Source: Elusimicrobiota bacterium (GTDB lineage: Bacteria > Elusimicrobiota > Elusimicrobia > 2-02-FULL-39-32). From it: a stretch of DNA of 64,000 nucleotides. This document shows positions 1 through 64,000 of the stretch, piece after piece (the first letter of the stretch is position 1; each line of letters opens with the position of its first letter). The notes under the pieces are model-generated. The model had not been told where the DNA came from and ran no database searches. It saw nothing but the letters and a program-made list of their open reading frames with translations. A program made the translations under genes and the position numbers. Where the stretch lies: the NCBI GenBank assembly GCA_021730935.1, contig JAKFYJ010000004.1, positions 62,001 to 126,000 on the forward strand, in the 5' to 3' direction.

Positions 1-590
1 TTGAGATAGCGGTTTTTGGTGTTTGATGTTTTTTCCAGACGGCGCAGCGGAGAGGGAGGCTGTCGCCGCGGCGACAGGGGGAGGGAGGGTTCCCCCATAA
101 CGCAGAGAGTTCGGCGGCTGGAAAAAACGTCAAGCTCCAAAAACCGCCCTAACAAACGCTTTCGAGAGCTTTCACTCTTCGCGAAGAAATGAAATTGATT
201 TGTCCTGTGATCCAGACAGACGATGTCGCGATAAATGCCGAAATGGAGTAGGGGAAATTTTAATGGGTCGGGCGGCGATTGGGTTTTCCATCCGGGCTCA
301 AATTGTCTCCCCGCGTCATAAGACAGGATCCCCACAGCTCCGCCTCGAAAGGGCGGACGGCCCGGGTCGGAACGGAATTTCGGGAGAGATCTGACTTCGT
401 TTTGGAGCAAACGCCAGGCCCTGGAAAAGTCTGCCGGACGCTCAGCCCGGATTATTTTTTCAGGGGGGCTGAGAGGGAAATAGGAATAGCGGGCGCCATG
501 CGCCTTGAAACTGTCGAGGAAAAATTCGCCGTCAAACGCGCCGAACTTTTCCCGCCATGCGCGGAAATAGGGGAAGAGGTCAAGCGTCAA
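1..590 (-). CDS. pabB: Aminodeoxychorismate synthase component I (PabB-like), N-terminal part; runs off left edge
   Basis: Reading the minus strand from a TTG at 590-588 gives an open frame with no stop to base 1 (about 196 residues, partial at its 3' end). PabB with PabA converts chorismate to 4-amino-4-deoxychorismate for folate. Diagnostic motifs seen: FFLDS (23-27) followed by GARYSY (32-37), and FRGGAVGILSYDAGRQFE (81-98), which matches the component-I N-terminal domain and in particular the GRxFE ending of PabB rather than TrpE. The catalytic chorismate-binding domain would lie outside the window. The TTG start overlaps the end of the DUF1015 gene by 11 nt, making it third in hemL-DUF1015-pabB. 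Residues about 148-194 are encoded by a large palindromic element (9-147). TrpE is the main alternative. Confidence 0.7.
   Translation of the reverse strand, partial: MTLDLFPYFRAWREKFGAFDGEFFLDSFKAHGARYSYFPLSPPEKIIRAERPADFSRAWRLLQNEVRSLPKFRSDPGRPPFRGGAVGILSYDAGRQFEPGWKTQSPPDPLKFPLLHFGIYRDIVCLDHRTNQFHFFAKSESSRKRLLGRFLELDVFSSRRTLCVMGEPSLPLSPRRQPPSPLRRLEKTSNTKNRYL
9..147. repeat. Nested palindromic element lying in frame inside pabB
   Basis: Outer arms 9-38 and 118-147 are inverted copies, 27 of 30 positions matching; two of the three mismatches would be G-U pairs in plus-strand RNA. Inside are a perfect 18-nt palindrome at 60-77 (CTGTCGCC/GGCGACAG) and a GGGGG/CCCCC hairpin at 77-96. The minus-strand pabB frame stays open throughout and gives a Pro/Ser/Arg-rich stretch. 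The arrangement resembles in-frame palindromic insertions such as the Rickettsia palindromic elements; kinship is inference. Confidence 0.65.
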
Positions 591-1794
591 GAGACCGGAA
601 CAAAATTCCCGTGATGATCTTGGGATAGAAATAGGTGGATTTCTGCGGCATGAGTTCGCCCGCAGTCACAATGCCTTCCAGCTCTTTGACGGTCGTGGGC
701 GGGACCAGAATGGAAACGGTCTTGTGTTTTTTCGCGAGGGCAAGGGCCTCTTTCTCGTCGTGCGTATAGATGAAATCCTCTTTTTTCATCTCGGGGAGGA
801 ACAGGCTGTGGAGGTGAACCAAAACCAGAGACAGAAAGGCTTTGGGTTTCTGCCCAAGAAGTTTCTTGGCAGAGCCGGGAGATTTCAGGCGGATCGAAAA
901 ACTCTTTTTTCCGTCGGCGGCGATGAAATAAGGCGCCTTGGGAACCGCGGCATTCTTCACGGGTTTGATTTCAAAAATGTCCTTCTTTCCGAGGGCGCGG
1001 TCCCAAACTTCCATCAGGTTTCCGGACTTGAAAACGCGGTGCGTGGGGAACACCACGAGGCCTGGATCTTCCAGAGGGCAGATGAAAAAGAGCATCCGGG
1101 AGGAGGGGCCATTGTCGCCTTCCTTGCTTTTCATTTCGGAAAAATAATTCCAGGAGGTTTCATATCGGTGGTGCCCGTCCGCGATCAGGACCGGATTCTC
1201 CTGAGCGATTTTTTCGATGGCCTGGATATCGTCGGGGTTCGAGCAGTTCCAAAGGCGGTGCGCCACGCCTTCTCCGTCGGTGATGCGGCAGAGCGGCTTT
1301 TGCTTGGCGGTCTTCTCCATGATGCTTCGGATGCGCTTTTTCTTGTCGGAAAGGAGGCCGAAGATGGGGCTGGTGTTGATGCGCGCCGTGCGGATGAGGT
1401 TCAACCGGTCCGCTTTGGGCCCAGCGAGAGTGAGTTCGTGACGGAGGACTGTGCCCTTCCCCGGCTCTTCCACTTTGAGCTCGCAGAAAAATCCGCGCCT
1501 GGAATATTTTTTGCCCTTCACTTTGAAAATTTGTTCATAAACATAAAAAGAAGGGACGGCATCTTTGGCCACGGTCCCCGCCTCTCTCCAATCGGTCCAG
1601 ACGGATTTGGCGTTCTCATATTTTTCGGAATCCGAACCCTGCGGGAGTTCCACGGCGATGGCGTTTTCCGCGTTTTTGCGCAAAAGTTTTTCCTGCTTTT
1701 CCCCGATCACATCATAAGGCGGGCACACGGCTTTGGCCAAACGGCCGTCGGGGAGGGCATATCTATAGGCTCGGAACGGGAATATTTTAGGCAT
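580..1794 (-). CDS. DUF1015 family protein
   Basis: 404 residues. The N-terminus with FRAYRYA and CPPYDVI (about 24-30), and the central motif ADGHHRYET (about 205-213), are hallmarks of the DUF1015 family (UCP033563 type), a cytosolic family without an agreed function; some relatives have been compared to ParB/SbnI-like serine kinases. No signal peptide or membrane segment is visible. The ATG (1794) lies 8 nt inside the end of hemL, and the stop overlaps the TTG start of pabB, so the three genes are probably one translationally coupled operon. The link to tetrapyrrole or chorismate metabolism is only positional. Confidence 0.85.
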   Translation of the reverse strand: MPKIFPFRAYRYALPDGRLAKAVCPPYDVIGEKQEKLLRKNAENAIAVELPQGSDSEKYENAKSVWTDWREAGTVAKDAVPSFYVYEQIFKVKGKKYSRRGFFCELKVEEPGKGTVLRHELTLAGPKADRLNLIRTARINTSPIFGLLSDKKKRIRSIMEKTAKQKPLCRITDGEGVAHRLWNCSNPDDIQAIEKIAQENPVLIADGHHRYETSWNYFSEMKSKEGDNGPSSRMLFFICPLEDPGLVVFPTHRVFKSGNLMEVWDRALGKKDIFEIKPVKNAAVPKAPYFIAADGKKSFSIRLKSPGSAKKLLGQKPKAFLSLVLVHLHSLFLPEMKKEDFIYTHDEKEALALAKKHKTVSILVPPTTVKELEGIVTAGELMPQKSTYFYPKIITGILFRSLDA

Positions 1795-3076
1795 TGAGTT
1801 TCTCCAGGGATTGATTGATATTTTTGGCGGACGCCTTCAAAATCGCGGGCGTGTGCGCGGCGGAAATAAAACAAGTTTCGAATTGGGAGGGCGGGAAATA
1901 GATGCCCGCGTCCAGCAGACTGCGGAAGAACCTGGCGTATGTTTCCGTGTTGGAAGTTTTCGCGGAGGCATAATCTCTGACGGGTTTGTCGGTGAAGAAA
2001 ATCGTGAACATCGAGCCCAGCTGATGGATCTGAACGGGGCGTTTCAGCCACTTGGCATAGGCGCGGACCGTGTTGCAGAGTTTTTCAGTTTCCGCTTCCA
2101 ATTTTTTGTATGGCTTCCTGGCCTTGAGTTCCTCCAGCGTCTTGATCCCGGCGGCCATGGCCAGAGGATTCCCGGAGAGAGTCCCGGCCTGATAAACCGG
2201 GCCCAGGGGAGCGAGCAGGTCCAGGATCTCTTTTCTGCCGCCGACAGCTCCGACCGGCAGGCCCCCGCCCACGATTTTTCCGAGGCAGGTGAGGTCTGGA
2301 GAAATTTTATAAAGCGTCTGCGCTCCGCCGAAATCCAGGCGGAACCCGCTGATCACCTCGTCAAAAATGAGGACGGCCCCGTGTTTTTTCGTGACCTCTC
2401 TCAGGGCTTCCAAAAACCCCGGCTCGGGAGGGACCAGCCCCATGTTGGCCGCGACAGGTTCCACAATGACCCCGGCGATGGCCGGACCGAAATCCTTGAA
2501 GAAATTTTGGAGAGCGGGAACATCGTTATAAGGCAGCACCAGGGTGTCTTCGGAAACGGATTTGGGAACTCCGGCGGAATCCGGCGTGCCGAGCGTCGCG
2601 GCGCCGGAACCGGCTTTCACGAGCATGGCGTCCGAATGGCCGTGATAACATCCTTCAAATTTCACGATCTTGTCGCGTTGGGTGAAGGCCCGCGCGAGCC
2701 GGATCGCCGTCATGGCGGCTTCCGTGCCCGAGGAGACGAAGCGGACTTTCTCGATCGAGGGGAACGCGTTTTTGACGAGGAGGCCCAGCTTGATCTCCAG
2801 TTCCGTCGGCGCGCCGAACGAAGTTCCTTTGGAGGCCTGCAGTTTAACGGCTGAAACCACTTTGGGATGCGCGTGCCCCAAAATCATGGGGCCCCAGGAC
2901 CCGACGAAATCTGTATAGGAGTTTCCGTCCGCGTCTCGGATGACTGCGCCTTTGGCGCTCTCAATAAACAGGGGAGTTTCCCCAACGGCCTTGAAAGCCC
3001 GCACCGGCGAGTTCACGCCGCCGACGAGCGTTTCCTGGGCCTTCGCGAAAAGGGACTTGGATTCCGGATTTTTCAT
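1787..3076 (-). CDS. hemL: Glutamate-1-semialdehyde 2,1-aminomutase
   Basis: 429 residues, the normal family length. This PLP enzyme isomerises glutamate-1-semialdehyde to 5-aminolevulinate in the C5 route to haem and other tetrapyrroles. Seen: LVGGVNSPVR near the N-terminus, the SSGTEAAMTAIRLAR PLP-phosphate/substrate motif, the FDEVISGFR aspartate, and the Schiff-base lysine in CLGKIVGGGLPVGAVGG. First gene of the hemL-DUF1015-pabB run; other hem genes are not in the window. The upstream AT-rich interval (3086-3112) also carries the promoter of the divergent small gene at 3120. No clear Shine-Dalgarno precedes the ATG. Confidence 0.96.
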   Translation of the reverse strand: MKNPESKSLFAKAQETLVGGVNSPVRAFKAVGETPLFIESAKGAVIRDADGNSYTDFVGSWGPMILGHAHPKVVSAVKLQASKGTSFGAPTELEIKLGLLVKNAFPSIEKVRFVSSGTEAAMTAIRLARAFTQRDKIVKFEGCYHGHSDAMLVKAGSGAATLGTPDSAGVPKSVSEDTLVLPYNDVPALQNFFKDFGPAIAGVIVEPVAANMGLVPPEPGFLEALREVTKKHGAVLIFDEVISGFRLDFGGAQTLYKISPDLTCLGKIVGGGLPVGAVGGRKEILDLLAPLGPVYQAGTLSGNPLAMAAGIKTLEELKARKPYKKLEAETEKLCNTVRAYAKWLKRPVQIHQLGSMFTIFFTDKPVRDYASAKTSNTETYARFFRSLLDAGIYFPPSQFETCFISAAHTPAILKASAKNINQSLEKLNA

Positions 3077-3104
3077 AAATGGAAGGAAAAGTATATCATT
3101 TTTG

Positions 3105-3110
3105 TATAAT
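3105..3110 (+). promoter_or_regulatory. -10 box of a probably leaderless promoter
   Basis: Perfect TATAAT, 9 nt before the ATG at 3120. Transcription starting 7-10 nt after the box would give a leader of 0-3 nt. No convincing -35 hexamer. Confidence 0.5.
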
Positions 3111-3119
3111 CACTCGATC

Positions 3120-3347
3120 ATGACGATCAACACGGAAATGACGCCCCGCGCTCGGCGGATGATGGTGTATTGCGCCGTTGGGTTTCTGGCGTATCTCCTG
3201 ATCCTGTTCATGGACATGATTCAAAACATTCACCTGAACCGCATCGACGAACAGCTCAAGGCCCTCGATAAACAGATGAACTATGAAGTTGAAATTGCCA
3301 GTCCTCCGGTGTCTGTTTCCGGGTTGACCGAAAATCCCGCCCGTTAG
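3120..3347 (+). CDS. Small single-pass membrane protein with short helical tail
   Basis: 75 residues, not recognised. A basic N-terminus (PRARR, about 9-13) is followed by one hydrophobic segment (about 15-33, VYCAVGFLAYLLILFM), then a charged heptad-like stretch (IDEQLKALDKQM) and a Pro/Ser-rich C-terminus. This suggests an inner-membrane protein with N-in topology and a short periplasmic coiled coil, similar in outline to small pilus- or division-associated proteins, but no family is assigned. The ATG at 3120 fits the TATAAT 9 nt upstream; a longer in-frame extension to 2940 would run through the hemL start region and is unlikely. Stands alone between hemL and an oppositely oriented oxidoreductase. 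Confidence 0.6.
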   Translation: MTINTEMTPRARRMMVYCAVGFLAYLLILFMDMIQNIHLNRIDEQLKALDKQMNYEVEIASPPVSVSGLTENPAR

Positions 3348-3350
3348 AAT

Positions 3351-4424
3351 TTATCTTTTATAAAGAGACTTGATGAACTCGAGAGTGCGGATGCCCTCTT
3401 CGATGGGGACGATCGGTTTGCCGGCCAGAGAGTGAATGAAGGACGCCTTCACGAGGTCGGTTTCCAGGAAAGCCTTGAACGGATAGGCGTAATTCTTGCC
3501 TTCGATCCAGCGGGTGAACTCTCCCGTTTCCGGATTGTTGGCGCCTGAGACGGAAAACTCATAGTCCTTCTTGGATTTCGTGAGCGTGATCTTGAGGTTT
3601 TTCAGCTGGCGGTGATATCCCAGGGTGATCTTCACAGGCACAGTTCCGAACGCGAGGTCATATTCCACAAAATTGAGGAAGAGGTTGTCCCCTTCTTTTT
3701 TGACGTGCTTGAGGGTGAGCGGCTTATTGCGGAGTTCCGGCGGAACGAATCCCCAGATGTGGGGCCCCAGATCTTCCAGAATTTCCTGTTCGCCCACGCC
3801 CTGCATTTTCCGCCAAACTCTTGTGCCGTGGGTCGTGAAAACGATGTGCACGCCCGTCAGCCCCGTGAGGAGATCTCCGAATTTTTTCGATGTCGGCGCT
3901 TCAGGGTTGAGCGGCTTGTCTTTGAGCATTTCATAAAGGAGGGCATATTGCTGGTTGAGCCCGATCACGACATTTTTCTCTTTGGCCAGCTCCAAAATTT
4001 TGGGGAGAGATTCCATTTCGTGAATATGGCAGAGGGGCGGTTCGCATAAAATGTGTTTGACTTTGGTGTCCAGGAGAAGTTCCCGGAGATAAGGCACATG
4101 GGTGTCCAGAGGCGAACATATCACGACGAGCCCCGGATTTTCTTTCTCCACCATTTCCCGCCAGTTGGTGTATCCGTGAACATCCTTCATGATGCTTTTG
4201 TGATCTTTCCCGGAGAACGAAGGCATTCTGGAGAGGTCGTCCAGGAGGACTTCTGAGACGAGGTCGCGGTTCCGTTCCGTCGTGTTGGAATAAGAGATGA
4301 CCCCGATGTCGGGGATGGTGATGTGTTCGCGGTTGGCTTCCGGAAAGTGTTTCACCTGGAGGGCCCACTTCACAAGGAAGATGCCGTAGGTGGAACCTGC
4401 GCCGATGATGCTTACATTCATCAT
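3351..4424 (-). CDS. Gfo/Idh/MocA-family oxidoreductase
   Basis: 357 residues. The N-terminus (VSIIGAGSTYGIF, 4-16) is a Rossmann GxGxxG-type NAD(P)-binding loop; VVICSPLDTHVPY marks the second beta-alpha-beta unit; the later beta-rich half is typical of the GFO_IDH_MocA C-terminal domain. At the position of the usual EKP motif, whose lysine is catalytic in many members, the sequence reads CEPPLC, so the lysine appears to be proline. The enzyme may therefore be an unusual dehydrogenase or non-catalytic. No sugar operon surrounds it, so the substrate is unknown. It starts with ATG-ATG (4424/4421), 31 nt from the divergent sucC. Confidence 0.75.
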   Translation of the reverse strand: MMNVSIIGAGSTYGIFLVKWALQVKHFPEANREHITIPDIGVISYSNTTERNRDLVSEVLLDDLSRMPSFSGKDHKSIMKDVHGYTNWREMVEKENPGLVVICSPLDTHVPYLRELLLDTKVKHILCEPPLCHIHEMESLPKILELAKEKNVVIGLNQQYALLYEMLKDKPLNPEAPTSKKFGDLLTGLTGVHIVFTTHGTRVWRKMQGVGEQEILEDLGPHIWGFVPPELRNKPLTLKHVKKEGDNLFLNFVEYDLAFGTVPVKITLGYHRQLKNLKITLTKSKKDYEFSVSGANNPETGEFTRWIEGKNYAYPFKAFLETDLVKASFIHSLAGKPIVPIEEGIRTLEFIKSLYKR

Positions 4425-4432
4425 GCAAAAAT

Positions 4433-4445
4433 TATATCATATATC
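4433..4445 (+). promoter_or_regulatory. Candidate sucCD promoter (-10 region)
   Basis: Two overlapping TATATC boxes (4433-4438, 4440-4445); the second is 10 nt before the sucC ATG. A TTCATC hexamer 17 bp upstream (4417-4422) is a weak -35. The leader would be at most a few nucleotides. Confidence 0.35.
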
Positions 4446-4455
4446 CGAAATATTC

Positions 4456-5628
4456 ATGAAACTTCTAGAGATTCAGGCAAAGAAAATTTTATCCACCTTC
4501 TCCATCCCGGTGCCGCCCAACGGCGGTTCGATCAAAAACGCCGGAGACATCGGGAAAGCCCTCAAGAAAGCGGGCGCGGCTCCGTGGGTGCTTAAAGTCC
4601 AGGTGCAGACCGGAGGGCGCGGCAAAGCGGGCGGCATCAAGATTGCCAAAACTCCGGCTGAAGCCAAGGCGCTTGCCAAAGAAATGATCGGCATGAAGCT
4701 GGTCACGGCTCAGACGGGCCCGGCCGGAATCGTTGTCAAAGAACTGATGGTGGAGAAGCCCGTAAAGATTTCCAAAGAACTTTATCTGAGCGTTGTGCTG
4801 GACCGGAGAACCGGAGGCGCGGTCCTGATTGCGTCGTCCCAGGGCGGCATGGACATAGAACAGGTGGCTCATGAGTCTCCTGAAAAAATTGCCCGCATTC
4901 CCATTGGGCCTTCGGGGACTCTTGAATCGTTTCAGGCCAGAGAACTCCTTTTCATCCTTAATATATATGACGCGGATCCCAAGAAAAATAAAGCCCGAGC
5001 CGCTTTCTTTAAAAATGTCGTGAAAGCATTTTTCGCTTTGGACGCTCAGATGCTCGAGATCAATCCTTTGGCTCTCACGGCCAAGGGGGAACTGATCGCG
5101 TTGGACGCCAAGGTCACCATCGACGACAACGCGCTTTTCAGGCACCCCGAACTCGAAGAATTTGACGATGTGAAATCCCTCACCAAGTCGGAGCAGGCCG
5201 CGCGCAAAGCGGGGATTTCGTATATTTCTCTGGATGGAACCATCGGCTGTATGGTGAACGGTGCAGGCCTGGCCATGGCGACCATGGACATCTTGAAGCT
5301 TCATGGCGGATCCCCGGCCAATTTTTTGGATGTGGGCGGCAGCGCCAATGTCCAGCAGGTGACTTCCGCGTTTAAAATCATCATGGCCGACAAGCATGTG
5401 AAGGCGATTTTCATAAACATATTCGGCGGCATCATGAAGTGCGACGTCATCGCCCAGGGCGTGGTGGAAGCGGTCAAGCAGGTGAAATTGTCCATGCCTC
5501 TCATTGTCCGCCTCGAGGGAAACCGCAAGGCGGAAGGCGTCAAAATTTTAGAGACTTCAGGTTTAAACATCGCCAGCATCAGCGATTTCTCAGAGGCCGC
5601 CAAGAAGGCCGTGGAACTTTCAAGATGA
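4456..5628 (+). CDS. sucC: Succinyl-CoA ligase, beta subunit
   Basis: 390 residues from the ATG at 4456, beginning [12 protein letters not shown] as in the family (E. coli SucC 388). Forms the heterotetramer with SucD that interconverts succinyl-CoA and succinate with NTP synthesis in the TCA cycle. Seen: N-terminal ATP-grasp fold with GGRGKAGG nucleotide loop (about 51-58), the Mg-binding MLEINPLAL region (about 196), and C-terminal ligase domain with [15 protein letters not shown] and [14 protein letters not shown]. An upstream in-frame ATG at 4390 would add 22 residues unlike the family and overlap the oxidoreductase. Stop overlaps sucD start (ATGA). Confidence 0.95.
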
Positions 5629-6545
5629 GCATCCTTATAAACAAGAACATCAAACTCATTTGCCAGGGCATCACTGGCGGAGCGGGCTCTTTCCATGCCA
5701 GAGGGTGCCGGGATTATGGCACTCAAGTGGTGGGCGGCGTCACTCCGGGCAAAGGCGGAACATTTTTAGACCAGATTCCCATTTTTAATACTGTCCACGA
5801 AGCGGTTTCCAAAACCGGCGCGGACGCGACCATGATTTTTGTTCCGGCACCTTTCGCGGCGGACGCTGTTCTGGAAGCTTTGGCCGCCGGCATCCGAGTG
5901 ATTGCCTGCATCACCGAAGGCATTCCCGTCAACGACATGATCCGGGTTAAAAACGCCGTCAAGCTCCACAACGCGGGGCTTCCGTCGGAAAAACGCACAT
6001 GGCTGATCGGGCCCAACTGTCCCGGAGTCATCACTCCCGGAGAGAGCAAGATCGGGATCATGCCGGGATATATCCATTTGCCGGCCAAAGAAACCAAACG
6101 CAACAAGCGCGCTGGGATCATTTCCCGGTCCGGCACCCTCACTTATGAAGCCGTGTGGCAGTTGACCCAGCTCGGGATCGGGCAGACCACCGTGATCGGC
6201 ATCGGCGGAGACCCTGTTCAGGGAACAGGATATATCGAACTTCTGGCAGAATTTGAGAAGGACCCCGAAACCGATGTCGTGATGATGATCGGAGAAATCG
6301 GCGGGACCGCGGAAGAAGACGCCGCGAAATATTTTAAAGAAAAGATGAAAAAGCCCGTCGTCGGGTTCATTGCGGGCCAAACCGCGCCTCCGGGGAAACG
6401 CATGGGCCACGCAGGCGCCATCATCGAAGGGAAATCCAGCGGCAGCGCCCAGGAAAAAATTTCTGTCTTAAAATCCCTCGGGATTGAAGTTGCTCCTTCG
6501 CCCGCCGACATCGGCGTCACCATCCAAAAAGTTCTGGGATTATAA
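5625..6545 (+). CDS. sucD: Succinyl-CoA ligase, alpha subunit
   Basis: 306 residues from the ATG at 5625, which overlaps the sucC stop by 4 nt. The CoA-binding Rossmann domain begins with [15 protein letters not shown], followed by GGVTPGKGG; the ligase domain has [31 protein letters not shown], and the phosphorylated histidine in [16 protein letters not shown] (about 260-265). It carries CoA and the active-site histidine; the beta subunit supplies the nucleotide site. Longer frames reaching upstream within sucC are artefacts. Slightly longer than E. coli SucD (289) because of a mid-protein insertion around [11 protein letters not shown]. Confidence 0.95.
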
Positions 6546-6566
6546 ATTTAGTTTAGGAGGTCCAAC

Positions 6567-6749
6567 ATGCCATTCGTCCGAGTCACCATGATGCCGCGCG
6601 ATGAGCAAGTCAAAGAAGCCCTCGCCAAAGACATTGCGGAGGCGATCATGAAGCACTGCAAGGTCACGCCGGAACACACCTGGATCGTTTTCGAGGAGCC
6701 GCCCAAATCTTCCTGGTCGTTCGGCGGGAAGATGGCCCACAAATCTTGA
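6567..6749 (+). CDS. 4-oxalocrotonate tautomerase family protein
   Basis: 60 residues beginning MPFVRVTM; removal of Met exposes the catalytic Pro1 of the tautomerase superfamily. Length and pattern (PF/Y-V-x-V-x-M, ALAKDIAEAIMKHC, VTPEHTWIVFEE) fit the small hexameric DmpI/XylH-like enzymes that interconvert enol and keto acids. A strong Shine-Dalgarno (AGGAGG, 7 nt before ATG) sets the start. It sits 21 nt after sucD and its stop overlaps the TTG start of ald, so it belongs to the same operon. Natural substrate unknown. Confidence 0.85.
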   Translation: MPFVRVTMMPRDEQVKEALAKDIAEAIMKHCKVTPEHTWIVFEEPPKSSWSFGGKMAHKS

Positions 6750-7858
6750 TCATCGGGGTTCCCAAAGAGATCAAGAACAGCGAGTGCCGCGTGGCCCTCA
6801 CTCCCGGAGCCGCCGCCACTCTGGTGGCTTATGGCCACAAGGTTCTGGTGGAAGCGGGATCCGGAAACCTCGCGCGGTTCCCGGACGCTCAATATAAAAA
6901 GTCCGGCGCCGTCGTCGTAAAATCCGCCAAGGAAGTCTGGCAAAAGTCCGATCTCGTCGTTAAAGTGAAGGAACCCCAACCTTCGGAAACCAAATTTTTA
7001 CATAAAGACAAACTTCTCCTCTGCTTTCTGCATCTTGCGGCTGAACCTGCCGTCACCCGCGCCCTCATGAAGTCCGGCACCATCGCTTTCGCCTGTGAAA
7101 CCATCCGCGACAACAAGGGCCGTCTCCCCATTCTGGAGCCCATGTCTGAAATTGCCGGTCGCATGGCGGCCATCGTGGGAGCTTATTATCTTTCCACTCC
7201 GCGGGGTGGACGAGGTGTTCTGGTTTCGGGCCTTCCTGGAGTTTTGCCCGCGAGATATGTGGTTGTGGGCGGAGGTTCCGTCGGAGAAAATGCCGCGCGC
7301 ATTGCGGCAGGCATGGAAGCGCAAGTGATTGTGGCGGACAAAGACGCGTCCCGTCTTCGGCTTCTCGACGAAATATTGCCGGAAAACGTTTCCACACTGG
7401 CCTCTTCTCCTTCAAGCCTCGAAGAAGCTTTTTCCCAGGCCGATGTCGTGATCGGGGCTGTCTTGGTTCCAGGCGCGAAGGCTCCAAAATTGATCACGAG
7501 AAAAATGATAAAAAAAATGAGGCCCGGTTCCGTCCTTGTGGATGTCTGCATTGATCAGGGCGGCATCTCGGAAACCAGCCGGCCCACCACTCATTCGAAC
7601 CCGACCTATTTTGTCGACGGTGTTCTGCATTATTGCGTGACCAACATGCCCGGGGCATATGGCCGCACCGCCACATTGGCTTATGCGAATGCGATCTTGC
7701 CTTATGTCACCCGCCTCGCTCAGGGAAACCTCAAAGAAGCTTTGCGGCAAGACGCGGGGCTCGTCTCCGGGCTCAATGTCTGCAGAGGCAAGGTCACAAA
7801 CCAAATCGTTGCGGATGCTTTGAAACTTCCTTTCCAATCCTGGACCCAGGCTTTGTGA
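6746..7858 (+). CDS. ald: Alanine dehydrogenase
   Basis: 370 residues, the family length. NAD-dependent reversible deamination of L-alanine to pyruvate and ammonia. Seen: MIIGVPKEIKNSECRVALTP with the substrate-binding Arg, the KVKEPQ lysine (about 75), the catalytic His in LLCFLHLA, the VVGGGSVGENAARIAAGM Rossmann loop (about 172-189) and DVCIDQGG with the catalytic Asp. Starts with TTG inside the stop of the tautomerase gene (TTGA), and its own TGA overlaps the GTG start of the ABC ATPase, implying translational coupling. Confidence 0.93.
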   Translation: MIIGVPKEIKNSECRVALTPGAAATLVAYGHKVLVEAGSGNLARFPDAQYKKSGAVVVKSAKEVWQKSDLVVKVKEPQPSETKFLHKDKLLLCFLHLAAEPAVTRALMKSGTIAFACETIRDNKGRLPILEPMSEIAGRMAAIVGAYYLSTPRGGRGVLVSGLPGVLPARYVVVGGGSVGENAARIAAGMEAQVIVADKDASRLRLLDEILPENVSTLASSPSSLEEAFSQADVVIGAVLVPGAKAPKLITRKMIKKMRPGSVLVDVCIDQGGISETSRPTTHSNPTYFVDGVLHYCVTNMPGAYGRTATLAYANAILPYVTRLAQGNLKEALRQDAGLVSGLNVCRGKVTNQIVADALKLPFQSWTQAL

Positions 7859-8829
7859 ATGCGATCCAGGTCAAGAACCTTTCCAAAACTTTCCAGGTTG
7901 CAATCAAAAAGCCCGGACTTTCGGGCGTGTTCCAGTCCCTCATAAAAAAAGAGCATAAAGATGTTCCGGCAGTCCAAGGGGTCTCGTTTGATATCGCCCG
8001 TGGAGAACTCGTCGGTTTTCTGGGTCCCAACGGCGCAGGCAAAACCACAACCCTAAAACTTCTTTCAGGCCTTCTTTATCCGACTTCCGGCGAAGCGTAT
8101 GTGATGGGACATCTGCCCTGGAAACGGGAAAAAGAATTCCAGATGAATTTCTCCATGGTGATGGGCCAGCGCACCCAGCTCTGGTGGGACCTTCCCGCGC
8201 GGGAAACCTTCGTTCTTAACCAAAAAATTTTCGAAATCCCTGAAAAAGATTTTTTTGCCCGCCAAGACAGGATTGTGGACCTGCTCGACTTGGGGTCTCT
8301 CCTGGACACTCCGGTCAAAAAACTTTCTCTCGGCGAACGCATGAAAGCCGAACTCGCCTGTTCCATTCTCCATTATCCCAAAGTCCTTTTGCTGGACGAA
8401 CCCACTCTCGGCCTGGACCTCGTGATGCAAAAGCGCCTCCGCCAGTTCATCCGCGAATATAACGCTGAGACGCAATCCACAATTCTGATCACTTCCCACA
8501 ACATGGCGGATGTGGAAGAACTCTGCAAACGAGTCATCATCATCGACGATGGAAAAATTCTTTATGACGGTGATTTGTCAAAGATCGTGGAAAAATATGC
8601 CCCCGACAAGCTGGTGTCTCTTTCGTCATCCAAGACGCTGGACGCCAAAGACCTTCAAAAGTTTGGGCGCGTGACCGAAGTGAGCGGTCAAGACGCCAAG
8701 ATTGAAATTCCCCGCAAACAGGTTTCTTCGGTCATGGCCAAACTTCTCTCTGAAATTCCCGTCATCGACCTCTCCATCGAAGAATTGTCGATCGAAGAAA
8801 TCATCCGCCGCGTTTTCACAGACGCGTGA
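7855..8829 (+). CDS. ABC-2 type exporter, ATP-binding protein
   Basis: 324 residues from GTG 7855 (GTGA overlap with ald). Walker A GPNGAGKTT (about 62-70), signature LSLGERMK (the LSLGE variant common in NatA/NodI-type exporters), Walker B VLLLDEPTLGLD, H-loop ITSHN. The 25-residue insert between strand 1 and the Walker A region (KKPGLSGVFQSLIKKEHKDV) is typical of this ABC subfamily. A C-terminal domain (about 245-324) follows. It works with the two permeases downstream, which overlap or abut. Substrate not predictable. A longer frame back to 7633 would lie within ald and is discarded. Confidence 0.9.
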   Translation: MNAIQVKNLSKTFQVAIKKPGLSGVFQSLIKKEHKDVPAVQGVSFDIARGELVGFLGPNGAGKTTTLKLLSGLLYPTSGEAYVMGHLPWKREKEFQMNFSMVMGQRTQLWWDLPARETFVLNQKIFEIPEKDFFARQDRIVDLLDLGSLLDTPVKKLSLGERMKAELACSILHYPKVLLLDEPTLGLDLVMQKRLRQFIREYNAETQSTILITSHNMADVEELCKRVIIIDDGKILYDGDLSKIVEKYAPDKLVSLSSSKTLDAKDLQKFGRVTEVSGQDAKIEIPRKQVSSVMAKLLSEIPVIDLSIEELSIEEIIRRVFTDA

Positions 8830-9620
8830 AGAAATACTGGGCGATTTTTTCTCTCTCCGTCCAGCAGGAACTGACATACCGCGCCTCTTTCCTCATGGAG
8901 CGCGCCCGCAGCATCACCATCATCATCGCTTTCTACGCTTTCTGGTCCGCCATATTCCAGGGCCGAAGCACTCTCCTCGGATACACCCAAAGCCAAATGT
9001 TCACCTATATCCTCGGGATGAACATTTTGCGCGCCCTCGTGTTTTCTGACAAGACCTGGGAACTGATTTATGAAATCAACACCGGAAAAATTTCGTCTTA
9101 TTTGATCCGCCCCATCTCCTACATCGGATTTTGCCTGAGCCGTGACGCCGCAGACAAAGTGACGCAACTGATCTCGTCGATCCTGGAAATATGTTTCGCC
9201 GTTTGGCTTTTCAAAATTCCTCTTTATGCACCTGCCGGTCTTTCCACTCTCCTGCTTTTTGTTCTCGCCCTTTTCCTGGCCCTGATCCTCTATTTTCTTA
9301 TGAGTTATGCCGTTGGGGCCCTCGCATTTTGGACGGCGGAATCCGCAGGTCCCAGATTTTGCTTTGAGCTTTTCCTGGAATTTTCTTCCGGCGCGTTTTT
9401 CCCTCTGGATGTCCTGCCCGCGGCCCTCAAACACGCCTTTGAAATTTTGCCGTTTTCGTCTCTGCTCTATTTTCCGATAAATATTTTCCTCGATCGCTTG
9501 AGCCCTGAGAATATCGTGAACGGACTCCTCATCCAAATTGTATGGATCGGATTTTTTGCGGCGCTCACCCGTTTTGTTTGGCTGAAGGGCCTCAGGGCCT
9601 ATTGCGCGGACGGCGGATGA
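8826..9620 (+). CDS. ABC-2 family transporter permease (first of pair)
   Basis: 264 residues, about six hydrophobic segments (about 24-44, 55-75, 110-130, 140-170, 195-215, 230-252). The opening KKYWAIFSLSVQQELTYRASFLMERA and the motif YLIRPISYIGFCLSRD match the ABC2_membrane_6 (DUF990-like) permease family that always occurs as two dissimilar permeases with one ATPase. GTG start overlaps the ATPase stop by 4 nt. Inner-membrane protein; probably an exporter of an unknown small molecule or lipid. Confidence 0.82.
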   Translation: MKKYWAIFSLSVQQELTYRASFLMERARSITIIIAFYAFWSAIFQGRSTLLGYTQSQMFTYILGMNILRALVFSDKTWELIYEINTGKISSYLIRPISYIGFCLSRDAADKVTQLISSILEICFAVWLFKIPLYAPAGLSTLLLFVLALFLALILYFLMSYAVGALAFWTAESAGPRFCFELFLEFSSGAFFPLDVLPAALKHAFEILPFSSLLYFPINIFLDRLSPENIVNGLLIQIVWIGFFAALTRFVWLKGLRAYCADGG

Positions 9621-10417
9621 TGAAAAAATACATCACGGTCTGGTGGAGATTGGCCCAAATGGCGTTCCTCATGCAGTTCGCCAACCGCTGGAGCTCTTTG
9701 GGCTGGCTCGGCGGAAAATTGGTCAGGCTCGTCTTCTTTATCGTCTTTATATCGGCGATCTTTAAACATGTGTCGTCCGTCGCAGGATACACCCTCGAAC
9801 AGGTGGCCCTCTTTTTCCTGACCTTCAACCTCGTCGACATCATGGTGCAGATTTTCCTGCGCGGCATTTATATGATCGGCCGCGACGTCCGCGAAGGCGA
9901 CCTCGATTTCTATCTCATCCAGCCCGTGAACCCGCTCTTCCGCATCTGTTCCAACCTGGTTGATTTCCTGGATTTCCTCACGCTTTTGCCGGTCCTGGGA
10001 CTCGTCGTTTATATCTTCCCTCGAATCCTCGCTCAATTTACAGCAACCCAAATTCTTGCTCAGGGATTTGTTTATGTCCTTCTTTGTCTGAACGGCGTTG
10101 CGATCGCCTTCTCAATTCATGTGCTTGTGGCCGCCGTCACGGTTTGGACCCAGCAGATGGAAAACTCCATCTGGATGTATCGTGATCTTGTCACGCTTGG
10201 GAGGTTTCCCATCGACATTTATCCGCCGTTTTTGAGAATTCTCCTCACCTATGTCCTTCCCATTTCAGTTATGGTTTCGTATCCGTCGAAGGCGCTCCTC
10301 GGCCTCTTGTCGATGGAAAGAATTCTCCTCGCTTTCGCAATTTCAGGCGCCCTCCTGTTTGTATCAATCACAGTCTGGAAACAGGCCGTCAAGCATTATT
10401 CTTCCGTCTCCAGTTAA
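9617..10417 (+). CDS. ABC-2 family transporter permease (second of pair)
   Basis: 266 residues from ATG 9617 (a second ATG at 9620 is equally possible; both overlap the upstream stop). Multi-pass membrane protein of the same ABC2_membrane_6 type: FANRWSSLGWLGGKLVRLVFF, then GREGDLDFYLIQPVNPLFR, the counterpart of the RPIS motif in its partner. Six hydrophobic segments. The frame extending to 9542 overlaps the previous permease and lacks family support. Last gene of the sucCD-to-ABC run; no hairpin terminator follows within the 41-nt gap. Confidence 0.82.
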   Translation: MMKKYITVWWRLAQMAFLMQFANRWSSLGWLGGKLVRLVFFIVFISAIFKHVSSVAGYTLEQVALFFLTFNLVDIMVQIFLRGIYMIGRDVREGDLDFYLIQPVNPLFRICSNLVDFLDFLTLLPVLGLVVYIFPRILAQFTATQILAQGFVYVLLCLNGVAIAFSIHVLVAAVTVWTQQMENSIWMYRDLVTLGRFPIDIYPPFLRILLTYVLPISVMVSYPSKALLGLLSMERILLAFAISGALLFVSITVWKQAVKHYSSVSS

Positions 10418-10422
10418 AAAGT

Positions 10423-10451
10423 TTGACACCCCGTGCCAAAGATGGTATGAA
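10423..10451 (+). promoter_or_regulatory. Canonical sigma-70 promoter, probably leaderless
   Basis: TTGACA (10423-10428), exactly 17 bp, then TATGAA (10446-10451), and only 7 nt to the ATG at 10459. Initiation 7-8 nt after the -10 box would place the transcript start at the A of the start codon. Confidence 0.8.
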
Positions 10452-10458
10452 ATAGCAT

Positions 10459-11142
10459 ATGCATGAAGTGACTCTGCCTTTTCCTGAAGAATCTCACAGA
10501 ATTCCCTCCCATGTTCCGGTGTTCCCGCTGGAAGGCGTGGTCCTTTTGCCCGGCGAACCCATGCCGCTCCACATTTTTGAGGAAAGGTATAAACTCATGA
10601 CAGAAGCGGCTCTCATGGAAGGGGGACTGATCGCGATCGCTCAGGTGACGCCGGGCCAGGCCCTGCCTTCGGCGATCTTTGGGCTTGGGAAAATCGTGAT
10701 GGACGAAAAAACCATGGATGGGCGGTTCAACCTCATCTTGCTCGGCATGAAGCGCATCCGCGTGAAATCGTTCGTGCAGGAAAAACCTTTTTTGCGCGCC
10801 GAGATTGAAATTCTGGAAGATTCCTTTTCCCAGACATCCGTGAATGTCATCAACACGCTTTCGAAAGAAGTTTATGAGCTCGGCAAACAGCTGCTCTCCA
10901 CAAAAAAGAAAGGCCCGAACGATGTGTCTTATCCGGACCTGGAAAATCTGCCTTATGATTTGCTGCCTCTCGGCATGCTCTGCGACTTGTTTTCTGCGGC
11001 TCTGGGCCTGCCTTCCCTCGAAAAACAGATGATTCTGGAAGAATCTGACGCGGTGGGCCGAGCGGAAAAACTCATCTTCACCATGCGCTTTGAACTGGAA
11101 CGTCACCGCTCGGGAGCGAGCGCCTCAACCTCGCTTCAGTAA
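10459..11142 (+). CDS. LON substrate-binding domain protein (no protease)
   Basis: 227 residues corresponding to the N-terminal LON (PUA-like) domain: VPVFPLEGVVLLPGEPMPLHIFEERYKLM (motif FPL...LPG..LPLHIFEpRY), then GGLIAIAQV and the helical tail. The AAA+ and Ser-Lys protease domains of Lon are absent, as in the family of stand-alone LON-domain proteins whose role is undefined (substrate recognition has been proposed). Transcribed alone from a strong promoter with ATG nearly at the transcript start; its end overlaps the convergent glycosyltransferase by 7 nt. Confidence 0.88.
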   Translation: MHEVTLPFPEESHRIPSHVPVFPLEGVVLLPGEPMPLHIFEERYKLMTEAALMEGGLIAIAQVTPGQALPSAIFGLGKIVMDEKTMDGRFNLILLGMKRIRVKSFVQEKPFLRAEIEILEDSFSQTSVNVINTLSKEVYELGKQLLSTKKKGPNDVSYPDLENLPYDLLPLGMLCDLFSAALGLPSLEKQMILEESDAVGRAEKLIFTMRFELERHRSGASASTSLQ

Positions 11143-11879
11143 ATTTTTTCTCCCCGCATCCTCCGCATCAGCCGCACATAACCCCAGATCGTCTTTGTGA
11201 CTTTCATTTTGCTGTGTCCTTGCCGGAGGTCCCAACGGAGTTTCAGGGGAGATTCGCTGAACTTCGCACCCGTGGATTTCAGATTGAACAGAAATTCGCA
11301 GGCGCAGACGAAACTTTCTTCTTTATAAAATTGCCCGCCGGTTTTGGATGCGAGCGCCTTGAGCGTCTTCATTCGGATCATGCGGAAACTGGAAGTGTAG
11401 TCTTTGACATTTTCGACCCTGAAAAAACGGTCCAAAATCCATCCGCACCCTTTGCTTAAAACCGTCCTGAACGCCGACACGCCCGTCTGACTGCCGCCGT
11501 CCGTGAACCTGGAAGCGATCACGACGTCATAACCTTGCGAAAATTTTTCGATCATCGGAATGAGGGTTTCCGCGGGGTGAGTGTTGTCAGCGTCCATCAC
11601 CACGGCCGCGTCATTGCTGTCTCTGGAGAGTTCGATCGCTCGGGTGAGTCCCGTTCGGAGAGCTTGTGGGAACCCTTTGTTTTTATCGTGGCGGATATAT
11701 TCTGCGATGGGGTTTGCCTGGACCACGGCGGCTGTCTCGTCGGAAGATCCGTCATCCACGACAATCACTTTCAGCATGTGAGCGGGCCTGATTTTATCCG
11801 CGACGGCGGAGAGGGACGGGAGCAGGGGTTTGAGGTTCGCCGTCTCGTTGTAGGCCGGCAAAACCACAAACAGGTTCAT
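11136..11879 (-). CDS. Family 2 glycosyltransferase (dolichol-phosphate mannosyltransferase-like)
   Basis: 247 residues. GT-A fold: VVLPAYNETANL at the N-terminus, IVVDDGSSDETAAV (nucleotide-sugar binding), and the metal-binding DADNTH (about 96-101), followed by the RMIRMKTLKAL region of the DPM1/Ppm1-like group. No membrane helices, so a cytosolic or membrane-associated transferase, probably acting on a polyprenyl phosphate. Ends 7 nt inside the convergent LON-domain gene. The upstream gene on this strand is gatA, 35 nt away across a palindromic repeat. Confidence 0.85.
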   Translation of the reverse strand: MNLFVVLPAYNETANLKPLLPSLSAVADKIRPAHMLKVIVVDDGSSDETAAVVQANPIAEYIRHDKNKGFPQALRTGLTRAIELSRDSNDAAVVMDADNTHPAETLIPMIEKFSQGYDVVIASRFTDGGSQTGVSAFRTVLSKGCGWILDRFFRVENVKDYTSSFRMIRMKTLKALASKTGGQFYKEESFVCACEFLFNLKSTGAKFSESPLKLRWDLRQGHSKMKVTKTIWGYVRLMRRMRGEKIY

Positions 11880-11892
11880 ATTGTTGAACGGC

Positions 11893-11916
11893 AGGGGCGA
11901 TTCATGAATCGCCCCT
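11893..11916. repeat. 24-nt palindromic repeat, copy 1 (supplies gatA stop)
   Basis: Perfect palindrome with arms AGGGGCGATT/AATCGCCCCT around CATG. The flank continues with ACG exactly as in copy 2 (12030-12053). The TAG stop of gatA (11917-11915) is formed at its edge, so the element probably fixed the present C-terminus of GatA. Confidence 0.75.
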
Positions 11917-13396
11917 ACGAGAGAACAGGATTTTCCTTGTGCCAGGAAGTCTGGGACTGATAGAAGGCGGTCATCTGGAGGAGGCGCTCTTCATCGAAAG
12001 GCCGTCCCAGGATCTGGAACCCGATGGGGAGGGGCGACGCATGCGTCGCCCCTACGTTGGAAAACCCGCAGGGGACGGATATTCCGGGAATTCCGGCAAG
12101 GTTGCAGGAAATCGTATAGATGTCTGACAGATACATCTCGAGTGGATCAGACGATTTTTCTCCGACTTTGAAAGCGGTGGAAGGCGCGGTCGGCGTGATG
12201 ATGGCGTCCACTTTTTTGAACGCATTCTCAAAATCTTGGCAGATGAGCGTGCGGACTTTCTGCGCTTTCAGATAATACGCGTCATAATATCCCGATGACA
12301 ATGCATAGGTCCCCAGCATGATGCGCCGCTTCACTTCCGTCCCAAACCCTTCCGCGCGTGACTTTTCATAGAGCTCAAGAAGGTTCGCGGGATTTTTCGT
12401 GCGGTGGCCATATCGAACACCGTCGAAGCGCGCCAAATTCGCGCTGGCTTCAGAGGGGGCCAGGATATAATAAACCTCGATCGCATAATCCATGTGGGGC
12501 AAAGAGATGTCCGTGACCTTGGCTCCGGCGTCTTCATAAACTTTGACCGCGGCCATCACTTTTTCTTTGACGGTGGCGTCCAATCCCTTGGCAAAATATT
12601 CTTTGGGAACCCCAAGCGTCATTCCTTTAACGCCTTTGTTCAGGGACGCGGCATAATCGGGCACAGGTTGATCTGATGATGTGGAATCCATGGGGTCCAG
12701 CCCGGAAATGGTCTGCATCATGTTGGCCATGTCCAGGGCGTCGCGTGTGAAGGGCCCAATCTGGTCCAGCGAAGAAGCAAAAGCCACAAGCCCAAAACGC
12801 GACACGCGGCCATAGGTGGGTTTCAATCCCACAACTCCGCAAAAGCTTGCCGGTTGGCGGATGCTCCCGCCTGTGTCGGACCCTAAAGAAACAGGGGTAA
12901 ATCTGGCCGCAACAGCCGCCGCGGACCCTCCGGAAGATCCGCCCGGAACTCTGGAGGTGTCATACGGATTCCTCGTCGTAAAAAAAGAGGAATTTTCTGT
13001 TGAAGAACCCATCGCGAATTCGTCCAGATTGGTTTTGCCGAGCAGGAGCGCGTCCTGGGCTTTCAGTTTTTGGGTGACGGTGGCGTCATAGGTGGCTTTG
13101 AAACCGGTCAAAATTTTGGAGGCGCAGGTGGTTTCCCAGCCTTCAACATGCATGTTGTCTTTGATGGCGATGGGCACGCCCGCAAGCCGTCCGACAGGCT
13201 GTTGGTTCTGAATTTTTGCGTCGACCGCGATTGCGGATTTCAGAAAATCGTCTTCGTGGATTTTCAGGAAAGCGAGGACTTTTGGGTTTTCCCTTTTGGT
13301 TTTATCCAAAAACGCCTTGGCCACTTCGGCGGCGGAAATTTCCTTGGATTTTATTTTGGCCGTGATCTCTGCGGCTGTCAGGTCGAGAACGCTCAT
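11915..13396 (-). CDS. gatA: Glutamyl-tRNA(Gln)/aspartyl-tRNA(Asn) amidotransferase subunit A
   Basis: 493 residues. Amidase-signature subunit of GatCAB, which releases ammonia from glutamine and passes it to GatB to amidate misacylated tRNA. Seen: catalytic Lys in VPIAIKDNM (about 78), and GGSSGGSAAAVAA plus SLGSDTGGSIRQPASF with the cis-Ser/Ser of the Ser-Ser-Lys triad. Near the C-terminus the usual PCGF-x(2)-LPIG junction is interrupted by NVGATHASP, encoded by palindromic repeat copy 2, and the stop is formed by copy 1. ATG overlaps the gatC stop by 4 nt. gatB is not in the window. A tRNA-Gln gene is present at 32506. Confidence 0.95.
   Translation of the reverse strand: MSVLDLTAAEITAKIKSKEISAAEVAKAFLDKTKRENPKVLAFLKIHEDDFLKSAIAVDAKIQNQQPVGRLAGVPIAIKDNMHVEGWETTCASKILTGFKATYDATVTQKLKAQDALLLGKTNLDEFAMGSSTENSSFFTTRNPYDTSRVPGGSSGGSAAAVAARFTPVSLGSDTGGSIRQPASFCGVVGLKPTYGRVSRFGLVAFASSLDQIGPFTRDALDMANMMQTISGLDPMDSTSSDQPVPDYAASLNKGVKGMTLGVPKEYFAKGLDATVKEKVMAAVKVYEDAGAKVTDISLPHMDYAIEVYYILAPSEASANLARFDGVRYGHRTKNPANLLELYEKSRAEGFGTEVKRRIMLGTYALSSGYYDAYYLKAQKVRTLICQDFENAFKKVDAIITPTAPSTAFKVGEKSSDPLEMYLSDIYTISCNLAGIPGISVPCGFSNVGATHASPLPIGFQILGRPFDEERLLQMTAFYQSQTSWHKENPVLS
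12030..12053. repeat. 24-nt palindromic repeat, copy 2 (in frame in gatA)
   Basis: Perfect palindrome with arms AGGGGCGACG/CGTCGCCCCT around CATG, differing from copy 1 only in the four paired bases next to the centre. Read as protein it gives the GATHASP string inside GatA without breaking the frame. Confidence 0.8.
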
Positions 13397-13680
13397 CCGT
13401 CGATCACCTTGTTCACCTTGAAGAAATTTTCTTCTTTCTCAGGAGCATTGTCGAGGAGAGGTTCGGCAGGGCTCCAGCGGAAAGTCTTGTCTTCTCTCCA
13501 GACCGTCTTGGAGGCAAAAGGGTGAGCGGTCGGCTGAACCTTGGAAGTGTCAGGTTCGCTCAATTTCTCGATATAGCCCAGAATTTTTCCAAGCTGGTCC
13601 GTCAAATTCGTTTTGTCTTCTTCGCTCAACGAAAGCCGCGCCAGCCGCGCCACATGTTCAACGTCTTTTTTGGTGATCAT
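13393..13680 (-). CDS. gatC: Glutamyl-tRNA(Gln)/aspartyl-tRNA(Asn) amidotransferase subunit C
   Basis: 95 residues, normal size. Begins MITKKDVEHVARLARLSLSEEDK, the conserved GatC start; the DQLGKILGYIEKLSEPDTS helix and the downstream PTAHP motif that wraps GatA and GatB are present. It stabilises the GatA-GatB complex. First gene of gatC-gatA (4-nt overlap). Upstream, minus-strand TAAAAT boxes at 4 and about 20 nt before the ATG could serve as -10 elements, but none is clear. Confidence 0.94.
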   Translation of the reverse strand: MITKKDVEHVARLARLSLSEEDKTNLTDQLGKILGYIEKLSEPDTSKVQPTAHPFASKTVWREDKTFRWSPAEPLLDNAPEKEENFFKVNKVIDG

Positions 13681-13713
13681 GATTTTACCCCAGAAATTTT
13701 ACAATAAATTGAC

Positions 13714-14880
13714 TCATCCAGCCACGAGTCCCAGTTCCAGGAGGCCCTGTTTCCAGGGAAGACAGCGCACTTCATGCAGGATGCTGGGGTTGGGGTCGCG
13801 GCTCAGACAAAAGCATTCGCTGTTGGGAATGTCCTTGCTCAGATGGTGCAGGGCGCGCACGTCTTCCGGAGAGATGCGGTCTGTGGACTTGATTTCAATC
13901 AATGCGCGGGGACGGCCCGGCCGTTCAATGACCAAATCAATTTCTACTCCGGCTTGTGTCCGCAGATATGAGAATTGGAAATCGTTTCGGGCATAACTTG
14001 ATAAGCGGAAAATTTCTGTGATCACGAAATGTTCAAACAAAATTCCGTAATCGAAAGTTCCCGGAGCGATGTTGACCGTCAGCCGGTTTTGCAGGGACCT
14101 CAAAATCCCCGTGTCAAAGAAATAAAATTTGGGGTTTCCGCGCTGTCGTTTTCGGACCGATTCATGAAAGGGTTGAAGCTGAATGCCCAGAAGCGTCTCT
14201 TCCAGAATCTGAAAATAGGTCTGGACTGTCACCGTGCTCACGCCGCAATCGCGGCCGATCTTCGCAAAGTTTATGATCTGTCCGCTGATCTGTGCGGCCA
14301 CAGCCAGAAACCGGTGAAACGGCGCAAGGTTTCGAACCAGCTGTTCCTGTGAAATTTCTTCCTGCAGATAAGTGTGCGTGTATCCCCGCAGAAAATCGCG
14401 CTTGTCGGAATCGCTGGAAAGAGAAAATATTTTTGGCAGGGAGCCCCATTGAAGAACGTTTTCTATATCAAACCCAGCGCCAATTTCTGAATGGGTCAAG
14501 GGAAACAGATGATAGACAAACGCTCTTCCGGCCAGGAGATTTGCGGCCCCCCGCTTAAGCTTGCGCGCGGAGGACCCTGTGAGAGCGAATTTGAAACGTC
14601 CTCGTTCGATTTCGCGATGGACAACGTCCAGGAGGCCTGGAATTTTTTGAATTTCATCCAGAATGATCCACTCCACAGTGTCCGGCAATGCGCGCAGCCT
14701 TTCTTCGAGAGCTTGAGGGCGGAGTTGGAAGGTTTGCTGAATATCCGCATCCAACAAATCGAAGAATGCGGCCTTGGGTTCAGAAAATCGTTGATGTAAC
14801 AATGTGCTTTTCCCTGTTCCTCTGGCGCCGAACAGAAAGAAGCTATTAGATGCAGTTAATTCAATATTTCTTATAATCAT
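13714..14880 (-). CDS. AAA family ATPase with DUF4143 domain
   Basis: 388 residues. Walker A FGARGTGKST (about 17-26), Walker B IILDEIQKIP (about 72-81), sensor ALTGSSARKLKRG, then a DUF4143 C-terminal part with the restriction-endonuclease-like motif GVEIDLVIERPG...LIEIKSTDRIS (about 320-345). This is the large archaeo-bacterial ATPase family scattered by horizontal transfer; function unsettled. Flanked by an AT-rich promoter region and not operonic, so probably a mobile or accessory gene. A canonical promoter precedes it. Confidence 0.88.
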   Translation of the reverse strand: MIIRNIELTASNSFFLFGARGTGKSTLLHQRFSEPKAAFFDLLDADIQQTFQLRPQALEERLRALPDTVEWIILDEIQKIPGLLDVVHREIERGRFKFALTGSSARKLKRGAANLLAGRAFVYHLFPLTHSEIGAGFDIENVLQWGSLPKIFSLSSDSDKRDFLRGYTHTYLQEEISQEQLVRNLAPFHRFLAVAAQISGQIINFAKIGRDCGVSTVTVQTYFQILEETLLGIQLQPFHESVRKRQRGNPKFYFFDTGILRSLQNRLTVNIAPGTFDYGILFEHFVITEIFRLSSYARNDFQFSYLRTQAGVEIDLVIERPGRPRALIEIKSTDRISPEDVRALHHLSKDIPNSECFCLSRDPNPSILHEVRCLPWKQGLLELGLVAG

Positions 14881-14901
14881 GGTTAATATATGTCGAGTAA
14901 A

Positions 14902-14930
14902 TATATACCATAATTAATAGTTGTTGTCAA
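14902..14930 (-). promoter_or_regulatory. Promoter of the DUF4143 ATPase gene
   Basis: On the minus strand TTGACA (14930-14925), 17 bp, TATATA (14907-14902), ATG at 14880. Predicted leader about 15 nt. Confidence 0.65.
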
Positions 14931-14941
14931 TGCTCGCTTTC

Positions 14942-17101
14942 TTAGATCCTCTCCAATGGAGCATATTTTACGAGAAGCTTCTTCCATTGTCCAGAATCAA
15001 ACACGACCACGACCTTGAGATCGTCGCCCGTGCCGCTCTGGTCTGTCACTTTGCCGATGCCGAATTCCTGGTGGCGCACTCGGTCTCCGACCTTAAAAAA
15101 TTTGCCTTTTTGAAATGATTTGGGAGGCAAGCCGTCAGGCACGATGAATTCTTCGTGGATGGCTCGGGAAGTTCCGGCGATTTTTAAGCCTGCTTCGGTG
15201 ATAAAACGGGAGGGAAGGTTCCAGTGCGTCTGGCCGAAAAGTTTACGGCTCGCGGCGGAGGTGAGGAAAAGCTGTTCTTTGGCGCGGGTCATCCCGACAT
15301 AGGCCAGACGCCTCTCTTCTTCAAGTTCGTCCTGGCTGAACTGCGCTTCTCCAAGCGGAAAAAGACCTTCTTCCATGCCGGTCAGAAACACGCAGGAAAA
15401 TTCCAGCCCCTTGGCGATGTGCACCGTCATGAGGGTGACCTTGTTGCGTTTGTCCTGTTTGTCGTCGGTGGTGGTGAGGAGCGAAACCTGCTCGAGATAT
15501 GCGGTCGTGCTCTTGTCGTTGGGGGAACTCTCTTCAAATTCGGTGGTCGCGTTCAAAAGTTCCTGCACATTGTCCAGCCGAGCGGAGGCTTCAAGGTCCG
15601 TTTTGGCTTCCTCTTCAAGCAGTTTCAGGATCTTGGTTTTCTCCAAAATGTCCTGGGTCATCTGGGAAACGGTCAACAAATCTTTGTTGGCGATGCACCC
15701 CTGCAAAAGTTTCTTGAAAAGGATCATGCTTTCCCGCGCCTTGTTGCCGAGTCCGCCCAAAAAATCTTCGCGGCTTGCCGCTTCAAAAAGGGAAATGGAT
15801 TCCAGAGCGGCCACTTTTTCGAGCGCTTCCAAAGTCACTTTCCCAAGACCTCTCGGCGGGCAGTTCACGGCCCGTTTGAAACTCAAATCATCTTTGGAGT
15901 TATTGATAAGGCGCAAATATGCCAAGATGTCTTTGACTTCGGCGCGTTCATAAAACCTCACGTTTCCGACGAGAACATAGGGGATCTGCGCGCTTCGGAG
16001 GGCGTCTTCCAGCACGCGGGACTGCGCATTTGTGCGGTAAAAAATGGAAAACTTGTCGAACCCCCAGCCGTTTTGCTCTTGCAGGTCCAAAATTTTCTCG
16101 CTCACCCATCGGGCTTCTTCCATTTCGCTTCCAAGCTGATCGGCCTGCACGGCTTCACCTGTTTCGCGCGCGGTCCAGAGTTTTTTGTCCTTGCGCTGTT
16201 CGTTGTTTTTGACGAGGCTCCAGGCGGCGGAAAGGATGGGCATGGTGCTGCGATAATTCTGCTCGAGCTTGATGGTTTTGACCGAAGCATAATCCTTCTC
16301 AAAGTCCAGGATGTTTCGGATGTCCGCTCCGCGCCAGGAATAAATGGACTGGTCGTCGTCGCCCACCACGCAGAGGTTTTGATATTTTGCGGCCAAAATT
16401 TTGGTCATCATGTATTGCGCGCGGTTCGTGTCCTGATACTCGTCCACCAATATGTGGTGAAACCGTTCCTGATATTTTTCCCGGAGTTCGGGATAGGCCT
16501 GCAGAAATTCCACGGACTTCATGATGAGGTCGCCGAAATCGAGCGCGAGGGAACGGTCCAGCTTTTTCTGATAAAGCGAATAAATTGAAGCCAGCATCTG
16601 CCTCTGAGGGTCGCCGCTTGCCAGAGACGCGATGGAAAAAGATTCGGCGTCCATGAGCTGGTCCTTTTCGCGCGAAATTCGGTTCACGATCATGCTGGGC
16701 TTGATCTTTTTTTCGTCCAAGCTCAGTTCCTGCAGGCATTCGCGGACAAGTTTTTTCTGGTCATCGTCGTCGTAAATTGTGAATCCTCTGTCCAAACCAT
16801 AGCGATGGCCTTCGGTCCGGAGGAACTGAGCGCAGAAAGAGTGGAAAGTGGATATCCAAACATCGGCTCCCCGCTGTTCGGTGAGTTCCATCACGCGCTC
16901 TTTCATTTCTCCCGCGGCCTTGTTTGTGAAGGTGACAGCCAGGATGTTCCAGGGTTTCACGCCTTGCTGGAGGAGGTGCGCGATGCGATAAGTGATGACG
17001 CGGGTTTTGCCGGATCCGGCGCCGGCCAGGATCAAAAGGGGTCCGTCCCCGTAGGAGGCGGCGTCACGCTGATGAGGATTGAGGTCGTTTAGGGAAAAAA
17101 T
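14942..17101 (-). CDS. pcrA: UvrD/PcrA-type ATP-dependent DNA helicase, probable AUU start
   Basis: Superfamily 1A 3'-5' helicase acting in repair and recombination restart. Walker A LAGAGSGKT, VDEYQDTNRAQY (motif II), GDDDQSIYSWRGADI (III), LEQNYRS (IV), LMTVHIAKGLEF (V), YVGMTRAKEQLFL (VI), and the C-terminal GDRVRHQEFGIGKV Tudor-like domain typical of PcrA. The first ATG/GTG/TTG in frame (TTG 17035) falls in the Walker A strand and would remove the conserved Q motif. Translating further upstream gives FSLNDLNPHQRDAASYGDG, the standard N-terminus, with Gln11. The only near-cognate start is ATT at 17101-17099, 4 nt after the kinase stop, giving 719 residues. Probably coupled to the kinase gene; a sequence error is the alternative. 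Confidence 0.9.
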   Translation of the reverse strand: MFSLNDLNPHQRDAASYGDGPLLILAGAGSGKTRVITYRIAHLLQQGVKPWNILAVTFTNKAAGEMKERVMELTEQRGADVWISTFHSFCAQFLRTEGHRYGLDRGFTIYDDDDQKKLVRECLQELSLDEKKIKPSMIVNRISREKDQLMDAESFSIASLASGDPQRQMLASIYSLYQKKLDRSLALDFGDLIMKSVEFLQAYPELREKYQERFHHILVDEYQDTNRAQYMMTKILAAKYQNLCVVGDDDQSIYSWRGADIRNILDFEKDYASVKTIKLEQNYRSTMPILSAAWSLVKNNEQRKDKKLWTARETGEAVQADQLGSEMEEARWVSEKILDLQEQNGWGFDKFSIFYRTNAQSRVLEDALRSAQIPYVLVGNVRFYERAEVKDILAYLRLINNSKDDLSFKRAVNCPPRGLGKVTLEALEKVAALESISLFEAASREDFLGGLGNKARESMILFKKLLQGCIANKDLLTVSQMTQDILEKTKILKLLEEEAKTDLEASARLDNVQELLNATTEFEESSPNDKSTTAYLEQVSLLTTTDDKQDKRNKVTLMTVHIAKGLEFSCVFLTGMEEGLFPLGEAQFSQDELEEERRLAYVGMTRAKEQLFLTSAASRKLFGQTHWNLPSRFITEAGLKIAGTSRAIHEEFIVPDGLPPKSFQKGKFFKVGDRVRHQEFGIGKVTDQSGTGDDLKVVVVFDSGQWKKLLVKYAPLERI

Positions 17102-17105
17102 GGCC

Positions 17106-18254
17106 TTATTTGGGAATCCAGAAGGTGAATGTGGCGCCTTTTCCGGGCTGAGAGGTGACGGAAATCCTGCCGCCGTGGCGTTCCACGGTTTCGCGGGTGA
17201 AGGTGAGTCCCAGGCCCGTGCCGCCTTTGGTGGCGGAGAGCTGTTGGAACTTTTGGAATATTTTTTCGAGAGCGTCCGCTGGAATGCCTTCGCCGTTGTC
17301 TTTCACGGAAACGCGGACTTTGTCTTTTTCGTCTTCCACCAGGATCTCGATGCTTCCTTCCTGGGGCGTGTGCTTCATGGCGTTGTCGACGAGGTTGCTG
17401 ATGGCGCGGTCAAGCAGGTTGCCGTCGGCGCTGACGATCAGCTGGGGCAAAGGCTGGCCGGACACATTGGGATAAATCTGGACGTCGGGTTTGCCGCTCT
17501 CCTGGGTGAACTTGACCGTGGCCTTGAGGTTGATTTTGATCAGCCAGGAAACGGCCTGAAGGGCGGTGAAAATCTGGCTGACCGCGTGGACAACGTCCCA
17601 GGGACCGCGGGTGATCATGAGCTGGCCCGCTTCGATTTTGGCCATGTCCAGAATGTTGCTCACGAGTTTCAGGAGCTTTTTCGTGGAGTGGTTCATGATC
17701 TCCATGTTGCGCTTCTGCGTGGGCGTGAGCGGCTCAATTTCGTCGCACAAAAACAGGTCCAGATACCCCTGAATCGAGGTGAGGGGGCTTTTCAAATCGT
17801 GGGTGATGGAATGGACGAAATCATCTTTCAGGTTTTCGAGCTCTTTTTCGCGGCTGATGTCCCGGAACACCAGAACTTTGCCCAAAATTTCGCCCTTGGC
17901 GGTGGTGACGACATTTCTGGCCACGCGCACGGAGAGGACTCGCTCATTTTGCGGGACAGACAATTCCTGAATGACATTTTCGACCGGAGATTCGAGAATA
18001 TAGGAGAGTTTCGATTTCACTTCTGAGCTGGAAACATAATCCAAAAATTTCTTTTCATAAGGGAATTTTTTCTGAATTCCGAGGATCGTTTTGGCCGAAT
18101 CGTTGATGATGGCGATGTTTCCCGCGAAATCCAGCATCACGATGCCCTCTTCGATCGAGAAAAGGATCGCCTGGAGGCGTGTCTTCATCTCCGACATCTG
18201 ATTCTGCGAAATTTCAGGATATTCCATAAAATTTTTGATGTCCAAATCCTTCAT
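17106..18254 (-). CDS. Soluble PAS-domain sensor histidine kinase
   Basis: 382 residues, no membrane helix. A PAS domain (about 25-135: ILFSIEEGIVMLDFAGNIAIIN ... VLVFRDISREKE split across the domain) is followed by HisKA with phosphoacceptor His152 in SITHDLKSP and a HATPase_c domain: N box NLVDNAMKHTP, G1 DNGEGIP, F box FQKFQQ, G2 GGTGLGLTF. Senses a cytoplasmic signal and phosphorylates an unlinked response regulator; none is adjacent. Followed after 4 nt by the helicase gene. Driven by an extended -10 promoter with the ATG 6 nt downstream. Confidence 0.92.
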   Translation of the reverse strand: MKDLDIKNFMEYPEISQNQMSEMKTRLQAILFSIEEGIVMLDFAGNIAIINDSAKTILGIQKKFPYEKKFLDYVSSSEVKSKLSYILESPVENVIQELSVPQNERVLSVRVARNVVTTAKGEILGKVLVFRDISREKELENLKDDFVHSITHDLKSPLTSIQGYLDLFLCDEIEPLTPTQKRNMEIMNHSTKKLLKLVSNILDMAKIEAGQLMITRGPWDVVHAVSQIFTALQAVSWLIKINLKATVKFTQESGKPDVQIYPNVSGQPLPQLIVSADGNLLDRAISNLVDNAMKHTPQEGSIEILVEDEKDKVRVSVKDNGEGIPADALEKIFQKFQQLSATKGGTGLGLTFTRETVERHGGRISVTSQPGKGATFTFWIPK

Positions 18255-18260
18255 GCATGC

Positions 18261-18269
18261 ATTATACCA
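18261..18269 (-). promoter_or_regulatory. Extended -10 promoter of the histidine kinase, leaderless
   Basis: Minus strand TGGTATAAT (TGn-TATAAT), then 6 nt (GCATGC) and the ATG at 18254. The transcript should begin at the start codon. No -35 hexamer, as expected for extended -10 promoters. Confidence 0.7.
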
Positions 18270-18272
18270 TAC

Positions 18273-20120
18273 TTATTCCACCATGCGTTTGAGCATGACG
18301 AGGGCCGTTTTGTTCTGGGGGTCGCGCTTGAGGACTTCTTCGAGCTGTTGGGAGGCGTCTTTGACTCTCCCGAGGGAATAATAAGCGATGCTGAGGTTCA
18401 GCCGAGCGTCGATTTTCTCCGGGTTTATGGTCACAGCTCTTTTCCACCATTCTATGGCTTCAGCGGGTTTGCGCATCGTATAGAAAATGTTCCCGATATT
18501 GTTGGGCGGCCCTTCCGCGGCGGGGTTCAGCTGGAACGCTTTCATATAGGCGTTGACGGATTTCTCGGCGTTTGCCGGATAAACCACTTTTTTGCCCTGA
18601 AAATCTTTTCCCTCGATGATTTTGGCGTATGCGAACCCGAGCTTGTCCCACACTTTCCACTCGCCGGGAAATTTTTTGGACATTTCCTCAAGGCCTTCGA
18701 TGGATTGGGGGTATTTCTGCTCGAAAAAATCCGGCTGATTTTTAAGCTCGCGATTGGCTTGATATGGGCGCAGGAGTGAGGGAAGAAGTCCGAAATCGAA
18801 CGGTTTATGGACCAGCCCCAAAACGCCGCTTGCGGCAACCGCGGCCAGAACCCAAAGCCCTTTTGCCAGAGTTCCAGGCCAGACAAACGAAATTTCCGTC
18901 GAGAAATAGGAGGCCGCAAATCCCATGGCCAGAAAGAGATAAGTTGACGAAATGATGAACCGCATGTCGACGGAGAAAAAGTTTTCGATCAAAAGGGCGA
19001 GAGCGCCTGATAAAATTCCGGCCAGGAGAGGGGAGGGCGCGGCCATTCCGGCATAAAATTTCAGGGCATAAACATAAAACAAAATCAGAAGAGACATGAA
19101 AACCGCGAACCCGGCCAGGCCCGTTTCGGCCAGGATCTGCAGGAACTCGTTGTGGGCGTCGTTCACGATGCGCTCGTTCTGGGGATAGGCCGCCTTGAGC
19201 TCGTCTGAGGCATAGGCCGGGAACTCAATGTGGAAAGTGCCGAACCCCGTGCCGGTCCAGGGATGAGCTTTCCACATCTTGAGCACGTCTTTCCAGATCA
19301 AGGTGTGGGTCTGGGAAGTTGCGGTCATGCGGGAAGCGCGAATTTTTTCACGGACGCCGGAAGAAAACAGGAGAAGCGCGGCCAGGACCGCGATCGCCGG
19401 AAAAATTTGAAATTTTCTTGTCCATAACTTTTTCGTTACGGTCCAGCCGGAAGGAAGTTCGAGGAGGACATAGAAAAAAATCAGAGCGAGGGGGAGAGCC
19501 AGAAACGCCGCGCGCGTGCCGGTATAAAAGAGCGCCCAGGCAGAAACGAAAAGCGCGAGAGCATAAAAAAGTCTTGCGGCAATTTTTTTTGATTCGAGGA
19601 ATGCGCCCAGAACAACGGGGATGGAAAGGATGAGAAACGCCGCGAAGAAGATGGGGTTTCCGAAGGTCGCAAAAACGCGCTCCATCTGGGGCACCTGAAT
19701 CTGTCCGATGCCGCCGGATTTTTGAAGGACGCCGTAAAGGGAAATGAGGAGCAGTCCCGCCGCCCAGCCGGAAACGGCCCAAACTTTCTTTTTCTCCGCC
19801 GCAATTCCCGACAAAGTCTGGACCGCAACAAAGAACGCTCCGACGGAAAAAATCATCCGCTGGAATTCGCTTGCCGCCGTGGCGGGGTTCGCAGAGGATT
19901 TATAAAAGAACAGGGCGAGAGCGGCATAAACGGCCAGGGGGATGTCGAGCGGAGTGCGGGCAAAAGAGAATTTTTTCTCCGCCGCGCGGGAGCAGGCCCA
20001 GAGGAGGCCTGTGAGGGTGAGTCCCGCGCCCAGCGAGATGAGTTTCAGGCGGTTCAGTTTCTCATCTGGGAAAAACGGGGTCAGGAAAAGCGTCAGGGCG
20101 AGGGCCAGCGAAGGAAACAT
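18273..20120 (-). CDS. O-antigen ligase/polymerase-like membrane protein with C-terminal TPRs
   Basis: 615 residues. About eleven hydrophobic segments in the first 420 residues and the Wzy_C/WaaL signature: FYTGTRAAFLALPLALIFF, then WTGTGFGTFHIEFP, and NDAHNEFLQILAETGLAGF (conserved periplasmic H-N-E). The C-terminal 150 residues are TPR-like (EAIEWWKRAVTINPEKIDARLNLS; DASQQLEEVLKRDPQNKTA). Likely polymerises or ligates a surface glycan or glycosylates pilins; which one is not determined by context. No signal beyond the first membrane segment. Its start is 11 nt from the terminator of the upstream gene, so it needs its own promoter or readthrough. Confidence 0.8.
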   Translation of the reverse strand: MFPSLALALTLFLTPFFPDEKLNRLKLISLGAGLTLTGLLWACSRAAEKKFSFARTPLDIPLAVYAALALFFYKSSANPATAASEFQRMIFSVGAFFVAVQTLSGIAAEKKKVWAVSGWAAGLLLISLYGVLQKSGGIGQIQVPQMERVFATFGNPIFFAAFLILSIPVVLGAFLESKKIAARLFYALALFVSAWALFYTGTRAAFLALPLALIFFYVLLELPSGWTVTKKLWTRKFQIFPAIAVLAALLLFSSGVREKIRASRMTATSQTHTLIWKDVLKMWKAHPWTGTGFGTFHIEFPAYASDELKAAYPQNERIVNDAHNEFLQILAETGLAGFAVFMSLLILFYVYALKFYAGMAAPSPLLAGILSGALALLIENFFSVDMRFIISSTYLFLAMGFAASYFSTEISFVWPGTLAKGLWVLAAVAASGVLGLVHKPFDFGLLPSLLRPYQANRELKNQPDFFEQKYPQSIEGLEEMSKKFPGEWKVWDKLGFAYAKIIEGKDFQGKKVVYPANAEKSVNAYMKAFQLNPAAEGPPNNIGNIFYTMRKPAEAIEWWKRAVTINPEKIDARLNLSIAYYSLGRVKDASQQLEEVLKRDPQNKTALVMLKRMVE

Positions 20121-20133
20121 TCCCTTATTCTAC

Positions 20134-20168
20134 AACAAAAAAGAAAGCCGCCAAGGAGGCGGCTTTCT
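20134..20168 (-). terminator. Rho-independent terminator after the heptad-repeat gene
   Basis: Minus strand GAAAGCCGCC-TCCTT-GGCGGCTTTC hairpin followed by TTTTTTG. Located 22 nt after the stop of the gene at 20190. Confidence 0.85.
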
Positions 20169-20189
20169 TCCTGTCACCTTTCGACGAAA

Positions 20190-20804
20190 TTATCTGCGTT
20201 CGCGTCCGCCGCCCTGCATTCTTTCTCCGCGGTTGTCCATCCTTTCTCCTCTCTGCTGCATTTTCTCGCCGCGTTCCTGCATGCGTTCGCCGCGCTGCTC
20301 CATTCGTTCGCCCCGGTTCTCCATGCGGTCCGCGGCCTTTTCGTGCCCTTCTTTTTTCAATTCTTCAGCGCGCTGCTGCATCTGTTCCCCGCGCTGTTCC
20401 ACTTCTTTCCCGCGGTTCTCAAGCTTTTCTCCCCTTTGCTCCAATTTTTCGCCGCGCTGTTCCATTCTCTCTCCGCGCTCTTCGCGGTTGCCCATATATT
20501 GCGATCCGCCTTCCCTTTTCTCTCCGCGCTGTTCCATCCGTTCCCCGCGGTTGCTCATGCGCTCGCCTTGGTTTTCCATCCTCTCACCACGGCGTTCCAT
20601 TCTCTCTCCGGCCCGTTCATGGCCGTTTTCTTTCATTCTTTCAGATCGTTCCTGCATGCGCTCTCCGCGTTCTTCGCGTCTTTCTCCGCGGTTTTCCATG
20701 CGTTCGCCCTGGTTCTGCATCCTCTCGCCTTTCCCTTCCTCCGCGAATGTCATCGCCAAGGGAAGCGCTGTCAGCGCCGCAACCGTTACAATAATTTTGT
20801 TCAT
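20190..20804 (-). CDS. Secreted Gly/Glu/Arg/Met heptad-repeat protein
   Basis: 204 residues; not recognised. Signal peptide MNKIIVTVAALTALPLAMTFA, probable cleavage after TFA (21). The rest is nearly all a seven-residue repeat G-E-[RK]-[ML]-x-[NQE]-[RQ], about 19 copies, broken by two related 11-residue stutters (KENGHERAGERM and KKEGHEKAADRM) and by GGSQYMGNRE in the middle. The composition is almost free of aromatic and aliphatic residues. A highly charged periplasmic or exported helical rod is the simplest reading. AAGGAGG lies 6 nt before the ATG. Monocistronic, with its own promoter and strong terminator, so probably well expressed. An antisense 361-residue frame over the same DNA is a shadow of the repeat. 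Confidence 0.85.
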   Translation of the reverse strand: MNKIIVTVAALTALPLAMTFAEEGKGERMQNQGERMENRGERREERGERMQERSERMKENGHERAGERMERRGERMENQGERMSNRGERMEQRGEKREGGSQYMGNREERGERMEQRGEKLEQRGEKLENRGKEVEQRGEQMQQRAEELKKEGHEKAADRMENRGERMEQRGERMQERGEKMQQRGERMDNRGERMQGGGRERR

Positions 20805-20840
20805 TAGTCCTCCTTAAGATAACTCAAAATTCTGTCAGGA

Positions 20841-20869
20841 AGGTTAACAGGAGATGCGGATTTTGTCAA
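20841..20869 (-). promoter_or_regulatory. Promoter of the heptad-repeat gene
   Basis: Minus strand TTGACA (20869-20864), 17 bp, TAACCT (20846-20841); leader about 30 nt with AAGGAGG before the ATG at 20804. The -35 overlaps the stop region of mltG. Confidence 0.65.
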
Positions 20870-21843
20870 TTAGCGGTTTTTTTCTGTTTGCGGCGGTTTT
20901 CGATCTGCCACTGGATGTGGCTCTTGTGGTCTTTGAAAAACTTGTGGCGGCCCGTGCCGTCGGCGACGAAATATAAATAAGGCGTGTCGGCGGGATTGAG
21001 AGCGGCCTGGATGGATTTGAGACCGGGACTGCAGATGGGCGCGGGCGGGAGGCCGCGGTTGCGATAGGTGTTGAAAGGCGAAACGAATTTCAGGTCTTTA
21101 TAAAGGAGCCGGTCTTTCCATTCTTTGCCCTGGCCCATGGCATATTGCACCGTGGGGTCCGCCTCCAGCATCATGCCTTTTTTCAGGCGGTTGTGATAAA
21201 CGGAAGAAATGACCTCGCGCTCTTCGTCGACACGGGCTTCTCTCTCGATGATCGAGGCGAAGGCGAGGACCTGGGCTTCATTCATTTTCAGGGCTGCCGC
21301 GCGCTGAAGCAGCTCAGGCGTGAAAATTTTCCGGCCGGGGTCCAGGAACGCCTGGGTCACGGTCCCCGTGTCGGTTCCGGGCTCAAAAAAATAGGTGGAG
21401 GGAAAAAGTTTGCCCTCGAGTTTCAGGGTCATCGCGTTTTTCCAAAAAGCCTCGGCGTCAGAAATGATCCCTTCGGACGCAAGGCGCTCTGCGATCTGCC
21501 AGGCCGACCAGCCTTCGGGGATCACGACTTTTATTTTATGGGTTTCGCCGCGCGATATTTTTTTCAGGATCTGCCAATATCGGTTTTTCTCGAAGACATA
21601 GGGGCCGTAATGAAAATGCCGGCTCGCTCCGGAAATTTTGGCCAGGATCAAAAACGCCGCCGGAGACTGGATGATCCCCTCTCGCTCCAGCTGTTCTGCG
21701 GCCATTTTGGCCGAAACGCCCTTCCCGATCCGCGCCATGATTTTGTCGTGCGGTCCATAAAAAGCGTGACGGACCCTAAACAAAAATCCCAGAACGAGGA
21801 TCCCCGCAGAAATCAATCCAAGCAGGAACAAGCGTTTCATCAT
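20866..21843 (-). CDS. mltG: Endolytic murein transglycosylase
   Basis: 325 residues from ATG 21843. Single N-terminal membrane anchor (about 4-22, LFLLGLISAGILVLGFLF), LysM-like region with IGKGVSAKMAAEQLEREGII, then the YceG domain: ASIIEREARVDEEREVISSVYHNRL with the catalytic Glu, DPTVQYAMG, SPFNTYRNRGLPPAPICSPG. Cuts nascent peptidoglycan strands to end chain growth. Overlaps ruvX by 4 nt (ATGA), an arrangement common in bacteria. A longer frame to 22032 lies in ruvX and is discarded. Confidence 0.94.
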   Translation of the reverse strand: MMKRLFLLGLISAGILVLGFLFRVRHAFYGPHDKIMARIGKGVSAKMAAEQLEREGIIQSPAAFLILAKISGASRHFHYGPYVFEKNRYWQILKKISRGETHKIKVVIPEGWSAWQIAERLASEGIISDAEAFWKNAMTLKLEGKLFPSTYFFEPGTDTGTVTQAFLDPGRKIFTPELLQRAAALKMNEAQVLAFASIIEREARVDEEREVISSVYHNRLKKGMMLEADPTVQYAMGQGKEWKDRLLYKDLKFVSPFNTYRNRGLPPAPICSPGLKSIQAALNPADTPYLYFVADGTGRHKFFKDHKSHIQWQIENRRKQKKTAN

Positions 21844-22259
21844 AAGCTCGAAAGATAAGACTGCAGAATCAGGACGGCGGCCATGGAGTCCTTGGCTTCT
21901 TTCCGTTTCTTGCGAGACATTCCAAGGTCGCGGATGAGGATGTCTTCGGCTTCCCGCGTGGTGAAACTTTCGTCCTGGAGCGTGACGGGCACCGAGCAGA
22001 ATTTCTCGATGTTCACGGCGAGTTTTTGGCACTCGAGCGCCTTGGGGCCGATGCTTCCGTCGAGACTTCTGGGGAGCCCAAGCACGATTCTCTGAACGCC
22101 TTTTTCCTGCGCGAGGGTTTTGAGCTTGTTCAGGAAATCATCTTTGGAGGCATGCGTGAGATAAGGCAGGGGCTGAACGGTGTATCCGAGCGGGTCGGTC
22201 AGGGCCAGACCCACGCGTTTGGAACCGAAATCAACGGCTAAAATCCGGACGATGGGCAA
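21840..22259 (-). CDS. ruvX: Holliday junction resolvase-like / pre-16S rRNA nuclease YqgF
   Basis: 139 residues from TTG 22259. RNase H-like fold: ILAVDFGSKRVGLALTDPLG (first catalytic Asp), IVLGLPRSLDGSIGPKA, VTLQDESFTTREAE (Glu), and AAVLILQSYL (KDSMAA Asp). YqgF family members mature 16S rRNA. The TTG is one nucleotide after the deacetylase stop; an ATT-less longer frame to 22325 lies in that gene. Downstream overlap with mltG. Confidence 0.92.
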   Translation of the reverse strand: MPIVRILAVDFGSKRVGLALTDPLGYTVQPLPYLTHASKDDFLNKLKTLAQEKGVQRIVLGLPRSLDGSIGPKALECQKLAVNIEKFCSVPVTLQDESFTTREAEDILIRDLGMSRKKRKEAKDSMAAVLILQSYLSSL

Positions 22260-22260
22260 T

Positions 22261-23067
22261 TTATTTTTTGGCGAAATTCTGAAAATGGGGTTCTGTCCGC
22301 AGTTGGGCCACCGTCTCAAAAACATAGCCCCGCCGCTTGAGGGTTCGGATCAGTTCCGGCAAAGTTTCGAGCGTGTTCTCGACGCCGGAATGCAGGAGCA
22401 CGATCCCGTCTTTGTGCGCGCCGCCCAAAATCCTGGAACGGATCAGCGCGGAGGGCGGATTCGTGTGGTCCTGGGGGAAAATGGACCAAAGCACCATTTC
22501 GTAGCCCCGCGCTTTCGCCGCGGCCACGACCTGGGAATTATATTGCCCTCCGGGCGGACGGAAATATTTCATTTTTTTTCCGGTCGCCGCGCTCACGAGC
22601 GTTTCCGTTTTTTCGAGCTCTTCGGAAATTTCCTGGTCCGAAAGCGTTTTCATGTTCCGGTGGGAATAGGTGTGGTTGGCGAGCTCGTGGCCGTCCTGCG
22701 CGATTTTTTTAAGCAGATAAGGATAAAGCTCCGCCTGTTTTCCGACGACAAAGAAAGTGGCGCGCACATGGGCTTCCTTCAGGATCGACAAAAGCCTTTC
22801 GGTCTGGCCGGGATGAGGACCGTCATCAAATGTGAGGCAAAGGGGTTTGAGTTTGACGGCTGGGAGCGGAATGTCTGCTTTTTTTTCCGGGATCGGGGAG
22901 ATTTCTTTCTTTAGGGTCGGGATCGGAACCGCCATGGCCTGGGGCCGGAGCTCCACTGCTTTCACGAGGCGTTCCGAAGTTTCCCTGGAATAGATCGCGG
23001 CCCGGCCGAACAACACAGCCAGGATGACCGCGGCGAAGATGTGATATCGTCTTATTTGAATGACCAT
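22261..23067 (-). CDS. Polysaccharide deacetylase (NodB/CE4)
   Basis: 268 residues. N-terminal membrane anchor or signal (about 9-25, YHIFAAVILAVLFGRAA), Pro-rich linker, then a CE4 domain: LTFDDGPHPGQ (metal and base Asp), HTYSHRNM (metal His pair), RPPGGQYNS (motif 3), DHTNPP and IVLLHSG (catalytic His). Likely removes acetyl groups from peptidoglycan or another envelope polysaccharide outside the cytoplasmic membrane. Lies between thpR and ruvX-mltG, an envelope-related context. Start overlaps the end of thpR by 16 nt. Confidence 0.92.
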   Translation of the reverse strand: MVIQIRRYHIFAAVILAVLFGRAAIYSRETSERLVKAVELRPQAMAVPIPTLKKEISPIPEKKADIPLPAVKLKPLCLTFDDGPHPGQTERLLSILKEAHVRATFFVVGKQAELYPYLLKKIAQDGHELANHTYSHRNMKTLSDQEISEELEKTETLVSAATGKKMKYFRPPGGQYNSQVVAAAKARGYEMVLWSIFPQDHTNPPSALIRSRILGGAHKDGIVLLHSGVENTLETLPELIRTLKRRGYVFETVAQLRTEPHFQNFAKK

Positions 23068-23615
23068 TTTTTGAGTTCCGCGTATTGCGATCCCTGCAGG
23101 GAGAGGGTGGACTGGATGAGGCAGACGCTCTCCACGGTCATCGGCCCGAAAAATGCGTCGCGGTGCTTTTCAAGGACCTTGGGCAGTCCCGGCCGGGCTG
23201 TGTGGTTGAGGCGCGCAAGGGTGAGGTGCGGCGAAAAAGGTTTGTCTGCCGGAGCGAAACCGCCGGCGACGGTTTGCCGCTCAATGGCTTCGGCAATTTC
23301 TGACAACTTTCCGGACGGATCTTCGCTTCCGGCCCAGATCACGCGGGGATGATCCATCGATGGAAACGCGCCGATGCCTTTGAAGGAAATATCAAATTTG
23401 GTTTTTCCATCCGCCGCTTTGCCGAGGGAATCTTCCAGGGAAGAGAGCCTGGCCTCAGGGACTTCGCCGAAAAATTTGAGGGTTAAATGAAAATTTTGCT
23501 CTTCAACCCACTTGGTGTTGGGCGGGATTTCAGGGTTGCCCTTCATGCGTTCCGCCCAATGCGAGAGATTTTGGGAGACCTGGGGCGAAACCTTGACGGC
23601 GCAAAAGAGTCTCAT
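23052..23615 (-). CDS. thpR: RNA 2',3'-cyclic phosphodiesterase
   Basis: 187 residues, family length. 2H phosphoesterase with two HxTx motifs: NFHLTLKFFGEV (about 42-45) and SPHLTLARLNH (about 127-130). Begins MRLFCAVKVSPQV as in the family. Hydrolyses 2',3'-cyclic phosphates at RNA ends in vitro; the cellular role is unclear. Three nt upstream is leuB on the same strand, so it could be cotranscribed. Confidence 0.93.
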   Translation of the reverse strand: MRLFCAVKVSPQVSQNLSHWAERMKGNPEIPPNTKWVEEQNFHLTLKFFGEVPEARLSSLEDSLGKAADGKTKFDISFKGIGAFPSMDHPRVIWAGSEDPSGKLSEIAEAIERQTVAGGFAPADKPFSPHLTLARLNHTARPGLPKVLEKHRDAFFGPMTVESVCLIQSTLSLQGSQYAELKKWSFK

Positions 23616-23618
23616 GAA

Positions 23619-24719
23619 TCATAGATAGCTGCAGACCTGGTCTCCCGCCTCGTGAGTGGAAACGGCAAGGTCGGGGGAATCTTTCTTGAAAATTTTTCCG
23701 CCGGCCACGGTCTTGCGGACCGCTTTGTCGATGGCGGAGGCGGCCTCAGTTTCGGAGAGGTGGTCCAGCATCATTTTGGCGGCCATGATCGCGGCGATGG
23801 GGTTGGCGAGGTTTCGTCCCGCGATGTCGGGCGCAGAACCATGAATGGGTTCAAAGAGGCCTCGGCAGACTTGTCCCTTCTTGGGGAGGTCCGGGCTCGG
23901 AAGATCATTGATGTTCGCGCTTGCGGCCAGGCCCAGTCCGCCGGAGATGATCGCGCCCAGGTCCGTCAGGATGTCTCCGAAAATATTGTTGGTCACCACC
24001 ACATCGAACATTTCCGGGCGCCTCACAAAATCCATCGCGGCCGCGTCCACATAGGTCGCGTTCCGCTTGATCCTCGGATAGCTCTTGCCCATTTCTTCAA
24101 AGGCGCGGCGCCAGAGGCCGTGGGCGTGAGTGAGCACGTTCGCCTTGTCCACCATCGTGATCTGATTTTTATTTTTGCGCGCTTCGCAAACTTCGAAAGC
24201 ATAATCCAAAATCCGGTCCACGCCTTTGCGCGTGTTGATGTCTTCCTGAATGGCCACTTCGTCGGGCGTGCCGCGCTTGAAAACGCCGCCCAGCCCGGTG
24301 TATACGCTTTCGCTGTTCTCTCTCACCACAATGAAGTTTATATCGGAAGAACCCTTGTTTTTCAAGGGGGTGAAAGCGCCTTCAAGCAGGACGCAGGGGC
24401 GGAGGTTGATATAGAGATCGAGTTCAAATCGGATTTTGAGGAGCACGTCGCGCTCAAGGATTCCGGGCGGCACTTTGGGGTCGCCGACCGCGCCGAGATA
24501 AACCGCGTCGGAAGCGATGATCGTCTCCATCTCTTTCTCGGTGAGGGTTTCTTTCGTTCGGAGCCAGCGGGCCGCGCCCACTTCGAGGTGTTCAAATTCG
24601 AGAGGCCGCTTGAGTTTCTTTGAGACTTTGTTTAAAACCTTGAGCCCTTCGCGGATGACTTCCGGACCGATGCCGTCGCCCGCGATGACGCTGATGCGGT
24701 GTGCCTGAATTTTAGCCAT
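23619..24719 (-). CDS. leuB: 3-Isopropylmalate dehydrogenase
   Basis: 366 residues. Beta-decarboxylating dehydrogenase: [27 protein letters not shown] (substrate Args), [26 protein letters not shown] (catalytic Lys), [24 protein letters not shown] (metal Asps) and [13 protein letters not shown] for NAD. LeuB is the best assignment for leucine synthesis; a tartrate, homoisocitrate or NAD-type isocitrate dehydrogenase cannot be excluded because no leuA/C/D genes are adjacent. ATG follows a TATAAT box by 9 nt. Confidence 0.85.
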
Positions 24720-24728
24720 AGTGGAGAT

Positions 24729-24734
24729 ATTATA
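24729..24734 (-). promoter_or_regulatory. -10 box before leuB, near-leaderless
   Basis: Minus strand TATAAT preceded by an A-tract; 9 nt to the ATG at 24719. Expected leader 0-3 nt. Confidence 0.5.
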
Positions 24735-24754
24735 CTTTTTTTATTTATGGAGGG

Positions 24755-26020
24755 CTACTTGATCCGCCAGCTGACCAGAGAGGGTTTTTCAGGGAGGCCG
24801 GGAGGGGGGAATGTGTCCAGGTTGGGGTCGAAACTGACGGTATAATTGGTGAATCCCGCGGCGGCTATTTGTTTGTTGCGGGTTCCGAAGAGCGAAAAAG
24901 TTTTGTTGGCGCACCCGGCGCAGTTTGTGTTCATGCCCGCCACCCCGGGACTGTCCACGAAATAGGTGCCGCTCACATAGAGGTCCTTGTTATTGACCTG
25001 CCAGGTGATGTTTTCAGAGGCGATGGCGCCGAACGAATCGTTCGGGTTTGCATTTGAAGTGGACCCGGCAGTCGCGTATTTCAGGTCTCCGTCAATCACG
25101 ATGTTGCCTCCCGCTCCGCCGCTCACGCGGAGAGAAACGACGGTCACTTTTCCCCGCACGGTCCCGGAAGATGTGAGCGTGCAGTTCTTGCCGTAAATGA
25201 TGAATCCCGAAGGCGGAATGACGAAGGTGTGGGTTCCCACGCGGACGGTTCCCGTGGAGCTTCCGGGCACATAATCAAACCTCAGGTTGGCGTTTGCGCT
25301 CACCGTGACATTGGCGTTGGCGTCATAAAAAGTGCGGTCCACGCTGGGCCAGGTCATTTGGGGGACGAAGGTGTTGTCTGAACCGTTCACGGCGATGGCT
25401 CCGGCTCGCGCCCCGGTCCGATATAAATTCCCGTTCACCGTGAGAGATCCTCCGCCGGCGGCCGTCAGGTTTCCGTTCACGAACACAGGCCCGCCCTGGA
25501 CGACGGTGTTCGCGCCGTTCACGGTCCAGGTCCCGTTGATCCACACTTTCCCGACATAGGTCACATTGTTCGGAGTGGTGACGAAATTGCCGTTGCTCAT
25601 GGTCCCGAAGGTGGTCATGTCGGAAATGAACTTGATCACGCCGCTGATGCGCTTTCGGTTCTGAGGCTGGTTCACGTCTTCGCCGTAGGCGCCTTCGGCG
25701 TCAAAGGCCAAGAAATGCTGGTTGGAATTGGGGCGGAGGGAAAGGGACGAAAACCCCTTGCCGTAAAGAGCGGGGTTCCGGGCGAGCAGAGCGGAATCAT
25801 AATGGTTCTCCTGATAATTCTGAGAAAACTGCCTCAGAAGATCGGTCGCGACATTGTTGGCAAGCGCGGAGGCCGTGCGGGATTTTCGGGTCATCAGGGA
25901 CGACCGCAATTCCAGGCTGGACCGCGAGAGAGCGAAATAGGCTCCCGTGAAAACGATCAGCATGACGGCGATGACCGCCGGAAGAGCCATGCCGTTTTCG
26001 TTTTTATATTTATGCATCAC
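24755..26020 (-). CDS. PilX-like pilin-assembly protein
   Basis: 421 residues. The N-terminus (NENGMALPAVIAVMLIVFTGAYFAL) has the Gly-x-Ala-Leu start and single hydrophobic helix typical of PilX-type minor pilins. The rest is a beta-rich, Asn/Gly/Thr-rich region with repeats of the form G(N/T)WTVNGANTVV / GGPVFVNGNLTA / GGSLTVNGNLYR, suggesting a beta-helix like those in polymer-forming or autotransporter-type proteins. A CAGC motif (NTNCAGCANK) lies near the C-terminus. Third gene of the three-gene pilin operon; overlaps the PilW-like gene by 4 nt. Probably part of a type IV pilus or type II secretion pseudopilus. Confidence 0.7.
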   Translation of the reverse strand: MMHKYKNENGMALPAVIAVMLIVFTGAYFALSRSSLELRSSLMTRKSRTASALANNVATDLLRQFSQNYQENHYDSALLARNPALYGKGFSSLSLRPNSNQHFLAFDAEGAYGEDVNQPQNRKRISGVIKFISDMTTFGTMSNGNFVTTPNNVTYVGKVWINGTWTVNGANTVVQGGPVFVNGNLTAAGGGSLTVNGNLYRTGARAGAIAVNGSDNTFVPQMTWPSVDRTFYDANANVTVSANANLRFDYVPGSSTGTVRVGTHTFVIPPSGFIIYGKNCTLTSSGTVRGKVTVVSLRVSGGAGGNIVIDGDLKYATAGSTSNANPNDSFGAIASENITWQVNNKDLYVSGTYFVDSPGVAGMNTNCAGCANKTFSLFGTRNKQIAAAGFTNYTVSFDPNLDTFPPPGLPEKPSLVSWRIK

Positions 26021-26838
26021 GGTCTCCTTTTGAGATAAAGCATCGGCGGCATGATTTCCGTGCTCATCGAGGCGTCCGGTTTTCCGTCCCGGTTGGCGTC
26101 AACGTCGATGGAAAGGGCGGCGGTCACGATGGCTTTCAGTTCCGCGGCATTGTCGATGCGTCCCGTTCCGTTTCCGCCGTTGGCCGGAGCGTCGATTTCC
26201 TGAACGCTCACGAGCCCGTCGTTGTTGGTGTCATAGGTCGTGGCTCCCGGGCTCAAAAATTCGTTTTCGCTCCCATAAAAATTGAACACGCCGGTGGAGA
26301 TCACGTTCGGGATGAGGACCTGTTCATGTCCGCCCCAAGGCTCTCCATTTTTGGAATAATCGACGGTGACGGATTTGTTGGGCTGCCCTGCGCGCGTGGA
26401 CAATCCTATCTTCCAGACCATGTCGATCTGGTTGTCCGCGTCGTCATCGTCGTCTTTCAGGTTGTATCCGATCTTCCATTGCGCCGTCGGCGGCTGGATC
26501 AGCGTTGCATCGTTGTCCATGTCCGGATCGTCGCTGTTGGGGAAACCGTCCCCGTCAAAATCAAGGCTCGCGGCATAATCCGGCGCGGTGTTCAGGTCCG
26601 AGATGAACCGCACTTCCGTGGAGGTCGCAACGGTGAAAGCGTTGGCGTTCAGCAGGAGCGTCTCGATGCGGTCCATCGCGCCCCGCAGTTCGGCATCGGA
26701 CCTGATGCGGACATCGGTTTGATAGGTTGCGGCCGCCGCGGTTCGGAGCATGCGCCACATCACGAGCCCCAGGATCGCCGAGAGGCCCGCCGCGATCAGG
26801 ACTTCAACCAGAGTAAACCCTCCGTCGTGGTTTTTCAT
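26017..26838 (-). CDS. PilW-like prepilin with EF-hand-like loops
   Basis: 273 residues from ATG 26838. Prepilin signal GGFTLVEVLIAAGLSAILG: cleavage after Gly with N-methylated Phe and Glu at +5, followed by the hydrophobic helix. The exported body holds three Asp-rich loops: DFDGDGFPNSDDPDMDND, DTNNDGLVSVQE and DVDANRDGKPD, which match EF-hand/dockerin-type calcium ligation patterns. ATG lies in an ATGA overlap with the PilV-like gene; the longer frame from 26856 adds residues not expected before a leader. Likely minor pilin that initiates or caps the fibre. Confidence 0.78.
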   Translation of the reverse strand: MKNHDGGFTLVEVLIAAGLSAILGLVMWRMLRTAAAATYQTDVRIRSDAELRGAMDRIETLLLNANAFTVATSTEVRFISDLNTAPDYAASLDFDGDGFPNSDDPDMDNDATLIQPPTAQWKIGYNLKDDDDDADNQIDMVWKIGLSTRAGQPNKSVTVDYSKNGEPWGGHEQVLIPNVISTGVFNFYGSENEFLSPGATTYDTNNDGLVSVQEIDAPANGGNGTGRIDNAAELKAIVTAALSIDVDANRDGKPDASMSTEIMPPMLYLKRRP

Positions 26839-28580
26839 GGCACCCAAAAATTCCACGCGTCCGTCGACGACACATTCCCGGCGGGACTCTCGCCCCAGTG
26901 GCTGACCGTGACGCGGACCGTGTGGTTGCCGGACGACAAGGCGCTCTGCGGCGTATAAGTGAGCGTCCCTCCGCTCTGCGCGGCGTTCGGCTGATAGGCT
27001 GAATAAAGATTTCCCGCCGCCGAGCTCACCACCACGGACCCGTCCAAAATCATAGAGATGCTGTTCATCATGATGCCGCTCTGGCGGTCATAAACGTCGC
27101 AGGAAATGGTGGGCATGTTCGTGCCCGCTCCGCCCATGGGGGATTCATTGACGATGTGCGGGTCGGAACCGTCGGTGAAATCTCCGATGTCCACCGTGAA
27201 GGTCCAGGTGGACCGCGCTTTATAGAAAGCGTTGTCGCCGCCTTCGAAGACGACGGTATAGGTTCCCGTGGAGAGAACGGGCGGAAGGCCTGTCGCGGAA
27301 TCAACCCAGGTCATGTCGTTTGTGAGGGGATCATAATTATAGGAAAGCGTGTTCGAACTCAGCACCAGAGGAGAGTTGGCTCCGGCCAGGCGCAGGACGG
27401 AGAGGTTTACTCCTGAAACCTGCCGCCCCGCGATCAAAGGACGGTCCACATATTTCGCGCGGACCACCGGTTGGCGATTTTTCACCGTGGAAGTGGATAG
27501 TGCCGTCGTCAGGGTGAAAGTCGGCGGGTTCACGTCATAAACGAAGGTGGTCGCGTTCCAGGGGGAATAATAAACCGTTTTGATCGTCTGGCCATAAAGC
27601 GTGTTCATCCCTTCATTGAGAGCGGCCGTGACATTGGGGAGCGCGCAGTCAAAATCCCCGTTCGCGTCTGAAGCGCAGACGTCGAGGACCGGGTTCGTCG
27701 AAGTTTCCACAGTCCAGTTGATCGCGGCAGAAGGCGAAGTCTGTCCCGTGGCCCTCAGAGGCGATGCCGGATCGCCCCGAACCGCGCTCACTTCCGGGGG
27801 ATAAACCGACGCGAGGTTCACGCTGAGCGACGCCGCCTGCGCCGCGTTCGATTGCTGATAAACCGCGCTGTTTTCCGCCGGAGTGCTCACCACGATCCTC
27901 AGGCTGGCCCCCGCGGCTTTTCCTTCCGCTCCCGTGAACTTTTCCCAGCTGACCAGCCGCACGTCCTGATAAACGACCTGCCCTCCCTTATATAGCCTGA
28001 ATGTCCCTTCTTTCAGATGCGTGTTCGGCTGTTCCGTGATTTCGTTGCTGGTGAAATAGGTGTCGTTGAAATCCCCGTCGCCGTTCTGGTCGAAATATCT
28101 CAGGCTCGCGGAAGACGCGCCGCCGTCATAATCGTCGATGCGGTCATGGTTCAGGTCAATGAACGGCCGGAGGTCCGCTGTGGACCCATCGCTGTTGATG
28201 TCGCTCAGGTCCCGCGTCATGAAACGGATATCGAATGTGAATTTATCGAATTTATACGGCTGAAGCGAAGTCTGAACATCGTCGAACGCGGACAGATAAG
28301 GATAACTCGTGGTCTGATTGCTCACGGGCCCGAAATTTCCCGCGAGGCCATATTTGGGTTTGGAAGAATCCAGGTCAAAAACATAAGGATAAGGCACGGA
28401 ATTGAGGCGGCTGAAAAATTTCTGCGCGATTTCGGAGGCCGCCGTTTCCTGGCGCGACCGCACGGCCGTTTTGGACATGAACCTCAGCACCGTCGAGAAA
28501 GTGACGGAAACGATTGCCAAAATCGTCATCGCCATCATGATTTCGATCAGCCCAAACCCTTTTTGCCGTTGATTTGCCAC
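26835..28580 (-). CDS. PilV-like large prepilin with calcium-type loops and Ig-like C-terminus
   Basis: 581 residues, GTG start at 28580. Type IV prepilin leader KGFGLIEIMMAMTILAIV (cleavage after Gly, Glu at +5). After the pilin helix come Asp-rich loops DLSDINSDGSTADL, DLNHDRIDDYDGG and DQNGDGDFND. The second half has repeated beta-sandwich-like units (PPEVSAVRGDP...; VYDVNPPTFTL...; TWTFTVDIGDFTDGSDP), ending SSTDAWNFWVP, like bacterial Ig domains in adhesins. Much larger than classic PilV, so probably a tip adhesin. First gene of the operon; upstream is a phased repeat block (28644-28679). Confidence 0.72.
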   Translation of the reverse strand: MANQRQKGFGLIEIMMAMTILAIVSVTFSTVLRFMSKTAVRSRQETAASEIAQKFFSRLNSVPYPYVFDLDSSKPKYGLAGNFGPVSNQTTSYPYLSAFDDVQTSLQPYKFDKFTFDIRFMTRDLSDINSDGSTADLRPFIDLNHDRIDDYDGGASSASLRYFDQNGDGDFNDTYFTSNEITEQPNTHLKEGTFRLYKGGQVVYQDVRLVSWEKFTGAEGKAAGASLRIVVSTPAENSAVYQQSNAAQAASLSVNLASVYPPEVSAVRGDPASPLRATGQTSPSAAINWTVETSTNPVLDVCASDANGDFDCALPNVTAALNEGMNTLYGQTIKTVYYSPWNATTFVYDVNPPTFTLTTALSTSTVKNRQPVVRAKYVDRPLIAGRQVSGVNLSVLRLAGANSPLVLSSNTLSYNYDPLTNDMTWVDSATGLPPVLSTGTYTVVFEGGDNAFYKARSTWTFTVDIGDFTDGSDPHIVNESPMGGAGTNMPTISCDVYDRQSGIMMNSISMILDGSVVVSSAAGNLYSAYQPNAAQSGGTLTYTPQSALSSGNHTVRVTVSHWGESPAGNVSSTDAWNFWVP

Positions 28581-28643
28581 AGGACCCCCTTCTTTGCCTT
28601 CCCTTCAAGTATGGGTCCGGGACCCGAAAATAGCCAGAGCGTC

Positions 28644-28679
28644 TTTACATCCGTTTACACCGCTTTACATCTTTTTGCA
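28644..28679. promoter_or_regulatory. Four TTTACA-type direct repeats with exact 10-bp period
   Basis: TTTACA at 28644, 28654 and 28664 and TTTGCA at 28674, each separated by 4 bp. Helically phased direct repeats of this kind are the typical binding pattern for OmpR/PhoB-family response regulators (the Bacillus PhoP box is repeated TTxACA). It sits between the divergent pilin operon and rimI. Confidence 0.55.
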
Positions 28680-28707
28680 TCGCGTTCCGTCCAAGATATG
28701 GGCGCTG

Positions 28708-28716
28708 TGCTATAAT
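28708..28716 (+). promoter_or_regulatory. Extended -10 promoter of rimI, leaderless
   Basis: TGCTATAAT (TGn-TATAAT) with 6 nt to the ATG at 28723; same geometry as the kinase promoter at 18261. Confidence 0.7.
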
Positions 28717-28722
28717 TAAAAG

Positions 28723-29190
28723 ATGTCGTCTTCCATCATCGGCGAGGTTCAATACAGGCCCATGGTTGCGGGGGACATTCCGGACCTGGTCGCGATCGAG
28801 AGTTCGTGGGAAGGGGCCCGCTGGACGAGAGAAATGTTCGAGCGCGAACTCCATCTGCCCATGTCTTTGAGCGTGGTGGCGGCCGTTGCGGGAACCCCCG
28901 TCGGGTTCGCGGTGCTTTGGACGGTTGCGGATCGGGCCCAGCTTCTGGAATTTGCGGTCGCCGAAACTCACCGCAGGAAGGGCGTCGGCCGGGGCTTGAT
29001 CAGCCGGCTCCTGGAAATGTCGCGCGGCAAAGGGTGCGCCGTGATCGAGCTTGAACTGCGCGAAGACAATGATCCGGCGCGGAAGTTTTATGAAAAGCTG
29101 GGATTTGCCGTCACAGGACGGCGGAAAAAATTTTACGACATGGGGCAGGGCAAAATGCGAGACGCGATCCTGATGGAAAGGTCCATATGA
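28723..29190 (+). CDS. rimI: GNAT acetyltransferase, RimI-like
   Basis: 155 residues. RimI pattern: DIPDLVAIESS, W-T-R-E-M-F-x-x-E-L, the acetyl-CoA loop RRKGVGRGLISRLL (about 87-100) and ELREDNDPARKFYEKLGF. RimI acetylates the N-terminal alanine of ribosomal protein S18; related enzymes have other targets, so specificity is tentative. ATG at the predicted transcript start. Overlaps the TPR gene by 4 nt. Confidence 0.8.
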   Translation: MSSSIIGEVQYRPMVAGDIPDLVAIESSWEGARWTREMFERELHLPMSLSVVAAVAGTPVGFAVLWTVADRAQLLEFAVAETHRRKGVGRGLISRLLEMSRGKGCAVIELELREDNDPARKFYEKLGFAVTGRRKKFYDMGQGKMRDAILMERSI

Positions 29191-31367
29191 AAAAACATTT
29201 ATTTATCTTTGCCGCGCTTGCTTTCTCTTCTGCGCTCCTCCGCGCTTCCGAGCCGAGCTCGCAGGTTTATTCCCATTTTCTGAACGCGCTCGTCCTCGAG
29301 AGAAACGGGGAACTGGAACGCGCCCTCTCGGAATACAACAAGTCTCTCGAACTCGATCCCAGGGCCGGCACCATCCTGCGCCAGCGCGCCAACCTTCACC
29401 TCCGCATGGGCAACCCCGAGAAAGCGCTTTCCGACACCCAGAATTATGTCAAAGAGCATCCCAACGATCTCGAATCCCTGAAACTTCTCGCCAACATCTA
29501 TATGATGAAAGGCCAGGCCGAAGGCGCGCGGCTCTCTCTGGAAAAAGTCATCGAGCTTGACCCCAAGGACGCGCAATCCATTCTGGACCTGGCGCTCCTC
29601 CTCATGCAGGACGATGCCGGAGCTTCCGTCAAAGTCCTCGAAAAGCTCATCAAGCTTCAGCCCCAATCCATCGAGGCGCATTATCACCTGGGCCTGGCGT
29701 ATCAAAAACTCGGGCAGGCCGAAAAGTCCAAAGCCGCTTTCGAGAAAGTCATCGCCATTGATCCCTCTTCGCTTCCGTCGCTGTTCCTGCTCGGCCAGAT
29801 GAGCGAGCGCGAAGGCAAAATGTCGGAGGCCGCCCAATATTATGAGTCCGCTCTCGACAAGATGCCCGACAACACTTCGCTCCGCATGCAGCTGCTCACG
29901 ATTTATGCTTCCCGCACTGACCTTGCCGCCGTCGAGCGCCTCCTCGAATATTTCAAAGATGATTCCAACGCTCCCGTGGAAGCCAACCTCTGGCTGGGCG
30001 TGGCCGCCGAGAGCAAAAAAGACTGGGACGGCGCGCTCAAATATTATCTGAAAGCCCAGTCCCAGGCCGACACGCCCGAAATCCACATCCGCCTCGCCTC
30101 CATTTACAGCCACCTCGGCAACGTCAAAGAAACCCTCAAGTCTCTGAACATCCTGATCGAGAAAAATCCCGAGAACCCGCAATATCATTATTTCCTGGGC
30201 CTGGCGTATCTCGACCTCAAAAAGTCGTCCAAAGCCGTCTCGGAATTCGAGCGGGCGATCCGGATCAATCCCAAATTTTCTTCCGCCTATTTTCAGCTCG
30301 GGATCGCCTTTGACCAGCAGAACGACTGGGACAAAGCGGAGAAATCCCTCCGCCAGGCCGTCGCCGTCGATTCCGGCAACGCCTCGGCGTATAACTATAT
30401 CGGCTATACTCTCGCGGACCGCGGCATCAACCTCTTCGAAGCCCGCCGCATGATCGAGCGCGCGCTTGAGCTGGAACACAACAATCCCGCGTTCATCGAT
30501 TCTCTGGGCTGGCTGGACTATCGCGAAAAAAATTATAAACAGGCCCTGATGCATCTGAAATCCGCCGTTGAGCTCGCGAGCGACCCGATCATTTATGAGC
30601 ATCTGGCCGACTGCCAGCGCGATTCCGGAAACCTCTCGGACGCATCTCTGTCTTATGCCAAATCGCTTGAGCTCGATCCCGACAACGCGAAGGTGAAGGA
30701 CAAACTCCAGGCCCTGAACCGGTTCCTGGTCCCCACTTCGCCCGCCCGCAAATTGCTCAAGGCGTTCGAATATCGCCTGCGCCAGGCCACCAACATCTCC
30801 GGCCCGTTTTTTATCAAAGGCAATTTCGGACTCGCTTTCTCCCAGGGCATTTTTTATCTCCGGCGGGAAGATTCTGTTTTAGCGGTTTCTTCAGCGGACT
30901 CTAAAACCGATCTCCGCGTGGACCTGCTCAATTCCGTCATGACGCCCTCCGTGACGCTGAGATACAAATCTTTGCCGTCCGCGCTCAGCATTTTCCCTCC
31001 GGAATTTAAAAAAGAAGTTCCGCAGGAAACAGAAACCGCGCTGGAGACCGTCGCCGCGTTCCTGAACGGATCCATGCTCGCGTCTTTCGATTCTCAGGAA
31101 ACAGCCGTCCAGGAAAAACGGGGAGAGTTCATCTTGACCAACGCCGGGCGGACTCTCACTCTCGACAAAAAACAGGAATCCGTCCGCGAGATTTCGACGC
31201 CTGCCTGCAGGATCGTGATCGACCGCTATAAAATCATGGGCGATGTCGCTTTGCCCGAAACTCTCAAATTCAGCTTCTCGGGCCGCAGTTTTGAAATTCG
31301 ATTCACGGCCCTTTCTCTCGACAAAATCGAGAGCCGAATTTTCAGTGAAAATCCAGGCCCCCGCTAA
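29187..31367 (+). CDS. Exported TPR-repeat protein
   Basis: 726 residues. Signal peptide MKKHLFIFAALAFSSALLRA (cleavage near 20). Residues about 25-520 form at least a dozen tetratricopeptide units, for example GELERALSEYNKSLELDP, GQAEKSKAAFEKVIAIDP, KSSKAVSEFERAIRINP and NLSDASLSYAKSLELDP. The C-terminal 200 residues are beta-rich and not recognised (DLLNSVMTPSVTLRYKS...). Probably a periplasmic or outer-membrane scaffold, perhaps linked to the pilus or envelope assembly. It overlaps both rimI and ispE, so it is embedded in a housekeeping operon. Confidence 0.85.
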   Translation: MKKHLFIFAALAFSSALLRASEPSSQVYSHFLNALVLERNGELERALSEYNKSLELDPRAGTILRQRANLHLRMGNPEKALSDTQNYVKEHPNDLESLKLLANIYMMKGQAEGARLSLEKVIELDPKDAQSILDLALLLMQDDAGASVKVLEKLIKLQPQSIEAHYHLGLAYQKLGQAEKSKAAFEKVIAIDPSSLPSLFLLGQMSEREGKMSEAAQYYESALDKMPDNTSLRMQLLTIYASRTDLAAVERLLEYFKDDSNAPVEANLWLGVAAESKKDWDGALKYYLKAQSQADTPEIHIRLASIYSHLGNVKETLKSLNILIEKNPENPQYHYFLGLAYLDLKKSSKAVSEFERAIRINPKFSSAYFQLGIAFDQQNDWDKAEKSLRQAVAVDSGNASAYNYIGYTLADRGINLFEARRMIERALELEHNNPAFIDSLGWLDYREKNYKQALMHLKSAVELASDPIIYEHLADCQRDSGNLSDASLSYAKSLELDPDNAKVKDKLQALNRFLVPTSPARKLLKAFEYRLRQATNISGPFFIKGNFGLAFSQGIFYLRREDSVLAVSSADSKTDLRVDLLNSVMTPSVTLRYKSLPSALSIFPPEFKKEVPQETETALETVAAFLNGSMLASFDSQETAVQEKRGEFILTNAGRTLTLDKKQESVREISTPACRIVIDRYKIMGDVALPETLKFSFSGRSFEIRFTALSLDKIESRIFSENPGPR

Positions 31368-32220
31368 AGTCAACCTTTATCTCGCGATCCTGGGGCGCCT
31401 CCCCAACGGATATCACGAGCTGGAGACTGTTTTCCACACCGTCAGTCTTTCCGACACCCTTGAGGTGGTTCCGGCGCCGAAAATATCCCTGAAAGTGACC
31501 GGTCCCCAGGTCCCCAAAAATTTCCCCATTCGCCGCGACAACATCGTCTGGCGCGCGGCCGCGGAATTTATAAAGGCGTTCGGCGTCAAAGGCGGCTTGA
31601 AAATTAGCCTCAGGAAAAATATTCCCGTTCAGGCGGGCCTGGGCGGCGGGTCCACGGACGCGGCGGCGGTCCTGACGGCGTGCTCAAAATTGTTCCTAAA
31701 AAAATGCGGAAACCGGGAAAAAGCCGTTTTGCATAAAATCGCCAAGGGGTTGGGGGCCGATGTCCCGTTTTTCCTTGAAGGCGGCTGTGCCGTTGCCGGG
31801 GGGATCGGGGAAAAACTCAAAAAGCTTCCTCCCGCCCGTTTCCATGCCGTCATCGTCAAGCCCAAAATCGGTCTTTCCACCCCGGAGGTCTATGGATGGT
31901 ATGACCAAACCCTGGACGGGGGAAAACCGTTGACTCCGGCGCCTGAAATTCGTAAAATATTGTCTCCGTTAAGGTCCCGGAAACCCTCCGGTGCCTGGGC
32001 GGAATATCTATTTAATTCGTTTGAAGACGTTGTTTTCATGAGAGCGCCGGAAGTTGGGCGGATCAAGTCCGCCCTTATCGCACAGGGCTGCTATGCGGCC
32101 CTCCTTTCCGGATCAGGCTCCGCGCTTTTTGGGTTGGTCAAGTCCAAAGCTGAAGGGGAAAAAATATCCCGCAAGCTTCGTTCCCAAGGATTGAAGGCCT
32201 GGGCAGTCCAGGCCGTTTAG
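31345..32220 (+). CDS. ispE: 4-Diphosphocytidyl-2-C-methyl-D-erythritol kinase
   Basis: 291 residues from GTG 31345, beginning VKIQAPAKVNLYLAILG, the conserved IspE start; GHMP-kinase ATP loop VQAGLGGGSTDAAAV (about 95-109) and the C-terminal SGSGSALFGL. Phosphorylates CDP-methylerythritol in the MEP isoprenoid pathway. The longer frame to 31243 lies in the TPR gene, whose end it overlaps by 23 nt. The order ispE, tRNA-Gln, prs, rplY, pth is also known in Deltaproteobacteria. Confidence 0.93.
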   Translation: MKIQAPAKVNLYLAILGRLPNGYHELETVFHTVSLSDTLEVVPAPKISLKVTGPQVPKNFPIRRDNIVWRAAAEFIKAFGVKGGLKISLRKNIPVQAGLGGGSTDAAAVLTACSKLFLKKCGNREKAVLHKIAKGLGADVPFFLEGGCAVAGGIGEKLKKLPPARFHAVIVKPKIGLSTPEVYGWYDQTLDGGKPLTPAPEIRKILSPLRSRKPSGAWAEYLFNSFEDVVFMRAPEVGRIKSALIAQGCYAALLSGSGSALFGLVKSKAEGEKISRKLRSQGLKAWAVQAV

Positions 32221-32247
32221 TTCGTCTCTCGTCGAGAGGAGGCAGCC

Positions 32248-32520
32248 ATGGAAATCACGGAAGTTCGAGTCAGCGTCAGGAACGAAGAGCGTCTCAAGGC
32301 GTATGTCACGGTGACCTTTGACAATTGTTTCGTGGTCCGGCATGTGAGGGTGGTGAAGACTGAAAAAGGCCTGCTCGTCTCGATGCCGTCTCGGAAACTC
32401 CCGGACGGAACCCACAAAGACATCGCGCACCCGATTTCGCAGGAGTTCCGCAAGAAACTCGAGGACAAAATCCTTGCCGCCTACGAGGAGGAGCTGAAAA
32501 AATCTTCGGGGGTGGTGTAA
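32248..32520 (+). CDS. spoVG: SpoVG family RNA/DNA-binding regulator
   Basis: 90 residues. MEITEVRVSVRNEERLKAYVTVTFDNCFVVR and the helix motif SMPSRKLPDGTHKDIAHPI are diagnostic. SpoVG binds nucleic acids and tunes gene expression in many bacteria. GAGGAGG lies 6 nt before the ATG. The last five codons and the TAA stop (32518-32520) are inside the tRNA-Gln gene, with the stop in its D-loop. As in Bacillus, glmU, prs, ctc-type rplY and pth follow. Confidence 0.95.
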   Translation: MEITEVRVSVRNEERLKAYVTVTFDNCFVVRHVRVVKTEKGLLVSMPSRKLPDGTHKDIAHPISQEFRKKLEDKILAAYEEELKKSSGVV

Positions 32521-32576
32521 TGGTAACACAGGAGACTTTGGATCTCCCATTCATGGTTCGAGTCCATGCCCCCGAG
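32506..32576 (+). tRNA. tRNA-Gln (anticodon UUG)
   Basis: 71 nt without encoded CCA. Acceptor stem 32506-32512 (TCGGGGG) pairs with 32569-32575 (CCCCCGA); D-stem GTG/CAC with loop TAATGGTAA; anticodon arm GGAGA-CTTTGGA-TCTCC with TTG at 32538-32540; variable loop CATT; T arm CATGG-TTCGAGT-CCATG; discriminator G, correct for glutamine. It overlaps the 3' end of spoVG by 15 nt and precedes glmU by 14 nt, so it is cut from a protein-coding transcript. Confidence 0.95.
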
Positions 32577-32590
32577 CTTTATTCGTCATT

Positions 32591-33982
32591 TTGAATAATT
32601 TTTCCGTATTGGTTTTGGCCGCGGGCGAAGGCACGCGGATGAAGTCTCTGACCCCGAAAGTCCTGCACAAGGTTTCGGAGGTTCCGATCCTTATTCGGGT
32701 CCTGAAAACCGCGCAGGCGCTCCATCCCAAATCCGTGGGCGTCATCATCGGAAGCGGAGCGAAAGAAGTTCAGGCCGCGGTGGGCGACGCCAAAGGCCTG
32801 GAATGGATCTTTCAAAAAGAACGCAAAGGTTCGGGCCACGCGGTCAAGTCGGCCTCAGCCTGGATCAGGAAACACGCGGCGAAATCGTCGGACCTCATGA
32901 TCCTCTGCGGCGACACCCCGCTCTTGAAAGCGGAAACGCTCCGGGCGTTCCGAGAGGCGCATCTGACGGCGGGAAATGCCGCCACCGTGCTTTCGGCCAA
33001 GATGGACAACCCTTTTGGATATGGAAGAATCGTCAAGGATGATCTCGGGCGCGTAAAAAAAATTGTCGAAGAAAAAGACGCTTCTTCAGCCGAAAAAAAT
33101 ATCCATGAAGTGAATTCGGGCGTTTATTGTTTCAGGGCCGAAAAGATTTTGGAAGCATTGCCGCGAATAAAGAACGAAAACGCGAAGAAGGAATATTATC
33201 TGACGGACGCGATAGAGATTTTGGATAAAGGCGGGGACCGTGTGGGCTCCGTGGTCATGAGACCCGGGTCCCTCGAAACCGTGGGCGTCAACTCGCGGGT
33301 GGAGCTGGCCGCGGCCGAAGCGCAGGTCCAGAAAGAAATTTCGGAGCGCCATATGTTGGAGGGCGTCACGATTTTGAATCCAGGATTCACCTTCATCGGC
33401 CCTGAAGTGAAGATCGGGAAAGACACGGTGATTTTGCCCGGCACGATGATTTCAGGAAAAACCGTCATCGGCGAAAACTGCAAGATCGGGCCCAACGCCT
33501 ATATCGAAGACTCAACGATTGCGAACGGAGCGGAAATCCGGGCCTCATTTGTTTATGGGGCCACCATAGACGAAAGCGTGAAGATCGGGCCGTTCAGCCA
33601 CATCCGCCAGGGCACGCATGTGAAGGCCGGGGCGCGTGTGGGCAATTTTTCGGAAGTGAAAAAGTCCGTCATCGGCAAGGGCTCCAAGGTTTCGCATTTG
33701 AGCTATATCGGCGACTGCGAAGTGGGGGACGAGGTCAATGTTGGGGCCGGAGTCATCACCTGCAACTATGACGGCGTGAACAAGCACAAGACGGTGATCG
33801 GCAAAAAAACTTTCGTCGGGTCCAACGTGAATTTGGTGGCGCCAGTCGTGGTCGGAGAAGAAAGCGTGATCGGAGCCGGGTCCACCATCACGGAAGACGT
33901 CGCGTCTCATTCGCTCGCTTTAGCCAGGCCCTATCAGATCGTGAAAAAAGATTGGGTAAAAAAGAAAAAGGGGAAAAATTAA
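32591..33982 (+). CDS. glmU: Bifunctional UDP-N-acetylglucosamine pyrophosphorylase / glucosamine-1-phosphate acetyltransferase
   Basis: 463 residues from TTG 32591 (14 nt after the tRNA). N-terminal uridylyltransferase VLVLAAGEGTRMKS (about 6-19), GDTPLL, EVNSGVYCF; C-terminal left-handed beta-helix of hexapeptide repeats from about 250 with the acetyltransferase motif ITCNYDGVNKHKT (catalytic His) and GSNVNLVAPV. Makes UDP-GlcNAc for peptidoglycan and LPS. Stop overlaps prs start (TAATG). Confidence 0.94.
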   Translation: MNNFSVLVLAAGEGTRMKSLTPKVLHKVSEVPILIRVLKTAQALHPKSVGVIIGSGAKEVQAAVGDAKGLEWIFQKERKGSGHAVKSASAWIRKHAAKSSDLMILCGDTPLLKAETLRAFREAHLTAGNAATVLSAKMDNPFGYGRIVKDDLGRVKKIVEEKDASSAEKNIHEVNSGVYCFRAEKILEALPRIKNENAKKEYYLTDAIEILDKGGDRVGSVVMRPGSLETVGVNSRVELAAAEAQVQKEISERHMLEGVTILNPGFTFIGPEVKIGKDTVILPGTMISGKTVIGENCKIGPNAYIEDSTIANGAEIRASFVYGATIDESVKIGPFSHIRQGTHVKAGARVGNFSEVKKSVIGKGSKVSHLSYIGDCEVGDEVNVGAGVITCNYDGVNKHKTVIGKKTFVGSNVNLVAPVVVGEESVIGAGSTITEDVASHSLALARPYQIVKKDWVKKKKGKN

Positions 33983-34986
33983 TGTCTACGATTGTGGTCG
34001 AAAAATCGCCCGCTAAACTCAAAAAACCCGCTCCTCAGCCGGACCCGGGCCTGAAAATTTTTTCGGGCAACTCCAACCTGCCTCTGGCCGAAGAGATCTG
34101 CTCGATTTTGAACCTGCCGCTCGGGAAAGCCCATGTGGGCCGATTCCCCGACGGTGAGTGCGAAGTGAAGATTGAAGAAAATGTCCGCGGGGCGGATTGT
34201 TTCGTGATCCAGCCGACCTCTTTTCCTGCCAACGACAATTTGATGGAACTCCTTTTGATTATGGACGCCTTGAAACGCGCCAGCGCCAACCGCATCACTC
34301 CCGTTTTGCCTTATTATGGATATTCCAGGCAGGACCGCAAAGCCGAGCCCCGCGTTCCCATTTCTGCCAAGCTCGTCGCAAACTTGATCGGCGCCGCCGG
34401 AGCCGACCGCGTGCTCACCATGGACCTTCATGCCGGACAAATTCAGGGATTTTTTGACATCCCCGTGGACCATCTTTATGCGAACCCCGTCATCATCGAT
34501 TATTTCAAGAAGAAACCTTTCGTCGTCGACAAAGAGCCCCTCGTCGTCGTGTCTCCGGACGCGGGCGGCGTGGAAAGAGCGCGGGCATTCGCAAAACGCC
34601 TGGGCGCGGAACTTGCTGTTGTGAACAAGCGCCGCATTTCTCCCAATGAAGCCGCCGTCATGAGCATCATCGGCGACATCAAGGGCAAAAATGTCATCAT
34701 CATCGATGACATCGTGGACACGGCCGGAACTCTCTGCAAAGCCATTGAAGCGCTCCACAAAGAAGGCGCCAAGAAAATTTATGCCAGCTGCGCTCACGCC
34801 ATTTTGGCCGGGCCCGCCATCGAGCGCTTGAGCCATGTTCCCATCGAAGAGTTGGTCGTCACCAACTCCATCCCCGTAAACCAAGCCAAACCCAAATATC
34901 TCACCGTGCTTTCCGTCGGCCGTCTGCTTGCGGAAGCCATCAAGAGGATCCATTCCGGGTCTTCGGTGAGCGAACTTTTTGTATAA
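33982..34986 (+). CDS. prs: Ribose-phosphate pyrophosphokinase
   Basis: 334 residues from ATG 33982. The first 25 residues (Lys/Pro-rich, SPAKLKKPAPQPDP) are an extension not present in typical PRPP synthases; the core starts at LKIFSGNSNLPLAEEI. Seen: ATP site RQDRKAEPRVPISAK, flexible loop, DLHAGQIQGFF, and PRPP loop VIIIDDIVDTAGTL. Supplies PRPP for the pur and pyr genes at 39296-51762. Overlaps glmU stop by 1 nt. Confidence 0.95.
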   Translation: MSTIVVEKSPAKLKKPAPQPDPGLKIFSGNSNLPLAEEICSILNLPLGKAHVGRFPDGECEVKIEENVRGADCFVIQPTSFPANDNLMELLLIMDALKRASANRITPVLPYYGYSRQDRKAEPRVPISAKLVANLIGAAGADRVLTMDLHAGQIQGFFDIPVDHLYANPVIIDYFKKKPFVVDKEPLVVVSPDAGGVERARAFAKRLGAELAVVNKRRISPNEAAVMSIIGDIKGKNVIIIDDIVDTAGTLCKAIEALHKEGAKKIYASCAHAILAGPAIERLSHVPIEELVVTNSIPVNQAKPKYLTVLSVGRLLAEAIKRIHSGSSVSELFV

Positions 34987-35018
34987 ACACAATAAACAAA
35001 GGAAATAGGTAAACTCAA

Positions 35019-35771
35019 ATGCAAACAGTAACCTTAGAAGCTCAAACCAGAGAATCCCTCACGCAGGGAAAAATCAACGATCTCCGCAGGTCCGGGGCCA
35101 TCCCCGCCGTCCTTTATGGAGCGAGCTCGAAAAAAGGAGAGAAGAACGCTCTCCTCCACATCAATGAAAAGATTTTCATGAAGCTTCTTCAGAAAGAGGG
35201 CGCGAACGTGCTTTTGGAGCTCCACATGGGTTCCGACAAAACGAACGCCGTCATCAAGGAAGTTCAGCGCGATTATGTCACGCGGAAACTCATCCACGTC
35301 GATTTTCAGCGCGTGGACATGACCAAGAAACTCGAAGTGAGCGTGCCTCTGCACCTCGTCGGCGAAGCCCCGGGCGTCAAACTCCACGGCGGCATCCTGG
35401 AACACATCACCCGCGAAGTGCGCGTGAGCTGTTTGCCGAAAGACATCCCTCACCAGATCGACATTGACATTTCCAAACTGGACATCGGCCACGGCATCAA
35501 TGTGGCGGACTTGCCCAAGCTGGACGGCGTGCAGATCTTGACCGACGCGCACCAGCTGGTTGCCAACGTGGTTGCTCCGACGGAACTTGAAGAAGTCGCC
35601 GCCACAACCGCGGTCGGCGCCGCAGAGCCCGAAGTGATCCTGAAGGGCAAGAAACCCGAAGAAGGCGAAGAAGGAGCCGCCGCCCCTGCCAAGGGAGCCG
35701 CACCCGCCAAGGGCGCAGCCCCTGCCGCTGGAGCCAAAGGCGCCGCTCCAGCCGCTCCGGCCAAGAAATAA
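35019..35771 (+). CDS. rplY: 50S ribosomal protein L25, CTC/TL5 type
   Basis: 250 residues. Two-domain L25 (CTC family): QTRESLTQGKINDLRRSGAIPAVLYG binds 5S rRNA, then the TL5 beta domain. The last 30-35 residues are a low-complexity Ala/Pro/Lys/Gly tail (AAPAKGAAPAKGAAP-type), common in this family. AAGGA lies upstream of the ATG. Member of the prs-ctc-pth set. Confidence 0.94.
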   Translation: MQTVTLEAQTRESLTQGKINDLRRSGAIPAVLYGASSKKGEKNALLHINEKIFMKLLQKEGANVLLELHMGSDKTNAVIKEVQRDYVTRKLIHVDFQRVDMTKKLEVSVPLHLVGEAPGVKLHGGILEHITREVRVSCLPKDIPHQIDIDISKLDIGHGINVADLPKLDGVQILTDAHQLVANVVAPTELEEVAATTAVGAAEPEVILKGKKPEEGEEGAAAPAKGAAPAKGAAPAAGAKGAAPAAPAKK

Positions 35772-35774
35772 GTT

Positions 35775-36326
35775 TTGGCTATCCGCTTCATCATCGGGCT
35801 CGGGAATCCCGGGGTGAAGTTTGAGGACACGCCTCACAACCTGGGGCGCGCGTTGGTGGAAGGCATCGCCAGAGCGCAAAAACTTTCCTGGAACGAGGAG
35901 GGCTCATTCTTGAAAACCAAGAGTGAACCCTCCTTCGTTATTTTAAAGACCTTCATGAACAATTCCGGCGCCGCTGTCCGTGACCTTCTCCAAAAATCGG
36001 GCTGTTCGTCAGAAGAAATCCTCGTCTGTTATGACGATTTCGATATTCCGGTTGGAAGCCTCCGCATCCGCAAGAAGGGAAGCGCCGGCACCCACAACGG
36101 CATGCGAAGCATCACCGAAATCCTCGCCACCGAAAATTTCCCCCGCCTAAGACTCGGCATCGGCCCCGCCTCCAAAAGCGAAGACCTTAAAGACTATGTT
36201 CTGCGTCCCATCTCCAAATCCCAGCAGAAAGAATATGAAGCCATGCTGGATCGCGCCTCGCAGGCGATAGAAACCATAACAAAAGAGGGGCTAGAAAAAG
36301 CGATGAATGGGTTTAATTCAAAGTAA
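35775..36326 (+). CDS. pth: Peptidyl-tRNA hydrolase
   Basis: 183 residues from TTG 35775, 3 nt after rplY. FIIGLGNPGVKFEDTPHN with the catalytic His (in place of usual T-R-H-N, here T-P-H-N), LKTFMNNSG (usual KPxTYMNxSG), and YDDFDIPVGSLRIRKKGSAGTHNGMRSI with the catalytic Asp and His. Several family-conserved positions are varied, but all catalytic residues are there. Releases peptides from stalled peptidyl-tRNA. Last gene of the conserved block; the following DNA is AT-rich and foreign-looking. Confidence 0.93.
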   Translation: MAIRFIIGLGNPGVKFEDTPHNLGRALVEGIARAQKLSWNEEGSFLKTKSEPSFVILKTFMNNSGAAVRDLLQKSGCSSEEILVCYDDFDIPVGSLRIRKKGSAGTHNGMRSITEILATENFPRLRLGIGPASKSEDLKDYVLRPISKSQQKEYEAMLDRASQAIETITKEGLEKAMNGFNSK

Positions 36327-36332
36327 CGCGTT

Positions 36333-36986
36333 ATGTCTAAAGATCAATATAAAGGCATTTGGCTGAGTCCCAGTGTTGCCGTTGAGAGATTTAATCAACT
36401 AGTGGAAAAATATGGGGTAGAGAATGCTGTTTCAGATGATCGTTTCAAACCTGAACGAGAAGCCTGGGTTATGGCAATGTTTCTGTTTGGTTTAAGGAAA
36501 ATAACAAGACAAGAATTTTGGTTGGAGTTGGAAACAGTAGATTCTACACCAGACGCTTATGGTTACTATCTCGAGGAAGTAGACGGAAAAAACTATCGAA
36601 GAATTATGTCAGTAGAAATAACTGAATTTGAAGAACATTCAGAAGATATTTTTAGTGTAATAAAAAATAAAATTAATAGGGCATACCCAACACATTATAT
36701 ATTGCTAGTTTATGCACGAAAAGCCGGAGTTATTAAACCGTCAGAAGTTTTTGAAAAGATTCAAAAAACAACAATACCTTTTGCGGAGATATGGATATTA
36801 AGTGCGGTTGATTCAGAAGATAAGTTTCAAATAACCAAAATTTTTCCCGATTTTGACCAGACAAATTTTAGTCTTAAAAGTTCTCTAGAAAATAACAAAA
36901 GCCAAGGACCTTTTGCAAAATCTGATGGGCGTAGTTCTCAGCCAGGCAAAAGAAATTTAGGAACAATTTTTTTTCCATTACCATAG
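36333..36986 (+). CDS. Hypothetical AT-rich accessory gene
   Basis: 217 residues, not recognised. No signal peptide or membrane segment. The central part (about 95-155: NRAYPTHYILLVYARKAG; FAEIWILSAVDSEDKFQITKIFPD) alternates strands and helices like a nuclease- or restriction-related fold, but no catalytic motif is certain. Base use is clearly different from neighbours (many A/T third positions, ATA, TTA and AGA codons), a sign of recent transfer. Only 6 nt after pth and without a Shine-Dalgarno. First gene of the accessory island. Confidence 0.6.
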   Translation: MSKDQYKGIWLSPSVAVERFNQLVEKYGVENAVSDDRFKPEREAWVMAMFLFGLRKITRQEFWLELETVDSTPDAYGYYLEEVDGKNYRRIMSVEITEFEEHSEDIFSVIKNKINRAYPTHYILLVYARKAGVIKPSEVFEKIQKTTIPFAEIWILSAVDSEDKFQITKIFPDFDQTNFSLKSSLENNKSQGPFAKSDGRSSQPGKRNLGTIFFPLP

Positions 36987-36990
36987 AAAT

Positions 36991-37296
36991 TTACGCCGCG
37001 ATCGCCTTCACGCGTTGCCAATCTTTGGAATCGTGGTGAGCGTGCCAGAGATCGTAGTTCTGCTGGAGGCCGAGCCAAAGCCCGGGGCTCGTCTTGAAAG
37101 CTTGGGAAAGGCGCAAGGCCATGTCGGAGGTCACAGCCCCTCTGCAGTTGATGATTTTGGAGAGCGTTTTGCGGGACACCCCTAATTTTTTGGCCATATC
37201 CGAAACGGAGAGCTTGAGGGGTTTCATATAATCCCATTTGATAATCTCTCCCGGATGCGTTGGGGGTCTTTTTCTTTCTAATAGCGGCTTAATCAT
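36991..37296 (-). CDS. higA: HigA-family antitoxin (XRE helix-turn-helix)
   Basis: 101 residues from ATG 37296, one nt after the toxin stop. PPTHPGEIIKWDYMKPLKLSVSDMAKKLGVSRKTLSKIIN is the VapI/HigA helix-turn-helix signature; ALRLSQAFKTSPGLWLGLQQNYDLW completes the domain. Neutralises HigB and represses the operon, presumably through the palindrome at 37581-37599. A longer frame to 37320 lies in higB and is discarded. Confidence 0.93.
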   Translation of the reverse strand: MIKPLLERKRPPTHPGEIIKWDYMKPLKLSVSDMAKKLGVSRKTLSKIINCRGAVTSDMALRLSQAFKTSPGLWLGLQQNYDLWHAHHDSKDWQRVKAIAA

Positions 37297-37297
37297 G

Positions 37298-37576
37298 TCA
37301 GTGATAGTCCAGATAGTCAATCATATATGAATCTCCGTTCTCAAATCTAAAAGTTATTCTCCAATTCCCAGAAACTCTTACAGACCATAGCCCTTCCATG
37401 TCTCCTTTTAGCAGATGCAGGTCATAGTTGGGTGCATTCAAATCCTGTGCGCTGTCGGCATTTTCCAGCCGTTCCAGAATATTTGCTAATTTCTTTGCAT
37501 GCTTGGACTGAACGCCTCGGAGAGACCCTTCATTGAAGAACTCCTCCAGCCCCTTGTGCCTGAAACTCTTTATCAT
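37298..37576 (-). CDS. higB: HigB/RelE-family toxin
   Basis: 92 residues, MIKSFRHKGLEEFFNEGS at the start and GLWSVRVSGNWRITFRFENGDSYMIDYLDYH at the end, the normal HigB ribosome-dependent mRNA interferase pattern with the conserved Arg-rich active surface. Toxin gene precedes the antitoxin, typical of higBA. ATG is only 2 nt after the predicted -10 box. Confidence 0.93.
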   Translation of the reverse strand: MIKSFRHKGLEEFFNEGSLRGVQSKHAKKLANILERLENADSAQDLNAPNYDLHLLKGDMEGLWSVRVSGNWRITFRFENGDSYMIDYLDYH

Positions 37577-37578
37577 AG

Positions 37579-37607
37579 AGTGTAACCCATAAGGTTACAG
37601 TTGTCAA
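37579..37607 (-). promoter_or_regulatory. higBA promoter and palindromic operator
   Basis: Minus strand TTGACA (37607-37602), 17 bp, TACACT (37584-37579). Between and over the -10 lies the perfect inverted repeat TGTAACC-N5-GGTTACA (37581-37599), placed for HigA autorepression. Confidence 0.75.
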
Positions 37608-37621
37608 GGGCGATTTTTAAC

Positions 37622-37663
37622 TCCGTTTTCATGTCTAAATTATATGGAATCGCTGAAAACGGA
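37622..37663. repeat. 9-bp inverted repeat in the island spacer
   Basis: TCCGTTTTC (37622-37630) and GAAAACGGA (37655-37663), 24-nt loop. No T-run, so not a clear terminator; may be part of a mobile-element remnant. Confidence 0.4.
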
Positions 37664-37671
37664 AGAGCGGC

Positions 37672-37696
37672 GAATTATGTCAACCTGTGTAGGAAT
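37672..37696. repeat. 25-nt direct repeat, copy 1
   Basis: Matches 39127-39151 at 22 of 25 positions (GAATTATGTC-nnn-CTGTGTAGGAAT). The two copies enclose the metallophosphatase and brnTA genes. Confidence 0.65.
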
Positions 37697-37723
37697 TAGT
37701 AAACTAAGTAAGGAGGTTCGGTT

Positions 37724-38536
37724 TTGAATAAGAAATTGAAAATTTTTCTGGCAATCACAGTCGCGGCGGCGTGTGGGGTTTTTATATATGCGGTTGCGAT
37801 TGAGCCTTTTTTGATCGAAGTCACCCATCACTCTGTTTCAGCACCTATACATACACCCCTTAAAATAGCTCACCTCACAGACCTCCACACGAAGGGGATT
37901 GGGCGGAGGGAGGAAAAACTCCTATCAATACTTGACGTCGAAAAGCCGGATATCATCGTGGTCACAGGGGATACGAACTCTGGCGGGGCAAACTATGGCG
38001 ATTGCAGGAAACTGCTGTCGCGGTTTAAGGCCCCGTTTGGGGTATTTCTCGTGAGGGGAAACTGGGAAAATTGGTTTCCTCTTGAAGGTTCTGAAGAGCA
38101 CGAATTCTATAGGTCTCTCGGAGTTACATTCCTGCTGAACGAGAATACAAGGGTTAATGATGAAGTGAGTATTGTTGGATTGGACGAGATGGTTTGGGGC
38201 CAATCAAGACCTGAAGCGGCTTTTAAAGGAATAGATCCGAAATCATATACCATCGCCCTGTTTCATTCCCCTGCAGAATACGATGAAGTCTCCGCTCGAT
38301 GCAATCTTGCCTTCACAGGGCATTCTCACGGAGGTCAAATTTGCCTGCCTTTTATCGGTTCTGTCTGGCTTCCCAGAGGATGCGGAAGTTATGTTAAAGG
38401 ATGGTATTCAAAGGGAGATTCTAAAATGTACGTCAGTCGGGGGTTGGGAACCTCTATTTTGCCGATGAGGTTATTATCTCGTCCAGAAGTTGCGTTTTTC
38501 TACATCACGCCGCGTGCTTTAAAAGCGTCTCGTTGA
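37724..38536 (+). CDS. Membrane-anchored metallophosphoesterase (YkuE/LpxG-like)
   Basis: 270 residues from TTG 37724 with AAGGAGG upstream. N-terminal anchor (about 7-26). Calcineurin-like motifs: AHLTDLHTKGIG (D-x-H), VVTGDTNSG (GD), VRGNWEN (GNxE, with Trp for the usual His) and FTGHSHGGQICLP (GHxHGGQ). Related proteins cleave phosphodiesters in phospholipids or UDP-diacylglucosamine; substrate here unknown. Its 3' end overlaps the convergent brnA by 32 nt. Lies between the two copies of a 25-nt repeat. Confidence 0.87.
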   Translation: MNKKLKIFLAITVAAACGVFIYAVAIEPFLIEVTHHSVSAPIHTPLKIAHLTDLHTKGIGRREEKLLSILDVEKPDIIVVTGDTNSGGANYGDCRKLLSRFKAPFGVFLVRGNWENWFPLEGSEEHEFYRSLGVTFLLNENTRVNDEVSIVGLDEMVWGQSRPEAAFKGIDPKSYTIALFHSPAEYDEVSARCNLAFTGHSHGGQICLPFIGSVWLPRGCGSYVKGWYSKGDSKMYVSRGLGTSILPMRLLSRPEVAFFYITPRALKASR

Positions 38537-38771
38537 TGATCGTCTGATATCCCATTCCGCGCTTTTTGGCAAGGGCTCGGGCCCATTTGAGGGCTCTGGG
38601 GTGGATGCGGATGTGAATGTCCTGATATTTCAGGAGAGGGCCTTTGGGCGGACGGCCGCGGAAAGGGCGCTTGATGCCAAAAGTGTTTTCGATCGCTTTC
38701 TTGAAAAAACGGAGCTCTTTAGGAGTTGCCCGCCGCGCTTTTGAAAAATCAAACTCTTTTATTTTGCTCAT
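38505..38771 (-). CDS. brnA: BrnA-family antitoxin (ribbon-helix-helix)
   Basis: 88 residues from ATG 38771, preceded by GAGAGGAGG. Short ribbon-helix-helix C-terminus HIRIHPRALKWARALAKKRGMGYQTIINETLL. Overlaps the toxin gene by 23 nt. Counteracts BrnT and represses the operon. An upstream TTG at 38798 is passed over because the Shine-Dalgarno fits the ATG. Confidence 0.88.
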   Translation of the reverse strand: MSKIKEFDFSKARRATPKELRFFKKAIENTFGIKRPFRGRPPKGPLLKYQDIHIRIHPRALKWARALAKKRGMGYQTIINETLLKHAA

Positions 38772-39036
38772 AAATCCTCCTCTCTCTTTGGGTGGCAAAT
38801 CTCGCGCTGATAATTCTCACTGCCCGTTCCGGCTGTCGAATCGTGAACACAACAACCACTATGCCGAACCCGGAGTCTCCAATCAGCCAATGCCTGCGTT
38901 CTTGATCAGAATGTTTCCTGTCTTCCAAGATGCAATAATAAGGATCGTCGAAAGCGCAGGCCGCTGACTCAAAACTAATGCCGTGCTTGATGGCGTTGAG
39001 TTCCGCCTTGTCATCATCCCATTCAAAATTTTCCAT
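38749..39036 (-). CDS. brnT: BrnT-family toxin
   Basis: 95 residues. FEWDDDKAELNAIKHGISFESAACAFDDPY and RRHWLIGDSGFGIVVVVFTIRQPERAVRIISARFATQRERRIYE are the BrnT family pattern (RelE-like ribonuclease, conserved Arg and His). First in the operon, as usual. Promoter with TTGACA-17-TACACT, 4 nt before the ATG. Confidence 0.93.
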   Translation of the reverse strand: MENFEWDDDKAELNAIKHGISFESAACAFDDPYYCILEDRKHSDQERRHWLIGDSGFGIVVVVFTIRQPERAVRIISARFATQRERRIYEQNKRV

Positions 39037-39040
39037 TTAT

Positions 39041-39069
39041 AGTGTACACTGAAAATACGAGGGTGTCAA
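39041..39069 (-). promoter_or_regulatory. brnTA promoter with overlapping palindrome
   Basis: Minus strand TTGACA (39069-39064), 17 bp, TACACT (39046-39041); AGTGTACACT (39041-39050) is a perfect 10-nt palindrome over the -10 box. Same geometry as the higBA promoter. Confidence 0.7.
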
Positions 39070-39126
39070 GTCCCCTCAAGCTCCTTTGGGATAGGATATC
39101 CATAATAGAGGCGAAGGGTTAGAGGG

Positions 39127-39151
39127 GAATTATGTCTATCTGTGTAGGAAT
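39127..39151. repeat. 25-nt direct repeat, copy 2
   Basis: See copy 1 at 37672-37696. The surrounding 39070-39260 has no gene; it also holds a CCGCAAG/CTTGCGG inverted repeat (39198-39216) without T-run. Confidence 0.65.
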
Positions 39152-39210
39152 GCGAGGGTTTGTCTCCATCTTCGGCGAAAGCCCAGCGCCCTCCTTGCCG
39201 CAAGGCCCGC

Positions 39211-39239
39211 TTGCGGTCACATTCGCAAAAAGATAAAAT
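39211..39239 (+). promoter_or_regulatory. Candidate promoter of the pur-pyr operon
   Basis: TTGCGG (39211-39216), 17 bp, TAAAAT (39234-39239). Transcript would start near 39246, leaving a leader of about 50 nt that contains a 12-codon ORF. Confidence 0.45.
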
Positions 39240-39260
39240 AATACTCGTTCCAATCAAATC

Positions 39261-39299
39261 ATGCATTCAATCTCTAAAGTGAACCGTCCTTCAAGATGA
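39261..39299 (+). CDS. Possible 12-codon leader ORF before purS
   Basis: ATG at 39261 reads MHSISKVNRPSR and stops at TGA 39297-39299, overlapping the purS ATG as ATGA. No Shine-Dalgarno in front. May only serve translational coupling; no known leader-peptide logic is visible. Confidence 0.3.
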   Translation: MHSISKVNRPSR

Positions 39300-39778
39300 C
39301 GGAGACCGTTGTTGTTTCTGTCGCGGTCAAGGACCAGAAAAACTTCGCCAGGCGAAAAGAAGTCCAGCATTTGCTGGGCTCCGTCGAGAAGCAGTCGATC
39401 GCCTGCTTGGGAGTTGCCGCCGTTTTTAAACTTCAAGGCAAATTTCTTCCGTCCGAAATTGAAACGATCGTCCGCGAGCTCCTCTGCGATCCCGTCGTTG
39501 AGGTTTATGCGGTCAACGATTTGCCTGTCGAGCACGGGATCTATTATGCCGATGTCTGGCCGAAACCCGGCGTCGCAGATCCTGTCGGGGGAAGCGTGCT
39601 CAAAGCCATCCGCGATTTAAAAATTTCCACCGTCTTGGAAGCTTCTTCCGGAACCCGATATGTGTTTTCCACGATGAACGACCTTCAGAACGGGACCGGC
39701 GCGCGGGCCATTGAACAGTTCGCCTCTCGCGCTCTCCTCAACCCCCTCATCCAGGAATGCAAGGTTTCCCAACTATGA
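39296..39778 (+). CDS. purS: FGAM synthase PurS subunit, tandem PurS-like domains
   Basis: 160 residues, twice the length of ordinary PurS (about 80). Second half (about 84-160) is a clear PurS unit: YADVWPKPGVADPVGGSVLKAI ... ALLNPLIQECKV. First half (about 1-78) is a degenerate copy ending IETIVRELLCDPVVEVYAV. PurS joins PurL and PurQ in formylglycinamidine ribonucleotide synthase, step 4 of purine synthesis; the tandem form resembles the N-terminal region of single-chain PurL. Stop overlaps purL start (ATGA). Confidence 0.82.
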   Translation: MTETVVVSVAVKDQKNFARRKEVQHLLGSVEKQSIACLGVAAVFKLQGKFLPSEIETIVRELLCDPVVEVYAVNDLPVEHGIYYADVWPKPGVADPVGGSVLKAIRDLKISTVLEASSGTRYVFSTMNDLQNGTGARAIEQFASRALLNPLIQECKVSQL

Positions 39779-42159
39779 GCGCGACCCAAAAATATACCCA
39801 GGCCGAACAGGTTCCCCTCCTCAATTTAAACGACGAACAGCTGGTTTATTGTTCCAAAGAGCGCCTTTTGTCGATGTCCCTCGACGAAATGAAGTCCGCG
39901 CAGAAATATTTTCAGGAAGCGGGACGCGAACCCACCGATATCGAACTGGAAATGATCGCCCAGACCTGGTCGGAACATTGCAAACATAAAACGTTCAAGG
40001 GCATCATCGATTATACGGAACGCCTGCACAATCAGGTCAGCCATAAAATTTATGACGATCTCCTCAAACAAACCGTCGTTAAAGCCACCAAAGACCTGAA
40101 CAAGAAATTCTGTCTCTCGGTTTTCGAAGACAATGCCGGCATCATCGATTTTGACAAAGACAACGGCGTCGCGTTCAAGGTGGAGACGCACAACCATCCC
40201 TCAGCCCTTGAGCCTTATGGCGGAGCGGGCACCGGCATCGGCGGCGTGATCCGGGACATCCTGGGCGTGGGTCTCGGCGCAAAACCCATTTTGAATACGG
40301 ACGTTTTTTGCGTGGGGGAACCGGGCCAGGAACTGCCTCAAGACTCCGGCATGCTGAGACCCGAAAGAATTTTGTCAGGCATCATTGCGGGCGTTCGGGA
40401 TTATGGCAACCGGATGGGAATTCCGACGGTGAATGGGGCTGTGCTTTTTCATAAAGGATATGTCGCCAATCCTCTGGTGTTTGCGGGGACCGCTGGGATC
40501 ATTCCAAAGAATAAGATTCAGAAAAAAGTATCTCCGGGAGAACTCATCGTGGCTCTCGGCGGGCGCACGGGACGGGACGGCATTCATGGCGCGACTTTTT
40601 CGTCTCTGGCCCTCGAGAAAGGAATATCTGCCAGTGTTGTGCAGATCGGGAACGCCATCGTGGAAAAGAAAACGGCGGACGCAATGCTGCGGGCGCGCGA
40701 CAAAAATCTTTACAGTTTTGTGACAGACTGCGGCGCGGGCGGATTTTCCAGCGCCGTTGGAGAAATGGCTTCCGGATGCGGAGCAAAAGTATATTTGGAA
40801 AAAGTGCCTCTCAAATATTCGGGACTCCTTCCTTGGGAAGTCTGGCTTTCCGAATCGCAAGAAAGAATGGTTTTGTCGGTGCCGCAGAAAAATCTGGCCG
40901 CGTTGCAGGAAATTTGCGACATTGAGGATGTGGAATGTTCCGTGATCGGCGAGTTCACGGACAGCGGCCGCCTGCAGGTGTATAGCAAAAATGAACTCAT
41001 CTGTGATCTGGACCTGGATTTCTTGCACGACGGACTTCCCAGAGTCCGCAAGACCGCGCAATGGAACGAGCCTGCCGTCGTAGATTCTGACGTTAAAATT
41101 CCGGACTCATCTCTTCCCAAAATACTCAAACAGCTTTTGAGCCATCCCAACATCGGGTCCAAGAAATGGGTGATCCGCCAATACGATCACGAAGTTCAGG
41201 GCGGTGGCGTGATCAAACCTTTCGTCGGTGAAAATCAGCAGGGTCCCAGCGACGCGGCGGTTTATCGCCCGATTTTGAGTTCCTGGAAAGGAGTCGTGGT
41301 TTCCAACGGCATCAACCCGTGGCTGGGCGAAGCGGATCCTTATTGGATGGCCGCCAACGTCATCGAAGAATCGCTTCGGAACCTCGCCGCCGTCGGAGGC
41401 AATGTGGAACACGCCGCGATCCTGGACAACTTCTGCTGGGGCAACATTCACGACGAAGAAATTTTGGGTTCCCTCGTCCGCTGTTCGCAGGCATGTTATG
41501 ATTTTGCGGTCGCCTTTGGGACTCCTTTCATCTCCGGAAAAGACAGCCTCAACAACACCTGGCGCGAAAATTCCGGAAAAATTTATTCCATCCCCGGCAC
41601 GCTCCTCATCTCAGCCATCGGCGTGATCAATGACGCCCGCAAGTGCATCACGATGGATTTGAAAAAGCCGGGAAACCTGATCGCTTTGCTCGGGACCACG
41701 AAAGATGAATTGGGCGGTTCTCATTTTAATCATGTCTCGGGCAAATCCGGCGGCCATGTCCCCAGGGTGGACGCTCCAACCTCTTTGAAGTGCATGAAAC
41801 AAATTTATAAAGCCGCGCAGAAAGGATTGATCCGTTCCTGCCACGATTTGTCAGAAGGCGGCCTGGCTGTGGGGCTCGCAGAAATGGCCATGGCGGGCAA
41901 TTTGGGCGCTTCTGTTAAAGTTTCTGAAACCCTCGCTCCTGCCGTTGAGCTTTTCAGTGAATCTTCCGGGCGATGGCTGATCGAATTTGAGCCGTCAAAA
42001 CTCTCTCAAATAAAGAAAGCCTTTGCAGGTTCTCCCTTTCAGGTGATCGGCAAAGTTCAAAAGAATCCGACGGTGGACATCAAAGCGAAGAAAAATTTAA
42101 TCTCCATGAAAGTGTCCGACATCAAAAAATCCTGGAATTCATTCTCGGAGAAACAATGA
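39775..42159 (+). CDS. purL: FGAM synthase, PurL subunit
   Basis: 794 residues from ATG 39775. Small-type PurL: AQTWSEHCKHKTFKG, ETHNHPSALEPYGGAGTGIGGVIRDI, GGRTGRDGIHGATFSS, second half repeat with GKDSLNN and CHDLSEGGLAVGLAEMAM. ATP-dependent amidation of FGAR to FGAM using ammonia from PurQ. A little longer than typical small PurL (about 730-740). Longer frame to 39757 lies in purS. Confidence 0.95.
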   Translation: MSATQKYTQAEQVPLLNLNDEQLVYCSKERLLSMSLDEMKSAQKYFQEAGREPTDIELEMIAQTWSEHCKHKTFKGIIDYTERLHNQVSHKIYDDLLKQTVVKATKDLNKKFCLSVFEDNAGIIDFDKDNGVAFKVETHNHPSALEPYGGAGTGIGGVIRDILGVGLGAKPILNTDVFCVGEPGQELPQDSGMLRPERILSGIIAGVRDYGNRMGIPTVNGAVLFHKGYVANPLVFAGTAGIIPKNKIQKKVSPGELIVALGGRTGRDGIHGATFSSLALEKGISASVVQIGNAIVEKKTADAMLRARDKNLYSFVTDCGAGGFSSAVGEMASGCGAKVYLEKVPLKYSGLLPWEVWLSESQERMVLSVPQKNLAALQEICDIEDVECSVIGEFTDSGRLQVYSKNELICDLDLDFLHDGLPRVRKTAQWNEPAVVDSDVKIPDSSLPKILKQLLSHPNIGSKKWVIRQYDHEVQGGGVIKPFVGENQQGPSDAAVYRPILSSWKGVVVSNGINPWLGEADPYWMAANVIEESLRNLAAVGGNVEHAAILDNFCWGNIHDEEILGSLVRCSQACYDFAVAFGTPFISGKDSLNNTWRENSGKIYSIPGTLLISAIGVINDARKCITMDLKKPGNLIALLGTTKDELGGSHFNHVSGKSGGHVPRVDAPTSLKCMKQIYKAAQKGLIRSCHDLSEGGLAVGLAEMAMAGNLGASVKVSETLAPAVELFSESSGRWLIEFEPSKLSQIKKAFAGSPFQVIGKVQKNPTVDIKAKKNLISMKVSDIKKSWNSFSEKQ

Positions 42160-42908
42160 CCAAAGCCCTCGTCGTCAGAACTGCCGGAACCAACTGCGAC
42201 AATGAGACGATGCACGCCTTGAAAATTGCGGGCGCGTCTCCTCACCTTCGCCATCTCCGCGAGATTCTCAAAACTCCCGATGAGCTTTTCAATTATAAAA
42301 TCCTCGTCATCCCCGGCGGATTTTCTTATGGCGATGATGTCGCGGCGGGAAAAATTCTGGCCAATGAACTCCGCTTTAAATTAAACCAGCAGTTGGGAAA
42401 ATTTGTGGCGCAAAAGCGCCTCGTGATCGGCATCTGCAACGGATTCCAGGTCCTGGTGAAAACCGGACTGCTCCCGGGAGACGACGCCATCAGTTTTGTC
42501 CAGGATTCCACCCTCACTCAAAACGATTCCGGACGCTTTCAGTGCGAATGGGTGCAGGTTAAAAGAGAAAAATCCCGCGCAACCTGGCTCTCGAAACTTC
42601 CTTCGGATTTTCATCTGCCCATCGCTCACGGCGAAGGAAAGTTCGTCGCGAAAGACGCCAAGCTTTTAAGAAAGATCGAAGATAACGGTCAGGTGATTTT
42701 CAGCTATAACCCGGTCAACCCAAATGGGTCCAGCCACGCGATTGCGGGCATCTGCAACGCGTCGGGGAATGTTGTCGGCCTCATGCCTCACCCGGAGCGA
42801 TATGTCACATCTTTTCAGCACCCGGCCTGGACGCGGATGAAGGAAAACAAGGCGACCCCGGGATTTCTGTTTTGGCAAGGAGCCGTGAAATATGCTGGAA
42901 ACCTATAA
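42156..42908 (+). CDS. purQ: FGAM synthase, PurQ glutaminase subunit
   Basis: 250 residues. Class I glutamine amidotransferase: VIPGGFSYGDDVAAG, nucleophile Cys in GICNGFQVL (about 89), and the His/Glu pair in MPHPERYV. Supplies ammonia to PurL. ATGA overlap with purL and 17-nt overlap with purF. Confidence 0.95.
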   Translation: MTKALVVRTAGTNCDNETMHALKIAGASPHLRHLREILKTPDELFNYKILVIPGGFSYGDDVAAGKILANELRFKLNQQLGKFVAQKRLVIGICNGFQVLVKTGLLPGDDAISFVQDSTLTQNDSGRFQCEWVQVKREKSRATWLSKLPSDFHLPIAHGEGKFVAKDAKLLRKIEDNGQVIFSYNPVNPNGSSHAIAGICNASGNVVGLMPHPERYVTSFQHPAWTRMKENKATPGFLFWQGAVKYAGNL

Positions 42909-44328
42909 CACCTATCACCCGGATTTGAAAGAAGAGTGCGGCGTCTGCGGCGTTTTCGCCCACAGAGATTCCGCCCATCTCGTTTATCTTGGGCTCACTT
43001 CGCTCCAGCACCGAGGTCAAGAATCTGCCGGCATCGTGTCGATCAACGGCCGCATGAATCGTCACACAGGCATGGGGCTGGTGTTCGATGTGTTCAAGAA
43101 AGAACATTTCCAGAACCTCCGCGGGCACACTTCCATCGGGCATGTCCGATATTCCACTCACGGAAGCTCCATCATCAAAAATGCCCAGCCCCTTCTGGTC
43201 TCCACGCCTTATGGACAGGTGGCTGTGGGACACAACGGAAATTTCACCAACGCGGACAGCGTCAAAAAACAGCTGGAACTGGGCGGCGCGATTTATCAAA
43301 CCACTTCTGACACAGAAATCATTCTTCATCTCATTGCGCGTTCCAAGAAAAAAAATCTTCCTGAAGCCATCAGCCACGCGCTTAAAAAAGTGGAAGGGGC
43401 CTATTCCCTTCTTTTCGCTTCCGACCGCGACTCACAAAACAAGCCCGGAAGCATGATGATCGCAGTCCGCGACCCTCACGGGTTCAGGCCGTTGGTGTTG
43501 GGCCGTCTGGGTTCCTCCTGGGTGGTCGCATCCGAAACCTGCGCGTTCGATTTGATCGGAGCCAAGACAGTGCGTGAAATCGAGCCCGGCGAAATGATCG
43601 TGATCGAAAATAACCAAAATTTTAAGAGTTACAGGATCGCTGAAAAACTTCCCAAAACTTCCCTCTGCATATTCGAATTTATTTATTTTGCCCGCCCGGA
43701 CTCCAAAATTTTCGGCAAAAGCGTTTATGAAGTCCGCCGTGAGATGGGCCGCCAGCTTGCCCGAGAATCTCCACCTCCCAAAGGCATCGATTGCGTGATC
43801 GCGGTGCCGGACTCTTCTGTGGTGGCCGCGCTTGGATATGCCGAGCAGGCTCACCTGCCGTTTGAAATCGGGTTTATCCGGAGCCATTATGTGGGCCGCA
43901 CATTCATTGAACCGTCCAAGCCCATGAGGGATTTCCGCGCCCGCATCAAATATAATCCGATCCGCGAAAACCTGAAAGGCAAAAAAGTTGTTTTGATCGA
44001 TGACAGCATCGTCCGCGGGACCACATCTAAAAAATTGATCCGCATGCTCCGAGACGCCGGCATCCAAGAAATTCATATGCGAATTTCTTCGCCGCCTATC
44101 GTGGGTTCTTGCTTTTATGGCATTGACACGCCCACCAAGGAAGAGCTGATCGCGTCTTCACATTCCGTCAAAGACATCCAGAAGTTCATTGGGGTGGACT
44201 CTCTCGAATATCTGACGATTCCAGGCATGCTCAAATCTGCCAAGGGTGACGCCGCAGGATATTGCGTAAGCTGTTTCTCTGGGAAATATCCGACAAAAAT
44301 ATATCAGGAAAAATCGGCGAAAAAATAA
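42892..44328 (+). CDS. purF: Amidophosphoribosyltransferase
   Basis: 478 residues. First committed purine step: PRPP plus glutamine to phosphoribosylamine. An N-terminal propeptide (MLETYNTYHPDLKEE) precedes the catalytic Cys of CGVCGVF, so self-cleavage is expected. PRTase loop VVLIDDSIVRGTTSKK. Cysteines SCFYG and YCVSCFSGKYP near the C-terminus match the iron-sulphur cluster ligands of the Bacillus-type enzyme. Confidence 0.95.
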   Translation: MLETYNTYHPDLKEECGVCGVFAHRDSAHLVYLGLTSLQHRGQESAGIVSINGRMNRHTGMGLVFDVFKKEHFQNLRGHTSIGHVRYSTHGSSIIKNAQPLLVSTPYGQVAVGHNGNFTNADSVKKQLELGGAIYQTTSDTEIILHLIARSKKKNLPEAISHALKKVEGAYSLLFASDRDSQNKPGSMMIAVRDPHGFRPLVLGRLGSSWVVASETCAFDLIGAKTVREIEPGEMIVIENNQNFKSYRIAEKLPKTSLCIFEFIYFARPDSKIFGKSVYEVRREMGRQLARESPPPKGIDCVIAVPDSSVVAALGYAEQAHLPFEIGFIRSHYVGRTFIEPSKPMRDFRARIKYNPIRENLKGKKVVLIDDSIVRGTTSKKLIRMLRDAGIQEIHMRISSPPIVGSCFYGIDTPTKEELIASSHSVKDIQKFIGVDSLEYLTIPGMLKSAKGDAAGYCVSCFSGKYPTKIYQEKSAKK

Positions 44329-44329
44329 A

Positions 44330-44869
44330 ATGAAGCAGATCGAAGACGGCGCCGGTTTCAAAAAAATCCTGGACGACCTCGTTCAGGATTTCTACAAAGA
44401 GAACGAAGCGGTTTGCAAACAGGGCAAATCTGCCCTCAGCGTGGTCGGGATCCAGACGCGCGGCGTTCATGTCGCGGCCAGGATCGCGGACATCCTCAAG
44501 AAAACATATCATACGACCTGTTCCGTGGGCTCTCTGGACATCACGCTTTATCGCGACGATGTGAGCGAGATCGGAAGCCAACCCCTCGTGAAAGAAACGA
44601 ACATCCCTTTTGAGATCGAAGGAAAAACCATTTTGCTGGTCGACGATGTGCTTTATACCGGGCGCACCATCCGAGCGGCGCTGGACGCTCTTCTGGAATT
44701 GGGCCGTCCCAAACTGATCCGCCTCGCGGTCGCCGTTGAGAGAGAGGGCCGGGAACTTCCGATCCAGGCGGATTATGCGGGGATCACCGTCAAGGTCAAG
44801 GCAGGGGAAAAAGTTCAGCTCAAAGTCCGGGAAGTCGACGGAAAGGACGGGATCTGGATCGTTAAATGA
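44330..44869 (+). CDS. pyrR: PyrR: uracil-sensing regulator / uracil phosphoribosyltransferase
   Basis: 179 residues. GIQTRGVHVAARIADIL, LDITLYRDDV and PRPP loop ILLVDDVLYTGRTIRAALDAL. In Firmicutes PyrR binds leader RNA of the pyr operon when UMP is high and promotes termination. Here it lies inside the operon one nt after purF, with no untranslated space before pyrB, so any attenuator would have to be upstream of purS or elsewhere. ATGA overlap with pyrB. Confidence 0.95.
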   Translation: MKQIEDGAGFKKILDDLVQDFYKENEAVCKQGKSALSVVGIQTRGVHVAARIADILKKTYHTTCSVGSLDITLYRDDVSEIGSQPLVKETNIPFEIEGKTILLVDDVLYTGRTIRAALDALLELGRPKLIRLAVAVEREGRELPIQADYAGITVKVKAGEKVQLKVREVDGKDGIWIVK

Positions 44870-45798
44870 ACCTGAAAAAGAAAGACCTCCTTGACTTGCA
44901 ATCTCTATCGAAAGAAGAGATCGAACTCATCATTGAGACCGCGCGCCCTTTCAAAAAGCTTTTCACCCAATCCATAAAGAGAGTCCCCACGCTCCGCGGC
45001 AAAACGGTGGCTCTCCTTTTTTATGAGCCTTCCACGCGCACCAGAATTTCTTTTGAAGTGGCGGCCAAGCGTTTGAGCGCGGACACGGTGGATCTGGCGG
45101 TGAGCACCAGCTCGGTGCAGAAGGGCGAAAGCCTCATCGACACGGGAAAAACCCTTGAGGCCATGAAAGTGGATTTCATCGTGATCCGCCACCAGGAGAG
45201 CGGAGCGGCGGAAATGTTGTCGGACAAGCTCAAGGTCCACATCGTGAACGCCGGAGACGGAACTCACGAGCACCCGACCCAGGGACTTCTGGATCTGTTC
45301 ACGCTCAAAGAAAAGAGGGGCGACATCAAGGGGATGAACGTCGTGATCCTGGGCGACATCGCTCATTCCAGAGTGGCCCGCTCAAATCTGTGGGCTCTCA
45401 CCAAACTTGGAGCCAAAGTCACTCTTTGCGGACCGGAAGCCCTTGTTCCTCAGGAGCTGGGGAAAATGTTCGGCAAACAGGTGCGCATTGAGCATGACAT
45501 CGCCAAAGCCGTCCGGAGCGCGGACGCGATCAATGTTCTCCGCATCCAAAAAGAACGCATGATGGACGGACTGATCCCATCTTTTCCCTCTTATACGGAA
45601 CAGTTCGGACTCACTTCAAAAATATTAAAGCTTGCGAAAAAAGATTGCCTCGTTCTTCATCCCGGGCCCATGAACCGCGGCATTGAAATTTCATCGGATG
45701 TGGCGGACGGATCCCATTCGGTTATTTTGGAGCAAGTCACCAACGGGATCGCGGTTCGAATGGCGGTCCTTTATCTTTTGGCGGGCTCCAAAGTATAG
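44866..45798 (+). CDS. pyrB: Aspartate carbamoyltransferase catalytic subunit
   Basis: 310 residues. Carbamoyl-phosphate site FYEPSTRTRISFE (about 50-62), HPTQGLLDL, and HPGPMNRGIEI. Forms carbamoyl-aspartate. No pyrI regulatory gene is present. Operon position between pyrR and pyrC as in Bacillus. Confidence 0.96.
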   Translation: MNLKKKDLLDLQSLSKEEIELIIETARPFKKLFTQSIKRVPTLRGKTVALLFYEPSTRTRISFEVAAKRLSADTVDLAVSTSSVQKGESLIDTGKTLEAMKVDFIVIRHQESGAAEMLSDKLKVHIVNAGDGTHEHPTQGLLDLFTLKEKRGDIKGMNVVILGDIAHSRVARSNLWALTKLGAKVTLCGPEALVPQELGKMFGKQVRIEHDIAKAVRSADAINVLRIQKERMMDGLIPSFPSYTEQFGLTSKILKLAKKDCLVLHPGPMNRGIEISSDVADGSHSVILEQVTNGIAVRMAVLYLLAGSKV

Positions 45799-45799
45799 A

Positions 45800-47089
45800 A
45801 TGGATTTTTTAATCGCAGGCGGCAGAGTCCTGGACCCGTCCTCTCGGCGCGACGGAATATTTGACCTCCTCGTCAAAAACGGCAAGATCGCCTCTATAGA
45901 AAAAAACATTTCCGCGCCCAAAAACACGGCAAAAATTTCAGCCAGGGGATGCTGGGTGATGCCGGGACTCATTGACGCTCACGTGCACTTGAGGGAACCG
46001 GGCGGAGAAGAATCGGAAACGATCGCTTCAGGAACCCAGGCCGCCGCTGCAGGCGGGGTGACTTCTGTCTTGGCCATGGCCAACACCAAGCCCCCCATTG
46101 ATTCTCCCCAGCAGGTCCGCTTTGTTTTGCGCCGCGCCAAAGAAACCGCCATCGTGAGAGTTTATCCTGTGGGCGCCGTCACCAAAAATCTGGAAGGGAA
46201 AGAGCTCGCCGACATTGCAGGCATGGTGAAAGCCGGATGCGCGGCCATTTCCGATGACGGCCGGGAAGTGATGGACACGCGGCTTTATCGCAGAGCCCTT
46301 GAACTGGCGAAAGCGCATCGCGTTCCCCTGATTGACCATTGTGAAGACGAAAATTTGTCCATGGGCGGCGTCATGAATGAGAGTTCTCTCTCCGCCAAGC
46401 TGGGCCTCAGGGGCATTCCTCCCGAATCCGAGTCCGTGATGGTGGCTCGCGCGATTTTTTTGTCCCGTCTCACAGGCGCCCGCGTTCATCTGGCTCACAT
46501 GTCCACGAAAGATTCCGTGGATTTGATCCGGAACGCCAAAAAAAATGGAGTGCCCGTCTCCGCTGAAACTTGTCCTCATTATCTCACGCTCACGGAAGAT
46601 GCCGTGCAGAGATATAAAACCAGCGCCAAGATGAAACCGCCGCTCCGGAGCCATAAAGACCAGAACGCTTTGCTTGAAGGCCTCTCGGACGGAACTCTCG
46701 ACACCATCGCCACCGACCACGCGCCCCATGACCCCCGGAGCAAAGAGCGGGAATTTTCTCAGGCGCCGTTTGGGATCATCGGTCTCGAAACCAGTTTCGC
46801 GCTCGTTCATCAGGCGCTGATTGAAACCAAAGTCCTGACCCCGATGGAAGCGGTCCGGAAAATGTCGTTCAACCCGGCAGAAAATTTCGGGCTCCCCGGC
46901 GGATCAATATCCAAAGGCGCGGTTGCCGACCTGGCCATTTTTGATCCCGGGATTTCCTGGACCGCGGATCACTTCATTTCCAAAAGTTTCAACTCTCCTT
47001 TCACGGGGCGGCATTTCAAAGGAAAGATCATCATGACGATCGTCGGCGGAAGCATCGTCTATCAGTTCGGATCTTCCAGGACCCAATGA
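45800..47089 (+). CDS. pyrC: Dihydroorotase
   Basis: 429 residues from ATG 45800. Class I/PyrC amidohydrolase: GLIDAHVHLREPGGEE (metal HxH), the carboxylated-Lys region is replaced by the DDG segment ISDDGREV as in the Aquifex/Bacillus type, HCED, HLAHMST, and ATDHAPHDP (catalytic Asp). Closes carbamoyl-aspartate to dihydroorotate. A longer frame to 45683 lies in pyrB. Confidence 0.94.
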   Translation: MDFLIAGGRVLDPSSRRDGIFDLLVKNGKIASIEKNISAPKNTAKISARGCWVMPGLIDAHVHLREPGGEESETIASGTQAAAAGGVTSVLAMANTKPPIDSPQQVRFVLRRAKETAIVRVYPVGAVTKNLEGKELADIAGMVKAGCAAISDDGREVMDTRLYRRALELAKAHRVPLIDHCEDENLSMGGVMNESSLSAKLGLRGIPPESESVMVARAIFLSRLTGARVHLAHMSTKDSVDLIRNAKKNGVPVSAETCPHYLTLTEDAVQRYKTSAKMKPPLRSHKDQNALLEGLSDGTLDTIATDHAPHDPRSKEREFSQAPFGIIGLETSFALVHQALIETKVLTPMEAVRKMSFNPAENFGLPGGSISKGAVADLAIFDPGISWTADHFISKSFNSPFTGRHFKGKIIMTIVGGSIVYQFGSSRTQ

Positions 47090-48171
47090 AAATTTATCCA
47101 TCTCTCATCCGTCCGCTTCTTTTCAACCTGGAGCCGGAACGGGCGCACCGAACCGTTTTTGAGTTTTTTAAATTCCTTCAGCATGTTCCGTCTCTTCAGC
47201 ATGTTCTTTCCAGCCGGTATTGTTTTGACGATCCCTCTCTTGAGATGGAACTTTTCGGGTGCCGCTTCAGAAATCCCGTCGGCGTTGCGGCGGGTTTCGA
47301 CAAGAGCTGTGAAATTTATGACGTCCTCCCCTGTTTCGGATTCGGATATGTCGAGTGCGGAACCGTGACAGCCAAAGACCAGAGCGGAAACCCGGGACCC
47401 CGGATGTTCCGGCTTGAAAACGATCAGGCCCTCATCAACCGCATGGGATTTAATAATCACGGCGCATTGTGGGTTGAAGAGCGCCTCAAAGCATCTCCGG
47501 CGCCGGAAGTCCCGCTCGGAATCAATATCGGCAAAAGCAAGGTCACGGAGCTCGAAAAAGCCGCGGAAGATTATCTTTTTACTCTTGAGAAACTGTTCCC
47601 CTTCGCGAATTATTTCGTCATCAACGTGAGCTCGCCGAACACCCCGGGCCTCCGAGACCTCGGGAAAAATCTGAATCCCCTTCTGGATGCGCTCCAGAAA
47701 AAAAATCTTGAGATGGCGGGAAAACTCCGCACCCGGCCCAAACCGATTTTCGTTAAACTCTCGCCCGATATGCTCCCGGAAGAACTGGAGGATGCGGTGC
47801 AGAGCTGTCTCAGGAACCAGGTGACCGGCATCATCGCCACCAACACCACGGTTTCCCGCGAAGGGGTGGATTTGGGTTCGCCTCTCGAGGGCGGGCTGAG
47901 CGGCAAACCGCTGAGGGACAAATCGACTGCGGTCTTGAAAGAAGTCCATAAACTGTCCAAAGGTCAGCTCATCCTGATCGGAGTGGGGGGCATTTTTTCA
48001 GCTCAGGATGCCTACGATAAAATTTTGGCGGGCGCTTCGCTCGTGCAGGTCTATACGGGCTGGGTTTACGGCGGGCCCTCCACGGTCACAAGAATAAATG
48101 AAGGATTGTCCGATCTTTTGAAAAAGGACGGCTTCAAAAATATCAGAGAGGCGGTGGGAAAAGGTGCGTGA
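47086..48171 (+). CDS. pyrD: Dihydroorotate dehydrogenase, class 2 (quinone)
   Basis: 361 residues. N-terminal amphipathic helix region (PSLIRPLLFNLEPERAHRTVFEFF) that docks class 2 enzymes to the membrane, then the FMN barrel: FRNPVGVAAGFDKSCE, INVSSPNTPGLRDL, TNTTVSREG with catalytic Ser, and GVGGIFSAQDAYDKI. Passes electrons to quinone, so the organism has a respiratory chain or quinone pool. Overlaps pyrC and pyrF. Confidence 0.95.
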   Translation: MKIYPSLIRPLLFNLEPERAHRTVFEFFKFLQHVPSLQHVLSSRYCFDDPSLEMELFGCRFRNPVGVAAGFDKSCEIYDVLPCFGFGYVECGTVTAKDQSGNPGPRMFRLENDQALINRMGFNNHGALWVEERLKASPAPEVPLGINIGKSKVTELEKAAEDYLFTLEKLFPFANYFVINVSSPNTPGLRDLGKNLNPLLDALQKKNLEMAGKLRTRPKPIFVKLSPDMLPEELEDAVQSCLRNQVTGIIATNTTVSREGVDLGSPLEGGLSGKPLRDKSTAVLKEVHKLSKGQLILIGVGGIFSAQDAYDKILAGASLVQVYTGWVYGGPSTVTRINEGLSDLLKKDGFKNIREAVGKGA

Positions 48172-48871
48172 ACGAGGGCTGATTCTGGCGTTGGATGTTG
48201 AACCGGGCGTTGCGCGCAAGACGATTCATGCGCTGAAAGACCATATCGAAATCTTCAAGATCGGCAACCGGCTTTTCACGGCGTTCGGACCGCAAGTGGT
48301 CAAGTGGGTGCATGACGCCGGCCGCAAAGTCTTTTTGGACTTAAAATTTCACGACATTCCCGTCACGGTGGCGGAAGCTTGCCGGAACGCCGCCCGGATG
48401 AAGGTCTGGGGGCTCACTATTCACACCTCGGGCGGATTTGCTATGATGAGAGAGGCCCAGGCGGCGGCGGCAGATGAGTCGCGGAAACTGGGCGTCAGGA
48501 AACCCCTGATTTTTGGGGTGACCGTTCTCACAAGTTTATCCAAATCGGATCTCAAAGAGGCGGGAGTGAACGCTTCCCCTCAGGCGCAAGTCAAGCGTCT
48601 TGCTCTTCTGGCCCAAAAGGCCGGACTGGACGCTCTTGTCGCGTCAGGTCAGGAAATTGAGATGCTGCGCGCAACGGTCGGGCAAAAAATGGTCCTCGGA
48701 ATTCCCGGAATCAGGCCCGCGGACGCGAACAAGAAAGACGATCAAAAACGGGTGATGACGCCTGAAAAAGCCATGAAACTCGGCGCGAATTATGTCATCG
48801 TGGGACGGCCGATTTTAGAAGCCAAAAACAAAGCGGAAACCATTCATCAAATCATGAGGGCAATCAAATGA
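48164..48871 (+). CDS. pyrF: Orotidine 5'-phosphate decarboxylase
   Basis: 235 residues from GTG 48164. LILALDVEPG, catalytic DLKFHDIPVTV (Lys-x-x-Asp) and VIVGRPIL. Converts OMP to UMP. Overlaps pyrD by 8 nt and pyrE by 4 nt. Confidence 0.95.
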   Translation: MRERGLILALDVEPGVARKTIHALKDHIEIFKIGNRLFTAFGPQVVKWVHDAGRKVFLDLKFHDIPVTVAEACRNAARMKVWGLTIHTSGGFAMMREAQAAAADESRKLGVRKPLIFGVTVLTSLSKSDLKEAGVNASPQAQVKRLALLAQKAGLDALVASGQEIEMLRATVGQKMVLGIPGIRPADANKKDDQKRVMTPEKAMKLGANYVIVGRPILEAKNKAETIHQIMRAIK

Positions 48872-49467
48872 TGGCAGAACACGAAATCAAAAACTTATTT
48901 AAAGTAAAACAGGCGCTCCTGGAAGGTCATTTTCAGCTGACTTCCGGCCGCCATTCGAGCGCTTATATCCAGTGCGCTCTCGTCTTGCAATATCCTGACG
49001 TCGCCGAAAAACTCGGCGAAGAACTGGTCGCCCGCGTGCGTGAAGAAAATGCGGGAGTTCCTGTCCGCGTAAACGCCGTTTGCGCGCCTGCCATCGGCGG
49101 GATTATCCTGGGTCACGTCGTGGCCAGGGCTTTTGGAGCGCGCGCGATATTCGCCGAAAGAGATTCCGGCGACGGCCTCTTGAAACTCCGCCGCGGGTTT
49201 GAAATCAAGCCCGGGGAAACTGTTTTGGCCGTTGAGGATGTGATCACCACCGGAGGGTCTCTCAAGGAAATCGTTCAGATGGTGCAATCGTCCGGCGGAC
49301 GGCTGATGGGGGTGGCTTCCGTTGCTGAAAGAAGTGCCACTCCCGTGGACTTTGGAACGACCAAGACGGTTTTGCTTAAACTTCCGTTAAAAGATTATTT
49401 GCCGCAGGATTGCCCTCTCTGCAAGGAAGGCACTCCCGCGATCAAGCCCGGAAGCAGAGTCAAATAA
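48868..49467 (+). CDS. pyrE: Orotate phosphoribosyltransferase
   Basis: 199 residues. LTSGRHSSAYIQC, and PRPP loop VLAVEDVITTGGSLKE (about 114-129). Makes OMP from orotate and PRPP. ATG-ATG start in overlap with pyrF; one nt before purM. Completes UMP synthesis except carbamoyl-phosphate synthase, which is not in the window. Confidence 0.95.
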   Translation: MMAEHEIKNLFKVKQALLEGHFQLTSGRHSSAYIQCALVLQYPDVAEKLGEELVARVREENAGVPVRVNAVCAPAIGGIILGHVVARAFGARAIFAERDSGDGLLKLRRGFEIKPGETVLAVEDVITTGGSLKEIVQMVQSSGGRLMGVASVAERSATPVDFGTTKTVLLKLPLKDYLPQDCPLCKEGTPAIKPGSRVK

Positions 49468-49468
49468 A

Positions 49469-50464
49469 ATGAGCGGATTAACCTATGCGCAAGCCGGCGT
49501 TTCCATTGATGCCGGAAACGAGTTGGTCCGTCGGATCAAGAAACTGGTCGCGGCCTCGAAGAAACCCAACAAAGCCATCGGCGGATTTTCGGGCCTCTAT
49601 CCCCTTCCCAAACCCTTAAACAATTTCCTGCTTTCCGGATGCTGTGACGGCGTCGGCACCAAACTCAAAATTGCCGAGATCCTGAACAAGCACGACACCA
49701 TCGGCATCGATCTGGTGGCGATGAATGTCAACGACCTCATCTGCGTCGGGGCCAAACCCCTTTTCTTTTTGGATTATTTTGCCTGCGGAAAATTGGATGT
49801 TGAAGTCGCAGAAGACGTGATCCGCGGCATCGTGCGTGGCTGTGAAGAATCGGACTGCGTTTTGTTGGGCGGAGAAACCGCTGAGATGCCCGGGTTTTAT
49901 AAGCCTGGCGAATATGATCTGGCCGGTTTCGCACTGGGACTCGTTGGACAAAAACAGGTCGTCGACGGCAAAAAAATAAAGGCTGGAGATGTCGTGATCG
50001 GGATCCCTTCGAGCGGGTTCCATTCCAATGGATATTCGCTGGTCCGCAAAGTTTTTTCTGAAGATGAAATCCGCCAGTATGGCAAGGAGCTTTTGGCTCC
50101 GACCCGCCTTTATGTGAGGCCCGTCGTCAAACTCCTGGAATCGAAAGATAAAAAAGTTCAGGGAGCGGTCAAAGCCATTGCGCACATCACGGGCGGCGGA
50201 TGGTTTGAAAATCCTCCCAGAGTTTTCCCGAAAGGGTTTCAGGCGAACCTCCGTCTCGGGAGCTGGCAGATTCACGATATTTTTACGAAACTTCAGAAAA
50301 AAGGTAATGTCGCTCACAACGAAATGTTCCGCACTTTTAACATGGGCATCGGGCTTATGCTTGTCGTTGATAAAAATAAGGCGGATGCCGTGAAAAAGCA
50401 TTTCAAAGACGCCGTGATTCTGGGCGAGATGGCAAAAGGCTCCGAAGGCGTGGTGTTGAAATGA
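49469..50464 (+). CDS. purM: Phosphoribosylformylglycinamidine cyclo-ligase
   Basis: 331 residues. CCDGVGTKLKIAEILNKHDTIGIDLVAMNVNDLICVGAKPL, GGETAEMPGFY and HITGGGWFENPPRV. AIR synthase, step 5 of purine synthesis, structural relative of PurL. Returns the operon from pyrimidine to purine genes. ATGA overlap with purB. Confidence 0.95.
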   Translation: MSGLTYAQAGVSIDAGNELVRRIKKLVAASKKPNKAIGGFSGLYPLPKPLNNFLLSGCCDGVGTKLKIAEILNKHDTIGIDLVAMNVNDLICVGAKPLFFLDYFACGKLDVEVAEDVIRGIVRGCEESDCVLLGGETAEMPGFYKPGEYDLAGFALGLVGQKQVVDGKKIKAGDVVIGIPSSGFHSNGYSLVRKVFSEDEIRQYGKELLAPTRLYVRPVVKLLESKDKKVQGAVKAIAHITGGGWFENPPRVFPKGFQANLRLGSWQIHDIFTKLQKKGNVAHNEMFRTFNMGIGLMLVVDKNKADAVKKHFKDAVILGEMAKGSEGVVLK

Positions 50465-51762
50465 TCCCGCGTTACAGCCGTCCCGAAATGACCGCCATCT
50501 GGGCGGAAGAAAACCGTTTCCAGGTTATGCTCCAGGTTGAAATTCTGGCGATGGAATCGATGGTGAAGCAAGGGAAGGTTCCCAAAGCCGATCTCGAAGA
50601 AGTGAAGAAAAAGGCCGCGATCAATGTGGATGAGATCAACGAGATCGAGAAAGTCGTGAAACACGATATCATCGCGTTTCTCTCCCAGATTGAAAGAAAA
50701 GTCGGGAAAGCCGCGCGCCACCTCCACATGGGCATGACCTCTTCGGACGTTCTGGACACGGCGCTTGCAGTTCAGATGGTGCAGTCTGCGGAGCTGATCG
50801 AAAAGGATCTTAAAAATTTAAAGAAAGCTCTCGCGGAACTCGCCAAAAAACATAAAACCACGATCATGGCAGGCCGCACTCACGGCGTTCACGCTGAACC
50901 CACCACTTTCGGGCTGAAAGTCGCAGGATGGTTCGCGGAAATTGAGAGAGACGAAGAGCGGATGAAAGAGGCGAGGAAAATTGTCGCGTTCGGCAAGATC
51001 TCGGGAGCGGTGGGGACCTATGCTCATTTGGATCCGAATCTTGAAAAATTTGTTTTGGGGAAATTGAATCTGCAGGTGGAACCGGTCTCCACACAGATCG
51101 TTCCGCGGGACCGCCACGCGCAGTTTCTTTCCACCATCGCCTTGATCGGCGGAACCCTGGAGCGCATTGCTCTCGAAATCCGGCACCTTCAAAGGACAGA
51201 AGTTCTCGAAGCCGAAGAACCCTTCTCGGAAGGTCAGCGCGGTTCTTCCGCCATGCCTCACAAGAGAAATCCCGTTGGTTGCGAAAATATCTGCGGACTC
51301 TCGCGTTTGCTCCGCTCCAATTCCATGGCCGCTTTGGAGAACATGGCTCTGTGGCACGAGCGCGACATCTCCCACTCTTCCGTCGAACGCGTGATCCTGC
51401 CGGACTCTTTGATTTTACTGGATTATATGGTTCAGCGCATGACCGGGATTATTTCCGGCTTGCAGGTTTATCCTGAAAAGATGAGGGCCAACCTCGACAA
51501 AACTTTCCTCATTTTGGCGTCCCAAAGGCTGATGCTTCAGATCCTGCAGAAGTCAAAAGGGAAGTATTCCCGGGAAGATGCTTATAAGCTTGTTCAGGGC
51601 AACGCTCAGAAAGCCTGGACGGAAGGCAACGATTTCAAAAAGCTCATTCTTGAGAGCAAAGACATCCGCGCCGTCCTGAGCGAAAAAGAAATCCTGGACA
51701 GTTTCGACCCCGCCTATTTCGTCCGCCACAGAGACCTCGTTTTTAAACGATTGGGGCTCTAA
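50461..51762 (+). CDS. purB: Adenylosuccinate lyase
   Basis: 433 residues. Fumarase/aspartase superfamily: MGMTSSDVLDTA, GRTHGVHAEPTTFG (catalytic His), signature SSAMPHKRNPVGCENI and HERDISHSSVERV. Acts at SAICAR to AICAR and at adenylosuccinate to AMP. Last gene of the operon; overlaps the convergent DUF2231 gene by 4 nt and no terminator hairpin is visible. Confidence 0.96.
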   Translation: MIPRYSRPEMTAIWAEENRFQVMLQVEILAMESMVKQGKVPKADLEEVKKKAAINVDEINEIEKVVKHDIIAFLSQIERKVGKAARHLHMGMTSSDVLDTALAVQMVQSAELIEKDLKNLKKALAELAKKHKTTIMAGRTHGVHAEPTTFGLKVAGWFAEIERDEERMKEARKIVAFGKISGAVGTYAHLDPNLEKFVLGKLNLQVEPVSTQIVPRDRHAQFLSTIALIGGTLERIALEIRHLQRTEVLEAEEPFSEGQRGSSAMPHKRNPVGCENICGLSRLLRSNSMAALENMALWHERDISHSSVERVILPDSLILLDYMVQRMTGIISGLQVYPEKMRANLDKTFLILASQRLMLQILQKSKGKYSREDAYKLVQGNAQKAWTEGNDFKKLILESKDIRAVLSEKEILDSFDPAYFVRHRDLVFKRLGL

Positions 51763-52232
51763 TCCTGATGTTCAGCGGGCGTGGCCTTGCTCACGCCAAC
51801 TCCATAGTCATAGACTAACTCTCCGCCGCAGCGGGCCGCGGCAAAGAGCAGCCCAACAGAGGCCAGCCAAACCAGAGCGAACAGAGATTTCCATCCAAAC
51901 GCCATGTCGGGGAACCGTTTCCTGAAAATGATCCGCACGACGGACAATGCCGTGAAAATTCCTGCAGTCCATAACCCAAGTTCTTCGTGCTCTTCAATTT
52001 CTTCCATCGCAGTTGCCAGGTGAGGAACGGTTTTTTCGGCCAGCAGTCCCGCGCCCGCAGCCGCAATGGCCGCGATCGTTCCCAGCCAGAGGAGCCAGGA
52101 AATCGTAAATCCGATTGACGGAAATTTTTCGGCTTTGCCCGTCAGCTGGAACAGCTGGAGCGCCAGGCCCAGCGTCAGGAGCGCGATGGGGAAGTGGACC
52201 ACCATCGGGTGAAGCAGAAATAATTTATCCAT
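51759..52232 (-). CDS. DUF2231-family membrane protein
   Basis: 157 residues. HPMVVHFPIALLTLGL near the N-terminus is the DUF2231 hallmark; four hydrophobic segments (about 9-27, 42-64, 88-105, 116-134). Likely an inner-membrane protein with histidines that may bind haem or metal; function unknown. ATG lies inside the last codons of the CusA-like gene, whose GGAGG serves as Shine-Dalgarno, so it is the last gene of the copper operon. Confidence 0.8.
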   Translation of the reverse strand: MDKLFLLHPMVVHFPIALLTLGLALQLFQLTGKAEKFPSIGFTISWLLWLGTIAAIAAAGAGLLAEKTVPHLATAMEEIEEHEELGLWTAGIFTALSVVRIIFRKRFPDMAFGWKSLFALVWLASVGLLFAAARCGGELVYDYGVGVSKATPAEHQD

Positions 52233-55200
52233 TTGTTGTCTCCTCCTTTAATTTCCCAAATTTTTGTTTCCACAATATGTAGATCGGCGGATACACCAGC
52301 AGTTCCAGAATGAAACTCGACAAGAGTCCGCCCGCCATGGGAGCGGCCACGCGCTTCATCATGTCCGCCCCCGCTCCGTCAGACCATAGGATCGGAACCA
52401 GGCCGATCGCCGCCGCGCACACCGTCATCATTTTGGGGCGGATGCGCTTGACCGCGCCGTGGACGATGGCTTCCCGCAGGTCTCCGACATTTTTCATTCT
52501 ATCTTTTTGCAAGGCATCATTGAAAGATAAGTCCAAAAATAAAAGCATGAAAACCCCTGTCTCGGCGTCCAGCCCCATGAGAGCGATCATGCCGACCCAA
52601 ACCGCGATCGAGGTGTTGTATCCCAGGGCATAGAGGAACCATACGGCGCCGATCAAAGAAAAGGGGACAGCAAGCATGACGATTCCGGCTTTGAAGGCAG
52701 ACTTCGTGTTCATGTAGAGAAGCATGAATATGATGAAAATGGTGACGGGGATCACGATCTTGAGGCGTTCACGGACTCTCATCATGTTTTCGTATTGGCC
52801 GCTCCAGAGAATTGAATATCCCGTCGGAAGCGTGAGTTTTTCCTGCACGAGTTTTTTGGCTTCGTTCACATAGCCGCCGATGTCGCGGTCAGCCACATCC
52901 ACATAAACATATCCTGACAACATTCCGTTTTCGTCTCGGATCATGGAGGGGCCCTGAACGAGGGCGATGTCGGCCAGCTGTTCAAGAGGAATTTGCGCGC
53001 CTCCCATCGTTGGAACCAGAACGCGGCGCAGTTTGGGGATGTTGTCTCTCATTTCGCGCGCATAACGGACATTGACGGTATAGCGTTCTCTCCCTTCCAC
53101 GGTCGTCGTGACCGGCTCGCCGCCGATGGCGGACATCACGATCATCTCGGCGTCTTTCACGCTCAAGCCGTATCTTGCCAGTTGATCTCGCCGCAAATTA
53201 AAGTCAAGGAAATATCCACCGGCAGTTCTCTCTGCAAAAACGCTTCGGGTTCCCGGAACATCTTTCACGATCATTTCGATGTGGGAGCCGATGCGTTCGA
53301 TTTCGTTGAGATCTGACCCGAATATCTTTATGCCGACGGGCGTGCGGATTCCGGTTGAGAGCATGTCGATCCTGTTTTTGATCGGCATGGTCCAGGCATT
53401 CACGACGCCAGGGAATTTCATTTTGGAGTCCATCTCTCGAATGAGGTCGTCTTTCGTGTGAATGCTTTTTCTCCATTGGCTTTGGGGTTTGAGGAGGACT
53501 GTCGTTTCCATCATCGAGAAGGGCGCGGGATCCGTCGAGGTTTCGGCTCGCCCCGCTTTTCCGAACACGCGCTCCACTTCCGGAAAACTTTTAAGAATCT
53601 GATCCTGGGTTTGCAGGAGTTTCTGCGCTTCCGTCACGGAAATGCCCGGCAATGTCGTGGGCATATATAGGATGGACCCTTCATAAAGAGGCGGCATGAA
53701 CTCGGAACCGAGCTTGAGATAAACCGGAATGGTCGTGATGACGAGGATGAGCGCTGTCGCGATGGTGGCTTTGGGATATTTCAGCACGAACCTGCAAGCG
53801 GGCTCATAAACACGGAAAAGAATTTTGCTTATGGGATGTTTCTCCTCGGGATAATATTTTCCGACGGTGACGGAGTTGATGATCCAGGAGAGCCAGGCAG
53901 GCCTGTAATGCACAAAATCCATGCGGGTGAACATCATTCTCATGGCTGGGTCCAGAGTGACGGCCAGGATCGCGGCAATGGCCATGGCGAAATTTTTGGC
54001 ATAGGCCAGGGGCTTGAAGAGACGGCCCTCCTGGTCCACGAGCGTGAAAACGGGCAGGAACGCGACCGCAATCACCAGGAGTGAAAAAAACACGGACGGC
54101 CCCACTTCCTTGAGAGCGTTCAAGCGCACTTCATGAAAGTCTCCCACTCTGCCATGCTCATCCCAAAGCTGAAGTTTTTTATAGGCGTTTTCAACCTCCA
54201 CGATCGCGCCGTCCACGAGGACCCCGATGGATATGGCGATGCCGGCCAGAGACATGATGTTGGAGGTGAGCCCCATAAAATACATGGGGATGAATGAGAG
54301 CAGGACCGCGACCGGGATTGTCACGATGGGGATCACGGCAGAAGGGATGTGCCAGAGGAATATCAATATGACCAAACTCACGATGATCAATTCCTCGACC
54401 AGAGTATGTTTAAGAGTATTGATGGATCTGTGAATCAGGTTTGATCGGTCATAGGTGGTGATGAGCTCCACGCCTTTGGGCAGAGACGATTTGATCTGTT
54501 CAATTTTTTCTTTGACCCGGTCGATGACATTCAGAGCGTTTTCTCCATGACGCATGATCACGATGCCGCCCACAGTGTCGCCTTCGCCGTCCAGATCCGC
54601 GACGCCCCGCCTCATCTCCGGCCCGATCGCGACATGGCCGAGATGCTTGATCAAAATGGGCGTGCCTTTTCTGTCAGCGCTCACGACGATGTTTTCGATG
54701 TCCTCCACGCTTCTCGCATATCCCCGGCCTCGGATCATATATTCCGCTCCGCTGAACTCCACGAGCCTGCCTCCGACATCGTTGTTGCCGTCACGGACAG
54801 CGTCCACAACTTTCGTCAGGGGGATGTTGTATGCCACAAGCGCGTTGGGATTTAAATTCACCTGATACTGTTTCTGAAATCCTCCGATGCTGGCCACTTC
54901 TGACACGCCCGGGACACTCTGGAGCGCATATCTGAGATTCCAGTCCTGGAACGATCTCAAATCCGCAAGGCTGTTTTGGCCTGATTTATCGACGAGAGCG
55001 TATTGATAAACCCAGCCCACTCCTGTGGCGTCCGGGCCCAGTTCTGTTTTTACGCCTTCAGGAAGTTTGGGCAAAATTTTGGAAAGATATTCCATCGTCC
55101 GGCTCCTGGCCCAATAAATGTCGGTTCCGTCCTGGAAAATGACATACACATATGAAAAACCAAAATCAGAAAATCCACGGATGGCTTTCACTTTGGGGGC

Positions 55201-55422
55201 GCCCAAGAGAGCCGTGATGATGGGATAGGTCACCTGGTCTTCCAGAATGTCGGGGGAACGGTCCCACCTGGAATAGATGATGACCTGGGTGTCGGAGAGA
55301 TCCGGAATGGCGTCCAGGGGAACGTGTTTCAAGGCATAGACCGCATAAACCATCGCGCAAGCAGTCAGGATGATGACGAGGAATTTGTTTTTTGCCGACC
55401 AATCAATAATTTTTTCTATCAT
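52225..55422 (-). CDS. cusA: Heavy-metal RND efflux pump (CusA-like)
   Basis: 1065 residues. HME-type RND transporter: DAIPDLSDTQVIIYSRWDRSP, GPDATGVGWVYQY, STGIRTPVGIKIFGSD, and acidic/Asn residues in the central helices (GVLVDGAIVEVENAYKK). Twelve membrane helices and large periplasmic loops expected. Trimeric pump exporting Cu(I)/Ag(I) through the CusB-like adaptor and CusC-like duct encoded just upstream. Metal choice is inferred from context and the CsoR-like operator. Confidence 0.93.
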   Translation of the reverse strand: MIEKIIDWSAKNKFLVIILTACAMVYAVYALKHVPLDAIPDLSDTQVIIYSRWDRSPDILEDQVTYPIITALLGAPKVKAIRGFSDFGFSYVYVIFQDGTDIYWARSRTMEYLSKILPKLPEGVKTELGPDATGVGWVYQYALVDKSGQNSLADLRSFQDWNLRYALQSVPGVSEVASIGGFQKQYQVNLNPNALVAYNIPLTKVVDAVRDGNNDVGGRLVEFSGAEYMIRGRGYARSVEDIENIVVSADRKGTPILIKHLGHVAIGPEMRRGVADLDGEGDTVGGIVIMRHGENALNVIDRVKEKIEQIKSSLPKGVELITTYDRSNLIHRSINTLKHTLVEELIIVSLVILIFLWHIPSAVIPIVTIPVAVLLSFIPMYFMGLTSNIMSLAGIAISIGVLVDGAIVEVENAYKKLQLWDEHGRVGDFHEVRLNALKEVGPSVFFSLLVIAVAFLPVFTLVDQEGRLFKPLAYAKNFAMAIAAILAVTLDPAMRMMFTRMDFVHYRPAWLSWIINSVTVGKYYPEEKHPISKILFRVYEPACRFVLKYPKATIATALILVITTIPVYLKLGSEFMPPLYEGSILYMPTTLPGISVTEAQKLLQTQDQILKSFPEVERVFGKAGRAETSTDPAPFSMMETTVLLKPQSQWRKSIHTKDDLIREMDSKMKFPGVVNAWTMPIKNRIDMLSTGIRTPVGIKIFGSDLNEIERIGSHIEMIVKDVPGTRSVFAERTAGGYFLDFNLRRDQLARYGLSVKDAEMIVMSAIGGEPVTTTVEGRERYTVNVRYAREMRDNIPKLRRVLVPTMGGAQIPLEQLADIALVQGPSMIRDENGMLSGYVYVDVADRDIGGYVNEAKKLVQEKLTLPTGYSILWSGQYENMMRVRERLKIVIPVTIFIIFMLLYMNTKSAFKAGIVMLAVPFSLIGAVWFLYALGYNTSIAVWVGMIALMGLDAETGVFMLLFLDLSFNDALQKDRMKNVGDLREAIVHGAVKRIRPKMMTVCAAAIGLVPILWSDGAGADMMKRVAAPMAGGLLSSFILELLVYPPIYILWKQKFGKLKEETTNG

Positions 55423-55426
55423 AAAA

Positions 55427-56476
55427 TTAATGCTGATGCCCTGATCCGGAAATGGCCGCCTTGAGTCTTGATTCTGAGTCGATCAGAAAATTAGCGGAAG
55501 TGACGATTTTTTCACCTTCAGATAATCCGCTCACGATTTCATAAAATCCTTCCGCCTCCTGTCCCGTGACCACTTCTCTCGGACTATAGCTTCCGGGGGA
55601 TGTGACAACAAAAACGAGTTTGCGTTCGCCCGTGTCCATCACGGCTTCTTCCGGCACAGCCAGTTTTTTCCCGAGGGGAACAACGATTTTGGCGTCCACA
55701 TACATGTCTGGCTTAAGCAATCCTTCCTTATTGGGCACCTGAGCTCTCACGCGCAATGACCGGCTCTCGGGATTTAAATTCGCATCAACGGATTTTATGG
55801 TTCCGCTGAAAACTTTTCCCGGCACGGCGGACGCGGTCACTTCCATCACTTGCCCCGGCTTCACGAGGCCGGATTCGAACTCATAAATTTGCGCGTAGAT
55901 CCAAACCAATCCGCCTCGCTCTCCCAGGATCAAGTTCGTTTGATTGCCCTGCCCCTTTTTAAGGTCTTCCATTTGCTCTCGGGAAAATCCGAGCTGACGG
56001 AGTTTGAGGGAGGAGGACCGGACCATGGAGTTCGCCCGCTCAATGTCTTCCGGCAAGGGACTGTCATTGATTTTTACTCTCGCATCCAGCGCGCCCTGAT
56101 ATTCCGCAATGGCGTTATAAAGTTCCGTGTCATAGGCGACGCGGGCTGAAGCGCGAAGGACTTTTTTAAGCTCCATCATTTCCGCGGACCCGGTCTTTAC
56201 GCCGATGAGCTGCTGACGTTCCGTCGTAATTTTAACTTCTCCAGGCAGTGCCGTCTGCGAAGATTGAGAATGTTCTTCAGCATCCGCCAGAACAAGAGTC
56301 ATCCCGCAGATGGGACAACTGCCCGGTTTGTCGGAAGTATATGTGGGGTGCATCGGGCAGTGGTATATCACTCTTTTCTGCTCCTGAGTCTGATGATCCG
56401 CGTGGTCCGATTTCTTGCAGGCATAAAATGTCGCCGCGCCGGCCAAAAGAACAATCGATAAAAATATTTTTTTCAT
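55427..56476 (-). CDS. cusB: Membrane-fusion protein of copper efflux (CusB-like)
   Basis: 349 residues. Lipoprotein-like leader (MKKIFLSIVLLAGAATFYAC, Cys20), then a heavy-metal-binding domain YHCPMHPTYTSDKPGSCPICGMTL with CPMHP and CPICGM motifs, then the HlyD/CusB adaptor: barrel-sandwich, alpha-hairpin and MDTGERKLVFVV near the C-terminus. Shorter than E. coli CusB (407). Delivers periplasmic metal to the pump. Its start overlaps the cusC-like stop by 4 nt. Confidence 0.9.
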   Translation of the reverse strand: MKKIFLSIVLLAGAATFYACKKSDHADHQTQEQKRVIYHCPMHPTYTSDKPGSCPICGMTLVLADAEEHSQSSQTALPGEVKITTERQQLIGVKTGSAEMMELKKVLRASARVAYDTELYNAIAEYQGALDARVKINDSPLPEDIERANSMVRSSSLKLRQLGFSREQMEDLKKGQGNQTNLILGERGGLVWIYAQIYEFESGLVKPGQVMEVTASAVPGKVFSGTIKSVDANLNPESRSLRVRAQVPNKEGLLKPDMYVDAKIVVPLGKKLAVPEEAVMDTGERKLVFVVTSPGSYSPREVVTGQEAEGFYEIVSGLSEGEKIVTSANFLIDSESRLKAAISGSGHQH

Positions 56477-57702
56477 TTTATCACCTCTGTTAACGGCTTG
56501 CCCAGAACCTGCTCGAGCTCCGCGATCATTTTTGTATAGTCCGCCAGGTGCTGATAATGTTCCAGCTGAAACTGCACGAGATTCCTCTGCACATCAATCA
56601 GGTCCAGAAAACTTGCGCGGTCCGATTGATAGGCCGTCTGTGTTATCTTGAGCGCATTTTCCGTCTGGGGAATCACGCTGGTCCGATAAAGCTTGATCAG
56701 CCGTTCAGCGGCTTTCACTTTCACAAGCAGATCCTTCACCGTCCAAAGAGTCATGTTTCTCATGGTTTGATATTCTGCCAAACCCATTTCGGCTTCGTAT
56801 TTTGCTTCGTTTGACTGCGCAATATTTTTTCCGAACCATAACGGAATCTTGGCCGCCACCATAAACTCATTGGAGCCGTCCATGTCCGGGTTGTCGGCCG
56901 AGCGCCGTTTGAGCTGGACCATGAAGTCCGGCAAATAATCATATCGTGCGTATGTGAGAGCGGCTTTGGAGTGGTGAACATGGTGAGACATTCCCTGGAG
57001 TTCCGGACGGTTTTCGACGGCGATTTGGGAAAACTTTTTATAATCCCAATCGATATCCATGATTTTGGGCTCCTCCGGCGCGCCAAGTTCCTGTTCCGGA
57101 TCCTGGTTCAGAAGGATGTTGAGCATGGCCTGAGAAGTTTCTTTTTCCTGCTCAAGGGTCAGGATCATGTTGAGCGATTTTGAAAGTTCAACCTGGGCTT
57201 TGAGCACGTCCACCTGCCCCGCTTTTCCGACGACATATTTGGATTCGGCCACCTTGGCGAAACGCCGCATGAGGTCCGCGTTCTGGTTATAAATCTCGAT
57301 CGATTTGTGGGCGAGAAAAAGCATGGCATAGGCCGATTTCACCTGCGCTGTGATCTGGTTCACTTTCGCTTGCCCTGATTCCCGGCTCATGAAAGCTTCT
57401 CTGCGCGCGATGTTGCCCTTGAGAGTCAGTTTCCCGGGAAAAGGGATGTCCTGTGAAACGCCGATGACCCGCTCGCGGTTGGAATACATCGTCTCATAAG
57501 AAAAAGTGGTGCGGTCCCATCCGGACTCGGATCCGACTCTGGCTTCCATCGAGCGCCATTTTTTTTCGGCGGCTATAATTTCGGGATTATTGTTTCGAGC
57601 GATCGCCAAAACATCGTTCAGGAGCAGAGTTTTGGGAACAGGTTCAGACGGCCAGAGATTCTGGACGGTAAAGATCATAAATATGATTGATAGAAATGAC
57701 AT
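56473..57702 (-). CDS. cusC: Outer-membrane efflux factor (CusC/TolC-like)
   Basis: 409 residues from ATG 57702, preceded by GGAGG. Signal peptide MSFLSIIFMIFTVQNLWP; two OEP repeats with long coiled-coil helices (LSKSLNMILTLEQEKETSQAMLNILL; LDLIDVQRNLVQFQLEHYQHLADY). Forms the trimeric outer-membrane duct. The frame extending to 57735 lacks a leader at its start and is rejected. First structural gene of the pump. Confidence 0.88.
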   Translation of the reverse strand: MSFLSIIFMIFTVQNLWPSEPVPKTLLLNDVLAIARNNNPEIIAAEKKWRSMEARVGSESGWDRTTFSYETMYSNRERVIGVSQDIPFPGKLTLKGNIARREAFMSRESGQAKVNQITAQVKSAYAMLFLAHKSIEIYNQNADLMRRFAKVAESKYVVGKAGQVDVLKAQVELSKSLNMILTLEQEKETSQAMLNILLNQDPEQELGAPEEPKIMDIDWDYKKFSQIAVENRPELQGMSHHVHHSKAALTYARYDYLPDFMVQLKRRSADNPDMDGSNEFMVAAKIPLWFGKNIAQSNEAKYEAEMGLAEYQTMRNMTLWTVKDLLVKVKAAERLIKLYRTSVIPQTENALKITQTAYQSDRASFLDLIDVQRNLVQFQLEHYQHLADYTKMIAELEQVLGKPLTEVIK

Positions 57703-57770
57703 GGGACCTCCATATAAACATAACCAAAGGCGCAAATGCGCGCCAGCCGGATTATCGGTTGCGAGTCAGT

Positions 57771-58142
57771 TTATTGAGGAGGAGCGCGTGAAGTGTGGAG
57801 GGACTTTGTGCCATCGGGCGGACTGGCATTGGCTTGGAGCGATGCATCCTGGCGGGACAATGATGAATTTGCGATCTTGGATTCGCTGTTGGATTTATAC
57901 AAAGGGATTGTTGAATGAGAGTCTGATTGCGGAACAATTTTGGCATCGGTTCCCGCCTTGGCCTGGTCACAGCAAAGGGTGTTGCCGGACTTGGTGTGTT
58001 TCGCCTGATCGGATTTTTTAGATTGTGAGCAACAGTCGTGAGATCCCTTTGCGGAGGATTTCATGCCCATTGGGCAACTCTTGAGGGCCGAAAATGTCAG
58101 CCCCAGAACCAATAAAAGTGAGACGAATTTGCTTGTTTTCAT
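57771..58142 (-). CDS. Small secreted Cys/His/Met-rich protein, probable copper binder
   Basis: 123 residues, not recognised. Hydrophobic leader (1-22, KFVSLLLVLGLTFSALKSC with possible lipid-attachment Cys23) followed by CPMGM, GSHDCC (Cys37-38) and TLCCDQ (Cys57-58): three clusters of thiol, His and Met side chains suited to Cu(I). The C-terminal half is Ser/Lys-rich and unstructured in appearance. First gene behind the copper promoter, 68 nt ahead of cusC. A periplasmic copper buffer is the inference. Confidence 0.72.
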   Translation of the reverse strand: MKTSKFVSLLLVLGLTFSALKSCPMGMKSSAKGSHDCCSQSKKSDQAKHTKSGNTLCCDQAKAGTDAKIVPQSDSHSTIPLYKSNSESKIANSSLSRQDASLQANASPPDGTKSLHTSRAPPQ

Positions 58143-58158
58143 GGGGGAGCCTGTTTAG

Positions 58159-58187
58159 AATATACCCCCAAAAACGGGGTTTGTCAA
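58159..58187 (-). promoter_or_regulatory. Copper-operon promoter with CsoR-like operator in the spacer
   Basis: Minus strand TTGACA (58187-58182), 17 bp, TATATT (58164-58159). The spacer is an inverted repeat CCCC-GTTTTT-GGGGG; on the plus strand it reads TACCCCC-AAAAA-CGGGGT, the C-tract/G-tract form of CsoR/RcnR operators. Leader about 12 nt to the ATG at 58142. No csoR gene is in the window. Confidence 0.65.
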
Positions 58188-59593
58188 TCGCCTTCCATCT
58201 CGTTGGCGGACTCAAGGTCCATGCCATAGAGCTGAGAGTCTTTATACTTGCGGAACTTGTCATAGACCCAGTGATAGGCCTTGCGGACGACGGGGCGGTC
58301 AGGCATGCGGATCAGGAGATCCACGAGGCCGGATTTATAAAGGATGGGGTATGCCGCGGCCACCGCAAACCATTTTTGCAGAAATTCTCTTTCTTTCTTG
58401 TTTTCGAGTTTCAGGATGGAAGCCTCAAAAAACTTTTTGCCTATGTTGTCGGCGCTCTTTTCTTCGAGCAGGCCTTTCTCTTTGGCGACACGCGTGAGTT
58501 CCAGGCCGGGATAAGGCTGAAAGAGCGAGCACCAGGCATAAAGAGGATCGCAGAGGATGTTCATCTCGAGCGTCTCAAAATCGTTGCGGAGAGTGCTTGT
58601 GGGGAGGCCGAGGATGTTTTGCATCATGATCTTGATGCCGTTGTTGTTGAGGGCTTTGCTGGCGTTCACGATCGTTTCTTTGGACATGTCCCGCTCAATC
58701 ATGAGGCGCAATTTGTCGTCGGCGGTTTCGAGCGCCATGTGCACGGAATAACATCCGGCTTTCTTCAAGAGCTGGGCGCTTTTTTCATCGACTAGATTTG
58801 GGCGCACATGACAATGGAAGGGAAGACCCACGGCTTTGGAATATTTTTCCGCGAATTCAGCCAGCCACTGCTTGTCCATAATGAAAATATCGTCTTGGAA
58901 ATAAACGAATTTCCCGCCCCACTTGTCGATGACGTCTTTCACTTCTTCAACGACTTTATCCACGCTCCGCCAGCGCACCCATTTGCCTTTGCCCTTGTAG
59001 ATGTCAACGACGGCGTTGTTGAAACAATAGGTGCAGCGATAAGCACAGCCGCGGGCGGCGATAAAGTGGCGGATGGGCTGGCGTTTCCAGATGGGGTGCT
59101 CGAAAACGATGTCGCGGTCCGGGAAGGGCAAGCCGTCCAGGTCTTCGTTCAGGTTGCGCATCTCATTCTTATAAATTTTGCCGTCTTTGCGGACCCAGAT
59201 GTTGGGGATGTGGGTGGTGTCTCCGCCGGATTGCTGGGCATTGGCCCATTCTTTGATGGCGTCTTCCGCTTCGCCCTGCACGACGACGTCCAGTTCGGGA
59301 TATTCCTCAATGACTTCCGGCGCGAATGTGGGGTGAGAGCCGCCCATCATGCTCAGGACGGGCCGGATTTGTTTGAAGCGGTGAACGATCTCCATGAAAT
59401 CGATATGTGACCCCGTCATGACGGAGCAGGCGACCACGTCCGGTTTATATTCCTTATAAACCTGGTCGAGATCTTTTTCGCCGCCGATGATCCCGATCTT
59501 GGTTTGGTGTCCGGCCTTCTTCAAAACAGCGGACAGATACATGAGGCCCAGAGGTTCAACGGGGTGGTTCCAATAGAGGAAGAGGAATTTCAT
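58184..59593 (-). CDS. B12-binding radical SAM enzyme
   Basis: 469 residues from ATG 59593. N-terminal cobalamin-binding domain (MKFLFLYWNHPVEPLGLMYL; GGSHPTFAPEVIEE), then the radical SAM cluster motif CAYRCTYCF (about 183-191) and barrel with GLPTSTLRNDFE and FQPYPGLEL. Class B-type family covering methylases and ring-forming enzymes; substrate unknown. Neighbouring glycosyltransferase (11 nt upstream) suggests modification of a glycan or lipid. A longer frame to 59680 lies in that gene. Confidence 0.9.
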   Translation of the reverse strand: MKFLFLYWNHPVEPLGLMYLSAVLKKAGHQTKIGIIGGEKDLDQVYKEYKPDVVACSVMTGSHIDFMEIVHRFKQIRPVLSMMGGSHPTFAPEVIEEYPELDVVVQGEAEDAIKEWANAQQSGGDTTHIPNIWVRKDGKIYKNEMRNLNEDLDGLPFPDRDIVFEHPIWKRQPIRHFIAARGCAYRCTYCFNNAVVDIYKGKGKWVRWRSVDKVVEEVKDVIDKWGGKFVYFQDDIFIMDKQWLAEFAEKYSKAVGLPFHCHVRPNLVDEKSAQLLKKAGCYSVHMALETADDKLRLMIERDMSKETIVNASKALNNNGIKIMMQNILGLPTSTLRNDFETLEMNILCDPLYAWCSLFQPYPGLELTRVAKEKGLLEEKSADNIGKKFFEASILKLENKKEREFLQKWFAVAAAYPILYKSGLVDLLIRMPDRPVVRKAYHWVYDKFRKYKDSQLYGMDLESANEMEGD

Positions 59594-59604
59594 ATCCGAA
59601 GATT

Positions 59605-60792
59605 CTACCTTATAGCCATTTCCTTGTAAACCTTCTCGAAAAGCGTGGCGACATAAGCCCAGGTGTATCTGGAGATGCATTTTTCGCGGCCGGCGCGGCC
59701 GAGGGACTGGCGGAGGGCGGGGTCTTTCAGGAGGCGGATGACGGCGTCGGCGAACTTTTGCGGTTCATCGGCCACGAGGATGTCCTTGCCGTCTGCAATA
59801 TTGATGCCGTCGCAGGCGATGGAGCTGGCGACCACGGCGCGTTCCATGGCCCAGGCTTCCAAAATCTTGTTTTTCATCCCGGAACCGCTCCGCATGGGGC
59901 AGATGTTGACGGTGGCTTTGGCCATATAGGCCTGAATGTCCGGGACGAGGCCTGTCACGACGGTGTTGTTGCCGTTCAAGGCCAGAATTTCGGGCGGCGG
60001 GTTTTTGCCGACGACATAAAATTTAAGTTTGGGAAATTCTTTTTGGATGAGCGGCATGATCTCGCGGTAAAAATAGAGCACGGAGTCCGAGTTGGGGATG
60101 AAATTCATGACGCCTCGGAATATGACGGAGGGAAAATCGTCCGTCGTGTCCCGGGGTTTGAAGCGGTCGGGGTCCACGCCGCCCGGGATCACGGGAATCT
60201 GGGCATTCGGCAAAAATTTCAGGATCCATTGACGGTCCACTTCTGAGACGACGACCGTTTTCGTGAATTTGGGGATCATGGTTTTTTCAAAATATTTGGC
60301 TTTGCGCGACTGGGCATAAAGATAAAATTTTTTGAGCCAGTGGGGCTCCTGGCCGGCGTTTCTGCGGAACTGCATGGAGACGGAATCGTGGGGAAAAAAG
60401 AGGCCCGGCGTGTTTCCGAGACAATCCCAATATCCCGAGATGTTGATCGAGGTGAAATGGACCAAATCAAATTTTTCTTTTTGCAGGAGTTCCCGCATTT
60501 TGTTTGCGAAAGAATCGTTCATGAACTGCACGACGCAAAAAGGGGCGCATTCGAAAAAAATATTGCGGACTCGTCGGAAAATCGACCTTGGGATATCGTG
60601 TTTTATGATATGAAGTCCCTTGACGATGGGCCGCATGTGCTCGATTTGTGCGGCTTCTGAATCAGATTCCACGAGGCTGAGGAGCGAGACGTCGTGGCGG
60701 AGACTCATTTCCTTGATGAGCGCATAACACGTCGATCTCATGCCGTCGTCCGGAGGATAGGGGGAAGTGTGAGTGAGGAAGAGGATTTTCAT
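59605..60792 (-). CDS. Family 4 glycosyltransferase
   Basis: 395 residues from ATG 60792 (MKILFLTHTSPYPPDDGMRS). GT-B fold; acceptor half has FPHDSVSMQFRRN, donor half VIPGGVDPDRFKP and the retaining-GT4 motif PMRSGSGMKNKILEAWAMERAVVAS. Similar to the PEP-CTERM/EpsH-associated sugar transferase group (TIGR03087 style). Predicted cytoplasmic, building a surface polysaccharide. A TTG at 60819 would add nine residues and is passed over. Confidence 0.88.
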   Translation of the reverse strand: MKILFLTHTSPYPPDDGMRSTCYALIKEMSLRHDVSLLSLVESDSEAAQIEHMRPIVKGLHIIKHDIPRSIFRRVRNIFFECAPFCVVQFMNDSFANKMRELLQKEKFDLVHFTSINISGYWDCLGNTPGLFFPHDSVSMQFRRNAGQEPHWLKKFYLYAQSRKAKYFEKTMIPKFTKTVVVSEVDRQWILKFLPNAQIPVIPGGVDPDRFKPRDTTDDFPSVIFRGVMNFIPNSDSVLYFYREIMPLIQKEFPKLKFYVVGKNPPPEILALNGNNTVVTGLVPDIQAYMAKATVNICPMRSGSGMKNKILEAWAMERAVVASSIACDGINIADGKDILVADEPQKFADAVIRLLKDPALRQSLGRAGREKCISRYTWAYVATLFEKVYKEMAIR

Positions 60793-60797
60793 TTTAT

Positions 60798-60816
60798 GGG
60801 TCAGGTCCGCTGACCC
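60798..60816. repeat. GGGTCAG palindrome in the divergent spacer
   Basis: GGGTCAG-GTCCG-CTGACCC (7-bp arms) between the GT4 gene and argD. Could be an operator or a REP-like palindrome; only one copy was noticed in the window. Confidence 0.45.
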
Positions 60817-60832
60817 CAAGTATACTCAAATT

Positions 60833-60841
60833 TGCTAAAAT
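60833..60841 (+). promoter_or_regulatory. Extended -10 promoter of argD, near-leaderless
   Basis: TGCTAAAAT (TGn-TAAAAT), 10 nt before the ATG at 60852. Expected leader 2-4 nt. Confidence 0.5.
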
Positions 60842-60851
60842 TGGGAACACT

Positions 60852-62030
60852 ATGAACTGGATTGCGGAAGAGCAGAAAGCGGTTTTTCAGACCTATTATA
60901 GACAGCCTCTCGTGCTGGTCAAGGGCAAGGGGAGTTTTGTGTGGGACGAGAAGGGGAAAAAATATCTCGATTTTTTCTCGGGCCTCGCCGTGGACAATTT
61001 CGGCCATTGCGACGCGGCGATTGCGAAAGCAGTTTCCGACCAGATGCGACGAATCGTCCACACCTCAAATCTTTATTATACGATCCCGCAAATTCAGCTC
61101 GCCCAGAGACTGATTAAAAATGCGTTCCCGGGCAAAGTTTTTTATTCCAATTCCGGCGCGGAAGCCAACGAATGCGCCTTGAAGCTCACGAGGCGGTGGG
61201 CGCGCAAACATAATTTAGGGAATGAAATCATTTCCTTTGAAAGCTCGTTTCATGGGCGGACGATGGGCGCGATCAGTCTGACGGGGCAACCCAAATATCA
61301 GAAAGGCTTTGAGCCTCTCGTCGAGAAAATGCTTTATGCGAAATTCAATGATCTGGAGTCTGTCGGGTCACTGGTGACGGAAAAAACCTGCGCGATTTTT
61401 GTGGAGCCGGTGCAGGGCGAAGGCGGAGTGATCCCGGCCACGAAAGAATTTCTGCAGGGACTCAGGGACATCTGCGATCAGGAAAACATTCTTCTTGTCT
61501 TCGATGAGGTTCAGACGGCGATGGGACGAACGGGCAATGTTTTTGCTTATCAGCATTATGGGGTGAAACCCGACGTCATGTGCCTCGCGAAAGCTTTGGG
61601 CGGGGGACTTCCCATCGGAGCCACGATCGCGAGGACGGGAGTCGCGGAAATTTTTGAGAAGGGCGATCATGCGGCGACTTTCGGAGGAAACGCGGTTGTT
61701 TGCAGGGCCGCGCTTGAGGTGATGAAGAAACTGACTCCGGCATTTTTGAAATCTGTCCGGCAGAAGGGCGAGTTTCTTAAAAAAGAACTGATGAGGCTCA
61801 AATCAAAATATCCTTTCATAACCGAGGTTCGGGGATTGGGGCTGATGGTTGGATTGGTTCTGGAAAGGCCGGGGAAAGTTTATGTGGAAATGGCGAGAGA
61901 AAACGGGCTTTTGATCAACTGCACGCAGGAAAAAGTCCTGAGATTCCTGCCGCCGTTGACAATCTCGACGGATGAACTTAAAAAAGGGATCGCGGTTTTG
62001 GATAAAGTTCTGGGACAAAGATATGAGTAA
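60852..62030 (+). CDS. argD: Acetylornithine aminotransferase
   Basis: 392 residues. Class III aminotransferase: FLDFFSGLAVDNFGHC, NSGAEANECALKLTRRWA, FVEPVQGEGGV, FDEVQTAMGRTG and the PLP lysine in LAKALGGGLPIGA (about 250). ArgD is most likely because of length, VNNFGH-type motif and proximity of proA; ornithine or succinylornithine substrates are possible. Overlaps proA by 8 nt. Confidence 0.88.
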   Translation: MNWIAEEQKAVFQTYYRQPLVLVKGKGSFVWDEKGKKYLDFFSGLAVDNFGHCDAAIAKAVSDQMRRIVHTSNLYYTIPQIQLAQRLIKNAFPGKVFYSNSGAEANECALKLTRRWARKHNLGNEIISFESSFHGRTMGAISLTGQPKYQKGFEPLVEKMLYAKFNDLESVGSLVTEKTCAIFVEPVQGEGGVIPATKEFLQGLRDICDQENILLVFDEVQTAMGRTGNVFAYQHYGVKPDVMCLAKALGGGLPIGATIARTGVAEIFEKGDHAATFGGNAVVCRAALEVMKKLTPAFLKSVRQKGEFLKKELMRLKSKYPFITEVRGLGLMVGLVLERPGKVYVEMARENGLLINCTQEKVLRFLPPLTISTDELKKGIAVLDKVLGQRYE

Positions 62031-63270
62031 AATTTCAGACATTGCAAAACGGGCAAAGGCGGCAAGCCGCAAAATGGCGCTCTTGACCGATGACGCGAGG
62101 AAAAACGCTCTCAAGAAGGCGGCGTTCGCCCTGAGACAGAGCGATCAGGCGATTATCGCGGCCAACAAGAAAGACGTTGCATCGGCCCGCAAGAAAAAAT
62201 ATGCTCCCGCCCTCATTGATCGGCTCACCCTCAACGAGAAGCGGGTCGACGACATGGCGCGCGCGCTTGAGGAAATCGCCGAACAAAAAGATCCTGTGGG
62301 CGAAGTGGTGGAGCAATGGACCACGAAAGACGGAATCCTCATAAAAAAAGTCCGCGTTCCCCTGGGCGTGGTGGGCATGATTTATGAGTCCCGCCCGAAT
62401 GTCACGGCGGAGTCCGCGGCCCTCTGTTTCAAGGCGGCGAACGCGGTCATCCTTCGCGGCGGCAGTGAAGCGATCCAGAGCAACACAATCCTGGCCAAAA
62501 TTTTCAGCGAAGCTGTCGCGGAGTCCGGCGCTCCCAAAGATGCCGTCCTCCTGATCACGGACACGGACCGGAAAAACATTTATGAGCTTGCCCGGCAGGA
62601 CGGCCTCGTGGACCTGATCATCGCCCGCGGTTCCGAAGAGATGGTCCGGGACATCAAGAAACAGGGCACGGTTCCTGTGCTCGGTCACGGAAAGGGCGTC
62701 TGCCATGTTTATGTGGACCGCTCGGCTCATCCCAGGATGGCCGAGGACATCGCTTTCAATTCCAAAGTTCAGCGTCCCGGCGTCTGCAACGCGATGGAGA
62801 CGCTCATCGTCCACAAAGCCATCGCCGAGGAACTTTTGCCCGTGCTCGGCCAAAGATATAAAAACGCCGGCGTGGAGCTCCGCGCAGATGACGGGGCAAG
62901 AAAATATATTCCCTCCGCGAAGAGAGCCTCCGAAAAAGACTGGCCGATGGAATATCTGGACCTGATCCTCTCAGTCAAAGTCGTGGATTCCGTGGACCAG
63001 GCGATTGATCACATCAATAAATATGGTTCCGGGCACACGGACGTGATCGTTTCGCAGGACGCGTCCTCGGTGGAACGGTTCGTTCAGGGCGTGGATTCGG
63101 CGGCGGTTTTCCACAACGTTTCGACGCGGATGCATGACGGCGGCGTTTTCGGCCTTGGCGCGGAGATCGGCATTTCAACCAACAAGCTTCACGCGCGCGG
63201 CACCATGGGAGCGCGGGACCTCACGACCACCAAATATGTCGCCGAGGGCTCCGGGCAGATCCGTAAATAA
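62023..63270 (+). CDS. proA: Gamma-glutamyl phosphate reductase
   Basis: 415 residues from ATG 62023. Aldehyde dehydrogenase fold: VPLGVVGMIYESRPNVTAESAALCFKAANAVILRGGSEA, catalytic Cys in QRPGVCNAMETLIVH, and HNVSTRMHDGGVFGLGAEIGIS. Reduces glutamyl phosphate to the semialdehyde in proline synthesis. Longer frame to 61972 lies in argD. Immediately followed by nadD. Confidence 0.95.
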   Translation: MSKISDIAKRAKAASRKMALLTDDARKNALKKAAFALRQSDQAIIAANKKDVASARKKKYAPALIDRLTLNEKRVDDMARALEEIAEQKDPVGEVVEQWTTKDGILIKKVRVPLGVVGMIYESRPNVTAESAALCFKAANAVILRGGSEAIQSNTILAKIFSEAVAESGAPKDAVLLITDTDRKNIYELARQDGLVDLIIARGSEEMVRDIKKQGTVPVLGHGKGVCHVYVDRSAHPRMAEDIAFNSKVQRPGVCNAMETLIVHKAIAEELLPVLGQRYKNAGVELRADDGARKYIPSAKRASEKDWPMEYLDLILSVKVVDSVDQAIDHINKYGSGHTDVIVSQDASSVERFVQGVDSAAVFHNVSTRMHDGGVFGLGAEIGISTNKLHARGTMGARDLTTTKYVAEGSGQIRK

Positions 63271-63786
63271 TTGAAAAAAATCGGAATCTTCGGAGGAAGT
63301 TTTGATCCGGTCCACCTGGGCCATGTTGCTCTCGCAGAAAAAATCCGCCGCGCGCACACATTGGATTTTGTTTATTTTGTTCCGGTCAAACGTTCCCCAT
63401 TCAAGAAAAATTCTCCCATCGCGTCCGACAGAGACCGTCTCAAAATGCTTCGTCTGGCCCTTGGCGATAAACCTAAATTCAAAATCTCCTCATTCGAGCT
63501 TGGCCGCCCCGCGCCTTCGTATACGATATATACCGTCCGGCATTTTCGCAAAAAATTCCCCCGCGCTCAGTTGTTTTTGCTGATGGGCCGTGACGCCGTC
63601 CGGCGCATCAAAAAATGGAAAAACTGGCGGGAGATCTTGAAATTGTGCGGCCTCGTTTCATTGGGCAGGATCGGCGGAATCTCGTCCACGAAAATCCGTA
63701 AAAGCATATCCCAAGGATCAAAATCCAAAGTCCTTGACCCAAAGGTTTCCAAATTTATTTTAAGCAGAAAATTATACGCGTTATGA
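63271..63786 (+). CDS. nadD: Nicotinate-nucleotide adenylyltransferase (short form)
   Basis: 171 residues from TTG 63271 (directly after the proA stop). IGIFGGSFDPVHLGHVALA carries the HxGH nucleotidyl-transfer motif; VPVKRSPFKKN, LLMGRDAVRRIKKWKNW and the closing ISSTKIRKSI are typical. About 20-30 residues shorter than usual: the stretch between LVSLGRIGG and ISST that normally holds a variable loop is missing. Converts NaMN to deamido-NAD. ATGA overlap with the next gene. Confidence 0.9.
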   Translation: MKKIGIFGGSFDPVHLGHVALAEKIRRAHTLDFVYFVPVKRSPFKKNSPIASDRDRLKMLRLALGDKPKFKISSFELGRPAPSYTIYTVRHFRKKFPRAQLFLLMGRDAVRRIKKWKNWREILKLCGLVSLGRIGGISSTKIRKSISQGSKSKVLDPKVSKFILSRKLYAL

Positions 63787-64000
63787 GCAAACTGCCGACG
63801 GAAAAGAGCGTGCTGGAATATCTCAGAAAATATCTCACGAAAGAGCGTCTCGGGCACACGATGGCGGTGGCTTATCTTGCGGAGAAACTGGCGCAAAAGC
63901 ACGGGCTCAATCCCGCTCATGCCCGCCTCGCGGGACTGCTCCACGATTCCGCAAAATGCTGGAGCGGCCGAGAACTCATAAAATACGCCAAAAAAAAGAA
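63783..64000 (+). CDS. yqeK: HD-domain phosphohydrolase YqeK (partial, cut by right edge)
   Basis: First 72 residues only, from ATG 63783. YLTKERLGHTMAVAYLAEKLA and AGLLHDSAK (the HD metal motif) match the N-terminus of YqeK, which hydrolyses Ap4A and is usually encoded beside nadD. The frame is open to base 64000. Confidence 0.88.
   Translation, partial: MSKLPTEKSVLEYLRKYLTKERLGHTMAVAYLAEKLAQKHGLNPAHARLAGLLHDSAKCWSGRELIKYAKKK

Follow-up and report, generated by a model that had tools for sequence, protein, structure and literature searches.

Short palindromes that act as stop codons or lie inside genes have been described in several bacterial systems. The following account is taken from the available parts of two papers. 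GTAG REPs are palindromes of 20-40 bp bearing a GTAG tag, the TAG of which serves as the stop codon of a neighbouring gene, and intragenic copies occur, among others in genes for DNA polymerase and repair (Di Nocera et al., 2013, PMC3733652). REPs of the "double foot" type show GT[AG]G and C[TC]AC at their opposite ends and are assigned to subclass 2.4 of the TnpA-REP transposases, which corresponds to RAYT group 4; REPs of this subclass sit inside tnpA without breaking its reading frame (Quentin et al., 2018, PMC6006769). Among the intragenic palindromic elements of Rickettsia conorii, RPE-4 and RPE-6 are of the CGTC type and RPE-1 is longer; that study found no transposase gene adjoining CGTC repeats (PMC3733652).

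The DNA analyzed here (the window) is a stretch of 64,000 nt from an Elusimicrobiota bacterium (assembly GCA_021730935.1, contig JAKFYJ010000004.1, positions 62,001-126,000 of the forward strand), the draft genome of which comprises 96 contigs and is 95% complete. It harbors two 24-nt palindromes (11893-11916 and 12030-12053), spaced by 113 nt, free of mismatches to the pattern and each followed by ACG on its 3' side, where 0.01 were expected from 100 shuffles. Pattern search and shuffles thus bear out a sequence-only reading of this DNA, which had described the pair, the ACG and a paired change of the inner arm bases (TT/AA in copy A, CG/CG in copy B). Its 24-nt palindrome is perfect at both places, but the actual repeat unit is 28 nt long (GTAGGGGCGANNCATGNNTCGCCCCTAC, abbreviated as GTAGGGGCGA...TCGCCCCTAC). 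Read on the minus strand, the ends are GTAG...CTGC for copy A (11891-11918) and GTAG...CTCC for copy B (12028-12055), each copy having one drifted outer end. With a probability of roughly 0.86, we assign this element to the GTAG REPs, specifically to the double foot type linked to RAYT/TnpA-REP subclass 2.4; it would be a mobile, non-autonomous hairpin that is transferred in single-stranded form.

Both copies concern gatA (11915-13396, minus strand), encoding a 493-aa subunit A of the Asp/Glu-tRNA amidotransferase, as identified by TIGR00132 (623 bits, cut-off 481), PF01425 and solved structures such as PDB 3h0l. The flanking minus-strand genes, gatC-like upstream (13393-13680) and glycosyltransferase-like downstream (11136-11879), were named by reading, without a family search; an ATP-binding AAA-like protein (13714-14880, named by reading) adjoins the gatC-like gene. 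The gatA frame runs through copy B as N-VGATHASP-LPIG, with the VGATHASP codons at 12032-12055 (minus strand), and terminates at a TAG (11915-11917, minus strand) inside the GTAG foot (11918-11915) of copy A, which lies between gatA and the next gene. An alignment with 18 other rows (21 genomes were queried, two of them without a match, and the row of G006 ends short of the site) confirmed GATHASP as an insert, as had been supposed: all 17 relatives with sequence at the site, among them two congeneric genomes, lack it. The net gain amounts to six residues relative to these proteins, and a seven-residue gap appears against solved chains (two alignments shown). The insert probably falls in a loop, judging from the alignments. 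It could be argued that GATHASP has a selected function in this GatA, as a loop or binding motif, since the frame is kept and the rest of the protein matches GatA fully; its absence from every covering relative and the same string in a transposase, in RNase J and in other unrelated frames render this highly improbable, and a GatA-specific feature was dropped on the 17 relatives. The VGATHASP peptide is best seen as a tolerated insert, for which no function of its own is proposed, and it would be tolerated because one reading frame of the element is open.

The other claim, that the palindrome makes the gatA stop, stands only in part. The TAG now lies within copy A, but the sister genomes G001 and G002 have a gatA TAG stop at the same codon; thus, copy A carries the stop without having created a new one. 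In both sisters the GTG start of the next gene overlaps the gatA stop; 35 nt separate stop and start in the genome studied.

Genome-wide, the element was found at 22 places (42 oriented rows) with at most 3 mismatches, against 0 for a reversed-pattern control. A looser pattern yielded 26 places versus 6 in the control, so that long-loop matches may be due to chance; it adds two copies (C10:57410 and C12:56185) in which the eight-base centre has the same layout, giving a total of at least 24 copies (22 plus the two 8-nt-loop copies). Sorting of the 22 copies by reading placed six in frame inside long frames (gatA, pheS, kdpA, a DnaX-like gene and the paralogues at L024 and L194), of which gatA, pheS and kdpA have a family match. 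Three form in-frame extensions, at the N-terminus of polA and at the C-termini of a rimK-like gene and a phosphoglycolate phosphatase gene. Nine provide the stop codon of the preceding gene: eight via TAG (gatA, sdhB, deacetylase, pepM24, the gene before dinB, leuC, kdpB and panD) and one, in an epimerase gene, via TAA from a foot drifted to GTAA. The remaining four fall elsewhere (L004, L016, L189 and L026, the last ending an 84-codon frame of unsure reality). PolA, sdhB, leuC, panD, dinB and the phosphatase were named by family match, some matches of truncated frames lying below the curated cut-off; kdpB, the epimerase, the deacetylase and the DnaX-like and rimK-like genes were named by reading. 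In the two paralogous long frames the element sits at about the same place with differing loop bases. In the core genes gatA, pheS, kdpA, polA and dinB it acts as linker, stop or start.

GTAG occurs at one or both ends of 16 of the 22 copies; six have it at neither end, one of these showing GTGG. Most copies have one drifted end, and both ends are intact in a single copy (C32:17146).

As RNA, the repeat folds into a strong predicted hairpin (-20.3 kcal/mol, z -5.0 to -6.9). Together with the nine copies that end the preceding gene, this would suit immobile regulatory hairpins, i.e. terminators or mRNA stabilizers selected at gene ends. However, six copies lie in frame within long frames (three of them in family-matched proteins), a T run follows neither window copy, covering sister genes lack the element and the same sequence is common to several phyla. 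We therefore consider such an origin quite improbable; a terminator-only reading was dropped for want of a T run and because copies lie in frame. A secondary effect on mRNA is possible, and the folded RNA could alter mRNA ends.

Information on the history of single sites came from three sister genomes (G001, G002 and G003; 72-79% complete), compared where they cover the gene; all three hold copies of the element (at most 3 mismatches). A joined query with pieces of 13 proteins gave orthologues for comparison in ten cases; the epimerase retrieved only distant paralogues (~27-35% identity), and kdpA and kdpB yielded nothing usable from the sister query. For nine of these ten further genes (pheS, panD, leuC, sdhB, pepM24, deacetylase, polA, dinB and phosphoglycolate phosphatase) the element is absent at the place in every covering sister, with the caveat that the G001 deacetylase gene end contains CGATTGACCCCTACG, which could be a remnant. 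PheS is six residues longer than in G001, and KdpA shows 11 extra residues at the insert relative to the solved chain 6hra_A. Conversely, the G001 deacetylase gene carries an element in frame in mid-gene (VGAIHESPL); the genome studied has it only at the end of this gene. Filled and empty sites in these alignments support non-autonomous mobility. Three close coding-site comparisons (gatA, pheS and the G001 deacetylase) show net gains of 15-18 nt, short of the full 28 nt; therefore, insertion is not a clean addition, or the inserts were trimmed later.

Seven genes end on an element TAG and have a covering sister. Five of them (gatA, sdhB, pepM24, panD and leuC) share the same-codon stop with at least one sister, and two (the deacetylase and the gene before dinB) share it with none. 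For dinB, the element supplies the ATG that is, by reading, the only plausible start after the element's own TAG; G002 uses an ATG of its own.

Other palindromes were observed in the sisters. A different, longer inverted repeat, beginning with GGGGACAC, lies just after panD in G002 (L250) and fits the GGGGWSAS motif of TIR elements given in the available part of PMC3733652. The end of the rimK-like gene bears REP-like palindromes in G002 (GTAGGGAACGGTCGCGACCGTTCCCTAC) and G003 (GTAGGAGCGAGGCATGCCTCGCCCCCAC) and none in G001, so that three kin genomes have three different palindromes there (L246, L253 and L030) and a fourth has none; either insertion at one place was repeated or one REP was replaced by another.

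The distribution of the element extends far beyond these relatives. A pattern with 24 of the 28 bases fixed and four free matched at least 117 stretches of public genomes, belonging, among the matches listed, to at least 81 genomes by accession (hand count) and to about two dozen phylum-level groups by title, with Chloroflexota the most frequent; since draft MAGs make up nearly the whole set, individual assignments may reflect misbinning. These stretches hold 123 copies, with both GT[AG]G/C[TC]AC ends intact by virtue of the search pattern. Despite the four free bases, 114 of the 123 exact 28-mers are perfect palindromes (32.6 expected with independent arms), and the paired change noted in gatA is therefore general. 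Fifty genomes chosen as palindrome holders contain 1 to 40 copies each of a slightly looser form (control 0), which counts 11 copies in the genome studied, one in G001, four in G002 and none in G003. Within the phylum the exact form is patchy, occurring in 3 of 340 genomes, the present one included. The 28-mer pattern was also seen in 19 viral contigs (L278-L296). A plasmid search with a 30-mer query found no match at E 0.01, which is weak evidence for so short a query.

Of the oriented public copies flanked on each side by 60 or more open codons, 20 lie in a VGAxHxSPL frame and six in an RGxACxAPT frame, not all of them real genes. Four of these 26 frames were searched against Pfam and all four matched: a MurD-like ligase (two strings), a ThiL-like AIRS protein, RNase J (two strings) and, weakly (29.5 bits), a phosphomannose isomerase. 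The statement that GATHASP-like strings occur in unrelated predicted proteins was sound, VGAxHxSPL being found in unrelated proteins of other phyla. A literature text search gave no occurrence of GATHASP, and palindrome fragments gave no paper on bacterial repeats among the matches listed; the sequence may nonetheless have been printed before. Neither of the two observations that could have spoken against a mobile palindrome was borne out: further copies are present in the genome, several of them in proteins in frame or as stop codon, and GATHASP is not conserved among GatA relatives. The notion of a widespread mobile palindrome gains support from the at least 24 copies, the empty sites and the occurrence in other phyla; its class, GTAG REP/RAYT, is not named in the sequence-only reading.

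Some preference may exist at the insertion sites. Of 246 flanks (L072-L188), 75% have a pyrimidine immediately before GTAG, and A is raised at -7. The element TAG ends a frame of at least 150 codons in 23 of 246 oriented public sites, versus 29 for the 20-odd bases immediately upstream; for the TGA within the TT-loop type the figure is 2 of 52 oriented sites, and scaling from this rate suggests that about nine of the 23 frames could be truncated or spurious. Targeting of stop codons (GTAA, GTAG and CTAG in the sisters) is suggestive only.

A link to RAYTs emerged from loci where repeat and transposase coincide. At L187 a Y1 transposase frame contains the palindrome; at L106 the palindrome sits where a C-terminal piece of a transposase begins, and at L145 it lies in an open frame just upstream of a likely transposase start. 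A RAYT query derived from L187 (it contains REP-encoded residues and so slightly favours such loci) matched in 42 of 50 palindrome-bearing genomes (E <= 0.001, some weak), a figure lacking a background rate from palindrome-free genomes; the other eight gave no match to this query. Among the matches listed, a loose-pattern palindrome occurs at 11 of 30 RAYT loci, the other 19 being without a GGGGCGA palindrome. With the strict pattern, ten copies were counted in nine of the 30 loci versus 0.35 expected from the density of each genome. Leaving out L197, L209 and L212, the contigs of which were already known palindrome holders, seven copies in six of 27 loci remain versus about 0.33 expected (by subtraction). 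In other genomes (L197, L198, L203, L204 and L205) the REP is found in or beside the RAYT gene, in frame between the HUH and Y motifs, and many other RAYTs show, by eye, different VGA- strings at the same place. The repeats might alternatively be MITEs or terminal inverted repeats of an ordinary DD(E)D transposon, with which short dispersed inverted repeats and empty sites agree. This is very improbable, considering that copies are found within and next to Y1 transposase genes, that 16 of the 22 copies have GTAG at one or both ends and that target duplication was not seen by eye in the compared filled and empty sites.

In the genome studied, the argument for the transposase link has its main gap. 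A PF01797 search found one fragment below the cut-off, and a clade-specific query found a second half. The two halves (L276 at the end of G000:C77, and L195:1-486 at the start of G000:C28) are the only RAYT of the clade found and are probably one gene broken by assembly. They read NHIH, WQ and YILDNP, compared with the motifs NH[IFV]H, WQ and YIxNNP. A match to NCBIfam NF047646 lay below its cut-off. Both carry a different REP (GTAGGGGCAGGC...GCCTGCCC), of which the genome has only these two copies. A cognate RAYT with the same REP as the gatA copies was not found in this assembly (95% complete), nor was a RAYT of this clade found in the element-bearing G001, G002 and G003 (72-79% complete). 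Since the RAYT found bears another REP, it becomes less likely that the gatA-type element was moved by a RAYT of the host itself. The fragmented draft and a RAYT seemingly broken at a REP might raise the suspicion of an assembly or binning artefact, but the copies are spread over different genes, have proper flanks and recur in three relatives, which leaves this a close to negligible chance.

For the double foot REP reading, the following course of events is proposed. A RAYT/TnpA-REP transposase of subclass 2.4 (HUH, Y1 type) would move the hairpin in single-stranded form; the transposition itself, the single-strand route and an enzyme acting in this host are suggested by the transposase association and the published family. 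Insertions would survive where they do the least harm. Inside proteins, survival would require an open frame (VGAxHxSPL, or RGxACxAPT for some loop types); at gene ends, the foot would serve as stop codon and, in a single instance (dinB, by reading), the central CATG would provide the start codon.

About two dozen phylum-level groups have in common one REP sequence in which 24 of 28 bases are constant, and the palindrome-bearing RAYTs are only 47-60% identical to one query (L187). We tentatively, at a little under even odds, picture either a RAYT-REP recognition code frozen over very deep time or a REP repeatedly passed between RAYTs and hosts, and in both cases a ready-made stop, start or linker that has repeatedly reshaped gene ends as well as loops in core enzymes. 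It can play these parts because TAG lies in the foot, CATG in the centre and one frame is open. The RAYT tree (built without L216 and L222, with phylum labels assigned by hand from titles) is poorly resolved, 16 of 25 inner branches being open; it is too weak to tell deep conservation from exchange and neither proves nor excludes transfer. The element explains recurring odd in-frame peptides of unrelated predicted proteins (VGATHASPL, VGAIHESPL, VGARHASPL and RGEACLAPT), and such REP-encoded peptides can lead annotation and alignments astray. Filled and empty sites in gatA, pheS, polA, leuC, sdhB and panD offer ready material on REP insertion and its cost, and with a sequence shared across phyla, RAYT-REP recognition can be tested on a single substrate versus many enzymes.

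Compared with the known systems, as described in the available parts of the sources, the element shares palindromes inserted within genes with the Rickettsia palindromic elements (PMC3733652); the CGTC foot of RPE-4 and RPE-6 is absent, the feet here being GTAG/CTAC. Like IS200/IS605 (TnpA Y1), the proposed system relies on an HUH-Y1 enzyme that recognizes hairpins; in contrast, REPs contain no gene, and a REPtron does not seem to be mobilized as a whole (PMC6006769). The element resembles the GTAG REPs in length (28 nt), GTAG tag, TAG stops and intragenic copies, a likeness set by description, as the consensus sequences lie in a figure and were not compared (PMC3733652); its copy number is low, with at least 24 in the genome studied versus more than 100 per genome for GTAG REPs (PMC2817692, available part). 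The closest counterparts are the double foot REPs of subclass 2.4, which likewise combine a long stem with a GTAG foot and an opposite CTAC foot and are patchily distributed over phyla (PMC6006769); here, however, the only RAYT found in the genome bears another REP sequence. No mention of one REP sequence common to many phyla was found in the available parts of PMC6006769 and PMC3733652. The class of element, a GTAG REP with a double foot, is thus already known, and the near-identical sequence across phyla is the less expected part.

Follow-up and report, generated by a model that had tools for sequence, protein, structure and literature searches.

The window analysed here is a stretch of 64,000 nucleotides from a draft genome of an Elusimicrobiota bacterium (2.7 Mb in 96 contigs). 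On its + strand, it carries the genes ispE, spoVG, tRNA-Gln(UUG), glmU, prs, rplY and pth, in this order (Table 1). The spoVG product matches its protein family over the full length of the profile (positions 1-82 of 82 of PF04026), and ispE is the upstream neighbour of spoVG in relatives too. The spoVG gene terminates 15 bases inside the next gene, tRNA-Gln, which lies on the same strand. With a TAA codon at 32518-32520 contained in a tRNA that spans 32506-32576, this is a sense overlap of the selB/selC type. An earlier note on this DNA, made from the letters alone, had described five spoVG codons plus the stop within the tRNA and had placed the stop in the D-loop. The overlap itself is as described, but the shared 15 nt hold four sense codons followed by TAA. 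Moreover, only tRNA nt 14-15 of the stop codon belong to the D-loop, of which they are the first two bases, whereas nt 13 is the last base of the D-stem.

Table 1. Features of the spoVG-tRNA-Gln region and of a second overlap in the same genome. Positions are those of the window unless stated otherwise.
Feature	Position	Strand	Basis and remarks
ispE (CDP-ME kinase, GHMP kinase)	31348..32220	+	ORF; Pfam GHMP_kinases_N and GHMP_kinases_C; start putative
spoVG, 90 aa	32248..32520	+	ORF; Pfam PF04026, 111.5 bits, E 2.2e-32
tRNA-Gln(UUG), CCA not encoded	32506..32576	+	ARAGORN 32506-32577; Rfam tRNA 62.5 bits; predicted fold
15-nt overlap, tRNA nt 1-15 = TCG GGG GTG GTG TAA (SGVV, stop)	32506..32520	+	sequence; same offset in 14 species
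spoVG stop codon TAA = tRNA nt 13-15	32518..32520	+	sequence
predicted RNase P cut, coinciding with a spoVG codon boundary	32505/32506	+	inferred from the tRNA 5' end
glmU	32591..33982	+	ORF; NTP-transferase and hexapeptide domains; TTG start likely
prs, rplY (L25/TL5), pth	33982..36326	+	ORFs; Pfam; remainder of the presumed operon
GIY-YIG ORF	990-1313 of L263 (contig C18:39200-41741)		
tRNA-Ala	1230-1303 of L263 (contig C18:39200-41741)		

The tRNA is the only one identified by ARAGORN in the window (Gln, anticodon TTG, 32506-32577, + strand). It scores well above the gathering score of the Rfam tRNA model (62.5 bits at 32506-32576 versus 29). Its acceptor, D, anticodon and T stems are all found in the minimum-energy fold, whether the tRNA is folded alone or together with 60 nt of spoVG on its 5' side. 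The view of the earlier note that this is a well-formed tRNA-Gln(UUG), for which ARAGORN had been named as a check, is thus borne out by the call, the Rfam score and the predicted fold. A pseudogene is ruled out by the first two.

The supply of this tRNA was also considered in other genomes that carry the overlap. Using the tRNA as a query, no other tRNA-Gln(UUG) was found in five of them (G101, G059, G040, G042 and G086), the search yielding only tRNA-Gln(CUG) besides it. All five belong to the same family (f8), and one of them, G101, is a single-contig genome. Decoding of CAA would need a UUG anticodon. Since no second copy was found in these five genomes, the overlapped tRNA must be matured there. 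The window's genome has one further tRNA-Gln(UUG), on the small contig C75 (L261, 6841 bases), where it forms part of a tRNA array. Some 27 tRNA genes or more are packed together on this contig, next to reading frames that, by eye, resemble a macro-domain protein, an RtcB-type RNA ligase and an HNH endonuclease. Contig C75 could represent a mobile element, or else be a stray sequence.

In order to place the overlap in its phylum, the spoVG locus was taken from 92 Elusimicrobiota genomes and the distance from the spoVG stop to tRNA-Gln was measured. A tRNA-Gln is found downstream of spoVG, on the same strand, in 78 of the 92 genomes. The stop lies inside this tRNA in 14 of these 78 loci, and the overlap is then always the same 15 nt. 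The 14 species concerned belong to two families, f1, which is that of the window (genome G000) and also includes G004, and f8, with G086 and 11 genomes of the genus g32. Named public assemblies are found among them (Elusimicrobia bacterium GWA2_66_18, L151; further named MAGs, L154 and L163). In 28 other loci, the stop precedes the tRNA by 0-15 nt, which makes the overlap the end of a continuous range; in the remaining loci, the stop is farther away. Thus, as to whether the overlap is conserved in related genomes, which the earlier note had proposed to examine, the answer is mixed: the offset is identical in 14 species, but in other relatives spoVG has its own stop, upstream of the tRNA. Two genomes of the window's own genus (G001 and G002) are uninformative on the overlap, as they gave no match for the spoVG-tRNA region and no convincing glmU. 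In G003, the contig starts 12 nt ahead of the tRNA and the end of spoVG is unreadable. Contigs begin or end near the spoVG-tRNA-Gln junction in several loci (L031 from G004, L038 from G018, L077 from G036, L078 from G033 and L251 from G003), which limits the readable sequence there.

The constancy of the offset does not call for any special selection, because only one frame of the tRNA has a stop. In the tRNA of the window, frame 1 alone meets one (TAA, nt 13-15), frames 2 and 3 being open to the end. Consequently, a spoVG gene that loses its own stop in frame 1 is terminated immediately, in the D-arm, whereas either of the remaining frames would lead it through the whole tRNA. In g32, pairwise differences among six near genomes over the 27 nt preceding the tRNA amount to 14, 17 and 37 at the three codon positions, and the same third-position bias is seen over the 105 nt further upstream (115, 100 and 282), although the pairs compared are not independent, which makes these counts supporting evidence rather than a test. 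Such a bias is expected if the tail of spoVG before the tRNA is translated.

The history of the overlap was followed on a tree built by a quick method from the proteins encoded by ispE, spoVG and glmU (79 rows, many of them partial). This tree requires at least six changes between the overlapping and non-overlapping states, and it does not distinguish gain from loss. The simplest reading would be several gains (in f1, in G086 and in g32) and two losses within g32 (one in G075, the other in the group G048/G044/G054). In this genus, the overlap is present in 11 of 15 genomes, over a sizeable divergence; among the relatives compared, G075, G048, G044 and G054 are without it. Compared with its close relatives that keep the overlap, G075 has a small insertion that brings in a stop just before the tRNA. 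As judged from these comparisons, the overlap is labile, yet it persists through much of g32, where its retention might be longer than expected for a purely accidental state. Gain and loss among close relatives show that the coupling of SpoVG output to processing of the tRNA, suggested in the earlier note, is dispensable.

The order spoVG then tRNA-Gln is, by its distribution, an ancient arrangement shared by many phyla. Outside Elusimicrobiota, tRNA-Gln(UUG) is found close behind spoVG, without overlap, in the majority of the named loci inspected (Nitrospirota, Treponema, Bdellovibrionales, Deltaproteobacteria, KSB1, Zixibacteria, Calditrichota and others), and none of these named loci showed an overlap. 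In one of them, from a Calditrichaeota bacterium (L180), the spoVG stop abuts tRNA-Gln with zero bases between, one step short of overlap.

It is probable that spoVG and the tRNA are carried by one transcript. A consensus scan detected no sigma-70-type promoter between the spoVG start and the tRNA, with the reservation that promoters of Elusimicrobiota may differ from this consensus. Two promoter-like sites were found in the region, for 1.7 expected, which is the level of chance, and the counts from the promoter and terminator scans are altogether near chance. That no promoter is seen inside spoVG fits co-transcription, without being a proof of it.

Taken together, these data lead us to favour, with reasonable though not full confidence, a tolerated compaction of an old operon joining spoVG and the tRNA, with a competition between translation and processing that would be cleared by tmRNA. 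An evolved switch is most likely the lesser candidate. In the ancient operon, tRNA-Gln(UUG) would have stood directly 3' of spoVG. In several lineages of Elusimicrobiota, the old spoVG stop would then have been lost and replaced by the in-frame TAA of the tRNA D-arm (nt 13-15). Ribosomes reaching this TAA would occupy the 5' portion of the tRNA, which would thereby stay unfolded. Once the ribosomes are gone, the tRNA would fold and RNase P would cut at 32505/32506, giving rise to the mature tRNA. The cut would leave a non-stop spoVG RNA whose last codon is complete, and the life of the spoVG mRNA would be over. Late ribosomes on the cut RNA would be released by tmRNA and SmpB. The steps that we infer are the joint transcript, the cut by RNase P, the competition and the rescue of ribosomes. 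It should be noted that tmRNA is present in the seven overlap genomes examined for it (G000, G004, G101, G059, G040, G042 and G086) and that SmpB is present in G000, the one genome searched for SmpB.

According to this scheme, translation and tRNA maturation would compete in time, each transcript yielding some SpoVG and then one tRNA. The claim that one transcript cannot give both an intact spoVG mRNA and a mature tRNA therefore holds at any one moment, but not over time, as the transcript may be translated many times and then cut. The same conflict is probably not confined to the overlap, because in the 28 loci where the stop lies within 15 nt of the tRNA a terminating ribosome would face much the same steric problem; the overlap would thus be one step further along a common arrangement. 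Excision of the tRNA would also cut glmU-prs-rplY-pth off from ispE-spoVG, as had been pointed out. This is correct, but it applies wherever a tRNA lies within an operon, the relatives without overlap included. The putative TTG start of glmU is only 14 nt 3' of the tRNA, with no obvious Shine-Dalgarno sequence in the interval 32577-32600. With a start so close behind the tRNA, the glmU leader would be very short once the tRNA is excised.

Alternatively, the tRNA may be produced mostly from a promoter of its own inside spoVG, in which case the overlap would hardly affect either product. A consensus scan could miss promoters in Elusimicrobiota. However, no sigma-70-type site is seen from the spoVG start to the tRNA and the adjacency of spoVG and tRNA-Gln across phyla suits co-transcription, so that we regard an internal promoter as unlikely.

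It is equally unlikely, in our opinion, that selection maintains the overlap as a regulatory device, in which heavy translation of spoVG would shield the tRNA from RNase P and light translation would let the tRNA mature and the spoVG mRNA be destroyed, thereby tying the two levels together, an idea put forward for selB/selC. The long retention of the overlap in g32, the identical offset each time, the presence in five relatives of a tRNA that is essential and single-copy, and the availability of tmRNA are all in keeping with such a device. Nevertheless, the sequence of the tRNA is enough to account for the fixed offset. Most relatives are without the overlap and, on the simplest reading of the tree, it was lost at least twice in g32, which argues against a needed switch. 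Feedback through Gln codons in spoVG was also considered and rejected: the gene of the window has a single Gln codon, CAG, so that no control through glutamine decoding is evident. A variant restricted to the lineages that keep the overlap is that finishing ribosomes hold their only tRNA-Gln(UUG) unprocessed, and that falling translation frees the tRNA and makes the spoVG mRNA a substrate of tmRNA. Such a translation-set switch would couple SpoVG output to how much of an essential elongator tRNA is available; we consider it unlikely as well. Finally, an assembly or sequencing error that deleted an upstream spoVG stop might be suspected in a draft genome of 96 contigs, but it is extremely improbable and, like a local mutation, is ruled out by the recurrence of the offset in independent genomes, including L151, L154 and L163.

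A comparable situation is known for selC, the gene of tRNA-Sec, which is nested in selB or partly overlaps it in Alpha- and Gammaproteobacteria and in Nitrospirae (Mukai, 2021; PMC8124441). In Dyella and Luteibacter, the selB stop lies within the tRNA at a fixed place (nt 46-48), and close relatives have lost the overlap. It was hypothesized that the selB mRNA is left without a stop when the tRNA is processed, and that the protein level is lowered as a result (PMC8124441). The locus studied here is not selB/selC itself, since its genes are spoVG and tRNA-Gln, but it is the same kind of arrangement. In both cases, a protein gene runs at its 3' end into the tRNA gene that follows on the same strand, and the position of the stop is shared by several species, while relatives have lost the overlap. 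However, SelB acts together with tRNA-Sec, which it binds, whereas no connection of SpoVG with tRNA-Gln is known; the present stop, at nt 13-15, also falls in a tRNA of the ordinary elongator kind. Regulation is a proposal in both systems.

Overlaps of protein genes with tRNAs also occur in animal mitochondria, as illustrated by a tRNA-Lys within cox1 of Armadillidium vulgare (cited in PMC8124441). There too, an intact mRNA and an excised tRNA are mutually exclusive on one transcript. However, mitochondrial genomes are extremely compact as compared with the 2.7 Mb bacterial genome considered here. Moreover, mitochondria can complete a stop codon by addition of A residues, and no sign of such a completion is seen in the spoVG/tRNA-Gln case. 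In E. coli, operons such as tyrU-tufB and secG-leuU mix mRNA and tRNA. As proposed here, a tRNA is excised from a transcript that also bears a protein gene, but in these operons the tRNA does not contain the stop codon.

In the open-licence literature searched, an overlap of spoVG with tRNA-Gln was not found described. The few recorded bacterial cases of a protein gene ending in a tRNA gain here one with an ordinary elongator tRNA and a protein that is not its partner, in a state that arose or vanished several times within one phylum. If translation and RNase P do compete, this operon would provide a natural system in which to measure the competition, because overlapping and non-overlapping versions of it coexist. 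A second sense overlap was observed in the genome of the window, where the frame of a GIY-YIG nuclease (PF01541, E 3.1e-17) reads through an entire tRNA-Ala(CGC) and stops just past it (Table 1). As judged by eye, most of the remaining open frames running into tRNAs of this genome look like chance ORFs, the GIY-YIG frame being the one scanned with Pfam.
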